Shown piece after piece: positions 1-64,000 of a DNA stretch of 64,000 nt. Origin of the DNA: Pycnococcus provasolii. Lineage: Eukaryota > Chlorophyta > Pseudoscourfieldiophyceae > Pseudoscourfieldiales > Pycnococcaceae. Positions within the stretch are counted from its first letter, which is position 1; every line of letters begins with the position of its first letter. The notes below the pieces were generated by a model. The model was not told the origin of the DNA. It worked only from the letters and a program-made list of their open reading frames with translations, and ran no database searches. The stretch is taken from contig OW568865.1 of assembly GCA_938743325.2 (NCBI GenBank), positions 496,001-560,000 of the forward strand, read 5' to 3'. A program made the translations under genes and the position numbers.

Positions 1-1149
1 ATTTGCTTCGCGCGACTTCGACGTTGCTGGCGTAAAGATTCGTGCCTGTGCCGCGATCCCAAGCGGCGGCAACTGCGGTGGTTGTGGTGGTGACATCAGC
101 ATATTTTTCTGCGATTCAGCAGGCACGTTCGACCGTTCGGACGTGGAAGGTGGTGTAAATAGGGCGGACATCTTTCCCTCTGGCGGCGGTGTGGGCGGCG
201 ATCGTGGATTTGGCGGTGGTGGCGAAGCCGGCTCCGCTGGTGGCGGCGCGAACAGTGCAATCGTCTGACCGAAAGTCACGTCCGGGTTGGCAACTGCTGA
301 CAGTTTCGCAAACTGACTCGGTGCCACGGCGCGCACGTGGCGGAATGGAGACCTGTACACGTGTTCGAACATCTCGCTCGCACCACGAACGCGCACTGCC
401 ACGGCGGGGAGCGACCCAACGCTGTTCGCCTGCAGGCCCACAGCCAAGTATGCACCTCTCTCTCGTCTTCGACTGGCATCGTCGAGATTAGGCTGGCGAA
501 CAATGCCGCAGGCAACTGTCACGTTCGCTTCGTCTGTCGTCGACTCTGACGCCTCGGCGTGCGCTTCGCAGCAGGATAACTGCGAAGCACCGTCATCGCA
601 CAGCTGGTCGAGTGGGACTTCGTTGTGATATTTGTCACGTGCGCGCAGACGAACAGTCACGGGCACGAAGGCAGGAAGAATGGCGGGCATGGCGAGCGTG
701 CTGGCACTTCCTAGCGGTGCCGCAGGGTGCACATCAGCGCGCACGATAGTCTCGTTCGAGATTAGGTCCCCGTCGGCGTCTGTGATTGCGATACTGTAGA
801 ATCCCGCGCGCGTGATCACCGCACCTGCACGGTGCGTGTTGTCGCTGAAGTCGAACACGTTGAACGCGTACGTGTGATTCACGCTCGCGTCGCCAACCAT
901 CGTGACATTCATCCAGAAGTGCGCGTCGGAGTTGGCCACCGCGCGTGACCGCCTCCACGGTGCAGCGCCGTCCAGCCCCGCCGTGCGGCACTGCAGGCGC
1001 CATGGCACCCTCGAACCCGCTGACACGTCGATGAACCGTATGGGAGAGTCCGTGTCGTCGATAAGTCTGCAGACTGGCTCGAGTGTGGAGACTGCAGCAG
1101 TGACAGCTGCCAGCAAGCACAACGCGAGCATCGAAAGGCGCCGTTCCAT
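1..1149 (-). CDS. Secreted filamin-like, proline-rich surface protein (3' end outside window)
   Basis: An open frame runs from an ATG at 1149 to the left edge (383 codons, no stop), so the C-terminus is missing. The first 19 or so residues are a hydrophobic signal peptide (MERRLSMLALCLLAAVTAA). Residues about 40-200 look like Ig/filamin-type beta domains; the second contains the filamin-style stretch VTVRLRARDKYHNEV. Several N-glycosylation sequons are present (NVT, NHT, NET). After about residue 300 the chain becomes Pro-rich with a SPPPPNPRSPPTPPP stretch, the kind of hydroxyproline-type linker common in green algal extracellular glycoproteins. It probably sits in the cell wall or at the cell surface. 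Exact family not identified; the filamin-like fold is an inference from one motif. Confidence 0.6.
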   Translation of the reverse strand, partial: MERRLSMLALCLLAAVTAAVSTLEPVCRLIDDTDSPIRFIDVSAGSRVPWRLQCRTAGLDGAAPWRRSRAVANSDAHFWMNVTMVGDASVNHTYAFNVFDFSDNTHRAGAVITRAGFYSIAITDADGDLISNETIVRADVHPAAPLGSASTLAMPAILPAFVPVTVRLRARDKYHNEVPLDQLCDDGASQLSCCEAHAEASESTTDEANVTVACGIVRQPNLDDASRRRERGAYLAVGLQANSVGSLPAVAVRVRGASEMFEHVYRSPFRHVRAVAPSQFAKLSAVANPDVTFGQTIALFAPPPAEPASPPPPNPRSPPTPPPEGKMSALFTPPSTSERSNVPAESQKNMLMSPPQPPQLPPLGIAAQARIFTPATSKSREAN

Positions 1150-1969
1150 CATCCGTCTTACCAACATCCTGGATTCCGAGGAACGGTAAGTTAGTCTATG
1201 GGAAGAGCGAACCACCACCAATCCCAACCACCAGCAAGCCAGGGCGTGAGACGCTTGAGAACCACTTCTTCCAAGAAACCAAAGTCATAAGACACGAAAA
1301 CGGAAGACGGAGATTGATTAACCAGAAGCACAGCCGGCCGCAAAACCCGGCCGCAAGACAACGCACAATAAGACAAGACGCAATTACAAGTCAAGTGTGA
1401 TATTGTGATATTGTTCTTGTTCTTGTGATGTGATGAAGGTGTGTAAGGTGTAATACACAGTGTGTCTTCCCTCTTCGGGAAAGACAACGGGACTGTTGTA
1501 ATGGCCAGGAATGGAAATGGAAATGGCCGGCGACCAGTCTTCATTCACCAGTGCTTGCGTCCACGGCCTGATGCCTGACTTACCCAGTAGTACTATGTAA
1601 AACCACCACGTGTCGCGTTACCAGTCAAGGCGACAAGGCAGGCCAGTCGCAGTCCCATCACTCCCACGGGCAACGAGTCCCTTTATTCGTCCGCGGCGTG
1701 ATTGGGAAGGCAACGAGGTTCTTGCATGGGAAACCTCCCTTTCATCGCTGCCCGCGGGGGGTCTCTTGACCACGTCGATGATCCTACAAAAACAACGGCG
1801 GATCCGCGAGCCGGCGAGCGCCGAGCTTTTGACTGGTTTGGCGATAATCTGCCCCAAAATGCCAGTGTGCAAAAATAAAATAGGGATACATGGCACCATC
1901 CTTTTACCAACTATGTGAATATATTTTCTTACGTTACTTATCGTAGTATGTAGAACGAGTGCTTTGCAA
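1150..1969. other. Intergenic region, no supported gene
   Basis: This 820-bp stretch separates two minus-strand genes. It must hold the promoter of the filamin-like gene and the 3' end of Nup205. A 117-codon minus frame (1191-1544) and a 102-codon plus frame (1610-1918) exist, but neither shows domain-like or biased composition. Nothing else stands out. Confidence 0.5.
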
Positions 1970-4900
1970 TCAACCACCCATCCTCTCCATGCCGTCGCCA
2001 AGCTCGGTGCGAACGCGAAGGCTGAGCGACTTGGCATGCTCGATGCCAGGAACGCCTTCCAACTGAGACAAACGTGACAGCGGCGACGCCAGAACGCCGT
2101 CCAGTAGGCTGACGTGCGACGCCTGCAGCTTGACAGCCTTGTCCACGTGCATTCCATTCGCGCCGCGACGCGGCGACGAGCCACTTAGCGCGCCGCGAAC
2201 GCCTAGCAGAAGTGCGTCCAAGCTCGCCTCGACGCGGTCGAGCGAGCGGCGCACGGACGTGTGGCGCTGACGGTGCACAGCATCCTCGAGCGCGTCTATC
2301 GCCGAGGCTGCGGCGCATGCGACGAGCACCAGCGTGGGTTGCCCGCCGCGGGTCAGCACCGCGCCTGGCGGAAGCCTTCCAACGGCAGATGGTACACCTC
2401 CCGAGACTTCCTCAAGACCCGTGGGAAGCGTCACGGGCGATCCGCTCGTGTCGCATGCAACCGCGCGACGCAGCCAAAGCGTTAGCGTCGTTTCGAGGCT
2501 GTCGAGGCGCTCTTCGACGGCTGCTGAAACCTCCATCAGCCTGCGACCCGTGGCGGCAACAGCGGCGGAAGCCGATGCTTCTTCGCCTGCGGCGTCGAGG
2601 CCACCCATCGCGCGATTGCGGGCCTCCGCGACCATGGCGTGCGCGCGCCTGAGGGCGCTCTCGAGCGCATCGCGCTCGCCGTTGCCGCTGCCACGTGGGA
2701 TAAGGATGCGAGATGCCAGTGCGGTCATGCGCTCCTCGAACAGCGCAGCCGTCGCCGTTGCAGCAGCAGCAGCTGGCATGCTTCGACGTGCTTCTGCGCC
2801 AGAGCCGACTCCGAGCACGACGCGGCACACGAGCGATGCGCAAAGATCGAGGCGCTCGAGCGGTCCACCGTCAGCGGCGAGTGCCGCAAGGCTAGCCGGG
2901 TCCCAAGCGGCACCTTGACTTCCCGTAGACATCGGCGCGAGCAGCGCGCTCGGTGGCTTGAGCAGCTGCATGAGGTTGTTCGCAAGAGTTTCCACGAGTT
3001 GCCCCGCCGCTAGCTGCACTTCAGCCGCTCCGGGCATCGACTCGACGAGCGCGAGTGCAATGCGCAGCAGTGGTGCGATGCACCGCGCGCGGCGAAGGGC
3101 GAGACGCTCAGCTGCAGTTGCAGCGAGGGGAGACGCGTAGCATGCGAGATCCGCCGCGGCGCCAACGCTACCGGACAGAAGTGCTGCGAGGGCGCCGTAC
3201 TCGCGGAGCATCGGTACTGCACCGCACGAAACGAGCTCACGTGCACCCTCCGCAGCCAGCGGCACTGGCGCGGAGACCGATCTCGTTGCATCAGAGGTTG
3301 AGCTCCCGGCAAGCACGAATCGCAGCAGCAGGCACGCACGCGCCTCCAGCAGGAGGCAGCGCGCCTCGCTTAGCTTCGGATCCACGAGCCGTGCATCCTC
3401 ACCCTGGCGTAGCCCCTCCGCGAGAGCTGCCGGCAGTTGCGCTGCCATGAGAGCGCCGCGCAATTCGCGCAACCTCGCGGCACCCGACAGGCTGCTCCAC
3501 CACAGTAGCTCGCTAAGCAAACCGCAAGCAAGGAGCGCCAGCTCTCGTGCTCCACTGCTGTTCTTCGCGTCTCGCGAGAGAGCGGGAACGAGTGCCGCAG
3601 CGTGTCGAGCAACCACGTCGATCGCACGTTGTGCCGCAGAAGCTTGTGGCGTCGCCGCGCCTCCGGATGCGCTGCCGAGCAGGCGCATAAGTGGAGTTCG
3701 CGGGGATGGGCCAGCGGACAACGGCGTGCGTCCGGCAGACACCAGAGATTGGCGATTCGGTGCAGTCGCGGGCGTCTGCGGAGTTTCAGGCGTGTCCGCG
3801 AAACGCACGCGCCTGGCAGATCCGCTTGGGGGTGCCGGCAACGCTGGCGGGGTCGTCAAGGGCGTACCTTGCGTGAATGTCGCCGCAACTGTTTCCATGG
3901 TCTCAGAATCAGTGCCCTCGTCGTCGGCAAACACCAGCGAAGCGCAGCGCTGCAACTGGCAAAGAGCCCCAGTGACAAGTGGAACGCGCACGCTCGCGCC
4001 AGCCGAGCTCGCCGCCATCAGCGCTTCGAGGCTTCGGGTCATACACCTGACGGCGCGCATCGGCGCGGCATCGTCGCCGCCCGCCGCAGCATCGTCACCC
4101 GGTGAAGATGCGGGCTGCAACGAAAATGTCGCCGTCGTTCGCGGGTTATCGTTCAGCGCCGCGGCGCCGAGGGTCAATGCCGCCTCGCACATGGGGATTG
4201 CGGCAGCCTCCGCCACACCAGGCGCGATGCTCGCCGAAGCCGGAACCGTGAGCCAGAGCTTTGCAACATTGAGGCATGCCTCGGCGTGGCGATCAACGCT
4301 CGCGCCAAACGACGCGTCGAGCTTCCCCTCGCCAGCTTCGCTAGCGTCTCTGCCATTTACCGACGGCGAATCTGACAGAAGTGGCACCGGAGGCATTTGA
4401 GCGGACATCGAGGCGGCGTTGAAGAGAGAGTTGCCCCTCGCAAATAGCATGGAAATGCAGCGACACCACGCCGCGTGCAAATCCGCCACCGCTACCGTCG
4501 CCTCCTCGCGGTGCGCCACCGCTGCGGCGTAGCTCGACAGAAAATCAGCTGCGGCGGCACGCACCGTCGGTTCTGCCGCTTTGGAGGCGGCTGCACTTCG
4601 TAGGCGGCGCAGTAGCTCGACGCTCACTGCACCAGGGTCGAGCAACAAAGGAGTGAATGAGCCTTGTCTTCCTGGCATTCTTGTTGCTGACGCGCGACGC
4701 ACGCCACCCCTCTCTGCATCCACGGGATCACGCAGCAGGCGAATCACATCAACTGCCGGATCGGTCACGACTGCAAGTATGGAGGCATCTGAGGCAATAC
4801 GACCGTGCGCAAAACATTCCTCCGGTGGCGGAATGCTTGCGGTGAGATGCTTCAGATGCGCGAGCGCCTGGAGTGTTACCGGAAGCGCCTCGGCACTACC

Positions 4901-7900
4901 GCGGGCAGCACTGCGATCCTCCGAAAGCACAGCGCGCAGGAGCGATATCAGGATGCGGCGTTCCGTGGGCACGTCCGAATTTAGCGCGTGAAGCGCGTGC
5001 GCCGCCAAATTCCAGAGGTGAGCGCGCACCCTAAGATGGGCGGCCGATTCGGAGTCCGCAAGCACAAAGCTCCCGAGGCGATGCGCGCACCTCGGGCGTG
5101 ATGGGATACCGAGAGCGTCTCCGGCAACGGCGACAAAGCGATCAATCAACCACGGCGAGGGAGTCAAGCTCGACAGCATACGATCCATCGGGGCTTGGTA
5201 CATTGAATTTCCCAGCGCTAGCTGCACGACACGCAGGCCGCGCTCCACCAGACTTGGAAGCAACCGACAGGCATCGTCATCACGCACAATATCAAGCAAG
5301 CAAGAGAGGCAGGCGCCCGACGCACTGTTCGGCGACAGGAATGCGGCGGTGGGGTCTGAGCTCGCGGCGTCAAAGCCAAGGAGAAGGTGAGCGACCGACG
5401 GGTAAGAGTCCCCGCGCAAGATCGATTCCGCAATCAGGTCGAGCACGAACGCAGCCCTCGTGTCGCCGCTACCCGCCGGCTGATGCTCGTCAGCCTGAAA
5501 AGCAAAAGTACCACGAGCCGCCTCGTTCGCACGCGCCAGGGCTTTCGATGCAGAAGCCCATGATTCGGAGAGTGACGCTCGCCACCCGTCGTTGATGGCG
5601 TGTGAGCAGCCGGCGATCAGTGCCGCGCTTGCCGTTTGCGATGAGCGGATTGCGTGGCTAAGGCGCTCGCCGTCGACCGAAGCGAGACACGCAATTAGCG
5701 ACACCGCCGCGCGCTGCACCTCCGCGCGAGTCGACCCCTCCGTCTCCGCGAGCAGCGCAGCCGTCGCACTGTCGGTATCGGCACCAGCTGGAACACCCGT
5801 GGTGAGGTGGCAAATAGCTGCGATCGCATGCGTATTGCGAAGCAGGGTAGCCGACACGGGCGCGGCAGCGGCACCTAGGCGCTTCGCGGCAGCATAGCCA
5901 GCCGCGGAGGCTTCAGCCTCAACGGCTGCGACAAGGAATCGTAGCGCTGCAGCCTCCGCGGCTCTTTGGCATCTCACGGTAGCGGGCGAGATGATACGGC
6001 AGACATTTCCCCCACGTCCCTGCGGCGCCGCGGCGCTGAGCGCTGCGGCACGATACTGCCATTGACCGTCGCGCTCAGCCCTGGACCACTCTGCGGCATT
6101 GTGCGCAAACCAGCACAAAGCCGCGTGACTAGCCCCAGAACTCGACCCCTCCGGTGACGAGGCCATCGCACCTGCATCTGCCTGCGCGCTGTGAGCGAGC
6201 ACGTTCAGACAAGCGAGAACAGTTTCGCCTGCACTGAAGATCTCCTGCAGCAGATCGAGCGTCGCTTCGTCGCGCTCGTTCTCGACGGACGGGAGCCGTG
6301 CTGCACGCACGAGCTGCATTGTGCACGAATCTAGGGCATACTTCGCTACGAGCCACTTCTCCTCCGTCTCGTGATGCACTCGACGGGACCAGCCACGCAA
6401 TGCGGCGGCCCATGGGAAACGAAGCAAAGCTTCCGCACCGCTCCGCTTTCCGGAGTCCGACATGGGGGTCATCATGTACTGTGCTGTGGTGCCATTTCCC
6501 GTCGAAGATGCTCCAAAGGCCGCATCGATCGCCTTTCCATCGCTCACGGCAAGGAGCGTTCTGATTGCGCGAAGAGCAGCGATTGTCACCGGGTAGAGTC
6601 CCTCGCGGCTTTCCTGCACTGCAAGCTCGTATGCCACGCCGCCAACGGAAGCCGTGCCAGGAGTTCCGGAAGCTGCCACCGTGCCTCCCCAGGATGCAGC
6701 GGGCATCTGACCTAACGTATCACCACCTGCGACGCGTAAATCGCTCATTCGCATCCACAAGCCGATCGCCGTCTCCTCACCCGCGGCGGAAAATGCAGCC
6801 ACGCATTCCATCAAGCTTGCCTTCACGCGCGGTGGGCACGGCCTGGGAAGCAGTCTCGCCAGCGGTTCCGCCGGGTGCTCGGCATTGCTGCAGCATGTAC
6901 GCGTAAGGTCTTCCACCATCGTGCCCGCGCCACCATTCGGCGGTGCTCCTTCGAGGCATCGTCGCAGGCAAAGTAAGTAGGCACAGAGCACATCTGCATC
7001 CTCGTCTGACATGACGTTCGTCACCATCACTTCAGCGTCGATTGTCATGGCGGTACCTCTCGCCGCCGCAAGTGGCATCGCGGCAGGATTTGCATGTTCC
7101 TTTTTGTCAGCCTCAATTTGTGCGAAGCGGTTGTCGAACCCGATCAACACCCTGTACAGTCGAAGCCAGGAAACGCGATCGTCGTGGGTGGCATTCGACG
7201 AGGATTCGGACGAGCCCGTTAGCAGAGTGTCGAAGACTTTTCGAGCGCCGGTGGCTGAGCTGCCTGGTGCGGAGGACGCGCCGGCGAACGCCGCAAGCAC
7301 GCGCACGTACGCCGCCGTCACCACCTTGGGTCGCTCGACAGAGCTGCTAGAGCCATCTCCCTGTTCGCTGTAACTGATTGTTGACGCGGGCATGTCCGAT
7401 AGCGATGCCACCCAATTCAGGAAAGTGGCTATGCTCACATGTGGCGCTAGTTCTGGCCTCAGATTAAAGATCGACTCCGCGAATCGCAGCACGGCATGAA
7501 AGCAGTCGCCGCCGGCTGTGTCCAGAGGCTCCCCGACACCCGGAGCTCGGTCGTCCATAGCGGCGAGCGCGATCACAACCGGCGAGCCCGCACGCATGGC
7601 GTCGGTCTCAAACCACCCGGCGTGAAAATGTGGTTTTCCCTCCCCTCCGCTCAGCGGAGACGGCGCTGGAGCGCCCGTCATCGGTGCCGCGGGGGGCGCC
7701 ACAGGTGGGGCACTGGCGCAAATGCTCTGAAGTTCCGCAATCACCGGCGTGCTCGAAAGGTGCGCAAGCACGACATGTGCAACTGTGCCACAAAGTTTGC
7801 TGCGAAGCGACTCGGTGCTCGTCTCCGTGTTCTCAGGTTCCACCGAACACCAAAGGGGAGGATGTGCCCTCGCGGCTGCCGCTCCTCCTTCCGCCGAAAT

Positions 7901-9307
7901 GAGCGCGTCGAGCGTGTGAGCAGCTGCGCGCGCTTGTGTACCGAGTCCTGTGCGTATGAGACCGTCGCACACTGCGCCAGAGCCCACACCACAGAGCATT
8001 GGAACGGCTGTGTCGGCAAACAGCTGCACGGCGCCACGCTCGCATGCCCTTAGGCAGGCGCGATTCGCCTTTTCGCACATCTCCGCGTCGGACATTTGCA
8101 CGCTATCGCGCCATCTGGCGAGTGCGTAGACGAGCAGCGCAGCGCCAGCAAAGCAGCCTTGCGGAGACTCGTTGGTGTGAAACGTGCCGTCCACGGCGGC
8201 GGTGAAGCCAAGATTCTTTTGCACAGCCGCGTCGTCGAGAATAGCGCGCACAGCCGTCTGGACATCGGGTCGGCTGACGTCCTCCGACGCGTCAAGTGCC
8301 GGGGGACAAAGGCACGCGGAGAGGGAAAGGAGCACCATCAGCGCCGCGTTCATGCATGCCTCAGCTTCCACCTCAAACGCAAGCCAGGGAGTGGCGGAAG
8401 TGTTCGTCGCTGCGCCGCCATTTGTGACTGGCGGTGATGTCTGCTGAGCCGATTCGGCACTCATTTTCGCGTACCGATGCCATCGTGACACGAGCAATTT
8501 TAGCGTGGCATCGATTTCCAACACGTCACTTGGATGTGCAGGCGCGGCTGCGCACGCGAGAAGGAGGCATTCGCAGAGTGCAGCTCGCTCGTGCTGCATG
8601 ATAGAAGTGACACTCTGCACGCTCCCGTCGGCGTCGACGACGTGCGTGAGAGGCTTGTCGTGACCACCTGGTGAAGGTGCAGAAAGCGGCGTCGTCCCAG
8701 GTGCTGTCAACGCCAGCTGCTGCTGCTGCTGCTGCTGCTGCTGCGACTGCTGTACGTCCACTGGCACGCCGGCGCTGACGGCATCGTCGTTTCGGATAAG
8801 GGCGCAGAGTCTCTTGATGAGTTTGTTATTTTTATCCAGCAAGGAGCGTGCCACTGGCTCCAGAGGCGCCGCAGCGTTCGCGAGGTCAAAGAGACTCGCC
8901 TGCAGAGCGACTCGTATGCATGCCACCGCCGCCTGTCTTTCCTCGAGGTGTATTCCCGCCGCGGACTCGACGGTGAGCGCCGAGCGTTCTCGGTTGCTTT
9001 TGACGAGCAGTTCGACGCATGCGCATTCGTCTAATCTGAGCGCATCGCTTAAAGCGAGCGCCTTTCTAACGTCCGAGGATATGAGCGATATGGTTTGCGA
9101 TTCGGACGATCCTGGGTTGAGAGCGATGGCGACGGATCCCGACGATACTTGTGCGCGCGACGTTGAGGATGGCGGGAGATACGCGAGCAGCGTGTCTCCT
9201 GACAAGTGGCATAGGTTTTCGTGAATTAACGACGCGATAGCGTGCGGGTTATTTTGTGCGAGCAGGTCTTTGAGACTAGAGAGAACGGATCGGAACGACA
9301 TGGCCAT
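1970..9307 (-). CDS. NUP205: Nuclear pore scaffold protein, Nup205/Nup192 family
   Basis: A single 2445-residue frame, longer than animal Nup205 (about 2000 residues) or the plant homologue. The N-terminal 130 residues match the family pattern: an initial helical segment, then VRKALALSDALRLDECACVE, and an ...HLEERQAAVACIRVALQ helix, typical of the start of the Nup205/Nup188 alpha-solenoid. The rest is almost entirely helical, Ala/Leu-rich solenoid without recognisable catalytic motifs. A glutamine run (about 9 Q) lies near residue 190. In the inner ring of the pore this family binds Nup93 and shapes the channel. The start has two close ATGs (9307 and 9301). The upstream side faces the divergent gene at 9770. 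The family call rests mainly on the N-terminal region; the long Ala-rich C-terminal half is not diagnostic. Confidence 0.75.
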   Translation of the reverse strand: MAMSFRSVLSSLKDLLAQNNPHAIASLIHENLCHLSGDTLLAYLPPSSTSRAQVSSGSVAIALNPGSSESQTISLISSDVRKALALSDALRLDECACVELLVKSNRERSALTVESAAGIHLEERQAAVACIRVALQASLFDLANAAAPLEPVARSLLDKNNKLIKRLCALIRNDDAVSAGVPVDVQQSQQQQQQQQQLALTAPGTTPLSAPSPGGHDKPLTHVVDADGSVQSVTSIMQHERAALCECLLLACAAAPAHPSDVLEIDATLKLLVSRWHRYAKMSAESAQQTSPPVTNGGAATNTSATPWLAFEVEAEACMNAALMVLLSLSACLCPPALDASEDVSRPDVQTAVRAILDDAAVQKNLGFTAAVDGTFHTNESPQGCFAGAALLVYALARWRDSVQMSDAEMCEKANRACLRACERGAVQLFADTAVPMLCGVGSGAVCDGLIRTGLGTQARAAAHTLDALISAEGGAAAARAHPPLWCSVEPENTETSTESLRSKLCGTVAHVVLAHLSSTPVIAELQSICASAPPVAPPAAPMTGAPAPSPLSGGEGKPHFHAGWFETDAMRAGSPVVIALAAMDDRAPGVGEPLDTAGGDCFHAVLRFAESIFNLRPELAPHVSIATFLNWVASLSDMPASTISYSEQGDGSSSSVERPKVVTAAYVRVLAAFAGASSAPGSSATGARKVFDTLLTGSSESSSNATHDDRVSWLRLYRVLIGFDNRFAQIEADKKEHANPAAMPLAAARGTAMTIDAEVMVTNVMSDEDADVLCAYLLCLRRCLEGAPPNGGAGTMVEDLTRTCCSNAEHPAEPLARLLPRPCPPRVKASLMECVAAFSAAGEETAIGLWMRMSDLRVAGGDTLGQMPAASWGGTVAASGTPGTASVGGVAYELAVQESREGLYPVTIAALRAIRTLLAVSDGKAIDAAFGASSTGNGTTAQYMMTPMSDSGKRSGAEALLRFPWAAALRGWSRRVHHETEEKWLVAKYALDSCTMQLVRAARLPSVENERDEATLDLLQEIFSAGETVLACLNVLAHSAQADAGAMASSPEGSSSGASHAALCWFAHNAAEWSRAERDGQWQYRAAALSAAAPQGRGGNVCRIISPATVRCQRAAEAAALRFLVAAVEAEASAAGYAAAKRLGAAAAPVSATLLRNTHAIAAICHLTTGVPAGADTDSATAALLAETEGSTRAEVQRAAVSLIACLASVDGERLSHAIRSSQTASAALIAGCSHAINDGWRASLSESWASASKALARANEAARGTFAFQADEHQPAGSGDTRAAFVLDLIAESILRGDSYPSVAHLLLGFDAASSDPTAAFLSPNSASGACLSCLLDIVRDDDACRLLPSLVERGLRVVQLALGNSMYQAPMDRMLSSLTPSPWLIDRFVAVAGDALGIPSRPRCAHRLGSFVLADSESAAHLRVRAHLWNLAAHALHALNSDVPTERRILISLLRAVLSEDRSAARGSAEALPVTLQALAHLKHLTASIPPPEECFAHGRIASDASILAVVTDPAVDVIRLLRDPVDAERGGVRRASATRMPGRQGSFTPLLLDPGAVSVELLRRLRSAAASKAAEPTVRAAAADFLSSYAAAVAHREEATVAVADLHAAWCRCISMLFARGNSLFNAASMSAQMPPVPLLSDSPSVNGRDASEAGEGKLDASFGASVDRHAEACLNVAKLWLTVPASASIAPGVAEAAAIPMCEAALTLGAAALNDNPRTTATFSLQPASSPGDDAAAGGDDAAPMRAVRCMTRSLEALMAASSAGASVRVPLVTGALCQLQRCASLVFADDEGTDSETMETVAATFTQGTPLTTPPALPAPPSGSARRVRFADTPETPQTPATAPNRQSLVSAGRTPLSAGPSPRTPLMRLLGSASGGAATPQASAAQRAIDVVARHAAALVPALSRDAKNSSGARELALLACGLLSELLWWSSLSGAARLRELRGALMAAQLPAALAEGLRQGEDARLVDPKLSEARCLLLEARACLLLRFVLAGSSTSDATRSVSAPVPLAAEGARELVSCGAVPMLREYGALAALLSGSVGAAADLACYASPLAATAAERLALRRARCIAPLLRIALALVESMPGAAEVQLAAGQLVETLANNLMQLLKPPSALLAPMSTGSQGAAWDPASLAALAADGGPLERLDLCASLVCRVVLGVGSGAEARRSMPAAAAATATAALFEERMTALASRILIPRGSGNGERDALESALRRAHAMVAEARNRAMGGLDAAGEEASASAAVAATGRRLMEVSAAVEERLDSLETTLTLWLRRAVACDTSGSPVTLPTGLEEVSGGVPSAVGRLPPGAVLTRGGQPTLVLVACAAASAIDALEDAVHRQRHTSVRRSLDRVEASLDALLLGVRGALSGSSPRRGANGMHVDKAVKLQASHVSLLDGVLASPLSRLSQLEGVPGIEHAKSLSLRVRTELGDGMERMGG
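8713..8742 (-). repeat. CTG/CAG trinucleotide run inside NUP205
   Basis: About eight CTG triplets on the plus strand encode a polyglutamine run in the Nup205-like protein on the minus strand, in a loop between helices. Confidence 0.8.
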
Positions 9308-9769
9308 GAAGAACGAAGATTGAAGAGCCCGAGGGGTGCACAGGCACAGGCACAGGCACAGCCGCCGCCACAGACAGACCAGTGGAAAAATGCGAAATGC
9401 CCGGCACTTGGAGGGAGGGGAGGGGGCGGAAAACTACCTCAGGTGTCAGGGAAAGAAAGAGGCGGCAAATCATACCCGTAGGAAGGCCTACGGGTAGTCT
9501 AGGGGGGAAGTGGGGACCAAAACCCTAACTACAGTAAACCCTAACTGTGAAAAACCCTAACCTTCCCCCTACCTTAGTCTAACTTTAAGGTAGTTGGGAG
9601 GAATTAGGGTTAGGGTTAGGGTTAGGGGGAGGCGTTCGTTAGTTTAGGGGTTAGTTTAGGGGTTGGCTCATGCGCATTTGATTATACCTTTTGATCATTT
9701 TCTTGCTCTTCGATGCTTGCCCTCTTTTAAACATCGTTCCTCGCCTTAGGCCTTAAAAAAAACATTTGA
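9308..9769. promoter_or_regulatory. Divergent promoter region with telomere-like repeats
   Basis: This 462-bp region separates the divergent starts at 9307 (minus) and 9770 (plus). It contains CCCTAA-type motifs at 9521-9562 and, in the opposite orientation, four perfect TTAGGG units at 9604-9627. Two short hairpins are also present: a 9-bp stem at 9474-9495 and CTACCTT/AAGGTAG around 9570-9594. No gene is supported. A bidirectional promoter is inferred from layout. Confidence 0.6.
9604..9627 (+). repeat. Telomere-like TTAGGG array (4 units)
   Basis: Four uninterrupted TTAGGG hexamers lie between divergent genes. They are followed by degenerate GTTTAGGGG copies to about 9663. Confidence 0.9.
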
Positions 9770-10351
9770 ATGCCTCTAACGACGCGGTCGGCGGAGAACC
9801 GCATCGTCACGCGCAGCCTCATCGTCGACCCGCACACCGGCGAACCGGGTGTCGAACTCGTGCTGTGCAGGTATCTGTGCCACTGCGCGGGACAACTAGA
9901 AGCGAAGGGATCGAGAGGAACGCCGTGCCTTGAATCGACGTCGGGCGACTGCTTCTACGCCGCGAAGAGGTACCACTTCCTCATTGACGGCCTGCCGCGA
10001 ATCTATGCACACAGACCGGGCATCGTCAGACAGCTCGAGGAAGCGGCGCTTCTCCTCAACAAGGAGGGGTCGTACTGCTATCCAAGGGCAACCATCGGGC
10101 CAGTCGTCAACGCAAACGTGAGCGTGTCTGACCACAACGTCGTCGTCATACTCCACGACGATACGCGACTCGAAGACGCCGTCGTGCAGCTCATATCTCG
10201 CTTTCGGAATGTCGTCGACGAGTACCACTATGACGGCGAGTACCAGGTGGATATCGAGCTGATTGAGGACGTCACTTGGGGTGTCGACAAAGCTCGCGTG
10301 ATGTGGCGGAAAGAGGCGCCGGCTGTCGAAGCGCCAATGAGCCGAGTGTAG
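9770..10351 (+). CDS. Hypothetical protein, 193 aa
   Basis: ATG at 9770, stop at 10351. The protein is soluble and mixed alpha/beta, with no signal peptide or membrane segment. It has a conserved-looking core (about residues 20-170) with several Cys/His (LCRYLCHCAGQ) and a C-terminal acidic beta-rich part (DEYHYDGEYQVDIELIEDV). Not recognised as any known family. Two TGTAA motifs follow at 10367-10376, consistent with the polyadenylation signal used by many green algae. It is divergent from Nup205 and convergent with the RING gene 52 bp downstream. Confidence 0.7.
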   Translation: MPLTTRSAENRIVTRSLIVDPHTGEPGVELVLCRYLCHCAGQLEAKGSRGTPCLESTSGDCFYAAKRYHFLIDGLPRIYAHRPGIVRQLEEAALLLNKEGSYCYPRATIGPVVNANVSVSDHNVVVILHDDTRLEDAVVQLISRFRNVVDEYHYDGEYQVDIELIEDVTWGVDKARVMWRKEAPAVEAPMSRV

Positions 10352-10403
10352 GATCTTGGTATGTGATGTAATGTAATTGTGTATTAAGAAGACTTAACCC
10401 CTT

Positions 10404-11045
10404 TCACTTCACAAGCTCCACGCGGCACACGGGACACGTGCGGTTCTCTTGAAACCACGGTTCTATGCACGCCTTGTGGAATCGGTGCTTGCAGGTCAAC
10501 TCCACCGTCTCTGACGCGGTTGTCATCGCCTCCCTGCAGACGGGGCACTCGCCACTTGCGTTGCACGCGCGCATCACGCGGTTGCGCTGACTGGCCGGTA
10601 TGCCACGTTTCACGTTGTTCTCGTCAAGAGCGAGCAGTTCCTCGTAAGACCACCCGTGTGGGTCGAGCTCGTGAGAACGCACACTCGCGGTCGTCGGCGG
10701 AGTCAAGCCTCGTTGCGAGCGTGAGGCCGTCGGCGGCGGCGGCGGCGCGGTGCTTCTTACGGAGTCTTGCATCCAGATGGGTGCGTGACCTGTGTACCCA
10801 CCACCGCCTCCACCACCACCACCTCCTCCTCCTCCTCCTCCTCCTCCTCCTCTCGCCGCATGCCCCTGTGTCTGCAGCGTCGGCCTTGCAAGGCGTGGTG
10901 CGCCTTGCAAGGCTGGGGCACTGTGCTGCGTCGTCGTCAAATGGTTGCGCATCGCGTCAAAGGGCATCGTGAGCAAGTCGTCCATCGCCTCGAAGCCAGG
11001 AGCAGCTTGCGGCCCCGTGGTTCTTCTCGACGTCGAGGAGACCAT
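10404..11045 (-). CDS. RING-H2 E3 ubiquitin-protein ligase
   Basis: 213 residues. The C-terminal 47 residues are a complete C3H2C3 RING-H2 finger: CPVC near residue 167, then C-x-H and H-x2-C ligands (CKHRFHKAC), and a final CPVC, with the usual Pro-Trp (EPWF) that contacts the E2. The N-terminal half is disordered and holds a 16-residue glycine run encoded by a (CCT)n-type repeat at 10801-10852, plus a polyproline stretch. No membrane segment is seen, so a soluble ligase is likely. Substrate unknown. Divergent from the VDE-related gene, with a telomere-like array between them. Confidence 0.85.
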   Translation of the reverse strand: MVSSTSRRTTGPQAAPGFEAMDDLLTMPFDAMRNHLTTTQHSAPALQGAPRLARPTLQTQGHAARGGGGGGGGGGGGGGGGGGYTGHAPIWMQDSVRSTAPPPPPTASRSQRGLTPPTTASVRSHELDPHGWSYEELLALDENNVKRGIPASQRNRVMRACNASGECPVCREAMTTASETVELTCKHRFHKACIEPWFQENRTCPVCRVELVK

Positions 11046-11338
11046 CGCAGACGACGGTGTGTGCGTGTGTGACGCAGAGCAAACAAGGGGGACAGGTCAA
11101 CCAACCAAGTGAACAACTAATCACACGAGGCAAGGCCAGCACACGCACGGAGAAGTCCAGAAACCAACCTAACCCTAACCCTAACCCTAACCCTAACCCT
11201 AACGTTTAGGGGTTAGTCTATTTTTGGAATGTTTACCTCCCCCAATCCCCCCAACTTGATTCTCCCGAAGAAGATTGCAGATTTGTCTTTCCCCTCGAAG
11301 AAAGACTTTCAGCCACTCACTCGTCACTTCGCCATAGC
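11046..11338. promoter_or_regulatory. Divergent promoter between RING gene and VDE-related gene
   Basis: A 293-bp spacer between starts at 11045 (minus) and 11339 (plus). It carries a telomere-like array (11167-11201) followed by GTTTAGGGGTTAG. Promoter role is inferred from layout. Confidence 0.6.
11167..11201 (-). repeat. Telomere-like CCCTAA array (about 6 units)
   Basis: Five perfect CCCTAA hexamers plus a partial unit on the plus strand, i.e. TTAGGG reading toward the minus-strand RING gene. Confidence 0.9.
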
Positions 11339-12901
11339 ATGCCGCGATCGCCGCACAACATGCGCCACGCACGCGCACGCGTCACCAGCACTTCACGCAC
11401 GCGTGGAGTTAGGGTGACAGCAAGCACGACCACGCGCATCGTGCTCGTTCCCCCCTCGTCCGACGCACCCTCGTACCTCAGGTACCCACCCGCACTCAAC
11501 AGGCCGAGCCCGTCGTGGCAAGAGGTGCTTGACCAAACGGCGAAGCGCATGGCGTGGCTCGCACCGGAAAATAGCCTCGTCGTCGACGTGTGCGCAGCAG
11601 ATGACGTGGAACGACTTCAGCAAGTGGCGGTGGACGCCGACGCGTGCATCTGGGTGGACGCTGACAAGACAGACGACGCCGATGGTGCGCGTGGCGCGCT
11701 CACAGCCGTGCCAACACTGCTGGCTCTCAACAGCGCGGACGACATTGACGCGCACGATGCGCACGGCGCTGGCGCTGCCGCCGTTACCCTCGACAACTCG
11801 GCGAGGTGGTGCTACCAGCCGGCTTCGGCGCTCATGCATGACGACGGCGCTGGACGCGCGTTTCGGCAACTCATGGCTGGCATCGGCGCAGGCAAAGATG
11901 ATGCTCAAATGATCAAGCGTTTGGCCAATCTCCATGCGCGTCAGACGCATCTAGATTTTCTGTACATGTGCCTGCTCGTCGCTGACGACCTCCGTCCTGC
12001 GGGCGCCCCTCGCGTTCCATTCGTGAGCGCCACGTCGAAAGCGGATGCAAGCGCACTGCTGTGCATGGCGAGCAAATGTGGGAAGCAAACGGTGGCTTGC
12101 CTGAGCGACCCGATGTGCAAGCGTGCCGTTGACTGCCTCGACGAGTGCGGGCTCGGCGATCAAGTGTGCTCGTACATCTGCATCCGCAGCTACGAGACGA
12201 AGGAATTTGAGAAGTTCACAACGTGTTTCATCGACCGCAACAACTGCCTACGCAACAGTGCGAGTCGTCCGGACACGCCGCACGTGACGCCTACGACCAC
12301 ATTCAGAGGCGAGCCACTTACGTGGGAAGGTGCCGAGGAGATTTTCGTCGGTCATCTCTACGGAGACGAAGGATACAGCTGGCTGTCAGCCGCAGGACAA
12401 AATCCAGCGTACGACGAATTCAACTGCCAGTACCAGCTCTTCTACCAAGGAAAAGCGCGAAACTCGTTCTGGTACAATCCCGTGTTCCTCGTGAAGACGC
12501 TGCCTGACAGCCAGGTAAATGGCGCATCTGTTTGGCGGGGTTCGGACTATCGATGCCAGCGGCTTGAAACACCCGGCGAGTACCTCTTCACGTTCTGCGA
12601 CAACGGAGCGACGAGCAAGGAGCGCTGGTGCATTGTCGAGGTGGACGACAACCTTGAGTGGGCGCTATTCTACTACTCGGGTGCGGCTGTCGGCCCAGGA
12701 CAGTCGTACATTGGCGCCGTGCTCGGAACGCGCACAGGCGTCTGGCCGGAAGATGAAGAGAGTCGCAGGCGTATTGAGACGGCTCTCCAGACGCGCTGCA
12801 GTATCCCGCTATGGGAGATGGTGCAGGTTGACAACTCGAATTGCGCCGATCCGCCGCTCACGCCAAAGCACGCGCCTCGGCGTGCCTTCCCCATTTCCTA
12901 A
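11339..12901 (+). CDS. VDR: Violaxanthin de-epoxidase-related protein (VDR), plastid
   Basis: 520 residues. Residues 1-50 are rich in Arg, Ser and Thr with few acids, like a chloroplast transit peptide. Residues about 240-305 form the cysteine-rich VDE-type domain: LCMASKCGKQTVACLSDPMC followed by further paired Cys and the CSYICIRSYE motif. Residues about 320-470 match the lipocalin-like part of plant VDE-related proteins (FRGE, AGQNPAYDEFNCQYQLFYQG, GKARNSFWY, GAAVGPGQSYIGAVL). The match is to the plant VDR group rather than to VDE itself. The glutamate-rich C-terminal tail of true VDE is missing and the biochemical role of VDR is not established. It probably acts in the thylakoid lumen or stroma. 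TGTAA at 12909 may be the poly(A) signal. Convergent with DUF1997 72 bp away. Confidence 0.88.
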   Translation: MPRSPHNMRHARARVTSTSRTRGVRVTASTTTRIVLVPPSSDAPSYLRYPPALNRPSPSWQEVLDQTAKRMAWLAPENSLVVDVCAADDVERLQQVAVDADACIWVDADKTDDADGARGALTAVPTLLALNSADDIDAHDAHGAGAAAVTLDNSARWCYQPASALMHDDGAGRAFRQLMAGIGAGKDDAQMIKRLANLHARQTHLDFLYMCLLVADDLRPAGAPRVPFVSATSKADASALLCMASKCGKQTVACLSDPMCKRAVDCLDECGLGDQVCSYICIRSYETKEFEKFTTCFIDRNNCLRNSASRPDTPHVTPTTTFRGEPLTWEGAEEIFVGHLYGDEGYSWLSAAGQNPAYDEFNCQYQLFYQGKARNSFWYNPVFLVKTLPDSQVNGASVWRGSDYRCQRLETPGEYLFTFCDNGATSKERWCIVEVDDNLEWALFYYSGAAVGPGQSYIGAVLGTRTGVWPEDEESRRRIETALQTRCSIPLWEMVQVDNSNCADPPLTPKHAPRRAFPIS

Positions 12902-12972
12902 GTTGCAGTGTAAATAAGCGGTTTTGTTTTTTGTTCTTACAAGAGGTTTACAGAGTTTTCATATACTTATTA

Positions 12973-13599
12973 TTAGTTTTGCTGTACTTCGTATTCGGTG
13001 TCAAAGGCTTCGTAATCCGCGCGCAAGCTGCTCATAAAAATGCGGTGCAGAGCGGCGGTGGCTGTACCGAGCACAGCCTCCCCCGTAGTCTTGAGCACTC
13101 TTGCAGGAAAGACGTCGAACGGCGGTGGGGGAACGACATCAACGTCAATCGTTCCTGATATGCACAGGTGCCTGCTTTCGTCGTCGAAATCAATATCAGT
13201 GCTCGCGCTGAATACAAAGCAATTATTCACAACGTCGATCAAGTTTGCTGGTCGGCCAGTAAGATTGCAGTCACTGCTCTCCACCCGAACCGACTCGCCT
13301 GGCGACTGCGTCGCCGTACAGGTCACTGTCGGCGTCACAGAAAGCATGTTGAAGAAGCCTACCGGCGGCACCGTGAGGATGAAGCGCCCTCTGTCAATGA
13401 CTCCGCCATCGGCGGAGTCGTCCTCCTCTCTGCGCAAAGAGACGCCGGGCAGCGTGCAGAACCGGTCCACTGGCTGGGAGAAGTACGCGCGAAGGGACCG
13501 TTGCGACGTTGACGTAGGCTTGATGCGCACGCGGCGCGCGTCGGTCACCTGTATGCGTATGCGCGCAGGGGCGGAGGGCGGCGATGGCGACGACGACAT
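12973..13599 (-). CDS. DUF1997 family plastid protein
   Basis: 208 residues from ATG at 13599. The frame continues upstream to a GTG at 13836, but that extension is AT-rich and has no ATG. Residues about 40-200 fit the cyanobacterial/plastid DUF1997 layout: an early FSQPVDRF, RGRFILTVPPVGFFNMLSV, a DCNLTG element and a C-terminal amphipathic helix (LGTATAALHRIFMSSLRADY). The first 40 residues are Ser/Pro/Arg-rich and plausible as a transit peptide. Function of the family is unknown; a lipid-binding-like START-type fold is often suggested. It shares its 3' intergenic space with VDR, another plastid protein. Confidence 0.7.
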   Translation of the reverse strand: MSSSPSPPSAPARIRIQVTDARRVRIKPTSTSQRSLRAYFSQPVDRFCTLPGVSLRREEDDSADGGVIDRGRFILTVPPVGFFNMLSVTPTVTCTATQSPGESVRVESSDCNLTGRPANLIDVVNNCFVFSASTDIDFDDESRHLCISGTIDVDVVPPPPFDVFPARVLKTTGEAVLGTATAALHRIFMSSLRADYEAFDTEYEVQQN

Positions 13600-14153
13600 G
13601 AGGGCGGATGTGAAAAAGAGTGATTTTAGACCGCACAAAGCGAAAATGTGATTTGGGATTTTGGGGATCCCGGTCGAGGAAAGGATGGAGAATTTGTGTG
13701 GGACATTTTCTAGTATGCAGAAGAGTATTTTCTGTGGCCTCTTCTTCACACCGTCCACCTTCCGTTGTGGCTGGTGTGCGCTCGAGGGCGGGCTAGCCGT
13801 GGCGTGGAGTGGTGGTGGCGATAAGGTATTGGTCACCCACGGTGGTACACGACGACGGCGCGCCGCCTTATACTGGTGCGTTGGTCGCGGGTGCGACCAA
13901 CGCGGGTCCGTTCTCGTCGGAGGGCGACGAGAGGGCGACGTGGTTTTGGAAAACTGCGTTTTGTTGGAAGCGAAGCGTCTTTATTACCATAAGGGCGAGC
14001 GCCGTGCTTGGAACGCTCGTCGACGAGCTCCTCGCGTGGGCTCTAGACGAGACGGAGACGGCTATCTAGTCCTCGCCGACGACGGCTTCGCTCAACGCCA
14101 CCTTCAAGAACGCGTTTGGTCAAAAAGTCGAATTTAAATGAATATTAGTCTAC
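13600..14153. other. Gap with overlapping short open frames of uncertain status
   Basis: A 554-bp stretch. A plus-strand frame from ATG 13685 to 14137 (150 codons) is very Arg/Gly-rich. A second frame, 13809-14069 (GTG start), has more protein-like sequence (TIRASAVLGTLVDELLAWAL) and remains coding-like past its stop to 14143. An AT-rich GT...AG segment at about 13939-13989 could be a 51-nt intron. A small spliced gene is possible but not established. A hairpin GTTGGTCGC/GCGACCAAC lies near 13882-13902. Confidence 0.35.
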
Positions 14154-15599
14154 TTACACTTCGGCGTGGCGCACGGGACTCGCCCCTGCGATGGGCATCA
14201 ACTTGAATCCGGGACTTGCGCCGCCCATGGGAGCCAGCACTTCACGCGATGTCGAAGGTGCGCTGAACGAGTCGCGGACGCCGACGGGCGCGGCGACTTC
14301 GTCGGCATCCTCGCCAAGATCCATCTCAAGCTGAGGTTGGTCGTCGTCGTCAGGGAGCGACATGCGCGGCACGAACAAAACCTCAGCTTGAGATGGATCT
14401 TGGGGTGCTACAGGCACCCACGCTGTCGCCCCGAGCGCCTCGAGCGCTCCAATGCCCACACCAGCAGCATCACCCATACCATCTAACGCGGCTTGAGGAG
14501 CAGGAGTGAGCGCCAAGGGTGGTGGCAACGCATCCGGCGCCACCAACATGGGAGCTGGTGGCTCCGCCTCAAGCACCAGGGCACGACGAGCTGGCTCTAA
14601 ACGAGCCTCCGGCGGTGGCGGTGCAGGCGGCGCGCCGTCTTGTCCCACGGGCGATCCTGCGAGGATGCCATCGACGTCGACATCATTGCCATCGCCAAGG
14701 TCCGACCATGCCATGGAGCGCTGCTCTGGGTTGACGTCGTCGCCCTGCGCGGCGGACGCATCGTCGTCGGCGAGCTCAAGGCGATCTGCACTCGCACTCA
14801 GCGACGTGCGCGCCTGGCTGAGAGCACGCTTGAATTCTTCCTGCGACGGTGCGGGTAGCAGAGACGCGATTCCCTGCCTCGTCACGGGCCTTGACGCGCT
14901 CGAGCCCGGCCTCGATGTCGTGACCACCTCGCTGGGCGTTGCCGCACGAGACTGCGCCAAACCGGTACCTGGCCTTGGCGGCAACGTCGACGACCCAGGC
15001 CTTGAGGTGCTGGGCGACTCCGGCGCCGGCTTTGCTGGCGACTGCGGCGCCGACTTTGCCGGTGACGTCGCTGCGTCCGCGGTCGTTGTCGCTGCGTTTG
15101 GAGCGGTGCGCGGCGGTGTCGGCGGCAGCAGTGCGCTTACCACCGGCAAGGGCGGTTTGCCGGCGCTCGTGCTGTCCGCATCCTGTGCGGGTGTTGCAGA
15201 AAGTGCCGAGTCGAGGTCACGCCTGGCGCGGCTCTGTCCCGTGGGTGGCCTAGCCCCAGCGGCGCTTGCGAGCGCCGCCGCGCCCGCGGCGACGACGCCT
15301 GCTTGTCCCGCCTCTCCCGTCGCGTTTTCCTCCGTGGCCGAAATGTGGTACGGCAAGCTCGGCGGTGGCGGCATGTGGCTTTGTTCGTCGCGTATGCGTC
15401 TGAGGTTCCTATTTTTCTTCGCCGCTTGGTTTTCGACGTCAGATTTCGCGGTGAGTTGGTCGAAGACCGCGGCCTCTCCCGTTCTTTCTCTCCATTCTCG
15501 GTACGTCCTGACTGCGACTTGCGAGAGTTTCGCGGAGACGAGGAGGTAGATGGCGACGGTGCCGACGATGACGAACGTGAGTATGAGTGCGGCCGGCAT
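14154..15599 (-). CDS. Single-pass membrane protein with long disordered Ala/Pro-rich tail
   Basis: 481 residues from ATG at 15599; the frame extends upstream only to a TTG. Residues 1-30 are one strongly hydrophobic helix (AALILTFVIVGTVAIYLLVS) acting as a signal anchor. A basic juxtamembrane helix follows (about 35-80; RTYREWRERTGEA), then about 400 residues of low-complexity Ala/Pro/Ser/Asp sequence. No catalytic domain is seen and no family is recognised. The topology (tiny N-terminus, large polar C-terminus) suggests an anchored cytosolic or lumenal scaffold. The C-terminal part repeats SPG/SPV motifs (GGASPGFKL, AGASPVRH). Confidence 0.65.
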   Translation of the reverse strand: MPAALILTFVIVGTVAIYLLVSAKLSQVAVRTYREWRERTGEAAVFDQLTAKSDVENQAAKKNRNLRRIRDEQSHMPPPPSLPYHISATEENATGEAGQAGVVAAGAAALASAAGARPPTGQSRARRDLDSALSATPAQDADSTSAGKPPLPVVSALLPPTPPRTAPNAATTTADAATSPAKSAPQSPAKPAPESPSTSRPGSSTLPPRPGTGLAQSRAATPSEVVTTSRPGSSASRPVTRQGIASLLPAPSQEEFKRALSQARTSLSASADRLELADDDASAAQGDDVNPEQRSMAWSDLGDGNDVDVDGILAGSPVGQDGAPPAPPPPEARLEPARRALVLEAEPPAPMLVAPDALPPPLALTPAPQAALDGMGDAAGVGIGALEALGATAWVPVAPQDPSQAEVLFVPRMSLPDDDDQPQLEMDLGEDADEVAAPVGVRDSFSAPSTSREVLAPMGGASPGFKLMPIAGASPVRHAEV

Positions 15600-16211
15600 A
15601 CCAGCGGTCCAAACCAAACCAAAGCGGGCCAATGGAAACCAACCACGAACAAGACACAAAGCAAGCCAACCACGCCAACCAATTCAACCACGCGCAAGAC
15701 ACACCACAGATACAGCCTCGCCACAGGCCAAGAGCGCCTGCGAGGGAATGATTCGCGTACCAAATCTTACGTTTGGTACTGTATGCAAACGAGAGGGAAA
15801 AGGATGAAGAAGGGAAAGGGACCGGCCAGACGCTCGGATTCAAAAGGAAAGTTCAACTGTTCAAGGAGGGAAGAACAGTGTGACAACTCCTCCCACCAGT
15901 CCTCCCTCCCTCCCTCCGCGGCCGCGGCTCCGGGCTCCCTCTCCTCCCTTCCTCTTCCTCAGTCCAGTCACCACCTGCCACCTGGTCAAGTCAGTTCAAG
16001 TTCGTTCGCTTTTCCCACTTCATTTATGTATCATAAGGGCCGAACGATGGATTCCCATACCACCCTACGATAGTCCTAGGGTGGATGTCTTTACAACTAA
16101 GATGGTGGGTGGACCTGCTGAACGCTTGTGTTACCTTACCACCCTCGGTAAACCTTTGCTGTCCTTACCACACGCCTAACTTCCTCACTTCCCACCGTCG
16201 TGCCTCACGGC
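15600..16211. other. Intergenic region, no supported gene
   Basis: A 612-bp gap between two minus-strand genes. It contains the start region of the membrane protein, a run of CCAACCA-type motifs (15641-15700) and a short imperfect palindrome around a CCTAGGG core (16060-16085). Plus-strand frames here overlap the neighbouring genes and look like shadows. Confidence 0.5.
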
Positions 16212-17921
16212 TCACGCGCTGCCCAAGTCCACGTATGGCAGGTTGTCGCCCATCTGGTTCGGCATGTCGCCGCGGTTCGTTGCGTCGCCGTAGCCGAGTG
16301 CGCCATCGAAATTCACTCCCCAGCACTTCACCTTGTTGTTGTCGAGGAGCACGCACGCGCGCAATTCCCCCGTTGCAAAAATTCCTCTCGCCACAGCGAG
16401 AACAGTGCGTCCCGTGCCGAAATCGACGTACGGTAGGTTGTCGCCCATCACGCTCGCTCCTCCGCCACGGTTGGTCGTGTCGCCGTAGCCGAGTTGGCCT
16501 TGGCCATTATATCCCCAGCACTTCAGCTTGTCGTTGTCGAGGATCGCGCACGTAGTAGTACCACCTGCTGCGACTTGCTTGACCGTGCGTCCCGTGCCGA
16601 GATCGATGTACCCCATGTTGTCACCCATCTCGTTCGGTCCGTCGCCGCGGTCGTTCGTGTCACCGCAGCAGAGTCTGCCACCGTAATTATATCCCCACCA
16701 CTTGAGCTTGTCGTTGTCGAGGATCGCGTGGGTGGTGGCGCCATTCGCCTTAATCTGCTTGACCGTGCGTCCTGTGCCGACATCGACGTACGGCAGGTTG
16801 TCGCCCATCTCGTTCGGTCCGTCGCCGCGGTTGGTCGTGTCGCCGTAGCCGAGTTGGCCAGATCCATTATATCCCCAGCACTTCACCTTGTCGTTGTCGA
16901 GGATTGCGCACGTATGACTGCTTTCCGCTGAGATCTGCTTGACTGTGCGTCCCGTGCCGACGTCGACGTACGGCAGGTTGTCGCCCATATCGTTCGGAAG
17001 GCCGCCGCGGTTGTTCGTGTCGCCGTAGCCGAGTCCGCCAGCATAATTTCCTCCCCAGCACTTCAGCTTGTCGTTGTCGAGGATCGCGCACGTGTGACTG
17101 TCTCCCATTGAGATCTGCTTGACCGTGCGTCCTGTGCCGACATCGACGTACGGCAGGTTGTCGCCCATCTCGTTCGGTCCGTCGCCGCGGTTGTTCGTGT
17201 CGCCGTAGCCGAGTGCGCCATTAGCATGACTTCCCCAGCACTTCAGCTTGTCGTTGTCGAGGATCGCGCACGTATAACTGCCAGCAGACCCAAAACTCGC
17301 TGTGATTTGCTTGACCGTGCGTCCTGTGCCGAGGTCGACATACGGCAGGTTGTCGCCCATATCGTTCGGAAGGCCACCGACATGACCGCGGGCGGTCATG
17401 TCGCCGTAGCCGAGTTGGCCAACATTATTAAATCCCCAGCACTTCGCCATATTGTTCGAGAGAACTGCACAACTATGCGAATCGCCAACACTAAGCCTGT
17501 TCGCCATGCCTCCCACACCCACGTCGCACGTCGTTCCACTCCACCCTTCCAGGCAGTCGCACTCGAACCCACCGGTTGGAAGTCCAACCATGGCGTCCGT
17601 TCCTGGTTCGTGGCACACGGGCATGTCACTTACCAGCATGCTATTTTTGTTCGTGGCGGCTTGTTCTCCGTTGACGAAAACTCCCCCCGTGGCGTGTACA
17701 TCCCCCAGAAACGTCAAAGTATCTGCAGTCGCTGCACCTGCGTTCACCTTAAGTTCCTTGGAAGGCGCGACGGCGGATATGCTGACGGTTCCGTTATCTT
17801 GCATTCTCACAGGGAAATCCTGATGATTGGCCGACGCCGATGATGATGACGACGGCTGCGCGAGTGCACCCCCATCAAACACAAACAACAACACCAACGG
17901 GAGCACAACAACAAGGAGCAT
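16212..17921 (-). CDS. Secreted RCC1/BLIP-II-like beta-propeller protein with EGF-like module
   Basis: 569 residues. Residues 1-22 are a signal peptide ending GGALA. A short region with an EGF-like Cys pattern follows (FECDCLEGWSGTTCDVG, about residues 113-131). From about residue 140 to the end there are seven or so 60-residue RCC1-type blades of the form TCAILDNDKLKCWG...GQLGYGDTNNRG...MGDNLPYVDVGTGRTVKQI. Each blade has a Cys pair nine residues apart (C-AILDNDKLK-C), presumably a disulfide, which fits an extracellular location rather than the nuclear RCC1 exchange factor. The central blades repeat with a 180-nt period, so they arose by recent tandem duplication. An extracellular binding or lectin-like role is inferred; ligand unknown. 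Confidence 0.75.
   Translation of the reverse strand: MLLVVVLPLVLLFVFDGGALAQPSSSSSASANHQDFPVRMQDNGTVSISAVAPSKELKVNAGAATADTLTFLGDVHATGGVFVNGEQAATNKNSMLVSDMPVCHEPGTDAMVGLPTGGFECDCLEGWSGTTCDVGVGGMANRLSVGDSHSCAVLSNNMAKCWGFNNVGQLGYGDMTARGHVGGLPNDMGDNLPYVDLGTGRTVKQITASFGSAGSYTCAILDNDKLKCWGSHANGALGYGDTNNRGDGPNEMGDNLPYVDVGTGRTVKQISMGDSHTCAILDNDKLKCWGGNYAGGLGYGDTNNRGGLPNDMGDNLPYVDVGTGRTVKQISAESSHTCAILDNDKVKCWGYNGSGQLGYGDTTNRGDGPNEMGDNLPYVDVGTGRTVKQIKANGATTHAILDNDKLKWWGYNYGGRLCCGDTNDRGDGPNEMGDNMGYIDLGTGRTVKQVAAGGTTTCAILDNDKLKCWGYNGQGQLGYGDTTNRGGGASVMGDNLPYVDFGTGRTVLAVARGIFATGELRACVLLDNNKVKCWGVNFDGALGYGDATNRGDMPNQMGDNLPYVDLGSA
16390..17460 (-). repeat. Exact 180-nt tandem repeats encoding propeller blades
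   Basis: The same CTTGTCGTTGTCGAGGA segment recurs at 16528, 16708, 16888, 17068 and 17248, i.e. at exact 180-nt spacing, with flanking units more diverged. The high nucleotide similarity, including third positions, points to recent duplication or gene conversion. Confidence 0.9.
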
Positions 17922-18351
17922 GAGCGTAGTGGTCTTGACTATTGATTATGATGAAGGGGCCCCACCACCCGAACGGAGGCACCTCACAGGCCGGCCAGCT
18001 TGGGCAAGGCAAGCACTGTGTGTGCAAGTGCAAGGCCACAGCTCTGTGCTGTCCCTCTGTGGCTCTGTGCTGTCCCTCTGTGCTGTGCTGTGGACTGTGC
18101 TGTGTGTGGGGGAACAAAAAAGTCTTCTTGTGTGCGGGGCCCATCATCCCCATCAGAATCAGTTACCCGGTACGGGTAATCGTCCCTCCCTCCCTCATTC
18201 ACCTGATGAATTGATGAGACCAGTTGGTGGTTAGGGTTATTGGTTATGATTAGGGTTGTGGGTTCGGGTTAGGGTTGTGGGTGATCTCTCTCCCTCTCTC
18301 CCTGGACTCTCCCCTTTCTCCTCACTTTTTGGTTTCCTCTGGCTTTTTTCC
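17922..18351. promoter_or_regulatory. Divergent promoter region between RCC1-like gene and TAF12
   Basis: A 430-bp spacer between starts at 17921 (minus) and 18352 (plus). It contains a CTGTGCTGTCCCTCTGTGG-type tandem repeat (about 18040-18105) and telomere-like GGTTAGGGTT motifs at 18228-18281. The frames seen inside it start at non-ATG codons or are low complexity. Confidence 0.55.
18228..18281 (+). repeat. Degenerate telomere-like repeats
   Basis: Motifs such as GGTTAGGGTTATTGG, ATTAGGGTTGTGGG and GGGTTAGGGTTGTGGG lie 70-120 bp upstream of the TAF12 ATG. Confidence 0.8.
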
Positions 18352-18927
18352 ATGGCGTCCCCCATGGATACCACAACCGCCGCCGCAGAGGGGCAGGAGG
18401 AGGAGGCGAATTTGCCTGAAGATGTTGCTGGCGCTCCTCAGCAGCAGAACTTCTCTGCAGCGGTCGACGACGAACAGCTCGAAAGTTTAGTGAGACAGGC
18501 GATGGAACGCGTGCAGTCGGCGGCACACGGGGATGTGTCGGCGAATACCGCCGGACGAACCGCACAGGCGGCGCCAAACGCCATGACGCGAGAAGCACTT
18601 CGCGCTATGCTCACGGACATTGCGCCTGGCGAACACCTCGACGACGCGGCGGAGGCGCTGCTGTGCACGCTCGCTTCCGAGCTCGCGGCGTCCATCACGG
18701 AGGGCGCGGCGGCGCTGGCGGCTCACCGCGGCACGGGTCGTCTCGACGCGAAGGACGTCGACTTATTTTTGAAGCGGTGCTACGGCGTGACAATCCCAGG
18801 TTTTCAGGAGGACCGATATGCGCGTGTTTACAAGCGCCCTGTGATGCTGGAGGAGCACCGCGCGCGTTTGGCGGCGACACGGCGCGCGCAGGAATCCGCA
18901 CCGAAGCTCGACGAAAACCTGCTGTAA
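18352..18927 (+). CDS. TAF12: Transcription initiation factor TFIID subunit 12
   Basis: 191 residues from ATG at 18352; the frame upstream opens only at TTG. Residues about 85-160 are a histone fold of the TAF12 type: LRAMLTDIAPGEHLDD (alpha1), a long alpha2 helix AEALLCTLASELAASI, then TGRLDAKDVDLFLKR and the family signature IPGF. The tail (YKRPVMLEEHRARLAATRR) also matches TAF12. It pairs with TAF4 in TFIID, and in SAGA with Ada1, to form an H2B/H2A-like dimer. The N-terminal 80 residues are acidic and disordered. No neighbour is functionally related. Confidence 0.9.
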   Translation: MASPMDTTTAAAEGQEEEANLPEDVAGAPQQQNFSAAVDDEQLESLVRQAMERVQSAAHGDVSANTAGRTAQAAPNAMTREALRAMLTDIAPGEHLDDAAEALLCTLASELAASITEGAAALAAHRGTGRLDAKDVDLFLKRCYGVTIPGFQEDRYARVYKRPVMLEEHRARLAATRRAQESAPKLDENLL

Positions 18928-19203
18928 CTTTTGCCAAACCAAACCCCGAAACCAATCCAGGGTAGTTAGGGGTTGGGCGAGATTGCGAGGAATCACCACA
19001 CCTCACCCCGGCTGAACGCGTCGTTTTTCCGCCAGACAAATCCGTCACTTGACTCATCCTGCGCGACATCCATCGCTCTCGCCGTCGTCGTTGCGCTCGT
19101 GCTCGTGCTCGTGCTCGTGCTCTTTGCTCGTATCCGTGTCGACGTTTCTCCTCCTGGGACTTCGCACTTGTGAAGGTACACTCGCTCCACCTCTATTTGG
19201 TGT

Positions 19204-19479
19204 ATGTTCGACGGCACCAATCCACTGCAAGGAATTGGGATTAGTGACGAAGATACACACACATCATCATCCACGACGACATCAACGGACGCGCTGCTAA
19301 CGTCGCTTAGAGAAGAGCTCGCGCGCCTCGCGCGCCTGCCTGCGTCGTCAAGCTACCGACTGCACCGCGAACGCGTGTGCACACGAGCGCTGCAACTGGC
19401 GGAGGAACAGGCTAATACAGGCATCAGCGCCGACGCCGCGAACGAACTCGCCAGCCTGCTCGACAGTCTGTCGCTATGA
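19204..19479 (+). CDS. Small helical protein, first cistron of a possible dicistronic transcript
   Basis: 91 residues from ATG at 19204. The first 30 residues are Thr/Ser-rich; residues 30-91 form an amphipathic helical hairpin (TSLREELARLARL, RALQLAEEQA) ending in ASLLDSLSL. Its TGA (19477-19479) overlaps the ATG (19476) of the F-box gene in the four-base arrangement ATGA. Such tight overlaps are unusual for nuclear genes, but polycistronic mRNAs have been reported in green algae. Regular helix heptads and codon bias favour a real protein over a regulatory uORF. Family not recognised. Confidence 0.6.
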   Translation: MFDGTNPLQGIGISDEDTHTSSSTTTSTDALLTSLREELARLARLPASSSYRLHRERVCTRALQLAEEQANTGISADAANELASLLDSLSL

Positions 19480-20819
19480 CGACCACAACCACAACCACAA
19501 CCACCATACCGCCGAGCGCGCTCTTCAGCTCAATCTATCTCAAGGCGAGAAGGCCATGGCTCGCTCTGTACAACCTCAGGCTGACGAGGCGAAGAGAGAG
19601 GGAGAACGGCGGCGGCAACGACGACGACGCGCCGACTTTCCTCGACCTGCTGCAGCCGGAGCTTCTCAACGAAATCATCGCGTGCTGCCCACCATACGCC
19701 GTGGGGCGATTTGCGTGCACGTGCGTGTACGCTTCCGAGCTGTGCAGGCAAGTTCGCGTGAGCGAGCGCATGTGCTTTGACGCTTACACAGAGTCCACCG
19801 TTGCGCAGCTGGAGTCGAACCACGACAATATGGCTTGGCTACTTGCGCCGCTGAGGTCGAGAAGAAGACGCGACGATCCAAGCATCGCGCTCGCGCACAA
19901 GGTGCTGCGACGCGAGTGCTGGGAGCTGTTTCGCGGATCGTGGCGCCTGATGTGGCTGTTCAAGCCTCGGCTGCGATTTGACGGCGTGTACGTTAGCCGC
20001 AACAGCTACGTTCGCTTCGGCGGCGCTCAGTGGCGAGCTTCGAAGCAGGTGAACCTCGTCGTGTACTATAGGATGTACAGATTCTATCCGGATGGAACTT
20101 GCGTGTATCGCACGACGCCCGCACCTCCTAGGCTCGCGGTGAAGGATCTGCACTGCAATCACCACATGGTCGAGCTGACTCGCAACGAGCAAGGTGCTGT
20201 GGAGGACCGCGGTGCACGGCGACGGGCTGCACGCGGTGGCCGTGGCGGCGGCGGCGCTGCTGCTGCTGATTGCACGCACGGCGCGGCGTCGACAAAAACG
20301 GGGAAAGTGATGCTCGGCCGATATCGCCTCGACAATTCAGGCGAAATTATGGTCTCCATCATGTATCCCGGAACGCGACCCACGGAGGTGAGAACGGAAC
20401 TTGTGGTGCGCTCAACATGTGCTGGCGCGTACAATCGTCTCGACGTGCTGAGTCTGACAACAGAGTACGAGGATCCCGCGCTAGCTGTGGAGCAGCGTCG
20501 CGCTCGCGCCGCGGCGGCGGCGGCCCAGCAGGCTGCAGCGGTCGCCGCGGCGGCACGCAATCCGCATACGGCGGCGGAGCGCTTTGGCGGTGGTGCTGCA
20601 CCCACGGTGGCTCTGATGGCGGCGAATGAGGAGACGCCAGCTACGCTAGACGGTGTCGATGCCGCGCCCGCTGCTGCCCTGCCTGAGGTGGATGGCCATC
20701 GATCAGTGGACATTGACCCGAATTCCGTCAAAAGTTATGTCTTCATACCTGAGGAGGAGGTGGAAACGCACTTACTCAATAAAGATGCCAGTGAACTGGA
20801 CTTCTTTGTTACTGGCTGA
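19476..20819 (+). CDS. FBXO9: F-box protein, FBXO9/Hrt3-like (SCF substrate receptor)
   Basis: 447 residues. After a poly-Thr start, residues about 52-90 form an F-box (LDLLQPELLNEIIACCPPYAVGRFACTC) for Skp1 binding. The following region matches FBXO9: WRLMWLFKPRLRFDGVYVSR, then YYRMYRFYPDGTCVYRTTP, and after a Gly/Ala-rich insertion GKVMLGRYRLDNSGEI. In animals and yeast this family is a receptor of SCF ubiquitin ligases, linked to TOR-related turnover in mammals. The usual N-terminal TPR of FBXO9 is absent. The C-terminal 100 residues are Ala-rich and poorly conserved. It overlaps the preceding small ORF by 4 nt and lacks its own obvious promoter. Confidence 0.82.
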   Translation: MTTTTTTTTTIPPSALFSSIYLKARRPWLALYNLRLTRRRERENGGGNDDDAPTFLDLLQPELLNEIIACCPPYAVGRFACTCVYASELCRQVRVSERMCFDAYTESTVAQLESNHDNMAWLLAPLRSRRRRDDPSIALAHKVLRRECWELFRGSWRLMWLFKPRLRFDGVYVSRNSYVRFGGAQWRASKQVNLVVYYRMYRFYPDGTCVYRTTPAPPRLAVKDLHCNHHMVELTRNEQGAVEDRGARRRAARGGRGGGGAAAADCTHGAASTKTGKVMLGRYRLDNSGEIMVSIMYPGTRPTEVRTELVVRSTCAGAYNRLDVLSLTTEYEDPALAVEQRRARAAAAAAQQAAAVAAAARNPHTAAERFGGGAAPTVALMAANEETPATLDGVDAAPAAALPEVDGHRSVDIDPNSVKSYVFIPEEEVETHLLNKDASELDFFVTG

Positions 20820-20880
20820 CTGGCATTTTGTTTGTTTCACATCCTTCTTTTCCCCTTCCTTCTTTTGCCAAAGTGCGCTT

Positions 20881-21318
20881 CTACTTCACCTCTTTGACCG
20901 CGTTGCCATCACAGTTGTCCTGCTTCTCCTGCTCCTTCTCCGCATCTGCCGTGAGCTTTTGCTTCTTCGCTACGGGGCTTACGGGCTGCTGTTCATCTTC
21001 CTCAGCATCGGCAGAGTCGGTATTAGCTATCAGCTCTTCCGTTGTTTTGTCGGGTGTTTCAATGGCGGAGGAATGAGGCTGCTTCTGAGGAGAATTTGGC
21101 TTTTGGGGTGGTGACTGCTGTTCGTCCGAGAGGATCTCTTCAACCTCCTTGAGTGTGTACTCCTCCTCATCGCCATCGTCGTAGACGACGTGGAACCACT
21201 TTTTCTTTTCATCGTAGGCGTTGACTTTACCGAAGAAGGTTCCATGTTTGCCGAAGGTCTTAGCCACGCGTCGTCCGATGAAGCGGTGCACGGGTGCGGT
21301 GTGCTTGACACGCGCCAT
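20881..21318 (-). CDS. Tudor/Agenet-like chromatin reader, small
   Basis: 145 residues from ATG at 21318; upstream codons in frame reach only a TTG. Residues about 10-60 form one Tudor-like barrel: RFIGRRVAKTFGKHGTFFGK, VNAYDEKKKWFHVVYDDGDE and EEYTLKEVEEIL, the pattern found in plant PTM/DDT-type and Agenet-like Tudor domains that read methylated or modified histone tails. The remainder is acidic, Lys/Gln-rich and disordered, with a possible basic nuclear signal (KKQKLT). Divergent from TruA. Ligand unknown. Confidence 0.72.
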   Translation of the reverse strand: MARVKHTAPVHRFIGRRVAKTFGKHGTFFGKVNAYDEKKKWFHVVYDDGDEEEYTLKEVEEILSDEQQSPPQKPNSPQKQPHSSAIETPDKTTEELIANTDSADAEEDEQQPVSPVAKKQKLTADAEKEQEKQDNCDGNAVKEVK

Positions 21319-21594
21319 GACTGCTTGTGCGGAACGGAGGAGGGAAATGCGTGACACGGAGCGAAGCAGACAGGGCTCGGAGGCCTGCTTTGTCTTTGTG
21401 TTTTTGAAGGAACCCGAACCGAACCGAAACAATACAACAGCGAACCCAAGACGTTCTGGTTAGGGGTTTGGAGTCTCGGTTAGGGTTTGGGGTCGCGGTT
21501 AGGGGTTTGGGGTTAGGGTTTTGGATGTTTCATTTTATTTTTGGATTGTTCTCATTCTGGTCCTATTTGGTCCTATTTGGTCTTACAGTACCCT
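21319..21594. promoter_or_regulatory. Divergent promoter with telomere-like repeats
   Basis: A 276-bp spacer between starts at 21318 (minus) and 21595 (plus). Degenerate telomere-like units (GGTTAGGGGTTTGG, GGTTAGGGTTTGGGG, GGGTTAGGGTTTT) fill 21459-21524. Confidence 0.6.
21459..21524 (+). repeat. Degenerate telomere-like repeats (GGTTAGGGGTTTGG type)
   Basis: Four spaced copies of a TTAGGG-like unit lie about 70-135 bp upstream of the TruA ATG. Confidence 0.8.
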
Positions 21595-22803
21595 ATGTCG
21601 CCTTCCTCGTCACCCGTGTCGTTGTGCCAGTCACAGGTTTCCTGCTTGTCGTCGACGCGATACCTGCTCGGCGTCGAGTACGCCGGCGCGCGCTTCCACG
21701 GCTTCCAGAGACAACCGCAGGAGAAACCGTCCGGCGAACACATTCGAACGGTACAAGGAACACTCGAGTCCGCGCTCTCCTTGTTCGCGGGATGTCCGGT
21801 GTCAGTCCTATCCTCCTCACGCACAGACACAGGCGTCCACGCGACTGAGAACATATGCGGGTGCGATATCACTCGCCTGCCTCGCAAAAAACGTAAGGAA
21901 CAAGCAGACAAAAACTCAGCAGCCTCAGCGGCGACGGCGGATGAGCCTGCGCCGCCGCCGCCGCCGCCGCCTCACGCGGGAAGTACGGTGCGCGACGCGG
22001 TCAACCACTATCTGAGACGTCATGGGAACGACGACATTCGCGTCACGGCGTGCATTCCCACACATCCGGAGTGGCACCCTCGTTTCTCCGCGCTCGGGCG
22101 CGTGTATCGCTACGTTCTGTGTGAGGGGGGAGCTGGCGGCGTGAGCATCTTCCAGCGAGGAACGTGCTGGTCGCTCGGAAGCAAGACTGCGTCAAGCCCG
22201 CTGAACGTTGACGCCATGCGAGACGCGGCGGCTAAGTTCCTAGGCGAGTATGACTTCACGAGCTTCCGCGCCAACGGCTGTCAGGCTGCCAGCCCAGTGC
22301 GCACGGTGACGACGTGCTCGGTGGATACGTTCGCCGTCGACGACCCGGGCGCCGGTGGCTTGAGCCCCTTCGCGGTGCATCCGTATCTGCTCCGTCCGAC
22401 GTCTGCGGCACTCGAGGCGGAGATTCAGGCTAGGACGACGTCGTCGCTAACGCCAGAGGACGAGGAGCGCGCGGCAAAGATTCCACGCACACCTTCGTCG
22501 AACGGATCGCCGGGGTCACGCTTCGTCGTCGTCACCGTGGGCAGTCCTGGATTTTTGTACCACCAAGTGCGTTTGATGGTGGGTGCGCTCGTTCTCGTGG
22601 GCACAGGCAAGATTACGCCGGAGGGTATCGCGCAGCTGCTAACCTCTCCCGTACCACCTTGGGAACAGAGCCCGAACTTGATGGCTGCCATGGCACCAGC
22701 TCACGGCCTCTTCTTATGCAGCGTTAAATATGACATTGCCTCGGTACTTTACGGAAAACCACGAGAGTCCATCGCTCAGCGAACTACCTCCATCCACGAC
22801 TAA
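21595..22803 (+). CDS. tRNA pseudouridine synthase, TruA family
   Basis: 402 residues from ATG at 21595. The catalytic aspartate lies in SSRTDTGVHATEN (about residue 82). Other family motifs are YLLGVEYAGARFHGFQRQP at the start of the core, the Arg-Val-Tyr strand GRVYRYVLCEG, DFTSFRANGC and GSPGFLYHQVRLMVGALVLVG near the end. Insertions between motifs are Pro-rich (run of eight Pro) or charged, making it longer than bacterial TruA (about 270). The N-terminus (about 20 residues, Ser-rich) could be an organelle signal. It should isomerise uridines in the anticodon arm, as for TruA/Pus3, or act in an organelle. Confidence 0.9.
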   Translation: MSPSSSPVSLCQSQVSCLSSTRYLLGVEYAGARFHGFQRQPQEKPSGEHIRTVQGTLESALSLFAGCPVSVLSSSRTDTGVHATENICGCDITRLPRKKRKEQADKNSAASAATADEPAPPPPPPPHAGSTVRDAVNHYLRRHGNDDIRVTACIPTHPEWHPRFSALGRVYRYVLCEGGAGGVSIFQRGTCWSLGSKTASSPLNVDAMRDAAAKFLGEYDFTSFRANGCQAASPVRTVTTCSVDTFAVDDPGAGGLSPFAVHPYLLRPTSAALEAEIQARTTSSLTPEDEERAAKIPRTPSSNGSPGSRFVVVTVGSPGFLYHQVRLMVGALVLVGTGKITPEGIAQLLTSPVPPWEQSPNLMAAMAPAHGLFLCSVKYDIASVLYGKPRESIAQRTTSIHD

Positions 22804-22876
22804 GTGTGTCGTTGTTTATTGGACACAAATGTATACGTTGATAAGAATATGAAATTTGTACTACGATAAATTTACT

Positions 22877-23218
22877 TCACTTCAGGTGGTCTTCGGGAGT
22901 CACGCGCTTCTCGTTCGTGTTGGAGTTGAAGTAGTTTGTCTTGCGCAGCCGCGCGACGGCAATTTGCCACTGGTTTTCCGTGACGAGTGTTTTGCTGCAG
23001 CGCAGCGGTTGCTTTTGTGCGTCACTTCGCAGGCTGTATTTCTCTCCACCCTTCATGAAGTTAATTTTCGCACCCGTGTGGCTGCTCTTGAGCGGCTTAG
23101 GTGCTCTTGCGGCGATGCTGACGATGATAGCCCCGCTCAGCGGGTCGGTGGTTTTGATGAGACCGATGGCGTCGCGAAAGTCGCGGCCACCGTCGCACTG
23201 GTTGTACATGGAAGTCAT
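22877..23218 (-). CDS. Hypothetical protein, 113 aa
   Basis: A clean ATG-initiated frame (23218 to 22877), 74 bp beyond the convergent TruA gene. The protein is basic and soluble, with motifs ADPLSG-like TTDPLSGAIIVSI and a C-terminal basic helix QWQIAVARLRKTNYFNS. It has no signal peptide. Composition and codon use look like a real gene but no family was recognised. Confidence 0.6.
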   Translation of the reverse strand: MTSMYNQCDGGRDFRDAIGLIKTTDPLSGAIIVSIAARAPKPLKSSHTGAKINFMKGGEKYSLRSDAQKQPLRCSKTLVTENQWQIAVARLRKTNYFNSNTNEKRVTPEDHLK

Positions 23219-23672
23219 CCTTGCGTGATATCAAGGTGAAACTGTGGATAGCGGCGTAACGCAAGAAGGAGACGAGCGCTGAGACGTCGTTCGAGCGAGA
23301 GCGAGCGAGTGCACACCTTAAGGCTTGTGATGGGACTGTATGCACTGCGTGCAAGAGTGATGTAAAAGTACGGGACGGGACGAGGCGGAGGCCCTCTACA
23401 TATGGTAAAAGGTCTGGGCCCCCCCACTACCCTATCGTAACCAACCAGAAAACGAACGACGGCCGAACGAACACGAACACGAACACGAAGAGCGAGGTTG
23501 CCGACGACGACGACGACCAGGTTAATCAACGGTTGATCTGGTCACGACAATTCCACAGACCATCAATTCGACAACGCCTTATTGTCAACGGATTAATTGA
23601 ACGCAACCAATTGGGACAGACGGAGACTCCCGACCAAAGCACGCATGATGCATGCCATGCCATGCCTTGGGT
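23219..23672. other. Intergenic region left of the transposon-like element
   Basis: Holds the promoter side of the 113-aa gene. A homopolymeric C run (23421-23427) and a GAACACGAACACGAAC repeat (23466-23488) are present. No gene is supported. Confidence 0.5.
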
Positions 23673-23682
23673 CATTATTGGG
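23673..23682 (+). repeat. Target-site duplication, left copy (10 bp)
   Basis: CATTATTGGG directly precedes the left terminal repeat and is repeated exactly at 24451-24460 after the right terminal repeat. Confidence 0.85.
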
Positions 23683-24450
23683 GAGTTTTCGCCTGAAGTG
23701 GACCAAAAATGCCGAATTTCGCCTGAAGTGGACCGTTAGCTAACCCTAGCCATAACCCTAACCCTAATCCCTAACCCTAGCCCTAACCATCCCTCTGAAC
23801 GGACAGGACAGGCAGTGGCCGACTGGGAGCTAATCCCCCCCAAAAAAGGGGGGGTTGCGGCCAAAATTGGGGAAAATTAGTCCCCCGACCAATTCTGTCG
23901 ACCAATCCCCGGTCAGGTTGGTTGGGGACAACATCCCGGCGCCATGGCGTCGTCGCCGGCGGTGGTGGCGCGCGTAGTGGGGCAGTCTGAGGTGTATGGC
24001 TGGTGGGCAGGCTCACAGGCTGACAGGTGGGGGACTGGTTGACCTCATGTAAGTTGATCTTGTAACATCATGAACAACCTCTTGTCCCATAACCTTAAGG
24101 TCAACCCACTTTCCCTTAAGGTCGCATCCCCCCTCCATGTAGGTTTCATGTTCGAAGATGTTGTTACATGGAGCTTACATGAGTCTTACCAACAAGGCAT
24201 AAGCCAGCCGCGACGCCGCGTAGCCAGTGAGCCAGCCATACGACACAGACTGCGCTACTACGGGTGCCGGTACCGCCGGCGACGACGCCATGGTATCGGC
24301 ATGTTGGTCAAAGAAGTCGTGGACTCGTGGGTGTAGAGTTAGGGATTAGGGTGTAGGGTTAGGGATTAGGGTTAGGGTTATGGCTAGGGTTAGCTAACGG
24401 TCCACTTCAGGCGAAATTCGGCATTTTTGGTCCACTTCAGGCGAAAACTC
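23683..24450. mobile_element. Non-autonomous DNA transposon (Mutator-like MITE), 768 bp, 97-bp TIRs
   Basis: The ends are perfect inverted repeats of 97 bp, starting GAGTTTTCGCCTGAAGTGGA on both strands. Each TIR has two copies of a CGCCTGAAGTGGACC unit, then GTTAGCTAACCC and a telomere-like tract of CCCTAA/CCCTAG units. A 10-bp direct repeat flanks the element, within the 9-11 bp typical of Mutator-like elements. The interior has nested imperfect inverted repeats (GCCATGGCGTCGTCGCCGGC at 23941 and its complement near 24270; CATGTAAG/CTTACATG) around two CCTTAAGG palindromes. No transposase frame is present, so mobility would need a partner element. The identical TIRs and intact target duplication suggest recent insertion. 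Confidence 0.85.
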
Positions 24451-24460
24451 CATTATTGGG
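24451..24460 (+). repeat. Target-site duplication, right copy (10 bp)
   Basis: CATTATTGGG, identical to 23673-23682. Confidence 0.85.
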
Positions 24461-24676
24461 TGTCCACCATCATCGCATTAAATGCAAGTCATATGTAAAG
24501 CAAACACGATAATACAGTAGATGGGTGACCGGTCAGGTCCTTCCTAAAGGTGTACCCTAGGCGAGAACGACTTTTTTTTATCGGGCAGTTTGGGGGTTTC
24601 GGGTTCGGGGTTCGGGTTTGGGTTCGGGAGAGGTTTTTTTTGAGTCCATTTTTTTCATCCCACGTGGCGTCCTCCC

Positions 24677-25891
24677 ATGGCGGCGGCGTCACACCGCCTC
24701 GCGCCAGGCGCCGCGCACGCACCGCAAGCACGCTCAGCGCGTCTTCGCGCGAAACACGCACCTGCTCATACGCAGAACAGGACACGTGCTCGTGTGCCGC
24801 AATGCTCGGGCCAGCTTGCAGGGCACGCCTCGCTCACGGATATGCTCGAGGTCGCAATCACGACGCGAGAACGCGCGGAGTTTTTTGCTCGTGCAGAGCG
24901 AGAAGATACGAACGCCATGCGGCTCTTTCACGGGGAAGAGGGGTGCCCCGGTTTGGCTGTGGATCGATATGGGTCCGTCGCGCTCGTGCAGAGCTGGCGC
25001 GAGCCACTCAACGCGACGCAGAAGGCTGAGGTGCGCGAGTTCCTTCTCAGCCGCATCCCCGCCCTGAATCGTGTCGTGTTCCACCTTAGGGGCGCCGCAG
25101 CCCGCCGTGCTGCCGTGGAAAGCGGTGACAGCTTAGGCACTGTGCGCGAAGACGATGTGAATGAGGATCTCACCACGTTCAGAGAACTTGGACTGAATTA
25201 TGCTTTTCAGCCCCTGAGAAAAGGTGGCGATCCTTCTCTCTTCCTCGACTTCAGACCGGTAAGACGATGGGTGCGTGATCATTCCGAGGGTGCAGACGTC
25301 CTCAACCTCTTCTCGTACACGTGCGGAATCGGCGTTGCGGCTGCCGCAGGCGGTGCCGCCTCCGTGCTGAACGTCGACCACTCGCAAACTTACCTAGACT
25401 ATGGACGGACGAACGCCGAGCTCAACAACGTGAGCATGTCCAATCTCGCAGAAGACTTCTTTCCAGCCGCGCGACAGCTTGCAGGCTTGCCCATGAAGGG
25501 GCGCGCGGTAAGAAACGGCCGTGGACGACGTGGTGCACGTGCTCGAAGGTTCTCCAAGATGAACCCGCAATGCTTCGACATTGTCGTGCTCGACCCGCCG
25601 ACGAAAACAAAGACGCCGTTTGGCGCTGTTGACATCAAAAATGATTATGCCGCCCTGTCGAAGCCAGCTCTTCTCGCCACGCGGCCAGGCGGTGTTTTGG
25701 TGGCATCTAATCACGCTCACGATGTCCTAGCGGAGGACTGGATCGAGTCGGTGGTTCGTTGTGGAAAAAAAGCCGGCAGACCTGTGGCCGATGCTCGATT
25801 GCTCGAAGTAGAGTGTGACGACGACGACTTTAGATCACCGAATAAGCCGCACCTACTGAAGGTTGGCCTCTTTACCACAGAGTTTGGGTAA
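24677..25891 (+). CDS. SAM-dependent rRNA cytosine methyltransferase, RlmI-like (organellar)
   Basis: 404 residues. The first 50 are Ala/Arg/His-rich without acids, like a plastid or mitochondrial presequence. Residues about 85-110 include GLAVDRYGSVALVQSW, typical of the RlmI/YccW N-terminal part. A class I methyltransferase fold follows: motif I VLNLFSYTCGIGVAAAAGGA (about 215-235), then NVDHSQ for the SAM ribose, and motif IV DIVVLDPPT (about 308). The family makes 5-methylcytosine in bacterial large-subunit rRNA, so an organellar ribosome is the likely target (inference). An Arg-rich insertion (NGRGRRGARARR) lies between motifs. Degenerate GGGTTCGGG-type repeats (24589-24635) lie just upstream. 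Confidence 0.8.
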   Translation: MAAASHRLAPGAAHAPQARSARLRAKHAPAHTQNRTRARVPQCSGQLAGHASLTDMLEVAITTRERAEFFARAEREDTNAMRLFHGEEGCPGLAVDRYGSVALVQSWREPLNATQKAEVREFLLSRIPALNRVVFHLRGAAARRAAVESGDSLGTVREDDVNEDLTTFRELGLNYAFQPLRKGGDPSLFLDFRPVRRWVRDHSEGADVLNLFSYTCGIGVAAAAGGAASVLNVDHSQTYLDYGRTNAELNNVSMSNLAEDFFPAARQLAGLPMKGRAVRNGRGRRGARARRFSKMNPQCFDIVVLDPPTKTKTPFGAVDIKNDYAALSKPALLATRPGGVLVASNHAHDVLAEDWIESVVRCGKKAGRPVADARLLEVECDDDDFRSPNKPHLLKVGLFTTEFG

Positions 25892-26103
25892 AAAGTATTT
25901 CTCATTCATGTACATACTTAACTAATTCGTGAGGTAACGTTTCACATACTGTAATCCCTTCCCTTCGTCTTGTGACTCTTGTTCCCACTATCTCAACCCC
26001 GAAATGAATTGGAATTGGCTCCGTTTTAGTTGGTATTTTTCGTCCGCGTTTTCCCGTTGGCGAAGGTTCCATTGTTTACCTGTTTCATGTCCGCATAATA
26101 AAG

Positions 26104-26724
26104 ATGGCAGCGCCGTTCCCGCTCTCCTCGTATGCGCGCGCAACGTCGCGCCTTCTTTCAGGGCGCTCGCATATAGGGATTGAAATGATGGAGCTTTGGA
26201 AGGAACCTCTCCCGCTTCGCCTGGACGCGAAGTGGACGCCCGCTCCGTTCCTCGTGCGGCTCGCAATCCTTTTCGGAGGTGATTCTCACGGAAGCGAGTC
26301 ATCGGTTACTTTGCAGAAGTGCCTGCTCGCTGCGCGCGACGATGTGTGCACGCGCATTGACGGCTTTGACGCAAACTCGCAACCCACGAGCGCGGCATCC
26401 GTCGCGTCTCTCGTACGCGTGCTCGCACCGGAAATACACGATGTCAACGCCTTCATGCCAGGACAGGAAGATGCACAGACGCGCATAGGCCAACTTGTCG
26501 ACGACGTCGTACACGGCCACGAGTGCGAGCAGACAATTCTCGACATGCACGGAGTCAGCGACGCATGGAGAATGCACTTCGCGGAGAACGCGAAACGAAC
26601 ACCCGAAGCTAACGACGCCGCCACTTCCGTCGAGATTTGGGAGTACGCAGTGGCACTCAGAAGTCAATTTGTCACGCGCTTCGTGCTGAGCTTCATGCAA
26701 CGCGTCATCAAGGCAACTTCGTGA
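26104..26724 (+). CDS. Hypothetical protein, 206 aa
   Basis: ATG at 26104, stop 26724, with a TGTAA motif about 20 nt after the stop. The protein is helical and soluble with an acidic middle. Notable segments are LVRVLAPEIHDVNAFMPGQE and QLVDDVVHGHECEQTILDMH. Residues 1-25 (PLSSYARATSRLLSGR) could be an organelle signal. No family was recognised. Convergent with the following minus-strand gene (87 bp apart). Confidence 0.65.
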   Translation: MAAPFPLSSYARATSRLLSGRSHIGIEMMELWKEPLPLRLDAKWTPAPFLVRLAILFGGDSHGSESSVTLQKCLLAARDDVCTRIDGFDANSQPTSAASVASLVRVLAPEIHDVNAFMPGQEDAQTRIGQLVDDVVHGHECEQTILDMHGVSDAWRMHFAENAKRTPEANDAATSVEIWEYAVALRSQFVTRFVLSFMQRVIKATS

Positions 26725-26811
26725 TGTCCATTGCGCCGAATCGACTGTAAGAATATTTTTTGTGTAACAAGTCTAAAGTTGTTCGCCACTTTGGCAAGAA
26801 AATCTATCAAG

Positions 26812-27780
26812 TCACGCAGGTATGCTGATCGCAAGCTCGAGTCCCGTGGCGCGCAGAACGAGATGGCTGTCATCCTCCGGGTCCGTGAGAGGGTTGCCTC
26901 GTCGGATAGTCATGGGAATGCGTGGCGCGATGACAGTTGGTATGCGACCGCTTCTGGTGCTTCCCAGCGGGATGGCGACGTGAAGCCAGTCGATCGGCAC
27001 TTCGCCGCGCGCGTACCTTTGTAGGCCTCCGCAGAGAAATGCTCCCACGGCCACCGCTGCGCTGAGCTCGGGCTTGTCTGGCGCCACGTCGCACGCGAAG
27101 ATGGGCTTGCCGGTTCCCCACTGATGTCCAAGTCGTAGTGTAAGGTTGGAGTTGAGGTAGCCGAGCCCGTCAGCTCGTATGGGCTTACGCACTTCCACCA
27201 TAGTATTGCTGACGGTAGCCGTCATGCCTTCGTTGAGCGGCACCTTGCGTCGTCGCCGGCGCTGGCTTTTTGGAGTACCCGGTGGCGGAGGTGGTGGTGG
27301 TGACGGCCCGAGTGGGAAAGACGCTGAGAATGCAGGTCGTACGGAGAGTGGGGGTAAGACTTCGTTGCTGACTTCCGAAACGTCTCCTCCCACGTGCTTA
27401 CGAAACGTGCGTTCGAGCGCGTTTCGAGCTCGTTCTGGCAGAGGTGCGGTGACGTCGACTCCAACCGTCGCGACCACCGCCGCAGCTTTGCTGGTTGCGC
27501 TTCTCCTTCCGATTCTGAGTGTTTTTCGCAGTCGATATGTGCACGTTCGTAGGTCAAGTCCGTCGATTCTAAGATTTCTTATTCCTCCCGCGGGAACGTG
27601 TCCCGCCGACTGTTCGTCGTTTCCGGCCAGGGACGACGTTGAAGATCGAGCTTCATCCTTCTCTTCCAGCGAGGCACCAGGCGAGGCACCAGCACCACCA
27701 CCACTATGATAAGGGTCTTGCACGTCTGCTGACGAGATTCCAAGAGCTTGCAGGTGCGCGGCCGCGGACAGGGACGACAT
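26812..27780 (-). CDS. Hypothetical protein, 322 aa, beta-rich C-terminus
   Basis: ATG at 27780. Residues 1-65 are Ser/Gly/Ala-rich and disordered. Residues 65-320 alternate hydrophobic and polar residues like a beta-barrel or beta-sandwich (TYRLRKTLRIG, ATVGVDVTAPLP, LNSNLTLRLGHQWG, HLVLRATGLELAISIPA), interrupted by a Pro run and a Lys/Arg cluster (SQRRRRRRKVP). An organelle outer-membrane barrel is one reading, not a family match. Divergent from LST8 through a telomere-like promoter. Confidence 0.6.
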   Translation of the reverse strand: MSSLSAAAHLQALGISSADVQDPYHSGGGAGASPGASLEEKDEARSSTSSLAGNDEQSAGHVPAGGIRNLRIDGLDLRTCTYRLRKTLRIGRRSATSKAAAVVATVGVDVTAPLPERARNALERTFRKHVGGDVSEVSNEVLPPLSVRPAFSASFPLGPSPPPPPPPGTPKSQRRRRRKVPLNEGMTATVSNTMVEVRKPIRADGLGYLNSNLTLRLGHQWGTGKPIFACDVAPDKPELSAAVAVGAFLCGGLQRYARGEVPIDWLHVAIPLGSTRSGRIPTVIAPRIPMTIRRGNPLTDPEDDSHLVLRATGLELAISIPA

Positions 27781-28437
27781 GCCTCAAGTTGAAAAAAAGA
27801 AAATGCAAATGAAACAGTCCTGAGAAAAACAACTCAAAGGAACAGGCGACGGTCAAACCAAACGACTTGTGCAAGTCTACCAACTACATAGTCTATTTGG
27901 TAAGGTGAAATAGAACGGAGAATCACACTATCACAGTCTAATCTTACGTGGTATTGTACATTGTATGGTCTGACAGGACAGGACAGGACCCCATTTGTAA
28001 ATACTTTGTTGTTGTCGCCATCACATCACTCAATCAGAAGCAGAATATCAGACAGACCGGCCGAAGCACTGAAGCAGAAGACGTCAGATGTCAGGATGGA
28101 TTGGTTCTCCAACAAACGGTCATTTCCATCATGCCTCCCATCCTCCCTGCTGTTGAGCTTTGTCAAAGTTAGGGTAGAGTGGTTAGGGTTAGGGTTATGA
28201 GTAGGGGTTAGGGGTTAGGGGTTCGAGTTCGGGGTTAGGGGTTAGGATTCGGGTTCAATTTCCTAGCTAACCGTAGGAGGCGTTGGTTCTTCCCCCTGGC
28301 ACCTTGCTGGCACTGGTTGCCTAGGCGGCGGCGAACGCGTCCCATCCCATCCCATCACAATCCCATCACATCGTCTTCCGCCTGACGAATTCATTCATAT
28401 CAGTCAGTGCTCCAGTTTCTCGTTCTTATAGTTACTT
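27781..28437. promoter_or_regulatory. Divergent promoter region upstream of LST8
   Basis: A 657-bp spacer between starts at 27780 (minus) and 28438 (plus). It includes an ACAGGACAGGACAGG repeat (27972-27987), telomere-like repeats (28171-28250) and CCCATCCCATCACA repeats (28340-28368). The short plus frames (27948-28200) have no domain character. Confidence 0.5.
28171..28250 (+). repeat. Telomere-like repeats upstream of LST8
   Basis: GTTAGGGTTAGGGTTATG followed by several GGGGTTAGGGGTTAGG-type copies and a GTTCGGGGTTAGGGG run. Confidence 0.85.
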
Positions 28438-29439
28438 ATGCAAGCGCGTCCTCCCAGTGTCGTGCTCGCCACAGGCGGGTACGACCACACCATCCGGTTC
28501 TGGGAAGCAACCTCGGGAGTGTGCTACCGAACCCTCCAACACCAGGACTCGCAAGTCAACAAACTCGAAATCACGCCAGACAAAAAATTCATTGCCGCCG
28601 CAGGAAACCCGTACGTGCGACTCTTCGAAGTGCACACGTCAAACCCTCAAGCAGTCACCACCTACGAAGGACACACCTCAAACGTCACTTCCGTCGGATT
28701 CCAGAGAGACGGCGCGTGGATGTACACCTCATCGGAGGATGGAACCGTCAAGATTTGGGACGTCAGAGCGCCCGGATGTCAGCGCGAGTACGAAAGCCGC
28801 GCGGCTGTTAACACCGTCGCGCTGCACCCCAACCAAAGCGAGCTCATCTCTGGCGACCAAAACGGGAACATCAGAGTGTGGGACCTCACGGCGGGCGCGT
28901 GCAGCTGCGAACTTGTACCTGAGGTGGGGTGCGCGGTGCGAAGCCTCGCGGTGGCAAGCGACGGAAGCCTGGCGGTGGCGGCGAACAGCAGAGGCGTGTG
29001 CTACGTGTGGCGCCTCACGCCGGGCGCGGGGGCAGGAGGAGGACCTTCGCCGAACGGAGTGCAGACAACGACGACGAACAGCACGCACTTCGAGCCGCTG
29101 CACAAGCTCGTTGCTCATCCGGACGCATACATCCTCAAGTGCCTCATCAGCCCGGATGTGCGTACGCTGGCGACGGCGGGCAGTGACAAGGTGGTGAGAC
29201 TGTGGAGCCTCGAAAATCACTTCGCACTCGACAGCGAGCTCGTTGGGCACAGCAAGTGGGTTTGGGACTGCGTCTACTCAGTGGATGCCGCGTATCTCGT
29301 GACCGCAAGCAGCGATGGATCGGCGAAGCTGTGGGACGTCGCCAAGGGCGAAGCGATTCGAACGTACAATGGACATCACAAGGCTGTGGTGTGCTGTGCA
29401 CTCAACGATAGTGCCGTACCTGATCCAGGGCGAACATGA
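28438..29439 (+). CDS. LST8: TOR complex subunit LST8 (WD40 propeller)
   Basis: 333 residues, close to the usual length, forming seven WD40 blades. The N-terminus is diagnostic: [18 protein letters not shown], then [53 protein letters not shown], and the C-terminal [20 protein letters not shown] with [16 protein letters not shown]8 binds the TOR kinase domain and stabilises TORC1. In green algae LST8 and Raptor are the known TORC components. An insertion rich in Gly/Thr occurs in blade 4-5 ([12 protein letters not shown]). Complete at both ends. Confidence 0.95.
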
Positions 29440-29538
29440 CGATCGATGCGCGGGAAAAATGACGCAACTGACCTTGTAATGTACGTGGTAGACTATATAA
29501 TGTTCACATTTTTTTTAATAGTCGCAACTCTCGAGATG

Positions 29539-31509
29539 TCATAACGTTGAAAGCAGCGCAGCCTTCATCGCATCTGTGACGACCTTTGCGTCACCCGCAG
29601 GTTCCGATTCCTCAACAATCTGCACGCCATTCTGCTCGCGCAGCGTTGTGAGTGCTCCCACGTCAACCTTGCCGGTGAATTTCAGGTACTGCAGCACAGC
29701 CTGACTAACAAACATATCCACGCCCTCGGCGCAGCTGCATCCCGCCGCCGCCGCATCTTTCAGCAGTCGCGTGTCGCGCGGCGTGTACACGGCGTCGAAC
29801 ACAACGCGGTATGACGGCAAGACACTTGAATCGGTCACGGGGCTGGCCTCAGTGTCGGGCACCATCCCAACGCTCGTGGTGTTGAGCAGAACGCCGCCAT
29901 TCGCGTCATCGCCGAGAGTGATGCCCACCTCCACACGATCATCCTTGATCATCGCGACAAGCTCCTCGGCGCGACTTACGGTTCTGTTGAACACGCGAAC
30001 CTTCTGTGCACCGCGCTCGAGCGCTCCGTACACTGCCGCCTTCGCAGCTCCCCCCGCGCCGAGCACGTCAACGGTCGCACCCCCAAAAGCCGACGACGAC
30101 GCAACGTCCACGGAAGCATCCACGGAATCAACCACGCCAACCCAGTCGGTGTTGGATGCGTACCAGCCTTCGTCCACGCGCACGAGCGTGTTAGCCGCGC
30201 CAATCGACGCACACACGTGGTGCACGACATTCGCAAGCGACAGAGCCTCCTCCTTGTGTGGAATCGTCACGCTGAGTCCGCTCAGCTTGTTCCCGAGCAT
30301 AGTCGATTCGAGAAACTCTTCCAGTCTGCCCTTGGGAATCTCCAGTGCGACGTACACCGCATCCACGCCACCCTCGCTCACAAAGGCGGAGTTGTGAATA
30401 AGCGGGCTCTTCGAGTGTCCGACGGGACTTCCCGCGACGGCGAAAAGGCCCGTGCTGCGGCTCAACTTCGGCGTGCGGTAGAGGTTCACCATGGAATCCA
30501 CGCTCACCTGTCCAGGTGCGGCGGCGGACGCGTCGTCGAGCGCCGCAAAAGTGAAGGCGGCGCCAAATACGGGAGCGAGGATGCGCGTGCATAGTCCCGC
30601 AGGTCCCATGCCGAGCGCCACCATCGGCTGGTTGGAGTGCGCCGCCTCCTCGAGCAGTGCGAGCAAGTTGCTCGCGTCGAACGCGTCGTGAGCCATCTGC
30701 GCCACCTTAACAACGTCCGCGACGCCGGTTGCCCACATGCGTGCTATACGCGCGCGCAGCGTGTCCATATCTTCGGTTTCCTCGAAGTTGTGGCTTGACA
30801 CGATCGTCTTTGCGTGACGCGTCGGGCTGGCTTCTGCGCGGAACGCCTTCGCGGCGTCAAGCTCGACGTCGATGCACGCGAATCCCGCCTCCGAGGCTGC
30901 GCACAGCACACCTGTACGCATCGCCTCGATTTCGCGCGCCTCTGCACTAGCGTGCGAATCTCCCGGCCTTCCCGCTCCTGCGAACACGTCACCCGCTCCC
31001 GGGTCTTCCCACTTCGGTCGTGCGGTTGCGATGGCACAAATGTCGTTCTCTAACGCGGCGTCGGCGAGTCGTTTCAGGAGGGTGTCCCGCGATTCGTCGC
31101 CTGAGGTTAAGGCCAAGGCATCAGGTCCTGTGAGTCGGTCGAGACGAAACTCCACCATCCGCGCCCCCGCGTTGGCAGCTTGTGCGGCATCTCTGATCAT
31201 CATGTCTGCTGACGGTGCAACGAGGGAGACGCACACGCTTGTAATTTTCTTCTTCTTCTTATCACCATCCCAAGGTACGACTGGGACGGTTGGTTTGAGC
31301 GAGTCTTGCTGGAACGCGCGTAAAGTAAAGCCAGACTCACCCTGTAACCCACCAGGAGTGCCTAACCCACCAGGAGTGCCTAACCCACCCCGCAGAGTCA
31401 ATCGGCCACCACCCATGGACGTACGATTTCTGACTTGATGTTGATGTTGATGTTGATGTTGATGCACGTGACGGGTCGCACCCGCACCAGGCGACGCCGC
31501 CGCCGCCAT
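29539..31509 (-). CDS. Bifunctional 3-dehydroquinate dehydratase / shikimate dehydrogenase, plastid
   Basis: 656 residues in the plant arrangement. Residues 1-90 are a Ser/Gly/Arg-rich transit region with an (HQ)4-5 run and GGLGTPGGLGTPGGL duplications. Residues about 90-335 are type I dehydroquinase: MVEFRLDRLTG, the catalytic histidine region IVSSHNFEE and the Schiff-base lysine in DVVKVAQMAHD. Residues about 350-640 are shikimate dehydrogenase: AGSPVGHSKSPLIHN, VTIPHKE with the catalytic Lys, SNTDWVG, the NADP-binding VLGAGGAAKAAVYGAL and VFNRTVSRAEE. It turns 3-dehydroquinate into shikimate for aromatic amino acids. The SxS shikimate-binding pair (HSKS) is intact, which argues for shikimate rather than quinate use. 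Confidence 0.95.
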   Translation of the reverse strand: MAAAASPGAGATRHVHQHQHQHQHQVRNRTSMGGGRLTLRGGLGTPGGLGTPGGLQGESGFTLRAFQQDSLKPTVPVVPWDGDKKKKKITSVCVSLVAPSADMMIRDAAQAANAGARMVEFRLDRLTGPDALALTSGDESRDTLLKRLADAALENDICAIATARPKWEDPGAGDVFAGAGRPGDSHASAEAREIEAMRTGVLCAASEAGFACIDVELDAAKAFRAEASPTRHAKTIVSSHNFEETEDMDTLRARIARMWATGVADVVKVAQMAHDAFDASNLLALLEEAAHSNQPMVALGMGPAGLCTRILAPVFGAAFTFAALDDASAAAPGQVSVDSMVNLYRTPKLSRSTGLFAVAGSPVGHSKSPLIHNSAFVSEGGVDAVYVALEIPKGRLEEFLESTMLGNKLSGLSVTIPHKEEALSLANVVHHVCASIGAANTLVRVDEGWYASNTDWVGVVDSVDASVDVASSSAFGGATVDVLGAGGAAKAAVYGALERGAQKVRVFNRTVSRAEELVAMIKDDRVEVGITLGDDANGGVLLNTTSVGMVPDTEASPVTDSSVLPSYRVVFDAVYTPRDTRLLKDAAAAGCSCAEGVDMFVSQAVLQYLKFTGKVDVGALTTLREQNGVQIVEESEPAGDAKVVTDAMKAALLSTL

Positions 31510-31825
31510 ACCAAAAAAGGATAGACTAGGAGATAAGCTTTGAGCTGTTCTGAATTCTGGACGGGAAAGAATTAAAGAAAGTGGTATGGGTTCGGTTGGG
31601 TTAGGGTATGGATTACAGGATTAGGGTTCGGTTCGGGTTAGGGTTTGGATTAGGGTTAGGGTTCGTCGTTTTAGGGTTAGGGTTTTCATTTTTAGGATTC
31701 GTTGGAGTCCATCCCACTTGTCGTCACCGCGCACTCGCTGTTGATCTGCACGCGTGTTTTGGTGATCTTGTAGGTGTGGTGAAGCTGCGCTTGCTTGTTC
31801 CGTTTTCTTGGGTGAGACTTGGGTC
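31510..31825. promoter_or_regulatory. Divergent promoter with telomere-like repeats
   Basis: A 316-bp spacer between starts at 31509 (minus) and 31826 (plus), with TTAGGGTTCGG- and GGTTAGGGTTTGG-type units over 31589-31692. Confidence 0.6.
31589..31692 (+). repeat. Telomere-like repeats (interrupted)
   Basis: At least seven GGGTTAGGG-like units with variant spacers occur between the shikimate enzyme gene and the twin-CX9C gene. Confidence 0.85.
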
Positions 31826-32179
31826 ATGTCGTGGCTCTGGTCGCGCCAAGGTGAGGGAGGAAACGGCAACGAGCGCCTCAGCTGCTCGCGCGCATACGAC
31901 GCCCTGTGGATGTGCATGAAGCCCTCGTACCAGGTTCACCAAATATACCTCCACGGCAATATAGAAAACTGCAACGAACGATTCGCAACCGCGTTGGCAT
32001 GCATGCGAGCGAGAGATAAGGAGGAAGTGGACGCGTCTTTGCTGGCGCTCGCGACGGCGGACGATCCGAAAAGAAGGAGAAACGACATGTGGGTGTATCG
32101 CACGAAAGAGGAGGCGCAGACATTCTGGAAAGACGCCTTCAAGAGCGAAGACGAAAACGGCTCAAAGCCACTGTCTTAG
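31826..32179 (+). CDS. Twin-CX9C protein, DUF3128/Emi1 family (mitochondrial)
   Basis: 117 residues from ATG at 31826; the longer frame opens only at TTG. Two CX9C motifs, CSRAYDALWMC (about residue 20) and CNERFATALAC (about residue 48), define a helical hairpin with two disulfides of the kind imported into the mitochondrial intermembrane space by Mia40/Erv1. Spacing and the C-terminal acidic and aromatic tail (YRTKEEAQTFWKDAF) fit the DUF3128 (yeast Emi1-like) group. Molecular role of the family is poorly known; a respiratory-chain assembly link is likely. Confidence 0.75.
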   Translation: MSWLWSRQGEGGNGNERLSCSRAYDALWMCMKPSYQVHQIYLHGNIENCNERFATALACMRARDKEEVDASLLALATADDPKRRRNDMWVYRTKEEAQTFWKDAFKSEDENGSKPLS

Positions 32180-32243
32180 TAACATGAGTCTTTTTTAAAT
32201 GGACAATATTAGTTATGTAAGTATGAGGTACAGCACTTTTGGC

Positions 32244-32624
32244 TCACGAAGGTGGCGCGGAAGCGCCGAGCACGCCTATGTGACCAATATAAAGGTGGTC
32301 GAGACGAACGTCCTCGAAGAGCACTTGAAATCGACCCGCGGGCGTTCCCGTGTGCTTCTCAACGATAGGCTTGAGCGCGTCGCCTATGCTCGCTCGCTTC
32401 GTCATGTCGTCCACCTGTCCTTCTCCCAGAACGATGCGCATCTGCACCCACGGCGCGTCGAAGTCGCCCCCCCACGTGCCCACTTTCCCGGTGGACAGGT
32501 CGATATGCACGAACTCGCGCGGGCACCCGACGATGGTGTAGAGCACGTCGGTGCACTCGTTGATCAACGCGCGGCATGCTTCGTCGCCAGGCGCGGCGTT
32601 CGTCGCGAGCGATACCGTCGGCAT
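32244..32624 (-). CDS. MIF/tautomerase-superfamily-like protein
   Basis: 126 residues. The start at 32624 gives a protein beginning Met-Pro (MPTVSLATNAAP), the hallmark of the tautomerase/MIF superfamily, where Pro-1 after Met removal is the catalytic base. The longer upstream frame merely translates telomere-like repeats (NPNPNPNPN). A helix follows, then FVHIDLSTGK and a second half ending LDHLYIGHIGVLG, compatible with two beta-alpha-beta units. The MIF lysine after the first helix appears replaced (VGCPREF). Function may be enzymatic or not. It is 169 bp from the divergent GrpE start. Confidence 0.6.
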   Translation of the reverse strand: MPTVSLATNAAPGDEACRALINECTDVLYTIVGCPREFVHIDLSTGKVGTWGGDFDAPWVQMRIVLGEGQVDDMTKRASIGDALKPIVEKHTGTPAGRFQVLFEDVRLDHLYIGHIGVLGASAPPS

Positions 32625-32793
32625 CGAAACCGATATGGGAGGCGGAGAACGCAAGATGGGATTAGTGGCCAGGAGGGAGGAGGAGGAGATGAGGGTGTTA
32701 GGGTTAGGGTTAGGATTAGGGTTAGGCAGGTTCCGGTTACCGACGCCGCCACACACGCACTCTCCGAACCACAACTCCACTGGCGAGCCTAGC
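32625..32793. promoter_or_regulatory. Very short bidirectional promoter (169 bp)
   Basis: This spacer between the MIF-like and GrpE starts is the shortest divergent spacer in the window. It contains TTAGGGTTAGGGTTAGGATT and a further TTAGGGTTAGG at 32697-32726. Confidence 0.65.
32697..32726 (+). repeat. Telomere-like TTAGGG array
   Basis: Five units, one with a GGATTAGGG variant, about 70 bp upstream of both start codons. Confidence 0.9.
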
Positions 32794-33690
32794 ATGTCTA
32801 CGTCACCTGTGCACGCCATGGCCTTTACTGTGCGGTGCTTGAAGGCATCGTCTTCGTTGTCTTCGTCTTTGTCTTCGTTGTCTTCGTCTTCGTCTCTCGT
32901 GAGAGCTTTCGGTTCCTCCTCGTCCTCGGGGCGTCTCGTGTCCTCGTGTGTGTCTCGTGTGCCTTTGGGGGTTTCCGCTCTTGATCACACCTTCATTTGG
33001 CATCAGCGGTCTTCACGTAGTCACTTTGCGCGTCAACAAGTTCGAAGATTTTTTGGGGCGTCTTCGTCAGGTGCAAAGCAGGAGACTGATGATGATCAGA
33101 CGTCAGAAAACGAAAAACACACAGAAGAAGAGCCGACAGAGCAGCCGCAGCAGGAGGGGGAGGCTGCCGCCGCCGAGAACGGCGAGGAGCAGGAAGAAAT
33201 GAGCGAAACGGAGGCGCAGATCGCAGCCTTGGAGGCGGAGAAGCAGGCGCTTAAGGATCAAGTCATGAGGGCGTATGCGGATGCCGAGAATCTGCGCACG
33301 CGCATGGCGCAGCAGGTGGACAATGCCAAGAGCTTTGCGATCCAAGGATTTGCCAAAGACCTTCTGGACGTGTCGGACAACCTGGAGCGCGCTCTAGCCG
33401 CCGTGCCAGAAGAAGAGCTAGGAGCGGACGGACATTTGAAGTCGCTCCACGAGGGAGTCGCCATGACAAACAACATCATGCTGAAAACGTTCAGGAACAA
33501 CGGGCTGGAGCGTTTCGACCCAACGGGTGAGCCTTTCGACCCAAACACGATGATGGCGCTCTTTGAGATTCCCGCTGGCACGCCCGGTGTGGGCGAGCCA
33601 GGCACGGTTGCGCAGACACAGAAGGTTGGATATCTGCTGAACGGACGTGCCATACGCGCTGCCGAAGTGGGTGTTGTCAAAAGTGAATAA
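32794..33690 (+). CDS. Mitochondrial GrpE-type nucleotide exchange factor
   Basis: 298 residues from ATG 32794 (an alternative ATG at 32818 gives MAFTVRCLKASSS). Residues 1-90 are a long Ser/Arg-rich presequence, then an acidic linker. The GrpE domain is about residues 130-295: a coiled coil AQIAALEAEKQALKDQVMRA, the family motif YADAENLRTRMAQQVDNAK, LLDVSDNLERAL and the beta-domain end GYLLNGRAIRAAEVGVVK. It releases ADP from mitochondrial (or plastid) Hsp70 during import and folding. Ser-rich presequence and overall form fit Mge1 better than plastid CGE, but location is an inference. Confidence 0.9.
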   Translation: MSTSPVHAMAFTVRCLKASSSLSSSLSSLSSSSSLVRAFGSSSSSGRLVSSCVSRVPLGVSALDHTFIWHQRSSRSHFARQQVRRFFGASSSGAKQETDDDQTSENEKHTEEEPTEQPQQEGEAAAAENGEEQEEMSETEAQIAALEAEKQALKDQVMRAYADAENLRTRMAQQVDNAKSFAIQGFAKDLLDVSDNLERALAAVPEEELGADGHLKSLHEGVAMTNNIMLKTFRNNGLERFDPTGEPFDPNTMMALFEIPAGTPGVGEPGTVAQTQKVGYLLNGRAIRAAEVGVVKSE

Positions 33691-33748
33691 CATGTTACAA
33701 GAGACGAACTAAGTTCAATTCATTAATATCACAAGTTGTTGTTTTTCT

Positions 33749-36700
33749 TCAGCGACGTGAAGTGTTGCGATCGTGCTGAGGCGCCACAGATCCCGCAATG
33801 CGCGGCGGCGATAAGGTTGTTGACGACGATGCCACCGAGGCGTTTCCGAGCGCACGTGCAATGGAACGACGCTCGAGCTTGCGATTGGGCCGGCCAGATT
33901 GGAACGTCGCGACGCCGCCACCACCTCGATCTGATCGCTCGTTTGGCGCCCAAAGCGAGCGCCGAGCGCCCGGAGCGGCCGCCAGTGCTGCTGGCGGATA
34001 CACGTAGCGCCCGTTGGCGTCAAGGATAGGTCGAGATGGCTGAGATTGGAACGAGTCCTCGCGTGTGCCGCTCGAGCCGCTTTGCACCGAGCTGAGTTCC
34101 CAGCGATCGTTATCGGGCACAGAATTAGCGAGCGCACGCGAAGGACTCGTCTTCGTGGATGACGGCTGCGACGGCACCGGAGCTGGACGGTAAACCTCGC
34201 CTTGTGCGAGTGCGATGGGGCGCACCTCTTTCGTCGCAGGGTGTCTCTCATGTACCGGAGGGGCCGTCTCGCGGACCTTTTGCATGCGCTTCATACGCCA
34301 ATCCATGTCCTTGGCTTTCGCCTCCACCTTACGTCGTCGGATTGGCGCCTCCTTTTTGAGCTTAGCACGAAGGAAGGCTTCCGCGGTGGCTGGATTGCTA
34401 AAGCCCCAGTCGCTCGCTACCTCATCCTGCGCCTTGCGGAGCTTCTCCTCGCGCTTGGCTGCACGTTTTTGCATAGCTTCCTCCCAAGCCTCCACATCTT
34501 GCGGAGAGGATTTCGGGAATGACGGAGATCCTTGCGATGCTGGTGAATCTCCAGCAGTAGCGGCAGCATGAGCAGCTGAAGTACCAGCCCCGGGGCTCAT
34601 GCCAGCCGGATCGTTGACAGCCAAGCTTGGCGGAGCCTCCCAAGCAGCAGGGACTGAAGAAGCTGAGGGGTAGGCGTACGCGGACGCGACGGTAGCACGA
34701 TGCAAGGACGAAGTCTGCCCAGCGAGAACTCCTTGCTTTACCTCCTCCTGCGGCGCATCGTCCAGGAAGTTCAGCTCCTCCTCGAGGCTCGCAAGCCCTG
34801 TGACGTTGTTCCAGAAACTATCATCAACGCCACCGTAGTCCTCGTCCGAATCCTCGTCCGAGGGAATTACCGCCGCCGCGCGAGCGCGAGCCACTTTCCC
34901 ACGAACTCTGTGTCCTCGAAATGCTGCCTGCAAACGAGTCGCAGACGACTCTTTCTTTATCGCAAGCGCTATGCGCAGTGCCACCAGCGCGCCGCTGCGT
35001 CGCCAAGCCCACCCACGTGCTCCCGCCTGGAGGCGAGTCGCGGCGGTTGATCGGAGGCGCTCCAGCGCTGCCGCGCGAAGGCGTGCCACAACACGGCGAG
35101 CGATCATGCCCCGGTAAGCCGCCTGCACAACCGTGGCACGTGCCTCTAGCGCACCCTGGAATCGGCGAGCGTACGCAGGACTTGTCGAGGGTACAGCAGC
35201 GTGCGTGGTCCAATCGAATGCTTCGTGCTCCGCAGCATGGCGTTCACGTGTTGCCGCGTCGTCGTCGTAATCGGCAGCGACAGCAACGTCGGCATTCGCT
35301 GCACTAGCACGCGACCGCGTCGATCGCCGTGATGCAGTTGCCTCATCGCGCTGGCGGCGGCAGAGACCGTGAAGTCCGGCAAGAGCCCAGAGACCCGACG
35401 ACGCATCCGCATCGCCGGCGGCTGCCGATTGGTCTGACAAGATGCGACCAATGATATTCGAGACGTCCGTTCCGCCAACGTTACGTGCAACATGCTCGCG
35501 CCAAACTTCGCGGAACGCCACCGAGCGTGCGGCATTTGCGATGAAGAGTTGCGAGCGCGCTGCTATTTCGATTGGCGAGCCATTAACCTCGCGAAGGCGT
35601 GGGAAGAGCCCACTCGCAAAGAGCGCCGCGCGCTCGAATGTCTCTCGTGCCAATTGCGGATCCTGCATCTCACCCTGATCGAGGAAGTGCAATGTCTCCA
35701 CCGCCCGTGCGCCGCGAAAACATCGGAGCACGTTGCGCATGCGGTTAAAGTCCCCACCCAGTTGATTGAACGAAATGTCAATGGTGCGCAGGTTGGGAAG
35801 CGCCGAACCAAATGCATCGCAGTTGGGCCCGTCGCTCAGACGGTTGTCTGCCATGAGCAGCTCCTCGATCCGTGGGAAGTAGCACCCGGTAAGTGGAGAA
35901 AATTCGGGTAGTTGTGTGATGTGGTTCATGCGAGCGTCGAGCGTCTCAAGGAGTACGCAGCCGGCAAGCTCGCGCGCGGGTACAATGGCGGAAAGCTCGT
36001 TCTTGCTCACATCCAGGAGACGCAGGTGACGACATCCAAGCAAGCAGCGCCCTAGGCGACGCAGCTGATTATCGGATGCGCGAAGCACCTGCAGATTGGG
36101 AAGCAGCGCGCCATTTCCCATCTCACCAACGACAAGCGTTGTCAGGCGATTGCCCCGCACGTCAAGCACGCGAAGCTCTGCGCAGGAACGCAACGCCGCC
36201 GCCTCGATGCGATTTAGTCGATTGCGCGCTAGGTTCACGTAACGCAAGCTCGATGGAAGAGCGTCTCGCTGCGCAAGCGACGTCATACGATTCGAGGTTA
36301 AGTCAAGCCACTCAAGCCGAGGACAGCCCGCCAGCGCTGCCCCAAGTCGTGAGATCATATTCTCCGCGGTTTGCAATCGGGTGAGCACAGGCATGTGTCC
36401 AAGGCCATGCAGCTGAGCAATGCGATTCGCCGTGAGCGTAAGCGAAGTCAACTCGCCGCTCACCGTGGCGAGAGGACCGGCGGTTCCGACGCCGCCGCGC
36501 GCACCAACAGCTGGATGCAGTCGATCCAGTCCCTCCAAACTCAGATCGAGGGTGCGTGCACCCGGAGATCCGCTTGTATTCGATGCCACAAGCTCTTGCG
36601 TCAACGGGATACCCTCAGCAGGCTCTACCGCGTTCGCTGCCGCGGTGTCCTGGTGGGTTTGATTCGCGTTGTGCTCCTCCACGATCGGCTCTTCGTCCGG

Positions 36701-39376
36701 AGCGCCGGTGAGCTCGTAGCTAGATGCTGCCAATCTCTTCCACGCTTGCTGTGCCAAAATGAGCTGTGGTGTACGCGACCACCTTTCAATAGCCGCAACC
36801 GGCCAAAGGAAGTGTTTTGCGCATGCCGAGCGCACGGACGGCGCCAGAGAGGCATCCGCCTTGGCGTACAACCACTTTGCGCTTTCGAGCATGCCGTCAA
36901 CCGAAGTGCTTGGCTGCTGCCGTCGCCATCGAGCATGCGCCAGGTCCAATGCGCGAGATGCTGCCGTCGCCTGCGAGTGTAGTCCAAGACGCGCACACGA
37001 GTCAATGGCTTGGAACAATGTCTTCCCAGCATCGGGCACTTCGTCCAAAGCACCTTCCTTGGTACTACCCTTTGCGATACATGCGACGTATCTCTCATAC
37101 CACTTCATTTCACCCGATATCGCGGCTCTCAGCGCATTCGACATGCCTTCCACGGCAGCATTTCTGCGATCAGCAAACGACGTCTCTGCCTCCACAACAG
37201 CGTCGTCCAATGCCAGCATGCGCGCTTCTTCTGCAGCGTCGCTATATTCTGCAAAAGTTCCGCTCGATGCGCTCGTGCGCAGCGCCGTCGCAGCAGCTTC
37301 TCGGCGTGACTCCAGCTCTTTCTCGGCGAGAGCGACAACACCGGTGTCTGCTTCACATTCGATCGCACAGCTCAATGCCAACGAGCACGTTGCTGCATTC
37401 TCGCGCATCACCGCGACACGAAGTGCGGACTCCGCGTGTGCCGTGATCCTCGACAGCAGCGCGGAAGACTCGGCAAGAGCACCACGATCTGTCGATAGAC
37501 GACGGCAGCATCCGGCGGCTTTCTTCATTGCCGAGAAGCACGCCTTCGCTGCGGCGAACGTAAATTCATGAACGACAGCCTGCGCACGCGCCATGCAAGA
37601 TGCGAGGTTCTTCGAAGCTGCATCGCGTAGATCGGCAATGCGCTTGCGTGATGCATCTGCTAGGCTGTCAAGTCCACGGCGCTCGCATTCAATCGCCGCC
37701 TGCTCAGCCGCCAAAGGATCGAACGGCGCCTGTATGTCGTCTTTGCTGGCATCATCTTCGAATGCAGCCTCTGCGGAAGCCACGGATGCTTTCATCGTCA
37801 TCTCTGCGGCGTTGTCGCGCCGTTGCGCCTCCTCATCCGCAGATGTGGTATCCTCCTCAGCCACGCCAAGTGCTTTTGCCTTTTCGATAGCTGGCGCAAG
37901 TGCGCTGCGAGGTGCCGAGCGTGCTAGTGAGCGCAGCTCGTCAAGCGCAATCTTTCGTCTCTGTGCGAAGCGCGCCCTCGCCGAATCGACGGATGAACCC
38001 ACCGCATGCGATGCATATGCTGCAAGTCTCGCTTCCGCGGCGGCGACGGCTGCCGCACCTTCCACCTCCGTAGCATGAACGAACGCACGTAGCGCACCAT
38101 CAGCTGCTGTGTCGTACGCGCGTAGTGCCTCAGCAGCGTCCGCACCCAGGCCGCGTGCCACCGCCGCAGATGCCGCCTGCTTGAGCGCGTCACGGTCTCC
38201 CGCCCGTGCTGCCGCGGCCATCGCCTCGCGCGCCTTTGCATCCTCGCGCAGCTCGGTTGCATGCTTTCTCGCGAACATGCCGCGCGCTGCGCTCTGCAGG
38301 GCGATAGTAGCCACGAATCGCCGTGGTCTAGCCGTGGTTTCGAGAAAATTTCGTACACCCCGTGCCATTCTCGACGCGGCGATGTGTCTTCTCGCCTCAT
38401 TTTCGGCAACTTTCAGCTCAAGCGCCTCGCGTTGCAGCCGTCTCCGCTCTCTCTCCTCTTCGCGCTTTCTTTCCTGCTCCTCCTGCTCCCTGAGCATCGC
38501 TGCAGCGTCATAGGACTCCCTCGTTGCGGGACTGCCATCTGCTTCTGAAGTCGACGTTGTTATTGCGTGCAGCATTTGCAAGTCTTGCATGCTCTGGCGC
38601 AAGTCTTCGTCGCGTGCAGCTGCAGCCTCGGCGAGTCTACGTTCGTACACTGACTCGCCGCTGTCGCCGTCGTCGTCGTCTACGTTAGGTGCAGGAGCCA
38701 GGGCCGCGTGCGTCGATTGCGCCGTCGTCGGTTCTTGTTCCACGGCAGAGACTATGGACGCGAGTTTCTTTTCTCTCTCGTCGCGCACGACGGAGCGTCT
38801 TTCCTCTCGGTCACGTTCGAGGCTACGGAGAGACGCGCGCGCCTTTGCAAAGTCAAACTCCGCGTCGTTTGCCTCAAGCTGCGGTGCACCCAGCGCCTGC
38901 ACCGCCCAGCTTTCAAACTCATGTATGTCGTTCGTCGACGACGACGCTTCTTCTGCTTCTTCTCCGTCCGCGGAATGTGTCTGGTATGTGTGTTTGTCGT
39001 CGTCGTTCTGCCGTTCCGTCGTGAGTGCCTCGTGCCGCGACATCAGGTGTCTTTCTCTCTCCTCGAATAGTTTGCTGAGTTCTTGTCTGGCTTCGTATCT
39101 TTGTGTGTCGTCGTCGTCATCTGCGTCGTCGTCGTCAGCGAGGAGTTCCTGGAGCGTCGTCGCACCTCCTTGAGCGGCATACGGCGCGAGCTTGAGCGGT
39201 GACCGCGCGCTGATTGACTCGTCATCATCCGTTGCGAAGCCTGGGGAGAAGGTTGCATCGAGCGAAGAAGAGGGCAACTCCACAACGTCGTCTTCTTCTT
39301 CGTCGTCAAGGTTCACCGCCGCGAGTTCGCGCTCAAGCTCAGCCGCGACGTCGAAGTCGAAGTGCGGCGACGCCAT
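33749..39376 (-). CDS. Giant LRR and IQ-motif protein, LRRIQ1-like (ciliary)
   Basis: 1875 residues from ATG 39376; the frame opens earlier only at TTG. The order matches animal LRRIQ1: an acidic and coiled-coil N-terminal third (ERERRRLQREALELKVAE), one IQ motif (ALQSAARGMFARKH, about residue 350), a long Ala-rich helical middle with repeated AAxEA-type segments, an LRR block (about 945-1200; LTSLTLTANRIAQLHGLG, LEWLDLTSNRMTSL), then three to four IQ motifs (about 1410-1495; VVQAAYRGMIARR, ATRLQAAFRGHRVRG). The C-terminal part is disordered and basic. IQ motifs bind calmodulin or centrin. LRRIQ1-type proteins are found in ciliated organisms, so a basal body or axoneme role is inferred. Confidence 0.75.
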   Translation of the reverse strand: MASPHFDFDVAAELERELAAVNLDDEEEDDVVELPSSSLDATFSPGFATDDDESISARSPLKLAPYAAQGGATTLQELLADDDDADDDDDTQRYEARQELSKLFEERERHLMSRHEALTTERQNDDDKHTYQTHSADGEEAEEASSSTNDIHEFESWAVQALGAPQLEANDAEFDFAKARASLRSLERDREERRSVVRDEREKKLASIVSAVEQEPTTAQSTHAALAPAPNVDDDDGDSGESVYERRLAEAAAARDEDLRQSMQDLQMLHAITTSTSEADGSPATRESYDAAAMLREQEEQERKREEERERRRLQREALELKVAENEARRHIAASRMARGVRNFLETTARPRRFVATIALQSAARGMFARKHATELREDAKAREAMAAAARAGDRDALKQAASAAVARGLGADAAEALRAYDTAADGALRAFVHATEVEGAAAVAAAEARLAAYASHAVGSSVDSARARFAQRRKIALDELRSLARSAPRSALAPAIEKAKALGVAEEDTTSADEEAQRRDNAAEMTMKASVASAEAAFEDDASKDDIQAPFDPLAAEQAAIECERRGLDSLADASRKRIADLRDAASKNLASCMARAQAVVHEFTFAAAKACFSAMKKAAGCCRRLSTDRGALAESSALLSRITAHAESALRVAVMRENAATCSLALSCAIECEADTGVVALAEKELESRREAAATALRTSASSGTFAEYSDAAEEARMLALDDAVVEAETSFADRRNAAVEGMSNALRAAISGEMKWYERYVACIAKGSTKEGALDEVPDAGKTLFQAIDSCARLGLHSQATAASRALDLAHARWRRQQPSTSVDGMLESAKWLYAKADASLAPSVRSACAKHFLWPVAAIERWSRTPQLILAQQAWKRLAASSYELTGAPDEEPIVEEHNANQTHQDTAAANAVEPAEGIPLTQELVASNTSGSPGARTLDLSLEGLDRLHPAVGARGGVGTAGPLATVSGELTSLTLTANRIAQLHGLGHMPVLTRLQTAENMISRLGAALAGCPRLEWLDLTSNRMTSLAQRDALPSSLRYVNLARNRLNRIEAAALRSCAELRVLDVRGNRLTTLVVGEMGNGALLPNLQVLRASDNQLRRLGRCLLGCRHLRLLDVSKNELSAIVPARELAGCVLLETLDARMNHITQLPEFSPLTGCYFPRIEELLMADNRLSDGPNCDAFGSALPNLRTIDISFNQLGGDFNRMRNVLRCFRGARAVETLHFLDQGEMQDPQLARETFERAALFASGLFPRLREVNGSPIEIAARSQLFIANAARSVAFREVWREHVARNVGGTDVSNIIGRILSDQSAAAGDADASSGLWALAGLHGLCRRQRDEATASRRSTRSRASAANADVAVAADYDDDAATRERHAAEHEAFDWTTHAAVPSTSPAYARRFQGALEARATVVQAAYRGMIARRVVARLRAAALERLRSTAATRLQAGARGWAWRRSGALVALRIALAIKKESSATRLQAAFRGHRVRGKVARARAAAVIPSDEDSDEDYGGVDDSFWNNVTGLASLEEELNFLDDAPQEEVKQGVLAGQTSSLHRATVASAYAYPSASSVPAAWEAPPSLAVNDPAGMSPGAGTSAAHAAATAGDSPASQGSPSFPKSSPQDVEAWEEAMQKRAAKREEKLRKAQDEVASDWGFSNPATAEAFLRAKLKKEAPIRRRKVEAKAKDMDWRMKRMQKVRETAPPVHERHPATKEVRPIALAQGEVYRPAPVPSQPSSTKTSPSRALANSVPDNDRWELSSVQSGSSGTREDSFQSQPSRPILDANGRYVYPPAALAAAPGARRSLWAPNERSDRGGGGVATFQSGRPNRKLERRSIARALGNASVASSSTTLSPPRIAGSVAPQHDRNTSRR

Positions 39377-39947
39377 GCTTGGGAAAGTTGGGGAAAAAAA
39401 TGGCGACAAAGGCGCGGCCTCTCAATCAGGGGTTGGGTTGGCCTGGAACTGGACCATGTTGGCGAAGGGCATGATGGCATGATGGCATGATGGCTCATGG
39501 GCCGGCCTTCCCTTGACCACTGCTTGACCACAGTCCACAGGTCTCACTTGACCACAGGTGACAGGTCTTCCTCTCCCACTACCCTACCCTAGGATGGTAC
39601 GCACGACAAATGTCTTGCAACTTCCTGGCAGACTGGTCACTGAGGCTCACCCCAAGAACTCACCAGTCACCACAATGGACAACGTCTCACTTACGGTGTC
39701 ACACCAACCAGGTCCTGCCCATTGGATTGCTTTCCCAACTGGAACGAGAGAAACCTTGCAGAGGCCTCCCAATGGCAATCAATCCTCGGGCATCGGGTGC
39801 TATCGGGGAAGGTGCGTTATTACACGAGGTAATACGGAGGGTATGTGTTTCTCCATTTCTAAGCGATCGGCCTCGATCGTCGCCTCCCTACTCCCTAGGG
39901 GGCTCACGAGGGCGTGTCCTAGAAAAAACATGTAATGCTATTGAATG
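39377..39947. other. Intergenic region with short direct repeats, no gene
   Basis: A 571-bp gap. It contains GATGGCATGATGGCATGATGG triplication near 39468-39492 and TGACCACAG-type repeats (39518-39562). The two plus frames here (39558-39935, 39610-40104) have no domain character. Confidence 0.5.
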
Positions 39948-40622
39948 CTATTGTGCTCCTGCTCCTCCTGGCGGTGGTTGCGGTCGCCGTAACTGTGCTG
40001 GGCGTAACGCGGGGTCGCGTTGTCCATTATTGAAGTGTCCGCCGTTAGCCATGCCAATTTCACCTACAAATGCGTTTCTGATGTTAATCGCGCATAACCT
40101 GTGAAAACCAGATTGAAACTGGCACAGGCCATGAGTCGGCACGGCAGTGTGAGTCGGCACGGCAGAGCTGTGAGGCGGCGCGGCAGGGCTGTGAGGCGGC
40201 ACGGCAGAGCTGTGAGGCGGCACGGCAGAGCTGTGAGTCGGCACGGCAGAGCTGTGATGCTCTGTCGCCCACTCCTCGTCGTTGGCAATGGCGGTGGCAG
40301 TTCGAGTGTCACGCCTTCCTCCGCCTCTCCTGTAGCTTGTGCTGCCGTAGCCTTCATGAGGCAGTGGCGCACCATGCAGGTACGGCAAGCTCAGGTGCTG
40401 GCTCACCTCCGCGCAAGGGTCAACGCACAGGATATTCGTCAGCAGCAGCTCCTGGTGCGTGAAAGCAGCCTGTGCAACTTCGATCTTGTTGTTGATCTCC
40501 TTGATCTGCTCCTTGATCCGGTTGAAGAAGTTAAAGTCATCCTCGTCGCTGTACAGCTGCGAGTGGATGCTCTCGTGGAACTTGAGCCTCGTGCGCTCAA
40601 GCCTCGCCTCGCGCTCCTCCAT
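39948..40622 (-). CDS. Coiled-coil protein with heptapeptide repeat tail; 5' end uncertain
   Basis: 224 residues from the first ATG (40622). The N-terminal 60 residues form a charged coiled coil (EEREARLERTRLKFHESIHS, FFNRIKEQIKEINNKIEVAQ). A minisatellite-encoded tail of SSAVPTH/SSAVPPH heptads follows (about residues 130-170). The reading frame stays open and Ala-rich for about 60 codons upstream of the ATG, and a pyrimidine tract with CCATTCCAG lies at about 40703-40720, resembling a 3' splice site. The 747-bp transposon-like element starts 200 bp upstream, so a first exon may lie elsewhere or have been lost. Family not recognised. Confidence 0.45.
   Translation of the reverse strand: MEEREARLERTRLKFHESIHSQLYSDEDDFNFFNRIKEQIKEINNKIEVAQAAFTHQELLLTNILCVDPCAEVSQHLSLPYLHGAPLPHEGYGSTSYRRGGGRRDTRTATAIANDEEWATEHHSSAVPTHSSAVPPHSSAVPPHSPAAPPHSSAVPTHTAVPTHGLCQFQSGFHRLCAINIRNAFVGEIGMANGGHFNNGQRDPALRPAQLRRPQPPPGGAGAQ
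40135..40257 (-). repeat. 21-bp minisatellite, about six units
   Basis: Unit GTCGGCACGGCAGAGCTGTGA and variants (one 18-bp unit), in frame with the coiled-coil ORF and coding for a seven-residue Ser-Ala-Val-Pro-Pro-His repeat. Units have no unique spacers, so this is not a CRISPR array. Confidence 0.9.
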
Positions 40623-40816
40623 CACGCTTTTTCGCGCCTGCGCCGCGGCGTTGGCGGCGGATGTCTCGTCGCCGCCCGCCGCGGCGGCAGCCGCCGCCTG
40701 CGCCTGGAATGGCGGGGGGGGGGAAAAGGCACGCGGCAGAAGGGGCAGAGAGTAACGCGCCCCCCCCTGTTACTAGAAGGGGGAGACAGGTCCCCTCCTG
40801 GCGGGATAATTAACAA

Positions 40817-40819
40817 TAA
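40817..40819 (+). repeat. Target-site duplication TAA, left copy
   Basis: TAA immediately outside the left terminal repeat; the same TAA follows the right end at 41567-41569. Confidence 0.6.
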
Positions 40820-41566
40820 GGGCCGTCCTATGCGTTGCCCGAAAACCCCCGGGAAAACCGGTTTCCCAGCCCCGTTGTAGAATCTCGACTTGTGGAAACC
40901 GGTTTCCGGGAGGAAACTAGTTTCCACAAAAAACGTGTAGGTTTTTTTGCTACGCGTTTTTTTGGTTTTCTGGCGAAAACTAGTTTTCCAGGTTTCCCTC
41001 CCGACCTAGGTTCTCGACCTTTTCTGAAAACCTCCCTCTCTTGTGAGCTTGCCATGACGTCGGCGCCATGGCGCCGTCGCCGGCGGTGGTGGTGCGCGTA
41101 GCGGCGCAGCCTGAGGCGTTGGGCTGGTGAGCTGGTGGACTGGTGAGGCGTGAGTATACCTCATGTAAGTTAATGTTGTAACATCGTCAACAACATCTCG
41201 TTGTATACAACCTTAAGGTCAACCCACTCTCCCTTAAGGTCGCCTTTACCCTCCATGTTGGTTTGATGTTGAGAAAGTTGTTACATGTTCTTACATGAGG
41301 CACACTCACACCCACCAGTCACCCAGTAAGCCAGCCTTCAAGCCCAACGCCTCAGGCTGCGCCGCTACGCGCACCACCACCGCCTGCGACGGTGCCATGG
41401 CGCTGACGTCATGGCAAGCTCACAAGCCGTACCACCTTCCCGGTGGAGACAAACTGTCGAGACAGGGGGCAACCGGGCAACCCAACCGCACAAAAAAAGC
41501 TTCCTATGCGTAGCCCTCGAAAACCGGTTTCCCCTGGGAGGTTTTTCCCAACGCATAGGACGGCCC
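40820..41566. mobile_element. Non-autonomous DNA transposon with TAA duplication (PIF/Harbinger-like), 747 bp
   Basis: Terminal inverted repeats of 18 perfect bp (GGGCCGTCCTATGCGTTG) are flanked by TAA, as in PIF/Harbinger elements, which duplicate TWA. Inside lies a second pair of long inverted arms (about 41040-41131 and 41341-41426, starting CTTGTGAGCTTGCCATGACG, only a few mismatches). The centre carries two CCTTAAGG palindromes. This core aligns with the core of the element at 23683-24450, although the outer ends of the two elements differ. The left arm holds several short palindromes such as GGAAACCGGTTTCC. No transposase is encoded. The element ends 182 bp upstream of the ERO1 start. 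Confidence 0.75.
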
Positions 41567-41569
41567 TAA
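41567..41569 (+). repeat. Target-site duplication TAA, right copy
   Basis: Matches 40817-40819. Confidence 0.6.
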
Positions 41570-41748
41570 GTCCCTTACCAATATCTGTCGAATTCTTCTT
41601 CTCCCCCAAGGTTCCCCCTGGTCCAGGTCCAGGGTGCGTCACACCTTCCCCATTCGGGACCCAACGCACATCCGCCATGCCCGTGTCGTCCCGCCTGTGT
41701 CTCGGTCATGTTTATGTTTCTTGGCGTTGCATATCCTCAAGGGTCTTC

Positions 41749-43464
41749 ATGATGAGGTTTCTTTTGTCCTCGTCGATAGTCATGTGCTTGTTATGTCACA
41801 GTTACGGGTCACAGTCACAATCACAGTCTTCTTTTTATGCGAGCTCATGCTCTTCGAATATCCAACTTCGTGCCAGTGGCGATGATGATGGTGGTGGTGC
41901 ACCGGCGGGAAGCTTGCGTGCGGCGTCGTCATCGTCATCAACGGCGGCGTCACCATCGGCGTCACTGTCATCACCGTCGTCAAACGAGCGCGAGGTGTTC
42001 GAAGTGTGCACGCTCGATGGACCCATCGAAGACTGCAACTGCGGATACGGGGAGGCGGATCGCGTCAACGCAGAGCACGTCCACGCACTCGTGCACGACC
42101 TCGTGCAACTCCCGTTCTTCGCGTACTTCCGCGCGCACCTGCACTGCGACTGTCCGCTGTGGGACGACGACGGCACGTGCAATAATCGCAACTGCGGGGT
42201 TGACACGTGCCCCGCCGCCGAGGTGCCAGCGACGCACAGGTGCCACAGCCGACCACCAACGTTCCCTCACGACGACGCGTCGACGTGGAACGACGCAGAC
42301 GTTGACACGCGATGGGGAAGCGACGCGTCGTCGTCCAAGCCAAACGAGCATCTCGTGGCGAACGTCGTTCCGTTCGCAGGCTGGGACGACGAGGCTGACA
42401 ACCCGTGGACGTGGGACGACGAGGCGGCGGACGATTCGCCCGGATGGGCGTACGTTGACCTGCGGCGCAACCCGGAGCGATTCACGGGCTATGGTGGTGA
42501 GCACGCCAACAAAATCTGGCGTGCCATCTACACCCAGCCGTGTTTTGCACACCTGAATGAGGAGGAGTCGGCGCTGACTGATAAGGGAAACGTCACCTGC
42601 GACCGCGCGTCGAGAGGTCGACGCATTCTCTACCGCCTCATCAGCGGCATGCACGCGTCGATCACCGCTCACATCTCGAGAGAATATCCCATGGACATTG
42701 AGCGCAGCGAGGACTGCGTGTGGGGTCCCAACCTCGCGCACTTCCATGCCACGCTGGGACAGGACACCGTCGAGCACTCGAATCGCCTGTCGAACCTGTA
42801 CTTCACTTACCTATTTGTGCTGCGCGCTGTGACGAAGGCGTGCTCGTTCCTGAAGGCGGCTGACTACGAAACTGGCAACGCGGTGCCCGACGCTCGCACG
42901 GCGGAGCTGATGTCGTCTCTGTGCGACGACGAGCGGCTCGAGGAGCTGACGTGTGCCCGTCCATTTGACGAGGCGAGCGTGTTCCTCGTTCGCGCGGCGA
43001 CGGACGGCAGCGCGACGGACGGCGACGACGACGTGGCGAATGCTCAGAGCAAGCTTGAGCTTGAGTTGATGCGCCACTTCCAATCCATCTCTGCGGTGAT
43101 GAGCTGCGTGGGATGCGAGAAGTGCCGCCTATGGGGAAAGCTCCAGACACTCGGTCTAGCGACAGCGCTGAAAATCCTGTTCCACGACGTTGCGGCAATC
43201 TCCTCCGATCGTCCCGATTCCGTCGCATTTCCCAAGCTCGCGCGCAACGAGGTTGTGGCGCTGGTCAACTTGCTGAGCAAGCTGTCAACGTCCGTGCATA
43301 CGGTTCGCGAGATGCGCCGGCAGCTGATGCACGACTTTGTGAATGGCAGCGGCGCGTTCAGCTTGGACGTCGTGGGCGAGACGAAGGTGCCTGGTGGAGA
43401 GTTTTTGGAAGCTGTCGGTGGTGGCGGTGGTGGCCGTGGCGGTAGTCTCCCTGCGTGGGTGTAA
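41749..43464 (+). CDS. ERO1: Endoplasmic reticulum oxidoreductin 1
   Basis: 571 residues from ATG 41749, chosen because it gives a signal peptide (MMRFLLSSSIVMCLLCHS); the frame opens 100 codons earlier but that part crosses the transposon border. Family landmarks: CNCGYGEADRVNAEHV (about residue 95), the shuttle cysteines in LHCDCPLWDDDGTCNNRNC (about 133-152), DLRRNPERFTGYGGEHANKI (about 235) and the FAD-proximal active site CVGCEKCRLWGKLQTLG (about 453). ERO1 oxidises protein disulfide isomerase with FAD and passes electrons to oxygen. A Gly-rich C-terminal tail (GGGGGGRGG) is unusual. The neighbouring 747-bp element may contribute promoter sequence. Confidence 0.95.
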   Translation: MMRFLLSSSIVMCLLCHSYGSQSQSQSSFYASSCSSNIQLRASGDDDGGGAPAGSLRAASSSSSTAASPSASLSSPSSNEREVFEVCTLDGPIEDCNCGYGEADRVNAEHVHALVHDLVQLPFFAYFRAHLHCDCPLWDDDGTCNNRNCGVDTCPAAEVPATHRCHSRPPTFPHDDASTWNDADVDTRWGSDASSSKPNEHLVANVVPFAGWDDEADNPWTWDDEAADDSPGWAYVDLRRNPERFTGYGGEHANKIWRAIYTQPCFAHLNEEESALTDKGNVTCDRASRGRRILYRLISGMHASITAHISREYPMDIERSEDCVWGPNLAHFHATLGQDTVEHSNRLSNLYFTYLFVLRAVTKACSFLKAADYETGNAVPDARTAELMSSLCDDERLEELTCARPFDEASVFLVRAATDGSATDGDDDVANAQSKLELELMRHFQSISAVMSCVGCEKCRLWGKLQTLGLATALKILFHDVAAISSDRPDSVAFPKLARNEVVALVNLLSKLSTSVHTVREMRRQLMHDFVNGSGAFSLDVVGETKVPGGEFLEAVGGGGGGRGGSLPAWV

Positions 43465-44150
43465 TACTAAAAGTTCCTGTTGTATTCTACCACACCATAC
43501 ATGCTTACTACATACTACTGTGATCCAGCACAGTGCTGTACATACGTGACTCCGCGATCTATAGTTCTTAGGGGATTCGCACACATTGCCCCTGTGTCTT
43601 TCTGCTTCGAGCAAGTCAAGAAGAGAGAGCTGATTTCTCTCTCACCCTGGTTTGTTTTAGACTATTGAATTCGAGTTAGGGGTTAAGACAAGTGTCGGAA
43701 CCCGGCAAACGTCCGAGAAAAATGACGACCGAATTATCAATTATGATAGGAATTGGGAGACGTGGGAGAAGTTTCTGCTGGAGCTAGAGCACGACGCCCA
43801 CGTTCGTGGTGCAGATAGATGCCGACCAGACATGCGAGGACAGCGCGTGTCTGCGCCTCGTACCCAATCCGTACGAGATCCATCCATGGCTCGAGCGACG
43901 AGGATGTCCATCTGCTAGCAACCAATGTGCGTAAATAAGTTATTGAAAACATTTTTAAATGATTGCAACAAAAACATAATGAAAAGAAAAAGAAGAAGAA
44001 GAAGAATATGAGAACATCTACATTGATTATTCAGCAACAACTAAGTTTTTGCGACAAACCGCCAGTTGTTTCAAACTCTCTCTCTAATGTAGTAGATTCT
44101 GGACGGCGAATTGCGCCGCGCCGCCGCACCGCTCTACTATTATTATGTTA
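43465..44150. other. Intergenic region between convergent genes
   Basis: A 686-bp gap holding the 3' ends of ERO1 and the secreted protein. A 71-codon minus frame with ATG at 43952 (ends 43737) contains a possible membrane helix (RAVLACLVGIYLHH), but the evidence is too weak to call a gene. An AAGAAGAAGAAGAA run lies at 43985-44006. Confidence 0.4.
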
Positions 44151-46241
44151 TTATGGCGCGTCACAAGGCTCCGTCCCGTCGCCCTTGAGGAGCTTCATGT
44201 CCGAGCCCTCGCCGGCGGGGCACATGGTGACCGTCACATAGCCGCCCTCGATGGGGAAGCCTCCCGGGCAGTAGCCCGCGAATCCTTCGGGCCCCGGGCG
44301 CGAAGAAACGTCCGTGCCGCCCCAGCACTCAAAGGTGGCCGACGAGTCCAGGGTGTATGTCATGGGCGTTGATTTCCAGTCCTCGCGGTAGCCGAAGCCG
44401 ACGGATGGGGGGCTCTTCCACCACTTGCCGCCCTTGCACATCAAGGTGTTTTCCGACGCGTACTTGGCGTAGCTGTTGAACACGGGTGCCTTGACGGGCG
44501 TGCACGGCGCGTCTTGCTTGCCATCCGGGCACACCGCAGGTGTGATGACGCACGATTGATTCACTGTGGGGCAATTGCTGGGGTCCGGGTCCATCCTCTG
44601 GCCAGGGTTGCCTGGGCATGCCGGGTAGCACGTCTTTTGCAAAAATCCGGGGTCCAATGCGTAAGGTGCGAGAGACGCGCAGTCCGACGTCTTGAATTGT
44701 GTGCGCGCGCGAGAGGTCGCCTGAGAGCCGCCCACCTGGTCGCAGGCGAGCTTCCCTTCCGCGCTCCAGAAGGCGACGTCGAGGTTGAGATCTGTGAACC
44801 CCTTCTGCGCGATGAAGTTTGAAGGGATAACCTGGGGCCACCAGAAGAAGGGGTCGTCAGAAGAGGGTGCACGAATCAGGTTGTCCGCGGGCGGCTCACT
44901 CGGGTTCATCTCGAGCACGACCGCCTCTTCGGCGATGGGGGGGAGGTCGTTCCCTGCCGTGGTTATGAAGCTGAAGGTGAACCGCGCTCCCAGCGCCGGC
45001 ACAAAGCCGCCGCCGGGCTCGAACTTCACCTCGGTCGCGCGTCCCACCACATAGGCACTGATGCCCGACTTAGTCTGACCCCAGAGCTTCACGTCCTTGC
45101 CGCAATTGTTCGTCATCGTCACATGTGAAGGTTTCCACTGGCAGCACCAATAGCCGTTAAACGGATTGACCTGCTGCCCTTGGGTCGTGTTGACCGGCGG
45201 ACAGCACGGTGTGTTTGGCGGGGTGTTTGGCCAGCCAACCATGCATTCGCTCGTGCGCGCGCACGCAGGCAACGTAGACGTCGCACCGAGGAGGTTCGTC
45301 GGCTTGTCCTTCTTCTTCTTCTTCCTGTCCTTCTTCTTCTTCTTCTTTCCACACACTTTCGGCGCTTTGATGAAAACGTCGAACGTCCAACCTAACCCTA
45401 TGAAAACGTCGATTTTGCTGATTGCGGTGCAGATGTCCATCACCGGAGTCATCGTGAGCTGACGCAGGATAACTTTCTGTAGTGCTGCGTTGTTGTTGAT
45501 TGTTAATTTTCCGCTAATGCTTTTGAGCTTGGGCACGTTGACCTTCTTAAGGAAGGCATTGCCCGAAGGAACCTTCGGCTTGGTAGGATACACTGGTGCA
45601 TTCCCGCCAATGACAAAGTCGACTGTTCTCGTCAGCTTGGGCGCGTTCACAATCTTGATGATGGGATTGCTTTTGACGAAGAAGCCGGTAACAACCGGCG
45701 GTGAATCCAAATCCTCTCCTTCAGTGAATCCAGTGAATCCTGAAGTGAATCCTTCTGTTCCAGTCGTTTCCAACCTTGGTATCTGAAGTTTCGTGAGAAA
45801 CTTGTTGAATTGGATCGAGAATCTGCCGCGAGCAGTCTTCAGCTTTCGAAAGTCGATGCGCTTCAAGTTTGGCAATTTGGCATTCTCGAATAGTTTGTCA
45901 GCGGGTGAGCCAGGGTTCGGTGGCTGATCAAACCTCACATCACCACCAACGGAAGTGAGACACTTGTAGATGACTCTCAGGACAAGCTTAGGATTTGGAA
46001 CATCGTCCGCCACTGCCACCGCGCCGACAAAAGGCGAATTGGTTCCAGGTTCACCATTTTCTTCAGTGAGGCAGCTTATGTACGTCCCGGTCGTCTCGAT
46101 GAAGACGGAAGCATCAGTTCCATCGCATTTGCACATCCGCCGAGCGACGACAAAGTTCGCATGCTGCTGCTGCTGCACCGGCACGACGACGACGCCGACG
46201 ACGACGAGAGAGATGATGAGAGACGGAACCACCAGCAGCAT
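44151..46241 (-). CDS. Secreted receptor L-domain-like protein with Lys-rich linker
   Basis: 696 residues from ATG 46241. A signal peptide (about 1-24, Val/Leu-rich) is followed by residues about 85-290 with repeated short beta-helix turns (LPNLKRIDFRKLK, FLTKLQIPRLETTG, FLKKVNVPKLKSISGKLTIN), the pattern of a receptor L-domain-like solenoid. A Lys cluster follows (KKKKKKDRKKKKKDK, about 308-322), then a cysteine-rich half (about 335-696) with motifs such as PACARTSECMVGW, GYWCCQWKPSHVTMTNNCG and a Trp-rich end. The NCG segment and the following beta stretch resemble the start of a small secreted sandwich domain. Probably extracellular; the Lys cluster may be a processing or wall-binding site. 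Family uncertain. Confidence 0.62.
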   Translation of the reverse strand: MLLVVPSLIISLVVVGVVVVPVQQQQHANFVVARRMCKCDGTDASVFIETTGTYISCLTEENGEPGTNSPFVGAVAVADDVPNPKLVLRVIYKCLTSVGGDVRFDQPPNPGSPADKLFENAKLPNLKRIDFRKLKTARGRFSIQFNKFLTKLQIPRLETTGTEGFTSGFTGFTEGEDLDSPPVVTGFFVKSNPIIKIVNAPKLTRTVDFVIGGNAPVYPTKPKVPSGNAFLKKVNVPKLKSISGKLTINNNAALQKVILRQLTMTPVMDICTAISKIDVFIGLGWTFDVFIKAPKVCGKKKKKKDRKKKKKDKPTNLLGATSTLPACARTSECMVGWPNTPPNTPCCPPVNTTQGQQVNPFNGYWCCQWKPSHVTMTNNCGKDVKLWGQTKSGISAYVVGRATEVKFEPGGGFVPALGARFTFSFITTAGNDLPPIAEEAVVLEMNPSEPPADNLIRAPSSDDPFFWWPQVIPSNFIAQKGFTDLNLDVAFWSAEGKLACDQVGGSQATSRARTQFKTSDCASLAPYALDPGFLQKTCYPACPGNPGQRMDPDPSNCPTVNQSCVITPAVCPDGKQDAPCTPVKAPVFNSYAKYASENTLMCKGGKWWKSPPSVGFGYREDWKSTPMTYTLDSSATFECWGGTDVSSRPGPEGFAGYCPGGFPIEGGYVTVTMCPAGEGSDMKLLKGDGTEPCDAP

Positions 46242-46564
46242 CGCGAACTAATTAATGACGAGTATTGACGAGGACGACGAGGAGTTATGAATCAAGGGAC
46301 GCACGCCATCAGTCCTCAAGCGGAAATTGGTTGCCCGGCGGGCGGAGGCAGAAAGTGATTTGTGACCCCATATTAATAAGACGTGACCGTGACGGAGTAC
46401 GGGTCCACCCACTAAACCTTTACTACCATCCAGTAGTTGGGGGTTTAGTTTTAAAAAAAAGGGGAGAAGTTAGTTCGGGGTTAGTTGGCGCGTTCTCGTT
46501 CCGTCTCGCTCCTCCCCCTCGCCATTTATTTTCTTGGGTTCGGTCAAAGGAGGAGGGAGAAAGA
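46242..46564. promoter_or_regulatory. Divergent promoter upstream of kinase gene
   Basis: A 323-bp spacer between starts at 46241 (minus) and 46565 (plus). It has a GGGGGTTTAG and GTTCGGGGTTAG pair (46438-46488), a weak form of the telomere-like element seen in other divergent spacers. Confidence 0.5.
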
Positions 46565-47899
46565 ATGGCGGATTCCTCCGCCGAGTCCGCCGAGCCTCCG
46601 CTGGGCCTGTCCGCGCTGAAGCTGGCGCTGGCGCTGCTCGACCAAGCCTCCACGTACGCGCCGTCGTGGGCGTACCCGCCTCCTCCCTCCTCTTCCAATC
46701 AAGTCGACGCCGTTCCCGCGCTCAAGTCCGTGTGGTCCTCGTTGAAGTGGCTCGGTCAAGAAGCGACGCAGGCCGCTCTAGGCGGACTCGAGGGCACGAC
46801 CGCCGCGTTTGAATTTCAGAATGTGCGAGTGAGAATACGAAAGAAAGTTGCGGAGGGTGGGTACGGAGAAGTCTACAAAGTGGCGGAAGTGGAAGGCCGA
46901 CGAAGAAAGCTCGCACTGAAGCTGTGCCGAGCCGTCAAGGGACAGCACAACGAAGAGTCCGCAATCACGGAGATGAAAATGCTGCAGAGATTCGTTCACG
47001 CGTCCAACGTCGTCACGCTCGTCGCGGCGGGTGTGAGACCCGCAGACGCCACGGACGCCGTCGCCAACACGGTCTCGGGCCTGGACGGAGAACACGGCGC
47101 CGATGACGTGAAGTTGCCCAACCGAAGAGAGTATCTTATGCTCCTCGAGTGGTGTGGACGCGGCACGCTGGCAGACGCCGCGGTACGTGGTTGGGAGAAG
47201 CGACACGCTGACCCCACCCCAAAGCACCGCGAACTGCTCATTCTGACCTGCTTCGGCGGGCTGTGCCAAGGCCTGGCTTTGCTCCACGCGTGGAAGCCTG
47301 CACCTATCGCGCACCGCGACTTGAAGAACGAGAACGTTCTGCTCGGCAACGAGAATGTGTGGAAGCTGTGTGACTTCGGCTCAGCCTCCACGGAGGTGAT
47401 AAAACCTCCGGCGGAAGGACCGCTCGCGCCGTACATTGCACGTGTGGAGGAGGAGGCGCAGCGGTACACGTCAGCGGCAGTTCGCGCCCCCGAGCAGTGC
47501 GACGCGTACCGTCGCGAGGTAATTGATGAGCGAGTCGACATCTGGGCGCTCGGCGTTTGCCTGTGGGAGCTCATGTACGGCGCCAAGCCATTTGGCGACG
47601 GCTCCAATCCGCTCGCCATCTTGAATCGCAGCTTGAAAGAACCGGCGGATTCGCCGAAGTATTCAGACGGCATTAAGGCGCTGGTTTCCGACCTGCTGAG
47701 TGATAAGCCAGAGGATAGACCAAAGATGGATACCGTGTGCACGCGCGTGGAGAAGCTCGTGCGTAAGGCTGGCGACTTGGAATGCTGCGACGATGTTGTG
47801 GAAGAAGAGGAGAAGAAAGGTGGCGGTGATGTCGTCGCAGCGGGCTGCGTAACCCCAGGGTCCGGCTTCGCGGACTTTGCCAACTTTGATGGCATGTGA
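46565..47899 (+). CDS. Ser/Thr protein kinase, NAK family (AAK1/GAK/BIKE-like)
   Basis: 444 residues from ATG 46565. The kinase domain spans about residues 85-415: Gly-rich loop AEGGYGEVYKV, catalytic Lys in LALKLCR, C-helix Glu in ITEMKML, HRDLKNENVLLG, DFGSAS and RAPEQ. The Ser after DFG (DFGSAS) and the activation segment RYTSAAVRAPEQ resemble NAK-family kinases, which phosphorylate clathrin adaptor subunits and regulate endocytosis. The usual PEM of NAK kinases is PEQ here. An N-terminal 80-residue helical, Pro-containing region is not a known domain. No C-terminal adaptor-binding motifs (DPF, NPF) are seen. Confidence 0.85.
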   Translation: MADSSAESAEPPLGLSALKLALALLDQASTYAPSWAYPPPPSSSNQVDAVPALKSVWSSLKWLGQEATQAALGGLEGTTAAFEFQNVRVRIRKKVAEGGYGEVYKVAEVEGRRRKLALKLCRAVKGQHNEESAITEMKMLQRFVHASNVVTLVAAGVRPADATDAVANTVSGLDGEHGADDVKLPNRREYLMLLEWCGRGTLADAAVRGWEKRHADPTPKHRELLILTCFGGLCQGLALLHAWKPAPIAHRDLKNENVLLGNENVWKLCDFGSASTEVIKPPAEGPLAPYIARVEEEAQRYTSAAVRAPEQCDAYRREVIDERVDIWALGVCLWELMYGAKPFGDGSNPLAILNRSLKEPADSPKYSDGIKALVSDLLSDKPEDRPKMDTVCTRVEKLVRKAGDLECCDDVVEEEEKKGGGDVVAAGCVTPGSGFADFANFDGM

Positions 47900-48031
47900 A
47901 ATACATTCGTAAATTCAATTTTCCAAAAAGAACGAGAAGGAGAATGAGAAGAAGTAACTTAACTTATTACATTACAACTTAACTTATACATATATGAAAA
48001 AAAAATGCTTATAAGTACGATGCGTAATTGC

Positions 48032-50105
48032 TCAAGATGCCGCCACCACGTTGCCCTCAGGCTGAAATTCTAGGATGAATTTCGATCCTTCTGGAAAGCG
48101 CGACGCAAGTTCAAATCCACGCTTTCGGCGATCCGCGGGCTCTGCATTGTGCGCCTCCTCCTCCTCAAAGTCCTCCTCATCTTCATCCTCCTCCTCCTCG
48201 TCGTCAAAGTCATCGTCGCCTTCTTCGCCGTCAATCTCCTCGGCTGTCAACGCAACCGTCTCAGCGGAGTCGCGTCCCAGCACACCCGTCCTACCCACGA
48301 TTCCAAGATCATCTCCAGTAGCTGTGCGTGCCATCCACTGGTAGCCCACCCGTCGTCCTTTCAGCCCACTTTTCAGAGAAGCTCTGTGATCACGGTAGCG
48401 ATCGTTGGAAACCACATACGCACCACGGCCATCGTCTGCATGACGAGCAAGGTAGAGGAGCTGCACGTCGTCATCCGCGCGGTGAATGCGATTCACGAGC
48501 TGAATGCGACCTTCCTCGACGAAATGGTGCAGCAGCAAATTTCGCCAAACGAGAGGACGCACCTCCTCGAGCATTGGTTCGCCCGTCACTGGGTGATTAA
48601 TGGTTCGCGCCTCCCACGCATCATCATCGTCGGCGTCAGCGACGGTGGCGTCGGCGGCGCTCGTGCCATTCGCATCAAGTGCTCTGTCGGCAACGCTGAC
48701 GAGATCCTGAGCTGGCGTCACCACCACACCCTCTTCCTGCACAACTTCCTCCCGGTCGATTGTTTCGCCCCGAGCGAGAGCGCGCGCTTCCGCCCTTCGC
48801 TGCTTGCGTGATTGCGGCGGCGTGCCGAATCCGCCAAATCCACGCGAGGTGGATGACGAAGATGATGGCGACGATGCCGCTTCTGCGGCAGATGCCACAA
48901 GCGCGCTGTCGCCGACGAGACCACCTTCCTGCTCGAGTCGCGCCACCGTCGCATTCATGTTGACCTGGTCCAGCGCCCTTTTGTGGCGTGCCGCTTGTTT
49001 TTTCCTTCTCTTCTCACGTCTGCTGAGCAGTTTCTGAAACTTCCTCTTGCTGAGCTTGCCTCGTCCTTTTTCACCAAGCACAGCTTCCGGCCTGAGTCCC
49101 ATGCCGTCGGCGATTCCCCACAGCGGACCTTCGTAGTAGCTTCGCGGCAGTACCGCGCTCACTTCGAAGCCAGCCTCCTTCCAGTTGCTGTGCTCGAGAG
49201 CCTTGACGAGTCCCATGGCACGTGGCCGACGTGTTCTCGGTCCTCCCGTGTGCTTGACGCGTGCGAGTTCGTCGTCGGGGAACACGTCGTCGAGGTTGGT
49301 TTGCGAGACGTCGCGTATGCTCTCCAAGCCCGCGCCGTAGCTCCAGCATATGTTCGCACCTGCAAGTTAGTATGAATGGTTGTCTCAGGATGAGTGAGTC
49401 TCTCTTTCTGAGATTTTTGCAGTGTTTTTGACCTGACGGAAAAAACCCAGAAAGTGTTGTGTTTCGCCTGGCGGAAATGGATGGTGCTTCATGAATCCCC
49501 ACTTTGCTGTATTGCTACCGCGTCGGGTAATTGCGGACACTCTCCCTTACGAAAGAGTGTTACCTAGATCCACAAGAAGTGTTTGTCGTCATCGGCGAAA
49601 CCAACATTTTGAGAATGAAAACAAAACTATATAATCTCGTCAAAAAAACAAAAACAAATAGCAAAGAGGACAACCTGCTGTTGGCAAATAAACATCTTCA
49701 CGTACCGTCAAGCACAATGGTTCTCGGCTTCGACGACGACGACTTCGGGGACGGTATACTCCTCTTTTCTTCTTCTTGATTGACATCGTTGTTATTCTTG
49801 ACTGATATCGCTGATATGGAGGCTGCTGCAGCTGCACACCCCACTTTAGAAAGAGAAACATGACGACACCTACACGACCCACAAAAACCTCCTAAACCAC
49901 CTACCCCAACCGAACCAACCCAAGGGTAACCTTCCAGAATCCTAAGCCGCCTAAAACGTGAGTCCATGCTCGTGCTGCTGCTGCTGCGACCACCTCCCAC
50001 GAAAGACTCTCGGAAAGCGAAACGAACCAAACCACCACCAACCCCACCACGAGGTGCACCACCACAAGGAGCACGACGTAAGCCCGTGGAAACGTGAGGC
50101 GCCAT
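48032..50105 (-). CDS. Zc3h12a/NYN-type ribonuclease, two exons
   Basis: Join of 50105-49706 (exon 1, 400 nt) and 49359-48032 (exon 2), 575 residues. The donor GTACGTGAAG and acceptor CTAACTTGCAG give a phase-1 junction that restores PRTIVLDG|ANICWSYG, the first catalytic-Asp strand of NYN/Zc3h12a nucleases. Later motifs are a helix LVKALEHSNWKEAGFEVSAV, LVWRNLLLHHFVEEGRIQLV, HRADDDVQLLYLARHADD and the strong signature GAYVVSNDRYRDHRA. Between the two halves lies an insert of about 170 residues with a basic helix (KLSKRKFQKLLSRREKRRK). The C-terminus is an acidic tail (DDEEEEDEDEEDFEEEE). Such nucleases cut mRNA or precursor RNA with Mg2+. Exon 1 starts with an Arg/Gly-rich region that could be an organelle signal. 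Confidence 0.82.
49360..49705 (-). other. Spliceosomal intron, 346 nt
   Basis: A GT-AG intron inside the NYN ribonuclease gene. It is visibly AT-richer than the exons, with a pyrimidine-containing CTAAC branch-like motif directly before TTGCAG. It splits the Gly codon of the DGAN active-site motif. This is the only intron in the window supported by protein continuity. Confidence 0.82.
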
Positions 50106-51095
50106 ACTTCACAAGCTTGCTTTCGGCGAGGAAACTATACTGTGTGGCGGCGGCGCCGTGGGATTGGTACAACCTTATCCTATCCTCTCCGGAAACGCTT
50201 TCCCATGAAATGCGGGGTTTAGCAAGTTCGGGGTTGGGGGTTTAGCAGGGGGTGATGTGTTTGGGGTTTGGGGGTTTTCCCATTTTTGTCTGAACGCGTT
50301 TCCGATCCTCGTTCTCGATAACTTTGTCTAAGAAGGCCGCACGTGCCGTCGTTCTTCTATGGAATATGGCGGAGGAAAATGCTCCAAAAAAATCCCGGCG
50401 AAATCCCTCACATTTCGCCAACTAAGGCGAGACACCTTAGTTGGCACCCTGTACAGTACACCTTGGAAAATGCCATTTCGCATCAACGCCCGTTGAGTTT
50501 GGGTCACCGTAGAACAGCTTTTCTGACGAAAATTCCGACCCAAAACTTCGCCATTTGCGTGGTTAAATTGAACCGAACGAAGCGGGTGAGCGGAGCAAAA
50601 ATTCTTGCGTTACGAGTAGCGAGCAATGTAAAACTTTAACGAGACCAGACCAGACCAAGGGCATATGAATCCATTCTAATGGATTTTAATATGCCCTTGA
50701 CCAGACCAGACCATGGTCCAGGGAGACGGCCAGACGCGATCGCTAAGACGCTAGTCTAAGCACTACAAAGTGTGGGTTAAACAAGTGGCCACTTATGTGA
50801 AGCATCACGAAGCATTTCGCCTGACGCGAACTGCGTTGATTCCCTCGAGGGATTGCTTGATTGAAATTGATTGAAACTTATTTGATGCTGCTTGCTGATG
50901 GGACTCCTTGCTGATTGATTGCAAGGGATTTCCTGATTTCCGCCCGCTCCCCCCCCGCTCGCACGCAGGCTTCCCCGCAAAGCTTGAGCGGCGCACTGGG
51001 CCCACTGTGCCCACCGTGCCCGTAAGCCGTGCCGATTCGTTTTGCACCTCGGCCACTTCATCGGCCACACCACTCCACGGTGCGTGCGTCTTGCC
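50106..51095. other. Intergenic region with hairpins
   Basis: A 990-bp divergent spacer. It holds degenerate GGGTTTAGC/GGGGTTTGGGGG motifs (50214-50277), a perfect 11-bp hairpin (50417-50445, GCCAACTAAGG stem) and a 42-bp palindrome flanked by 14-bp direct repeats (50643-50712). A TTGATTGAAATTGATTGAAA repeat lies at 50857-50880. No gene is supported. Confidence 0.5.
50643..50712. repeat. 42-bp palindrome flanked by 14-bp direct repeats
   Basis: GACCAGACCAGACC occurs at 50643-50656 and 50699-50712. Between them is a palindrome with a 10-bp outer stem (AAGGGCATAT/ATATGCCCTT) and an 8-bp inner stem (AATCCATT/AATGGATT). Confidence 0.75.
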
Positions 51096-52721
51096 ATGGC
51101 GGCCGGTACCGAGGCGGCTCCTTTGGCTCCTTTGGCTCTGCCACCTATCCAGATACCAGTCGTTCAAGCCGTTCAAGCCGTGGATGATGATGGTGACGCG
51201 GACGCCGTGTCGCCCCTACCCGTTACCCGCAACCCGTCATCATTCGACGACGACGTGGCTGCTGGCGAACCCGCACTTGTGGAGAAGCAGGATGGCGAGG
51301 AAGAGGACGAAGAGGAGGGAGATGACCTCACGATGCAGATACCCTTGAGCTGCTTCACGCCGAGAGGTGGGCCTCTGGCAGTCATACGCGCGTGGCGCTC
51401 GAGAAGGCAACAAATTCCGAAAGTAATTGAAGCGGCACGCACCTCCGACGAGGAGTTCCTCAGGCGTGCGCTCAAAAGGAAGCCAGCGCTTAGCATGGGC
51501 ATTGAGAGATTCACGCGGCGCACGGTCCTTTCCGCAGCTGCGAAGAGTGGGACGGCTCAGTGCGTGCGGCTCGTGCTGCAAGCTGCGCTGGAAAGCAGCA
51601 AGTATGAAAGAAACACGCGCGCGATGCGTGACTACGTGAACCTCGCAGGGCTGGGTGGTCGTACCGCCCTTCACCTCGCCTGCAGCCGGCGCTTCGGAAA
51701 GGAATCTGTCGAAGTCGTGAACATTCTCATCAACGCCAACGCCGACCTCACCTCGAGAGACTCGGAGTTTTTCTGGACGCCGCTGCACTTCGCCTGCGCC
51801 GCACGAAGGCCAGACGCCGTGGAGGCTCTGCTTCGCGCAGCCGGGGATGGCTTGATGAGCAAGTTTATAAACGCTTGCGACGGAAGTGGGCTAACCCCGC
51901 TGATGCTCGCGTGCCGTTCGGGATGCACCAAGTGTGTTAGAGTGCTGATGGACCACGGCGCGCCCATCGCCATGCGCACGACAGGCTCCGGGGCCATGGG
52001 CGGAGGTTCGACGGGCATGCACTACGCCGCACGGTCTGGAGCGGTGGACGTGATCTGGCTGCTCGTTTTGGAACATGCGGATGCGCTTCCCGTCATCAAT
52101 CACAATGGGTGGTCACCTCTCGACGTGTCGAGGCGTTTCCGGCAGGGGCACGTCGCGACGCTGCTGAACACGCTATGGAACGTGGAGGAAGATGGCCATG
52201 AGGTGCTGTGGCTATACATTGGAAGTATCATCTTCCTCATTCACAGGCTAAACGAGCTTAGCCAAGAGATGAAATCTGTGCGCAGCACGCCGTCAGCTGC
52301 GACATCCATGAAAAATGGCAAGGTTCCTCTTTCCTACTACAACGCAGCTTACGACAAAGTTGAAGTATATCGAGATAGCTGCGGTGATGAATGCGGCGAC
52401 GACGATGACTACGACGACGATGACTTTGACGATGGCGCTAGCTCGACATCTACCGCAACTATGGCTACGCCTCCTAGCTGCTCGTCGGACGATCGTGTGT
52501 GTGTATTGTGTGCCACGAACGACGCCACGATTTCATTTCGTCCGTGCGGCCACACAGCGTGTGCTGAGTGCGCGCGCAACGTCATTCAAGGCATGCCGCC
52601 TTCCATGTCAACGCTCTGCAACGTGGCGCAGCTGAAAGCGCTGGAGCCGCGCTGCGCATTCTGCAGATGTGGAATCACCAACCTTGACTTGGAGTGGAAA
52701 GCGTGCGCTCGAGGTGATTGA
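51096..52721 (+). CDS. Ankyrin-repeat RING E3 ubiquitin ligase
   Basis: 541 residues from ATG 51096; the frame upstream opens at TTG. The N-terminal 90 residues are Pro/Asp/Glu-rich. Ankyrin repeats cover about residues 140-360 (GGRTALHLACSRRFGKESVE, FWTPLHFACAARRPDAVEAL, GLTPLMLACRSGCTKCVRVL, GMHYAARSGAVDVIWLL). An acidic linker (DDDDYDDDDFDD) precedes a C-terminal RING of the C3HC4 type (CVLC, CGHTACAEC, CAFC) with an insertion before the last Cys pair. The layout resembles plant XBAT-type ligases: ankyrins choose the substrate and the RING recruits the E2. Confidence 0.85.
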   Translation: MAAGTEAAPLAPLALPPIQIPVVQAVQAVDDDGDADAVSPLPVTRNPSSFDDDVAAGEPALVEKQDGEEEDEEEGDDLTMQIPLSCFTPRGGPLAVIRAWRSRRQQIPKVIEAARTSDEEFLRRALKRKPALSMGIERFTRRTVLSAAAKSGTAQCVRLVLQAALESSKYERNTRAMRDYVNLAGLGGRTALHLACSRRFGKESVEVVNILINANADLTSRDSEFFWTPLHFACAARRPDAVEALLRAAGDGLMSKFINACDGSGLTPLMLACRSGCTKCVRVLMDHGAPIAMRTTGSGAMGGGSTGMHYAARSGAVDVIWLLVLEHADALPVINHNGWSPLDVSRRFRQGHVATLLNTLWNVEEDGHEVLWLYIGSIIFLIHRLNELSQEMKSVRSTPSAATSMKNGKVPLSYYNAAYDKVEVYRDSCGDECGDDDDYDDDDFDDGASSTSTATMATPPSCSSDDRVCVLCATNDATISFRPCGHTACAECARNVIQGMPPSMSTLCNVAQLKALEPRCAFCRCGITNLDLEWKACARGD

Positions 52722-52963
52722 TTGTGTATGCATTGCTCGAGCAGCAAATTTCGCTCATCATTTTTTCGTACTTACCTTACAGCATATTCTTATTTATATA
52801 CTTATTTATTTATATTCTTTGGTCGATCTTCGAGATGGACAGACATGGGTTAAGGAAAAGAAAAAAACTAATAATTCTTCATTTTTTTATGTTTATATCT
52901 ATAGGTGCCTTGTTTATAACAAAAACGATAATCGGGTTTGTAACAAATTCAGTGATTTTTTTT

Positions 52964-54736
52964 TCATGCGTCCCTGTCCATGTCGTCCTCGCCGTCGTCA
53001 TCGACAATACCGCTGACAGACTCGAGCTGCCTGACTACGCTGCCTCGAATTGGTGTGTCAACACCAATGCGACGCGCCGACCCAGGCGTCCCCACAACTG
53101 CCGCCGCCTCCCGCGCCAACGCCTGCGCCTCCGCAATGGCTTTGTTCGCTGAGCCCGTGAAGGCAACGCGGCTTGGCGTGGTACTGCCAGTCTCCGCGGC
53201 AAAACCGTCCACGACGTGCTCGAGGCGGCGCAGCGCCCGTGTTAGCTTGCCGACAAGATCAACCTCTGCACTCCTCATAGCCTTCGTCTGGATCGCCGGC
53301 GATCCCGCACGCGCGCGCGTGCGTGGACGAGAGTCTACGGTCACGCGTGCGCGTGCCGCCCCTCCCGTCCTTCTCGGTGGGGGCGCCACCGCGCCACTGA
53401 GGCCGCGCGATTCGGCGAGCGTAAAGAGTTTCCCCGCTGTTTCCGTAAGCTGCCGCAGCTGATGCCTCAGTACGCGATTTTCATCTGCGAGCTCAAGGAT
53501 TGCGGCATCTCGAGGAACATTCTGCACAGCGTGCTGGTGCCCGATGCCTCGCTGAAATGCCGGGCGCAGTGAGCCTGCCGTGCTCGCCGCCGCCGCCTCG
53601 TGTGCCCTCGCCACCGCGAGCGCCTGCGCACTTTCCTGCGCCACAACGCTCGCCCCACGGGAGACACCCATGAAGTCCACGTTCCCTCTGAGGTCAACGC
53701 GCGTGAGGCTTGGGTGCTGGCTCAGCGCCTCGTGCACCAGTACCTCCGTAGCTAGCGTCATGCGATTATTCCGCAAGCTCAGGATGAGCAGGTTGACGTC
53801 GAGCGCGAGCGATTCGATGATCGGCTTCGCGCCCTTGTCCGTGAGGAGGTTGTCCGAGACGTCGAGCAGCAGCAATCCTCCCACCTCCTCTGCGGTGCCG
53901 TCCATGTCATCGTCGATGTACGCCGTCGCCTGGCCATCCTGCGGAAGCATTCCTTTGGGATACTTCCTCAGTGTCTGCCGCCACTCCATCAAGCTGCGTG
54001 TTGCCGCGTGCGCCTTGACAACGCTGGCGACGAGCGTCGCGCTCTTGTCCGTGAGCTGGCAGCCAGAGACGATGAGTTCCTCGAGGCTGGCGTTTTTGGA
54101 AAGGCCGCGGTGCAGGGCGAGCATTCCAGCATCGCCGATGCACGCACCCGCGAAGCTCACTCGCTGCAGGGTCTGGTTGTGGCCAATGGCGTTTCCCACG
54201 GCTCGCATTCCACCCATCCCCAGGCTTGCTCCGAGCTCTAGGTCCGTTAGGTTCTCGCTCGCGAGCACCGCGAGAGCGATAGAGCGCGGCACAGCCTTTG
54301 CAACGCGCGGGTCGGCGAGGTTGTTCGCGACGTGCGCGACTATGCTCCTGTGCGCTCTGCTGCTGAGTAGAAAGTTTCCTCTCGACTCCGCGACTAGTCG
54401 CAGGCATTGCAGGTGGCTTCCTTCGCTCGCGAGCGCCTCTCCTAGGACGCACAGTTCGTCGACGGCGAGCGGCGCGAGGTTCACCTCGCACCACGACTGC
54501 TCGAGCTGCTTCCGTAGGTCGTCGCCTACGTTTCTGACGCGTCGTCTAACGTCGACAGCGTGCAGGCGAGGTACGCGTCCGAGTCTGTGCGGTGCGGACC
54601 CTTCTCTTTTTTCCACGTCCACGACGACGGCACCTGTGTTATCCGTCCCTGTGGTATTTCCCATCCACGCGAGTTTTCGATCTTCCGCGTCCAGCAGGTG
54701 GAGCGGAGTTCGCGGAGGCGGTCCCCAGCGCGACAT
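52964..54736 (-). CDS. CEP78: LRR and coiled-coil protein, CEP78-like (centriole/basal body)
   Basis: 590 residues from ATG 54736. The LRR region (about 60-340) has the RI-type spacing of CEP78 (ENLTDLELG, LQRVSFAGACIGDAGMLALH, LEELIVSGCQLTDKSATLV, VNLLILSLRNNRMT). Between repeats it carries the CEP78-specific segment SLMEWRQTLRKYPKG. A short coiled coil follows at about 412-445 (AILELADENRVLRHQLRQL), as in CEP78. The C-terminal 140 residues are Arg/Ala-rich and end in an acidic patch. CEP78 lies on mature centrioles and controls cilium length and ubiquitin signalling. The assignment rests on architecture and one family segment. Confidence 0.68.
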   Translation of the reverse strand: MSRWGPPPRTPLHLLDAEDRKLAWMGNTTGTDNTGAVVVDVEKREGSAPHRLGRVPRLHAVDVRRRVRNVGDDLRKQLEQSWCEVNLAPLAVDELCVLGEALASEGSHLQCLRLVAESRGNFLLSSRAHRSIVAHVANNLADPRVAKAVPRSIALAVLASENLTDLELGASLGMGGMRAVGNAIGHNQTLQRVSFAGACIGDAGMLALHRGLSKNASLEELIVSGCQLTDKSATLVASVVKAHAATRSLMEWRQTLRKYPKGMLPQDGQATAYIDDDMDGTAEEVGGLLLLDVSDNLLTDKGAKPIIESLALDVNLLILSLRNNRMTLATEVLVHEALSQHPSLTRVDLRGNVDFMGVSRGASVVAQESAQALAVARAHEAAAASTAGSLRPAFQRGIGHQHAVQNVPRDAAILELADENRVLRHQLRQLTETAGKLFTLAESRGLSGAVAPPPRRTGGAARARVTVDSRPRTRARAGSPAIQTKAMRSAEVDLVGKLTRALRRLEHVVDGFAAETGSTTPSRVAFTGSANKAIAEAQALAREAAAVVGTPGSARRIGVDTPIRGSVVRQLESVSGIVDDDGEDDMDRDA

Positions 54737-55960
54737 CAGAACAATGCAATAATAGTGCAAGTGCGAATCGTGCAAGGCCACAGTGCAAGGCCACAATGCA
54801 ATGCCAGGGGAACGAACGCGAACGCGAACGCGAACGAGGAGATGAAATGCGAGGTTGTAAGAAGTAGTCCTGAGAAGCCGAAAACGACACGACGTTTCGT
54901 TTTCGTGTCGGGACCCACGAACGTTGCAACCAACCTCGCAACTCGCAAGGCCGTCGTCCGGCCGGTTGTCGTCGTGTCAAGCAAGTTGAGCTCGTTGAGA
55001 GTTGAGGTGAGCCTCAACGTCGTCGTGCGTGCCCAGGTTGATCAAGCAACGTCGTGCTGTCTGTCGTGGGTTACCAGGTCGTCGCTACCAGTCGCTACCA
55101 GTCGCTGTCGGCTGTCGCTGTCGGCTGTCGCTGTCGTCGTGCTCCCTTTATTGGTGCTACCTTTAATGAGTGGATGAGGTGTGAATCGTACCAACGTTGG
55201 TAAGGTTGCTCTTAGTCTAACAACAACAGCATTGCATTGTCTCGTCAAAGCAACAGCATCGCGAAAGACGCTCCTCCATGCATGCGTAAACCTTTAGTGA
55301 GTATGCGTCGCTGTGACGGCTGTGTTCAGTGTGTTGTCTCCGCACTACAAACTCAGTAAAGGTTTTACTCGCTCGCTCCCTCGCTGTCGCTGTCGCTGTC
55401 GCTGTCCCTCGTCGTCGTGTAGTCGTGTCTGCGTGCCTGCGTGTATCATAAAACGTGGTAAGAAATGGAATACATATTCGCATGGCTGCATGGCTGCATG
55501 GCTGCGATAGAATGCGATGCATGATGACCACCCTAGGTGGAGGCCTGGAGCACTTATGTACCACGTACAAGTCGTCCGTGATTCCGTGAACAGGTTGACT
55601 CGTCAATGGACGGACTCGTTACTCGTTACTCGTTGAGGAAGATGGTCAACAACATGGTATGGTAAAGTTGATACCAACATATGTAAAAACCACGCGCGTT
55701 TTGCGCGTTTTCTTTTCCCATGCTCATCCGAAGAACCTTGTTGGCAATCATCATCATCATCGGCAGCGCCCATTGAATCAATCATCATTCTTCTTCGAAT
55801 TCGTTCGTAACCAGCAGCATGACGATGATCATGGCAAAGACGTCTCAGAGAATGCGACTCATGGCTTGAAACACCTCACTTTCTCTTTCTTGGTTGTCTT
55901 CGTCTTGATTTTGATTTTGATTTTGATTTGACACATTCAAGGCGCGGGGCCGTCGCGGTG
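54737..55960. other. Long divergent spacer with microsatellites
   Basis: A 1.2-kb stretch without a supported gene. It contains GAACGC repeats (54811-54838), CAGTCGCTAC and GTCGCTGTCG tandem repeats (55079-55135), (TCGCTG)n at 55383-55409, (GCATGGCT)n at 55478-55505, ATC triplets (55748-55760) and (TTGATT)n at 55904-55930. The plus frame 54560-55177 overlaps CEP78 in antisense and has no domain character. Confidence 0.5.
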
Positions 55961-57976
55961 ATGACAACAGTGATGATGATGACGACGATGACGATGACGA
56001 TGACGGCCATCGTCAGCTTTGCTGCTATGGCGCAAGCGTCGTGCCCGTCGGCCGTGTCGTTAGACGGCGCGACACAACACGGGGGAGAGGTGCTCACCAC
56101 AACCGCCGCCGTGCAGACGCTCGCGCACAACCAAGTCACCGTCTCCGCGTGGGTGAAAATTAGAAAGCACAGAACGCACAACTGGGTCGTGGGAACGACG
56201 GACAGGGACGCGGGATTCAGCATGTTCGTCGACGCGGGAGAGAAGGTGTGCTTCGGGCTGTTCCAGGACAAGAGCTTGGCGAAAATCACCTCCAAAGGTA
56301 TCGCGAGCGATCCACACGGCTGGCACTTCGTCGCCGCAACGTTCGACGAAAACAAGTTCATGAGCGTCAACGTCGACGGCGCGCCCGGCGATCGCGTTCC
56401 CATGCCAGAAGGAAAGCTAGCACACGCCACGGGTATATCCGTCGGCGGAGCAGAAGACTGGGCCATGCTTAGACTCGACGGCGAGGTGGCGTCCGTCTCC
56501 ATCTGGAACGTCGCAAGAACCCAGGGAGAGCTCGTCGCGGACATGGTCAGGAGCTGGGATGCGCGTGTCGCCAGCCTACTCGCGAGCCAAGGCTTGCTCG
56601 CGCACTGGCCCATCAGCGAGGGGCAAGGAACGAGAGCGTCAGACGCCATGGGCGGGCCGGCGCTCGCATGGACAACGCCCAAGGCGCCCAAGTCTGCGCC
56701 AGTCTGGGTACCCTCCACCGCGCCGCACTTCATCGTCGGTGGTGGCGAGCAAGTTGACGCGCAGCTTGTTCCCCCGGCATCCGGCGTGGCTGTGCACGTG
56801 TCGCGCCTGCCGCCGAAAGGTGCACTGCTCGAACGCGCGGTGCCTGTGTATGCGCTTCCGGGAGAGGCGAGACGCATGGCACTCACGCTCGGGTTCGTGC
56901 ACAAGCTGCCGTGGCCTCTGAAGCCGCGCAGGCATCTCGCGTTCCTCCCGAAGCGGCGACCGGACGGAACTGTGCCTCCGTCGACGGGCAACGTCACATG
57001 CACGCAGTTCGCTGTCACATGCACGTGGACGAGCGGTGTCATGGCAGAGCGCGAGGTGCGTGTGCAGGTTGCTGCGCAGCCGGAGCTGGCGGCGGCGCAG
57101 ATCGTGCACGAGTGCAAGCGACAGCGCTACTCGCATGGTGTCGCTCACACGAAGAATGGTCGGCTTGCGCTCACCGCGATCGTTGCGCTCACCGCAAACT
57201 CCCCTTGGATGGATGAGGTTCGCGCCTCACGCTTCGTGCAGGCGACAGCTGGTGCCTCCAAATTACCCTGGGAGCTCGTTGTCGTTCACACGCCGGAGGC
57301 GATAGCCACCGCGCGAGCGATCGCCGACGGCGTTGCTGGCGTGTCGCACGTCACTGTGCGCGCGATTCCGATGGTGCAGACCGCGGATGTTGGCGCAATG
57401 CTCAACCTTGCGGTGGAGCGTGCACGTGGTCGTTTCGTGGTTGCGCTTGATGCGCGCTTCGAGGGCGACCTCGCCGGGCTTGCATCATCCGCGAGCAAGG
57501 CGACGCCGGAAGTGCGCTTCATCGTGCCCGAGCGCGTGGAGGGAAGCGCGTCGTGGCAGCTCGCACCTGTGAGTTGCGAGCGCGGTGCACCCCTGCCTGC
57601 GGCTGATGGTGTGGGGCGTGACAGCGTGACAGCCACGTCGAGCGAAGCTCACGCGCTCACAGCTGCGGCGGAGACGCGCGCGATTGCCGCCGCAGCTGGC
57701 GCCATCGGTGTGCAAGGCGCTGACTGGCGTGTGCTGGCGCCGTGGGCATGTGTGAGCCGTGAGGCGTGGAGGGAGGCGGGCGCATCCTTCTCCGCCGATG
57801 ATTGGCGCAACGCCAGCGCCAGCGCCGCCCCCGCCGCGGTTGTCGACTGGTATCGCGATTTAGCCCGTCGCGTGCTCTTGGCTTCAAGTGAGGCGGAGCG
57901 CGCGGCTGAGGCGACAGTGCGGCTCAACAAAGTCGTCGCGGTGGCGCCAGGCTGTGCCGTGCGTAGTCTTGTATAG
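55961..57976 (+). CDS. Secreted LamG-like domain fused to a GT-A-like glycosyltransferase domain
   Basis: 671 residues from ATG 55961; a TTG lies earlier in frame. A Met/Thr-rich signal peptide (about 1-27) precedes a concanavalin-type LamG domain (about residues 30-215: SLDGATQHGGEV, QVTVSAWVKIRK, GWHFVAATFDENKFMSVNVD, RLDGEVASVSIWNVART). A linker with NVTCTQFAVTCTW follows, then a C-terminal alpha/beta domain (about 405-660) with a nucleotide-sugar transferase look: LALTAIVALTANSPWMDE, WELVVVHTPEA and RGRFVVALDARFEGD. The DxD metal motif appears reduced to DAR, so catalysis is doubtful. Probably an extracellular or Golgi-lumen carbohydrate-related protein. Confidence 0.6.
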   Translation: MTTVMMMTTMTMTMTAIVSFAAMAQASCPSAVSLDGATQHGGEVLTTTAAVQTLAHNQVTVSAWVKIRKHRTHNWVVGTTDRDAGFSMFVDAGEKVCFGLFQDKSLAKITSKGIASDPHGWHFVAATFDENKFMSVNVDGAPGDRVPMPEGKLAHATGISVGGAEDWAMLRLDGEVASVSIWNVARTQGELVADMVRSWDARVASLLASQGLLAHWPISEGQGTRASDAMGGPALAWTTPKAPKSAPVWVPSTAPHFIVGGGEQVDAQLVPPASGVAVHVSRLPPKGALLERAVPVYALPGEARRMALTLGFVHKLPWPLKPRRHLAFLPKRRPDGTVPPSTGNVTCTQFAVTCTWTSGVMAEREVRVQVAAQPELAAAQIVHECKRQRYSHGVAHTKNGRLALTAIVALTANSPWMDEVRASRFVQATAGASKLPWELVVVHTPEAIATARAIADGVAGVSHVTVRAIPMVQTADVGAMLNLAVERARGRFVVALDARFEGDLAGLASSASKATPEVRFIVPERVEGSASWQLAPVSCERGAPLPAADGVGRDSVTATSSEAHALTAAAETRAIAAAAGAIGVQGADWRVLAPWACVSREAWREAGASFSADDWRNASASAAPAAVVDWYRDLARRVLLASSEAERAAEATVRLNKVVAVAPGCAVRSLV

Positions 57977-58021
57977 TTATAAAAATAGACTATTTGATCG
58001 TGACAAGCCCACAACCTGAGC

Positions 58022-58045
58022 GTTAGGGTTAGGGTTAGGGTTAGG
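58022..58045 (+). repeat. Telomere-like TTAGGG array
   Basis: Four TTAGGG units about 55-75 bp upstream of the ATG at 58099. Here the flanking genes are in tandem, not divergent. Confidence 0.9.
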
Positions 58046-58098
58046 ATCCAGGATTTTTTGCGCCGTCGTTTGTTTCTTCATCCCTCCCTCCCTCCGCC

Positions 58099-58863
58099 AT
58101 GCCCGTGCTCGTGGTATGCGGCGTGCAAGCTCGTCGTGGCAGTGGTTGTGTTAGTGGCGTGGCTCCTCCTCGGCGGCACTCTCTAAGTGCTCGCAACTTC
58201 CCACGTCGTTCGCTCACACTTAACTCCCTCCCACCTGGCGAAGAAGGGACGGTTGGTGACTTGCGGTTCGCGTCATCGCTCTCGGAGCTGGCGTCTTACA
58301 AGGAGAAGCACGGCCACGCGTCGCCGCCGCTCGGTACGCCGCTGGGACGGTGGGTAATAACGCAGAGGCGACTCAGGCGGGAGGGGCGCATGGACGGTGA
58401 GAAGGAGGCTCAGCTGGAGAGGTTGGGTTTCACGTGGGAGCACCCGTTCGACGCTGTGGATGCGGACGACTGGGACGACATGCGCGAACGGCTGGCAGAA
58501 TTCCAAGCGAAAAACGGACACGCCAACGTCAAGAAGAAGCACGACGTGGATCCCGCGCTTGGATTCTGGTGCAACGAGCAACGCGTCGCGTTCCGCGAAA
58601 GGCGCTTGGATGAGCACCAAATCGACTCTCTGCATTCGCTCGGGTTCGACTTCGACCCGCCGAAGCGCTGTGGCAGCGCCTTTATGATAAACCTCCGAGA
58701 ACTCACGGCGTTTCGCGACGAGAATGGCCATCTCGACGTCGAACCTGGAACGCCGCTTGCGGCGTGGTGCGATGCGCAGCGCAAAGCGCACCTCAAGGGG
58801 CAGCTCTCCGAGAAGCGTGTCGACTACCTTCGCGGCATCGGTTTCGAATTACCAGACCCGTGA
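58099..58863 (+). CDS. Helicase-associated (HA) repeat protein
   Basis: 254 residues from ATG 58099. The first 50 residues are Arg/Ser-rich, like an organelle signal. Three HA-type repeats follow, each of about 65 residues with the pattern L..Y...HGH..P....LG.W...QR...R.G.....Q...L...GF: ELASYKEKHGHASPP with GRWVITQRRLRREG, RLAEFQAKNGHANVKKKH with FWCNEQR, and LTAFRDENGHLDV with AWCDAQRK. These small helical bundles occur beside helicases and in algal proteins of unknown role, where DNA or RNA binding is assumed. No helicase core is present. Confidence 0.78.
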   Translation: MPVLVVCGVQARRGSGCVSGVAPPRRHSLSARNFPRRSLTLNSLPPGEEGTVGDLRFASSLSELASYKEKHGHASPPLGTPLGRWVITQRRLRREGRMDGEKEAQLERLGFTWEHPFDAVDADDWDDMRERLAEFQAKNGHANVKKKHDVDPALGFWCNEQRVAFRERRLDEHQIDSLHSLGFDFDPPKRCGSAFMINLRELTAFRDENGHLDVEPGTPLAAWCDAQRKAHLKGQLSEKRVDYLRGIGFELPDP

Positions 58864-58897
58864 GGTTGGCGAGCTTTCTTTTTTGTACAAATATATG

Positions 58898-59692
58898 TCA
58901 CACAAGATATGCTTTCCACGCACCACCGCCACGCCACTCTTCGCGCAACTTCCCGAAAATCGCCGTGCTATTGCGCTGTCCATTCCGGGCAACAAAATTC
59001 TCGCGAAGCACACCCTCACGTTGGTAGCCGCAGCGTTCCGCAAGACGGGCGCATCTCACGTTGGCGGCGTCCGTACGCAGCTCTGAGCGATGCATCCCAA
59101 GCACGTCGAAAGTCATGTATTCCACAGCACGAAGTGCTTCTGCGGCGAGTCCTTTCCCTTCCTTGTCACGGAGAGTGAACAGGCCAATTTGAACCACGCC
59201 ATGACCAGCGTCAACGTCAACTATGCCTGCGCATCCGACGGGGTCGGCATTGGCAATGCACACGTCCGTTTCCTCGTCACCAGCCGGCTCACTCGCCAGC
59301 TCCTTCCTTTGCAGGATGACGAAGTTGAACCTCTCACCGCGACTCCACAGCGCATATTCTCGTGCAACGTGAGCGTCAAAGTGGCTTCTGTCGTCGGTTG
59401 CGAACGGAATGACTCGCATCCGCTCGTCGTGCGCCTCTTCGCTGACTGCGTCGAACAGCTTCGTGTTGACGTGGTCTGCGTCAAATCTCGCAAGCACAAG
59501 TTGCGGCGTCGCCAGGGCGAACGACGACGAGGCTGCTCGCACGAAAGGAATCGCTAGGGACGACGGGCAACCAGGCAGGCTTTGGGAGGAGGACGATGGT
59601 TCTTCTTCTTCTAAGGCGCACGAATCGACACAGGATGCTTCACAGGCATCATTGGTCATGACGCGAAACCGAGCGACACGCGAACGCTCCAT
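58898..59692 (-). CDS. GNAT-family N-acetyltransferase, RimJ/RimL-like
   Basis: 264 residues from ATG 59692; the frame opens earlier only at TTG. The N-terminal 80 residues are Ser/Glu-rich and lack a domain. Residues about 85-255 match the RimJ/RimL type GNAT fold: HVAREYALWSRGERFNFVIL, GCAGIVDVDAGHGVVQIGLF, the acetyl-CoA loop RDKEGKGLAAEALRAVEYM, and the late signature RTDAANVRCARLAERCGYQR followed by EGVLREN. Known members acetylate ribosomal protein N-termini, antibiotics or other amines; the substrate here is unknown. Convergent with the HA-repeat gene 34 bp away. Confidence 0.85.
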   Translation of the reverse strand: MERSRVARFRVMTNDACEASCVDSCALEEEEPSSSSQSLPGCPSSLAIPFVRAASSSFALATPQLVLARFDADHVNTKLFDAVSEEAHDERMRVIPFATDDRSHFDAHVAREYALWSRGERFNFVILQRKELASEPAGDEETDVCIANADPVGCAGIVDVDAGHGVVQIGLFTLRDKEGKGLAAEALRAVEYMTFDVLGMHRSELRTDAANVRCARLAERCGYQREGVLRENFVARNGQRNSTAIFGKLREEWRGGGAWKAYLV

Positions 59693-60233
59693 CTTTGTGG
59701 ATTTTGGTGGAGCCAACTGACTTGCCTGATAAATTTACACAACACGAACAAAACGAACACACAAACGAAATATAACTTATTTGTGACACGCACACAATCA
59801 CACGCAAGGACAGGTACACAAGACGTAGGTTGGTAGGGGTAAAATTTAACCTTAGTGGGTTGTCACCGAAGGAGTTCCCCTGGCTCACTTTGGACCACTC
59901 TCCCCAGCTTATTATGGGGATCCCTCGTGGAACCCAGTTTTGAAGCAACGTCGAGGATTTTTTTTCCCCCTCGGGATCCCGGTCGAGCAAACAAACAATA
60001 CATGGCGGCGCACACGTTCCCCACGTTAATACTTCGTGTGGGGACCTCCCGGAGGTTCCCTTTTGGAAATAATATGTATTGTAACTTGTAGTATCGCCGC
60101 CGCCCGCCGCCGCCCACGGCAACTCCCACTCAACTTGTAACACAGTGTTTACCAAGTTTACCAAGTATTGACGTGAGGAGGGGGGGCAACCCGGTCACCA
60201 TCCCAGTGGCAAGGGGGCTCGACGGGTTGTTCG
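59693..60233. other. Intergenic region, no supported gene
   Basis: A 541-bp gap. GCCGCCGCCCGCCGCCGCCC occurs near 60092-60111 and GTTTACCAAGTTTACCAAGT near 60147-60166. A GATCCCGGTCGAG 13-mer (59984-59996) also occurs at 13666-13678. A minus frame through 59649-60164 has no domain character. Confidence 0.45.
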
Positions 60234-60743
60234 ATGCTCGCACGATGCGAGGCATCAAAGCAGCCGTGGAAGACATCGAGCGGGTGTACGCTTGAAGAGT
60301 TTGATGATGATGTTACTTGTTATCAATGTCTTCTTTCGTTTCACCTGCGCACAGGCACCTCCGCTGGTGGCACCTCCGCCGCCACAGTCGTAGCCGTGAC
60401 TGCTGGACTAGCAAGTGTTGGATTTTTAACAACATCCTTTGACGGTGCGCCAATTGAGCGCCAATTGTCCGACGCTGAGAATACGAAGACTGTGCTTGAA
60501 GAAGTGCGATCAGCCTTAAAGGTGTTAGAGGAAAAAGTTCTGCACGAGACTGCGTTGAACACAATAGCTCTCGCGGCGATAGTAGGACGCGTGTACGAAC
60601 GTGGCCACACAAAAGGCAGCCGCTGTGGCTCCTCAGCTTCTTCAACAAGTGGATTCTCCTCTTCACCCGCACCCTCTTCATCATCACGCGATTGGGCCGC
60701 TGCTACTGCAAGCCATTACTGCCAGACTGGATGTAATAGATGA
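60234..60743 (+). CDS. Hypothetical protein, possibly spliced
   Basis: A 169-codon ATG frame. Residues about 50-125 are helical and coding-like (LSDAENTKTVLEEVRSALKV, LEEKVLHETALNTIALAAI), preceded by a small hydrophobic segment (VVAVTAGLASVGFL) that may be a membrane anchor. A segment 60291-60358, starting GTACGC and ending in a pyrimidine tract with GCGCACAG, could be a 69-nt intron that keeps the frame. The C-terminal Ser/Pro part is weak. A competing frame (60601-60906) overlaps the 3' end of MnmE. No family recognised. Confidence 0.4.
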   Translation: MLARCEASKQPWKTSSGCTLEEFDDDVTCYQCLLSFHLRTGTSAGGTSAATVVAVTAGLASVGFLTTSFDGAPIERQLSDAENTKTVLEEVRSALKVLEEKVLHETALNTIALAAIVGRVYERGHTKGSRCGSSASSTSGFSSSPAPSSSSRDWAAATASHYCQTGCNR

Positions 60744-60768
60744 AATTGTTACACGAAATAATACTCAC

Positions 60769-62559
60769 TCATTTTCCGACGCAGTAGGTGGAAAACAAAC
60801 GCGAGAGAACAGCCTCCTCGAGCTCCTCCTCGACAAGTTCCTCCTCGGCGCTGCCGTGATGGCCAAGACGAGCCCTCGCGCGTCGCCTAACGCCCGTGAT
60901 TTCTAGCAGTGCGCTCGCCGCGTCGCGTACGTGAGGAACCAGAACGTCGATGGGTACGCCGGCATGCGCGTCGCTCAGGAACGCGTCCGCCGCGACGCGC
61001 GCGCGGATGAGCGCCTCAGCCTGACGCTCGCTCACAGTCCATCCAACATTCGTGGCTTTCGGAGACAGCACCGCGCGCACTCCCTCGCGAAGGTCGTCAA
61101 GACCTTTGCCCGTCGTCGCGGAGACTTCCACGACGCGATCAAACGATGCCTCGTCCGGATGCCTGTTCGACGGCGCTGCCACGTCAATCTTGTTATACAC
61201 GAGAATGGTGGGAACGGCAAGTCGCATTTTGCTGTCACCGTTGCTTGAATCGGAGGTGGAAGAAGCGACGATGCCACCCCCTCCCACGAGGGCACGCCAC
61301 GCGACATCGTCCTCTGCACCGAATCCAGCATCCGAGTCGACAACGAAGAGCACGGCATCGCAGGTGGCGGCGGCGCGAGCAGACCGTTGCATGCCCTGCC
61401 TTTCGATGTCATCGACCTGAGCACCGTCGTCGACGCCTTGGCTATCCGATCGAAGGCCGGCGGTGTCGAGAAAGGTGACGGGCACGCCTCCCAGGCTCGA
61501 CACGGCTGAGACGACGTCGCGTGTTGTGCCAGGCACATCTGCTACGATGGCGGCGTCAGACTCGCTGAGGGCATTCAGCAGGGAGCTCTTTCCCGCATTC
61601 ACGCGTCCGCAAAGCGCGACCCGAGCCCCCGCTCGCAGAAGTTCTCCGGCTCGCCGCGTCTCGAGCGCACGCGCGATGGGTTCGTGCACGTCGCGCTTGA
61701 TCATGGACAGAACCTCTTCGTCGGAGAGTAGGTCAGGTATGTCATCCTCTGCAAAGTCTGTGGACGCTTCCAAAGACGCGAGTGCATCTAAGCACGCGTC
61801 TCTCGCTCGCGTCATGTCCGCCGCAAAGCTCGACCCCGCCGACGAGTCGCTGCTGCTGCGCTCGTCGACGAGCGCGCCGAGAGCGACGTCCGCCGCCTCC
61901 GCAGTTTGTGCGCTAACAAGCATACCAATGGACTCCGCCTGCATGAGGTCAATGCGACCGTTCACGTAAGCACGCAGCGTGAACTCGCCCGGTTCCGCCC
62001 TTCTGGCGCCTAGCTCGAAGAGCGCGTCGAGCACGCGTGCGGCGACGACTCCCGTTTCCGAGCCGTGCGTTTGAATCTCCACGACATCCTCGCGCGTGTA
62101 CGACCTCGGCGCTTTCATTGCGAACAAGAGGCACTCGTCAAGAAGAACTCTCGAGGTGGGGTGCACGGCGCGTCCAAAGTACACGCGGTGGCTTTCCGGC
62201 GTCCACTCCTCTTCTTTGTTCGTTCCCGCAGGTTCGAAGATGTGCGTCGCATATTCCAGCGCCTGCGGTCCACTGATTCGCACGACAGCCACTGCACCTC
62301 CGCACGGCGCAGTCACTAACGCGGCGATGGTATCTGATGAAATCGCCTCTTGCTGACTCGTCGCAGCGTTCGAATTTGATGCCCCAGGTCCAAGTCGACG
62401 ACGTCTCGTCGCAGGACGGTTGCCATGAACATGAGCAGATGCACCACAAGGGCCACGTGGTACAAGTCGTGCGTGCTTTAAGCAAGCACACCTCGTAAGA
62501 GAATGAACCGCCAACCTACCATGAACTTGAAATGAACGAAATGTGTGAAACCTTTTCAT
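60769..62559 (-). CDS. MNME: tRNA modification GTPase MnmE (organellar)
   Basis: 596 residues from ATG 62559; the frame opens earlier only at TTG. Residues 1-65 are a basic presequence (FHTFRSFQVHGRLAVHS). The folate-binding N-terminal domain starts IAALVTAPCGGAVAVVRISG and includes ARRAEPGEFTLRAYVNGR. The inserted G domain (about 305-490) has P-loop GRVNAGKSSLLNAL, VADVPGTTRD, DTAGLR and NKID. The C-terminus ends in YCVGK, the conserved Cys-containing motif needed for tRNA modification. With MnmG it modifies U34 of certain organellar tRNAs. All motifs are intact. A Ser-rich insert (ERSSSDSSAGSS) sits in the helical domain. Confidence 0.95.
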   Translation of the reverse strand: MKRFHTFRSFQVHGRLAVHSLTRCACLKHARLVPRGPCGASAHVHGNRPATRRRRLGPGASNSNAATSQQEAISSDTIAALVTAPCGGAVAVVRISGPQALEYATHIFEPAGTNKEEEWTPESHRVYFGRAVHPTSRVLLDECLLFAMKAPRSYTREDVVEIQTHGSETGVVAARVLDALFELGARRAEPGEFTLRAYVNGRIDLMQAESIGMLVSAQTAEAADVALGALVDERSSSDSSAGSSFAADMTRARDACLDALASLEASTDFAEDDIPDLLSDEEVLSMIKRDVHEPIARALETRRAGELLRAGARVALCGRVNAGKSSLLNALSESDAAIVADVPGTTRDVVSAVSSLGGVPVTFLDTAGLRSDSQGVDDGAQVDDIERQGMQRSARAAATCDAVLFVVDSDAGFGAEDDVAWRALVGGGGIVASSTSDSSNGDSKMRLAVPTILVYNKIDVAAPSNRHPDEASFDRVVEVSATTGKGLDDLREGVRAVLSPKATNVGWTVSERQAEALIRARVAADAFLSDAHAGVPIDVLVPHVRDAASALLEITGVRRRARARLGHHGSAEEELVEEELEEAVLSRLFSTYCVGK

Positions 62560-62946
62560 ACTTTGCAACGGAAAGGAAAGATGTGACACAAAAGATAAAG
62601 GACACACACAAAATCTGTCAGTGCAGTGGTTACGTGATACGTGTATACACGTGTGACGTGGCACAGAATACTTGAATGAGACGACACGAACACGACACGA
62701 AGGGAAGGGAGGATGGGAAGGGCATCGGCGGCGGCGCGTGTTGTTTTTCCCACCACAGGCGTGAGCAGTTGAAACCCCCAATCCATCAATCGATAGTTCT
62801 GTGTTTGGGGGTTCCGTGCCCGGGGGAGAGGTGGCTCACAAGGCTCACATATCATGGTATAGGTATGGCGTTCCCTTCATGACGGACTCATGCGTGGAAA
62901 GAAAGGTACCGTATACCCTAGGAATGGCGTGCACATCGTTTTACTT
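62560..62946. other. Intergenic region, no supported gene
   Basis: A 387-bp gap between two minus-strand genes, holding the MnmE promoter side (GTGATACGTGTATACACGTG palindrome at 62634-62653) and the 3' end of the ferredoxin-like gene. Confidence 0.5.
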
Positions 62947-63549
62947 TCAAAGCAGATTCAAAGGACGCATCACCTCCACCGCCACGGTGACGCCGTCCGT
63001 CTCCTTACTTAAAGTCAGCTGGCTCGCAAGACGCGCGTTATCCAAAAGCTCGTCCGTCTCCACGAGCTCCTCGTACGTCGTCAAAAGCAAGTCTTCCTCC
63101 TCCTTGGACCGCGGAGGGAACTTGTCGAGGAACGTGGGCTGCACGGTGACGCGGCATTCCTTCGACTTCACACCCCAAGTGCCCGCCGGCGCGTCGAACA
63201 GCGTCTTCAACTCCTCGTTGCAAATCTTGCGTCCTACTTCCGGGTTCTCGAAGATGCTGTCCAGCACGCTCGTACCCACACGTCCCTTGATCTGGTGCTT
63301 CTGTCCATCTGCGCTGAACACGTTCACGCTAACCGTCTCGACGTTTGGAAGCGCCGACGCGAACGCGCGGAACGGGACTGGAAAAGCAAGTGGCGAGGCC
63401 GATTTGCCGTAATTACTACCCCTAGCAGCGAGTGAGGCAGCTGAAGACGAAGACAACCCCAAAGACAACGCCGATGAGGACGACGCTGCCCTCCTAAGAG
63501 TCCGAGAGAGCGTATGAACGACACTAAGAGCGGCAGGCATGGCGGCCAT
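62947..63549 (-). CDS. Ferredoxin-fold mitochondrial protein without Fe-S cysteines, C1-FDX-like
   Basis: 200 residues from ATG 63549. Residues 1-65 are a typical mitochondrial presequence (VVHTLSRTLRRAASSSSALS). The remainder follows the adrenodoxin-type order: first strands VSVNVFSADGQKHQIKGRVG, a helix SVLDSIFENPEVGRK, CNEELK, a loop and helix region, and a last part EEEDLLLTTYEELVETDELLDNARLASQLTL that strongly resembles [2Fe-2S] ferredoxins (E-x-D-x-L-x-x-A-R-L-x-S-Q-L). But only two Cys remain (CNEE and KECRV), where a cluster needs four. This matches C1-FDX, the ferredoxin-like bridge subunit of plant and algal complex I. Complex I membership is an inference. Confidence 0.78.
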   Translation of the reverse strand: MAAMPAALSVVHTLSRTLRRAASSSSALSLGLSSSSAASLAARGSNYGKSASPLAFPVPFRAFASALPNVETVSVNVFSADGQKHQIKGRVGTSVLDSIFENPEVGRKICNEELKTLFDAPAGTWGVKSKECRVTVQPTFLDKFPPRSKEEEDLLLTTYEELVETDELLDNARLASQLTLSKETDGVTVAVEVMRPLNLL

Positions 63550-63801
63550 GCTTGGAGTGAGCCCTCCCGAGGTGGACGAATGAATACCTATTCGCCTGGG
63601 AAACCCTCGAGAGGCGAGAGGCGAGAGGCGAAAAACGGAGGAGGAGAGGAGGAAAAACCAGGGGAGGAACTTCCAGCTTAGAGGGTAGGACTATTCGGGA
63701 TCCCTTCGAGAACCAAAGCTCTTTTTTGCTTAATTGGCCTGGCCCATTCATTTCACCTTGCCCATTATTCTAATCACCTTGCACATGAATTCACCTTGCA
63801 C
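63550..63801. promoter_or_regulatory. Divergent promoter region at right edge
   Basis: A 252-bp spacer with a GAGAGGCGAGAGGCGAGAGG repeat (63609-63629) and three TTCACCTTGC-type repeats (63749-63803) just upstream of the plus-strand ATG. Confidence 0.45.
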
Positions 63802-64000
63802 ATGAACCTTGACGAACCGGCGACAAACCAACCGGCAGAAGATGGCGCAGCGACGACGGAACCTTCAACCAAACACCACAACGTCGCAAGTGAAGGCTCG
63901 GCGACAGCAGACGTCAGCAACGCCGAAGCCAGACGGAGTGTGACAGTAGTTCTTCTCGAGGACAACGTAGGCGCGGTGACGAGAGAGATGGTGAAGGAAA
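63802..64000 (+). CDS. Hypothetical protein, N-terminal part only
   Basis: An ATG at 63802 opens a frame to the right edge (66 codons plus one base). The first 45 residues are disordered (Thr/Ala/Glu-rich). A hydrophobic strand and helix then begin (RRSVTVVLLEDNVGAVTREM), which looks like the start of a folded domain. Too little is visible to name it. The competing minus frame (63774-63965) appears to be its antisense shadow. Confidence 0.45.
   Translation, partial: MNLDEPATNQPAEDGAATTEPSTKHHNVASEGSATADVSNAEARRSVTVVLLEDNVGAVTREMVKE

Follow-up and report, generated by a model that had tools for sequence, protein, structure and literature searches.

The 768-bp stretch at positions 23683-24450 of the window is a non-autonomous DNA transposon, referred to here as element A, for which a Mutator-like, foldback-type MITE is the best structural fit. 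Considering the evidence as a whole, we favour, with a probability of about 0.55, the explanation that element A is a Mutator-like element of foldback type, that the telomere-like tract in its terminal inverted repeats (TIRs) was copied from an upstream motif of the host, and that its palindromic core is common to a second element, B. The paired 18-bp repeats in the TIRs, element B and the common core go beyond what a sequence-only reading of this DNA had described.

The window, by which we mean the whole stretch of 64,000 bases analysed here, is gene-dense and has a G+C content of 58.6%. Pfam matches (cut-off E 1e-3, and 1e-5 in one run) include Nup192, VDE lipocalin, TFIID_20kDa (TAF12), a fused dehydroquinase/shikimate dehydrogenase, GrpE, ERO1, RCC1 repeats and MnmE, and we infer that the window is nuclear DNA of a photosynthetic eukaryote. 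Introns seem to be few, because the ORFs are long and uninterrupted, and no tRNA was found in the 64 kb. Two of the ORFs contain repeats of their own: the RCC1-repeat gene (16212-17921) has a 180-bp internal DNA repeat in about five copies, and an ORF on the minus strand (39948-40625, no Pfam match) holds a 21-bp tandem repeat in six copies with 91% matches (40132-40257).

Structure and classification of element A

The left TIR (23683-23779, plus strand) and the right TIR (24354-24450, minus strand) are complementary at 97 of 97 positions, and the element is flanked by an exact 10-bp target-site duplication, CATTATTGGG, at 23673-23682 and 24451-24460 (both on the plus strand). A 98th pair (23682/24451) falls inside the target duplication, and its pairing is due to chance. 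Tests of 12 x 12 boundary pairs gave the longest target duplication (10 bp) for 23683/24450, and these are exactly the boundaries drawn previously. The second-longest perfect inverted-repeat arm in the window (arms of at least 16 bp, span below 3 kb) measures 44 bp and lies inside element B. The longest ORFs overlapping element A span 88 and 77 aa, and neither has a Pfam match. The perfect 97-bp TIRs, the 10-bp target duplication and the lack of coding capacity, all reported by the sequence-only reading, are thus borne out. Element A has a folding energy of -272 kcal/mol (z -25, n = 20 shuffles) and pairs with itself along much of its length; this extensive self-complementarity and the 18-bp and 6-bp tandem repeats in the TIRs are foldback traits.

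Mutator-like elements (MULEs) are described as having TIRs of more than 100 bp and duplications of 8-10 bp (PMC5225508), a criterion for mining them accepts duplications of 8-11 bp (PMC3903597), and in the MULE Hop, perfect TIRs of 99 bp go with 9-bp duplications (PMC5014426). The exact 10-bp duplication of element A lies within these limits. Its TIRs are 100% identical, as against the more than 75% expected of long MULE TIRs of about or above 100 bp, and their 97 bp come just below the '>100 bp' wording and near the 99 bp of Hop. Element A is also short and without coding capacity, as is a MITE. Thus, the earlier assignment to the Mutator-like MITEs agrees with the target duplication, the TIR length and the lack of a recognisable gene, the superfamily itself being assigned on structure rather than proved by a transposase.

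Like Hop and Muta1, element A combines TIRs of about 100 bp with a target duplication in the 8-11-bp range. Subterminal repeats are a further likeness, the TIR of Muta1 containing nine 12-bp repeats (PMC5225508), as is the occurrence of non-autonomous copies without a transposase gene among MULEs. Unlike these elements, it has an inner TIR formed by a tract of telomere-like hexamers that resembles upstream motifs of the host. The Mutator/Foldback element Tm1 of root-knot nematodes also combines composite TIRs, which contain short tandem repeats, with mostly 8-10-bp duplications, MITE-like members and one described case of nested insertion, but its repeat is a motif of about 14 bp present in varying numbers, and the string 'telomer-' is absent from the main text of that report (PMC3169594). 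Judged by titles and the openings of abstracts, the literature yielded no Mutator-like element with telomere-type TIR repeats.

Within the window, the TIR of element A has no second copy, and Pfam identified no transposase domain among 28 hand-picked genes (for a WD40 protein, among the best 25 of 44 families). Viral contigs contained no match to the exact 18-bp TIR repeat, to a 19-bp piece of the core or to the 18-bp TIR of element B; a 27-bp degenerate core piece had none in the contig search, and prokaryotic genome contigs had none for each of two patterns. A 15-bp TIR pattern occurred once each in 24 viral-contig stretches, which we rejected as copies of the element, since none of them holds a longer 27-bp piece and their number is, by our own estimate, no higher than chance would give in a collection of that size. 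Nor did the viral contigs contain a relative of the WD40 protein, which we label LST8-like.

Composite terminal inverted repeats

The TIRs of element A are made up of two parts. The outer part (bases 1-57) carries two identical 18-bp repeats, TTTCGCCTGAAGTGGACC, at a spacing of 30 bp, located at 23687-23704 and 23717-23734 on the plus strand of the left TIR and at 24399-24416 (inner) and 24429-24446 (outer) on the minus strand of the right TIR. At three or fewer mismatches, these are the only four matches in the window, as against 0.09 expected. On sequence grounds, the 18-bp repeats are probably transposase sites. The inner part (bases 58-97, about 40 bp) is a degenerate telomere-like CTAACC tract, in agreement with the earlier description of TIRs ending internally in CCCTAA-type sequence. 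On the left, the tract delineated by a tandem repeat finder (23740-23788, 6-bp unit CTAACC, C-rich on the plus strand) stops about 9 bp past the TIR. On the right, the tract (24329-24393, G-rich on the plus strand, identified by tandem repeat finder and cluster scan) runs about 25 bp further inward than the TIR and includes a 20-bp tandem duplication. The G-rich strands of both tracts point outward, the right one toward the gene at 24677. On the left side, it is the C-rich strand that reads inward, the reverse of the commoner orientation in the host, an arrangement that suits outward over inward transcription.

The perfection of the TIRs contrasts with the state of the core, whose stem arms (23929-24003 and 24232-24306) match at 61 of 75 positions. 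Because the tract lies within a perfect TIR even though the core arms have diverged to this extent, it belongs to element A. At the divergence of the core arms, an identical 40-bp tract would be expected with p = 3e-4 and identity of the whole 97 bp with p = 2e-9, so the tract shares in the constraint, or in the recent homogenisation, of the ends. The equality of the ends could stem from selection, from conversion or from a recent transposition, and conversion could have included the tract without any function on its part.

Telomere-like motifs upstream of genes

The window contains 57 copies of the hexamer TTAGGG/CCCTAA, compared with a mean of 10.4 and a maximum of 17 in 50 simulated sequences of matched dinucleotide frequencies. 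Of these units, three fall within ORFs and the other 54 are non-coding, nine of the 54 being in element A. The remaining 45 non-coding units form nine clusters of at least three exact units, in addition to four single matches; the single match at 41564 is merely the junction between the end of element B and its TAA duplication. Once element A, the three ORF matches and the four single matches are set aside, a start codon follows within 300 bp of the midpoint in eight of the nine clusters and at 323 bp in the ninth. By chance, 40.5% of non-coding positions would lie within 300 bp upstream of a start (binomial 0.004). Gene starts are those of the hand-picked ORFs, introns being assumed absent, and two of the nine clusters precede one and the same gene. 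The likeness between the TIR tract and upstream motifs of the window, noted previously, is therefore upheld: the hexamer is the same, and it is clustered 5' of genes.

Clusters upstream of eight genes lie at 9523-9661, 11173-11211, 18231-18274, 21460-21518, 28169-28240, 31601-31682, 32698-32721 and 58023-58040. The G-rich strand corresponds to the sense strand of the gene in six of the eight assignable clusters and to the opposite strand in two (the ninth lies between divergent genes), a bias that is not significant among these host clusters (binomial 0.14). These clusters represent a possible general promoter motif of the host. A GGGTTC-type tract at 24601-24627 (plus strand), found by the cluster scan between element A and the gene at 24677, lies about 50 bp before the start of that gene and is probably its own promoter-type tract. 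We use 'telomere-like' for likeness to TTAGGG, which may not be the telomere repeat of the host; the telomere unit given for Chloropicon is (TT)TTTAGG, not TTAGGG. In the subtelomeric STAR elements of yeast, TTAGGG repeats are bound by Tbf1 and act as insulators (PMC9272169).

A palindromic core common to elements A and B

Element B (40820-41566) is a 747-bp palindrome with an 18-bp perfect TIR, GGGCCGTCCTATGCGTTG, and duplicated TAA at 40817-40819 and 41567-41569. It folds about as strongly as element A (z -23), and the stem of its core pairs at 83 of 86 positions, or at 94 of 104 when taken longer. In its TIR and TAA duplication, element B is like a PIF/Harbinger (Tourist-like) MITE: the 18-bp TIR starts with GGGCC and lies within the 14-25 bp given for this group, and the duplication is of the TTA/TAA type, a 3-bp match being weak at a 1/64 chance. 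By eye, the G(N)5GTT motif by which such elements were sought in Medicago is absent from the TIR, a difference of little weight for a distant host. Element B also differs from PIF/Harbinger MITEs in having a palindromic core in common with the Mutator-type element A.

The palindromic cores of A (23929-24306) and B (41040-41426) are homologous. Aligning 41061-41299 of B with 23937-24183 of A gives 201 identical columns out of 252 (E 2e-43), and the four core arms of the two elements can be aligned together, with invariant blocks. Outside the core, the picture is different. In the same orientation, no similarity links the outer arms; in the opposite one, the left outer arm of B (40959-40981) and the extreme end of A give a short gapped match with a score of 27. 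In the two comparisons made, 0 and 1 of 500 shuffles attained this score, and a segment inside an F-box ORF equals it. Given this match, the outer shells may not be wholly unrelated. We nonetheless give little weight to a relationship between the outer arms, same-orientation similarity being nil and the reverse match equalled elsewhere in the window. A target duplication belonging to the core likewise finds little support: B has none of at least 5 bp, A has one of 6 bp among many boundary pairs tried, and neither set of core borders offers a convincing case.

Most simply, the core would be a third MITE, itself palindromic, that inserted into A as well as into B. Among the 195 rice coding-MULEs that contain nested insertions, 107 carry a Tourist-like MITE, whole or partial, at one site (PMC3903597). 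The lack of a convincing target duplication at the core borders counts against simple nesting and agrees better with A and B being chimeras, in which one core, by exchange or capture of ends, came to be framed by Mutator-type ends in A and by PIF/Harbinger-type ends in B. The dissimilarity of the outer arms in the same orientation also speaks for such an exchange, as does the core itself, which has the same orientation and a roughly central position in both elements. However, there are two copies only, small target duplications decay, and nested insertion covers most of the same facts. The higher stem identity of B compared with the 61 of 75 in A is what insertions of unequal age would show, and the reverse-orientation match to the end of A, though equalled elsewhere in the window, also counts against chimeras. 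We regard a chimeric origin as a serious but rather unlikely alternative to nesting.

Origin of the telomere-like tract

Copying from the host motif is not the only conceivable source of the tract. It could be a mere internal short tandem repeat of a foldback or MULE TIR, serving as a spacer or as extra transposase sites, with a compositional likeness to the host motif and no promoter function. Tandem repeats within TIRs are indeed known, as in the nine 12-bp repeats of Muta1 and the varying numbers of the roughly 14-bp motif in Tm1, and a 20-bp tandem duplication has lengthened the right tract, in the way in which simple repeats expand. Under this explanation, the enrichment of the same hexamer in the window and its clustering upstream of genes would be coincidence, and we consider it possible, though clearly less probable than copying from the host. 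A connection with telomere biology is far less convincing. The sequence-only reading had raised a link to telomere repair or chromosome ends, for which we found no evidence, element A sitting among genes. The nearest parallel would be the TBE elements of Oxytricha, in which telomere-type repeats form part of the TIR, as in element A, the TIRs bearing the host telomere repeat with one exception mentioned (PMC4724952); element A could similarly have been derived from, targeted to or processed at chromosome ends. Yet the TBE1 and TBE2.1 TIRs printed in that report start with the repeat at the outer tip, whereas the tract of element A lies at the inner end (positions 58-97), and TBE duplicates the 3-bp target ANT, compared with 10 bp in element A. 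TBE elements are moreover of the Tc1/mariner type, encode a transposase and belong to a ciliate germline. With the motif also being common upstream of genes, the telomere story for element A is weak, and an origin in telomere biology very improbable.

Another reading inverts the direction of copying, the family of element A having seeded the tracts upstream of other genes. The motif is of the same type in element A and in the host tracts, and both elements lie close to genes: 226 bp separate the end of A from a start codon that follows it, and B lies 110 bp ahead of the likely start of ERO1. We aligned the outer TIR to ten tract neighbourhoods outside element A (the nine clusters and the GGGTTC-type tract) and obtained scores of 13-25, where the true partner TIR scores 114. 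In seven of these neighbourhoods, the comparison with shuffles gives no trace of the outer TIR. The other three are weakly similar to it, which would favour seeding, with scores of 21-25 reached by 1, 3 and 6 of 200 single-base shuffles, but they remain below the best other segments of the window, which score 27 and include one inside the F-box ORF. Furthermore, TTTCGCCTGAAGTGGACC has no match outside element A in the window at three or fewer mismatches. The earlier suggestion that the element could spread such motifs is thus unsupported here, and seeding by the family of element A is the most improbable of the explanations that we weighed.

Proposed mechanism and implications

Under our preferred explanation, copying of the host motif into the TIR, element A would move by cut and paste as a non-autonomous transposon, with the build of a Mutator-like, foldback-type element. 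Its 18-bp repeats, 30 bp or about three helical turns apart, would be bound in trans by a transposase that an autonomous relative, located elsewhere in the genome, presumably supplies. The inner tract would be a copy of the ordinary upstream gene motif of the host, may be bound by a host telomere-repeat-binding factor, and in the autonomous relative could act as the promoter of the transposase gene or as an outward promoter. The palindromic core would predate the last homogenisation of the ends of element A and, being common to A and B, whose ends differ, would represent the third MITE nested in both.

In MuDR, both the promoters and the sites for the transposase lie within the TIRs, and a promoter of Mu1 reads outward; by analogy, it is plausible that the inner tract is a host promoter motif serving in the TIR. 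The boldest combination, in which one core has been moved by two unrelated transposase systems and Mutator-type ends carry an outward host promoter motif delivered with each jump to both neighbours, appears improbable. If the tract is a spacer only, element A would be ordinary among Mutator-like MITEs except for its unusual TIR repeat. If, conversely, it is a promoter, the end of a transposon contains the general upstream motif of its host, and transposition could rewire neighbouring genes. The pair formed by A and B would, in addition, allow asking how MITEs switch ends.
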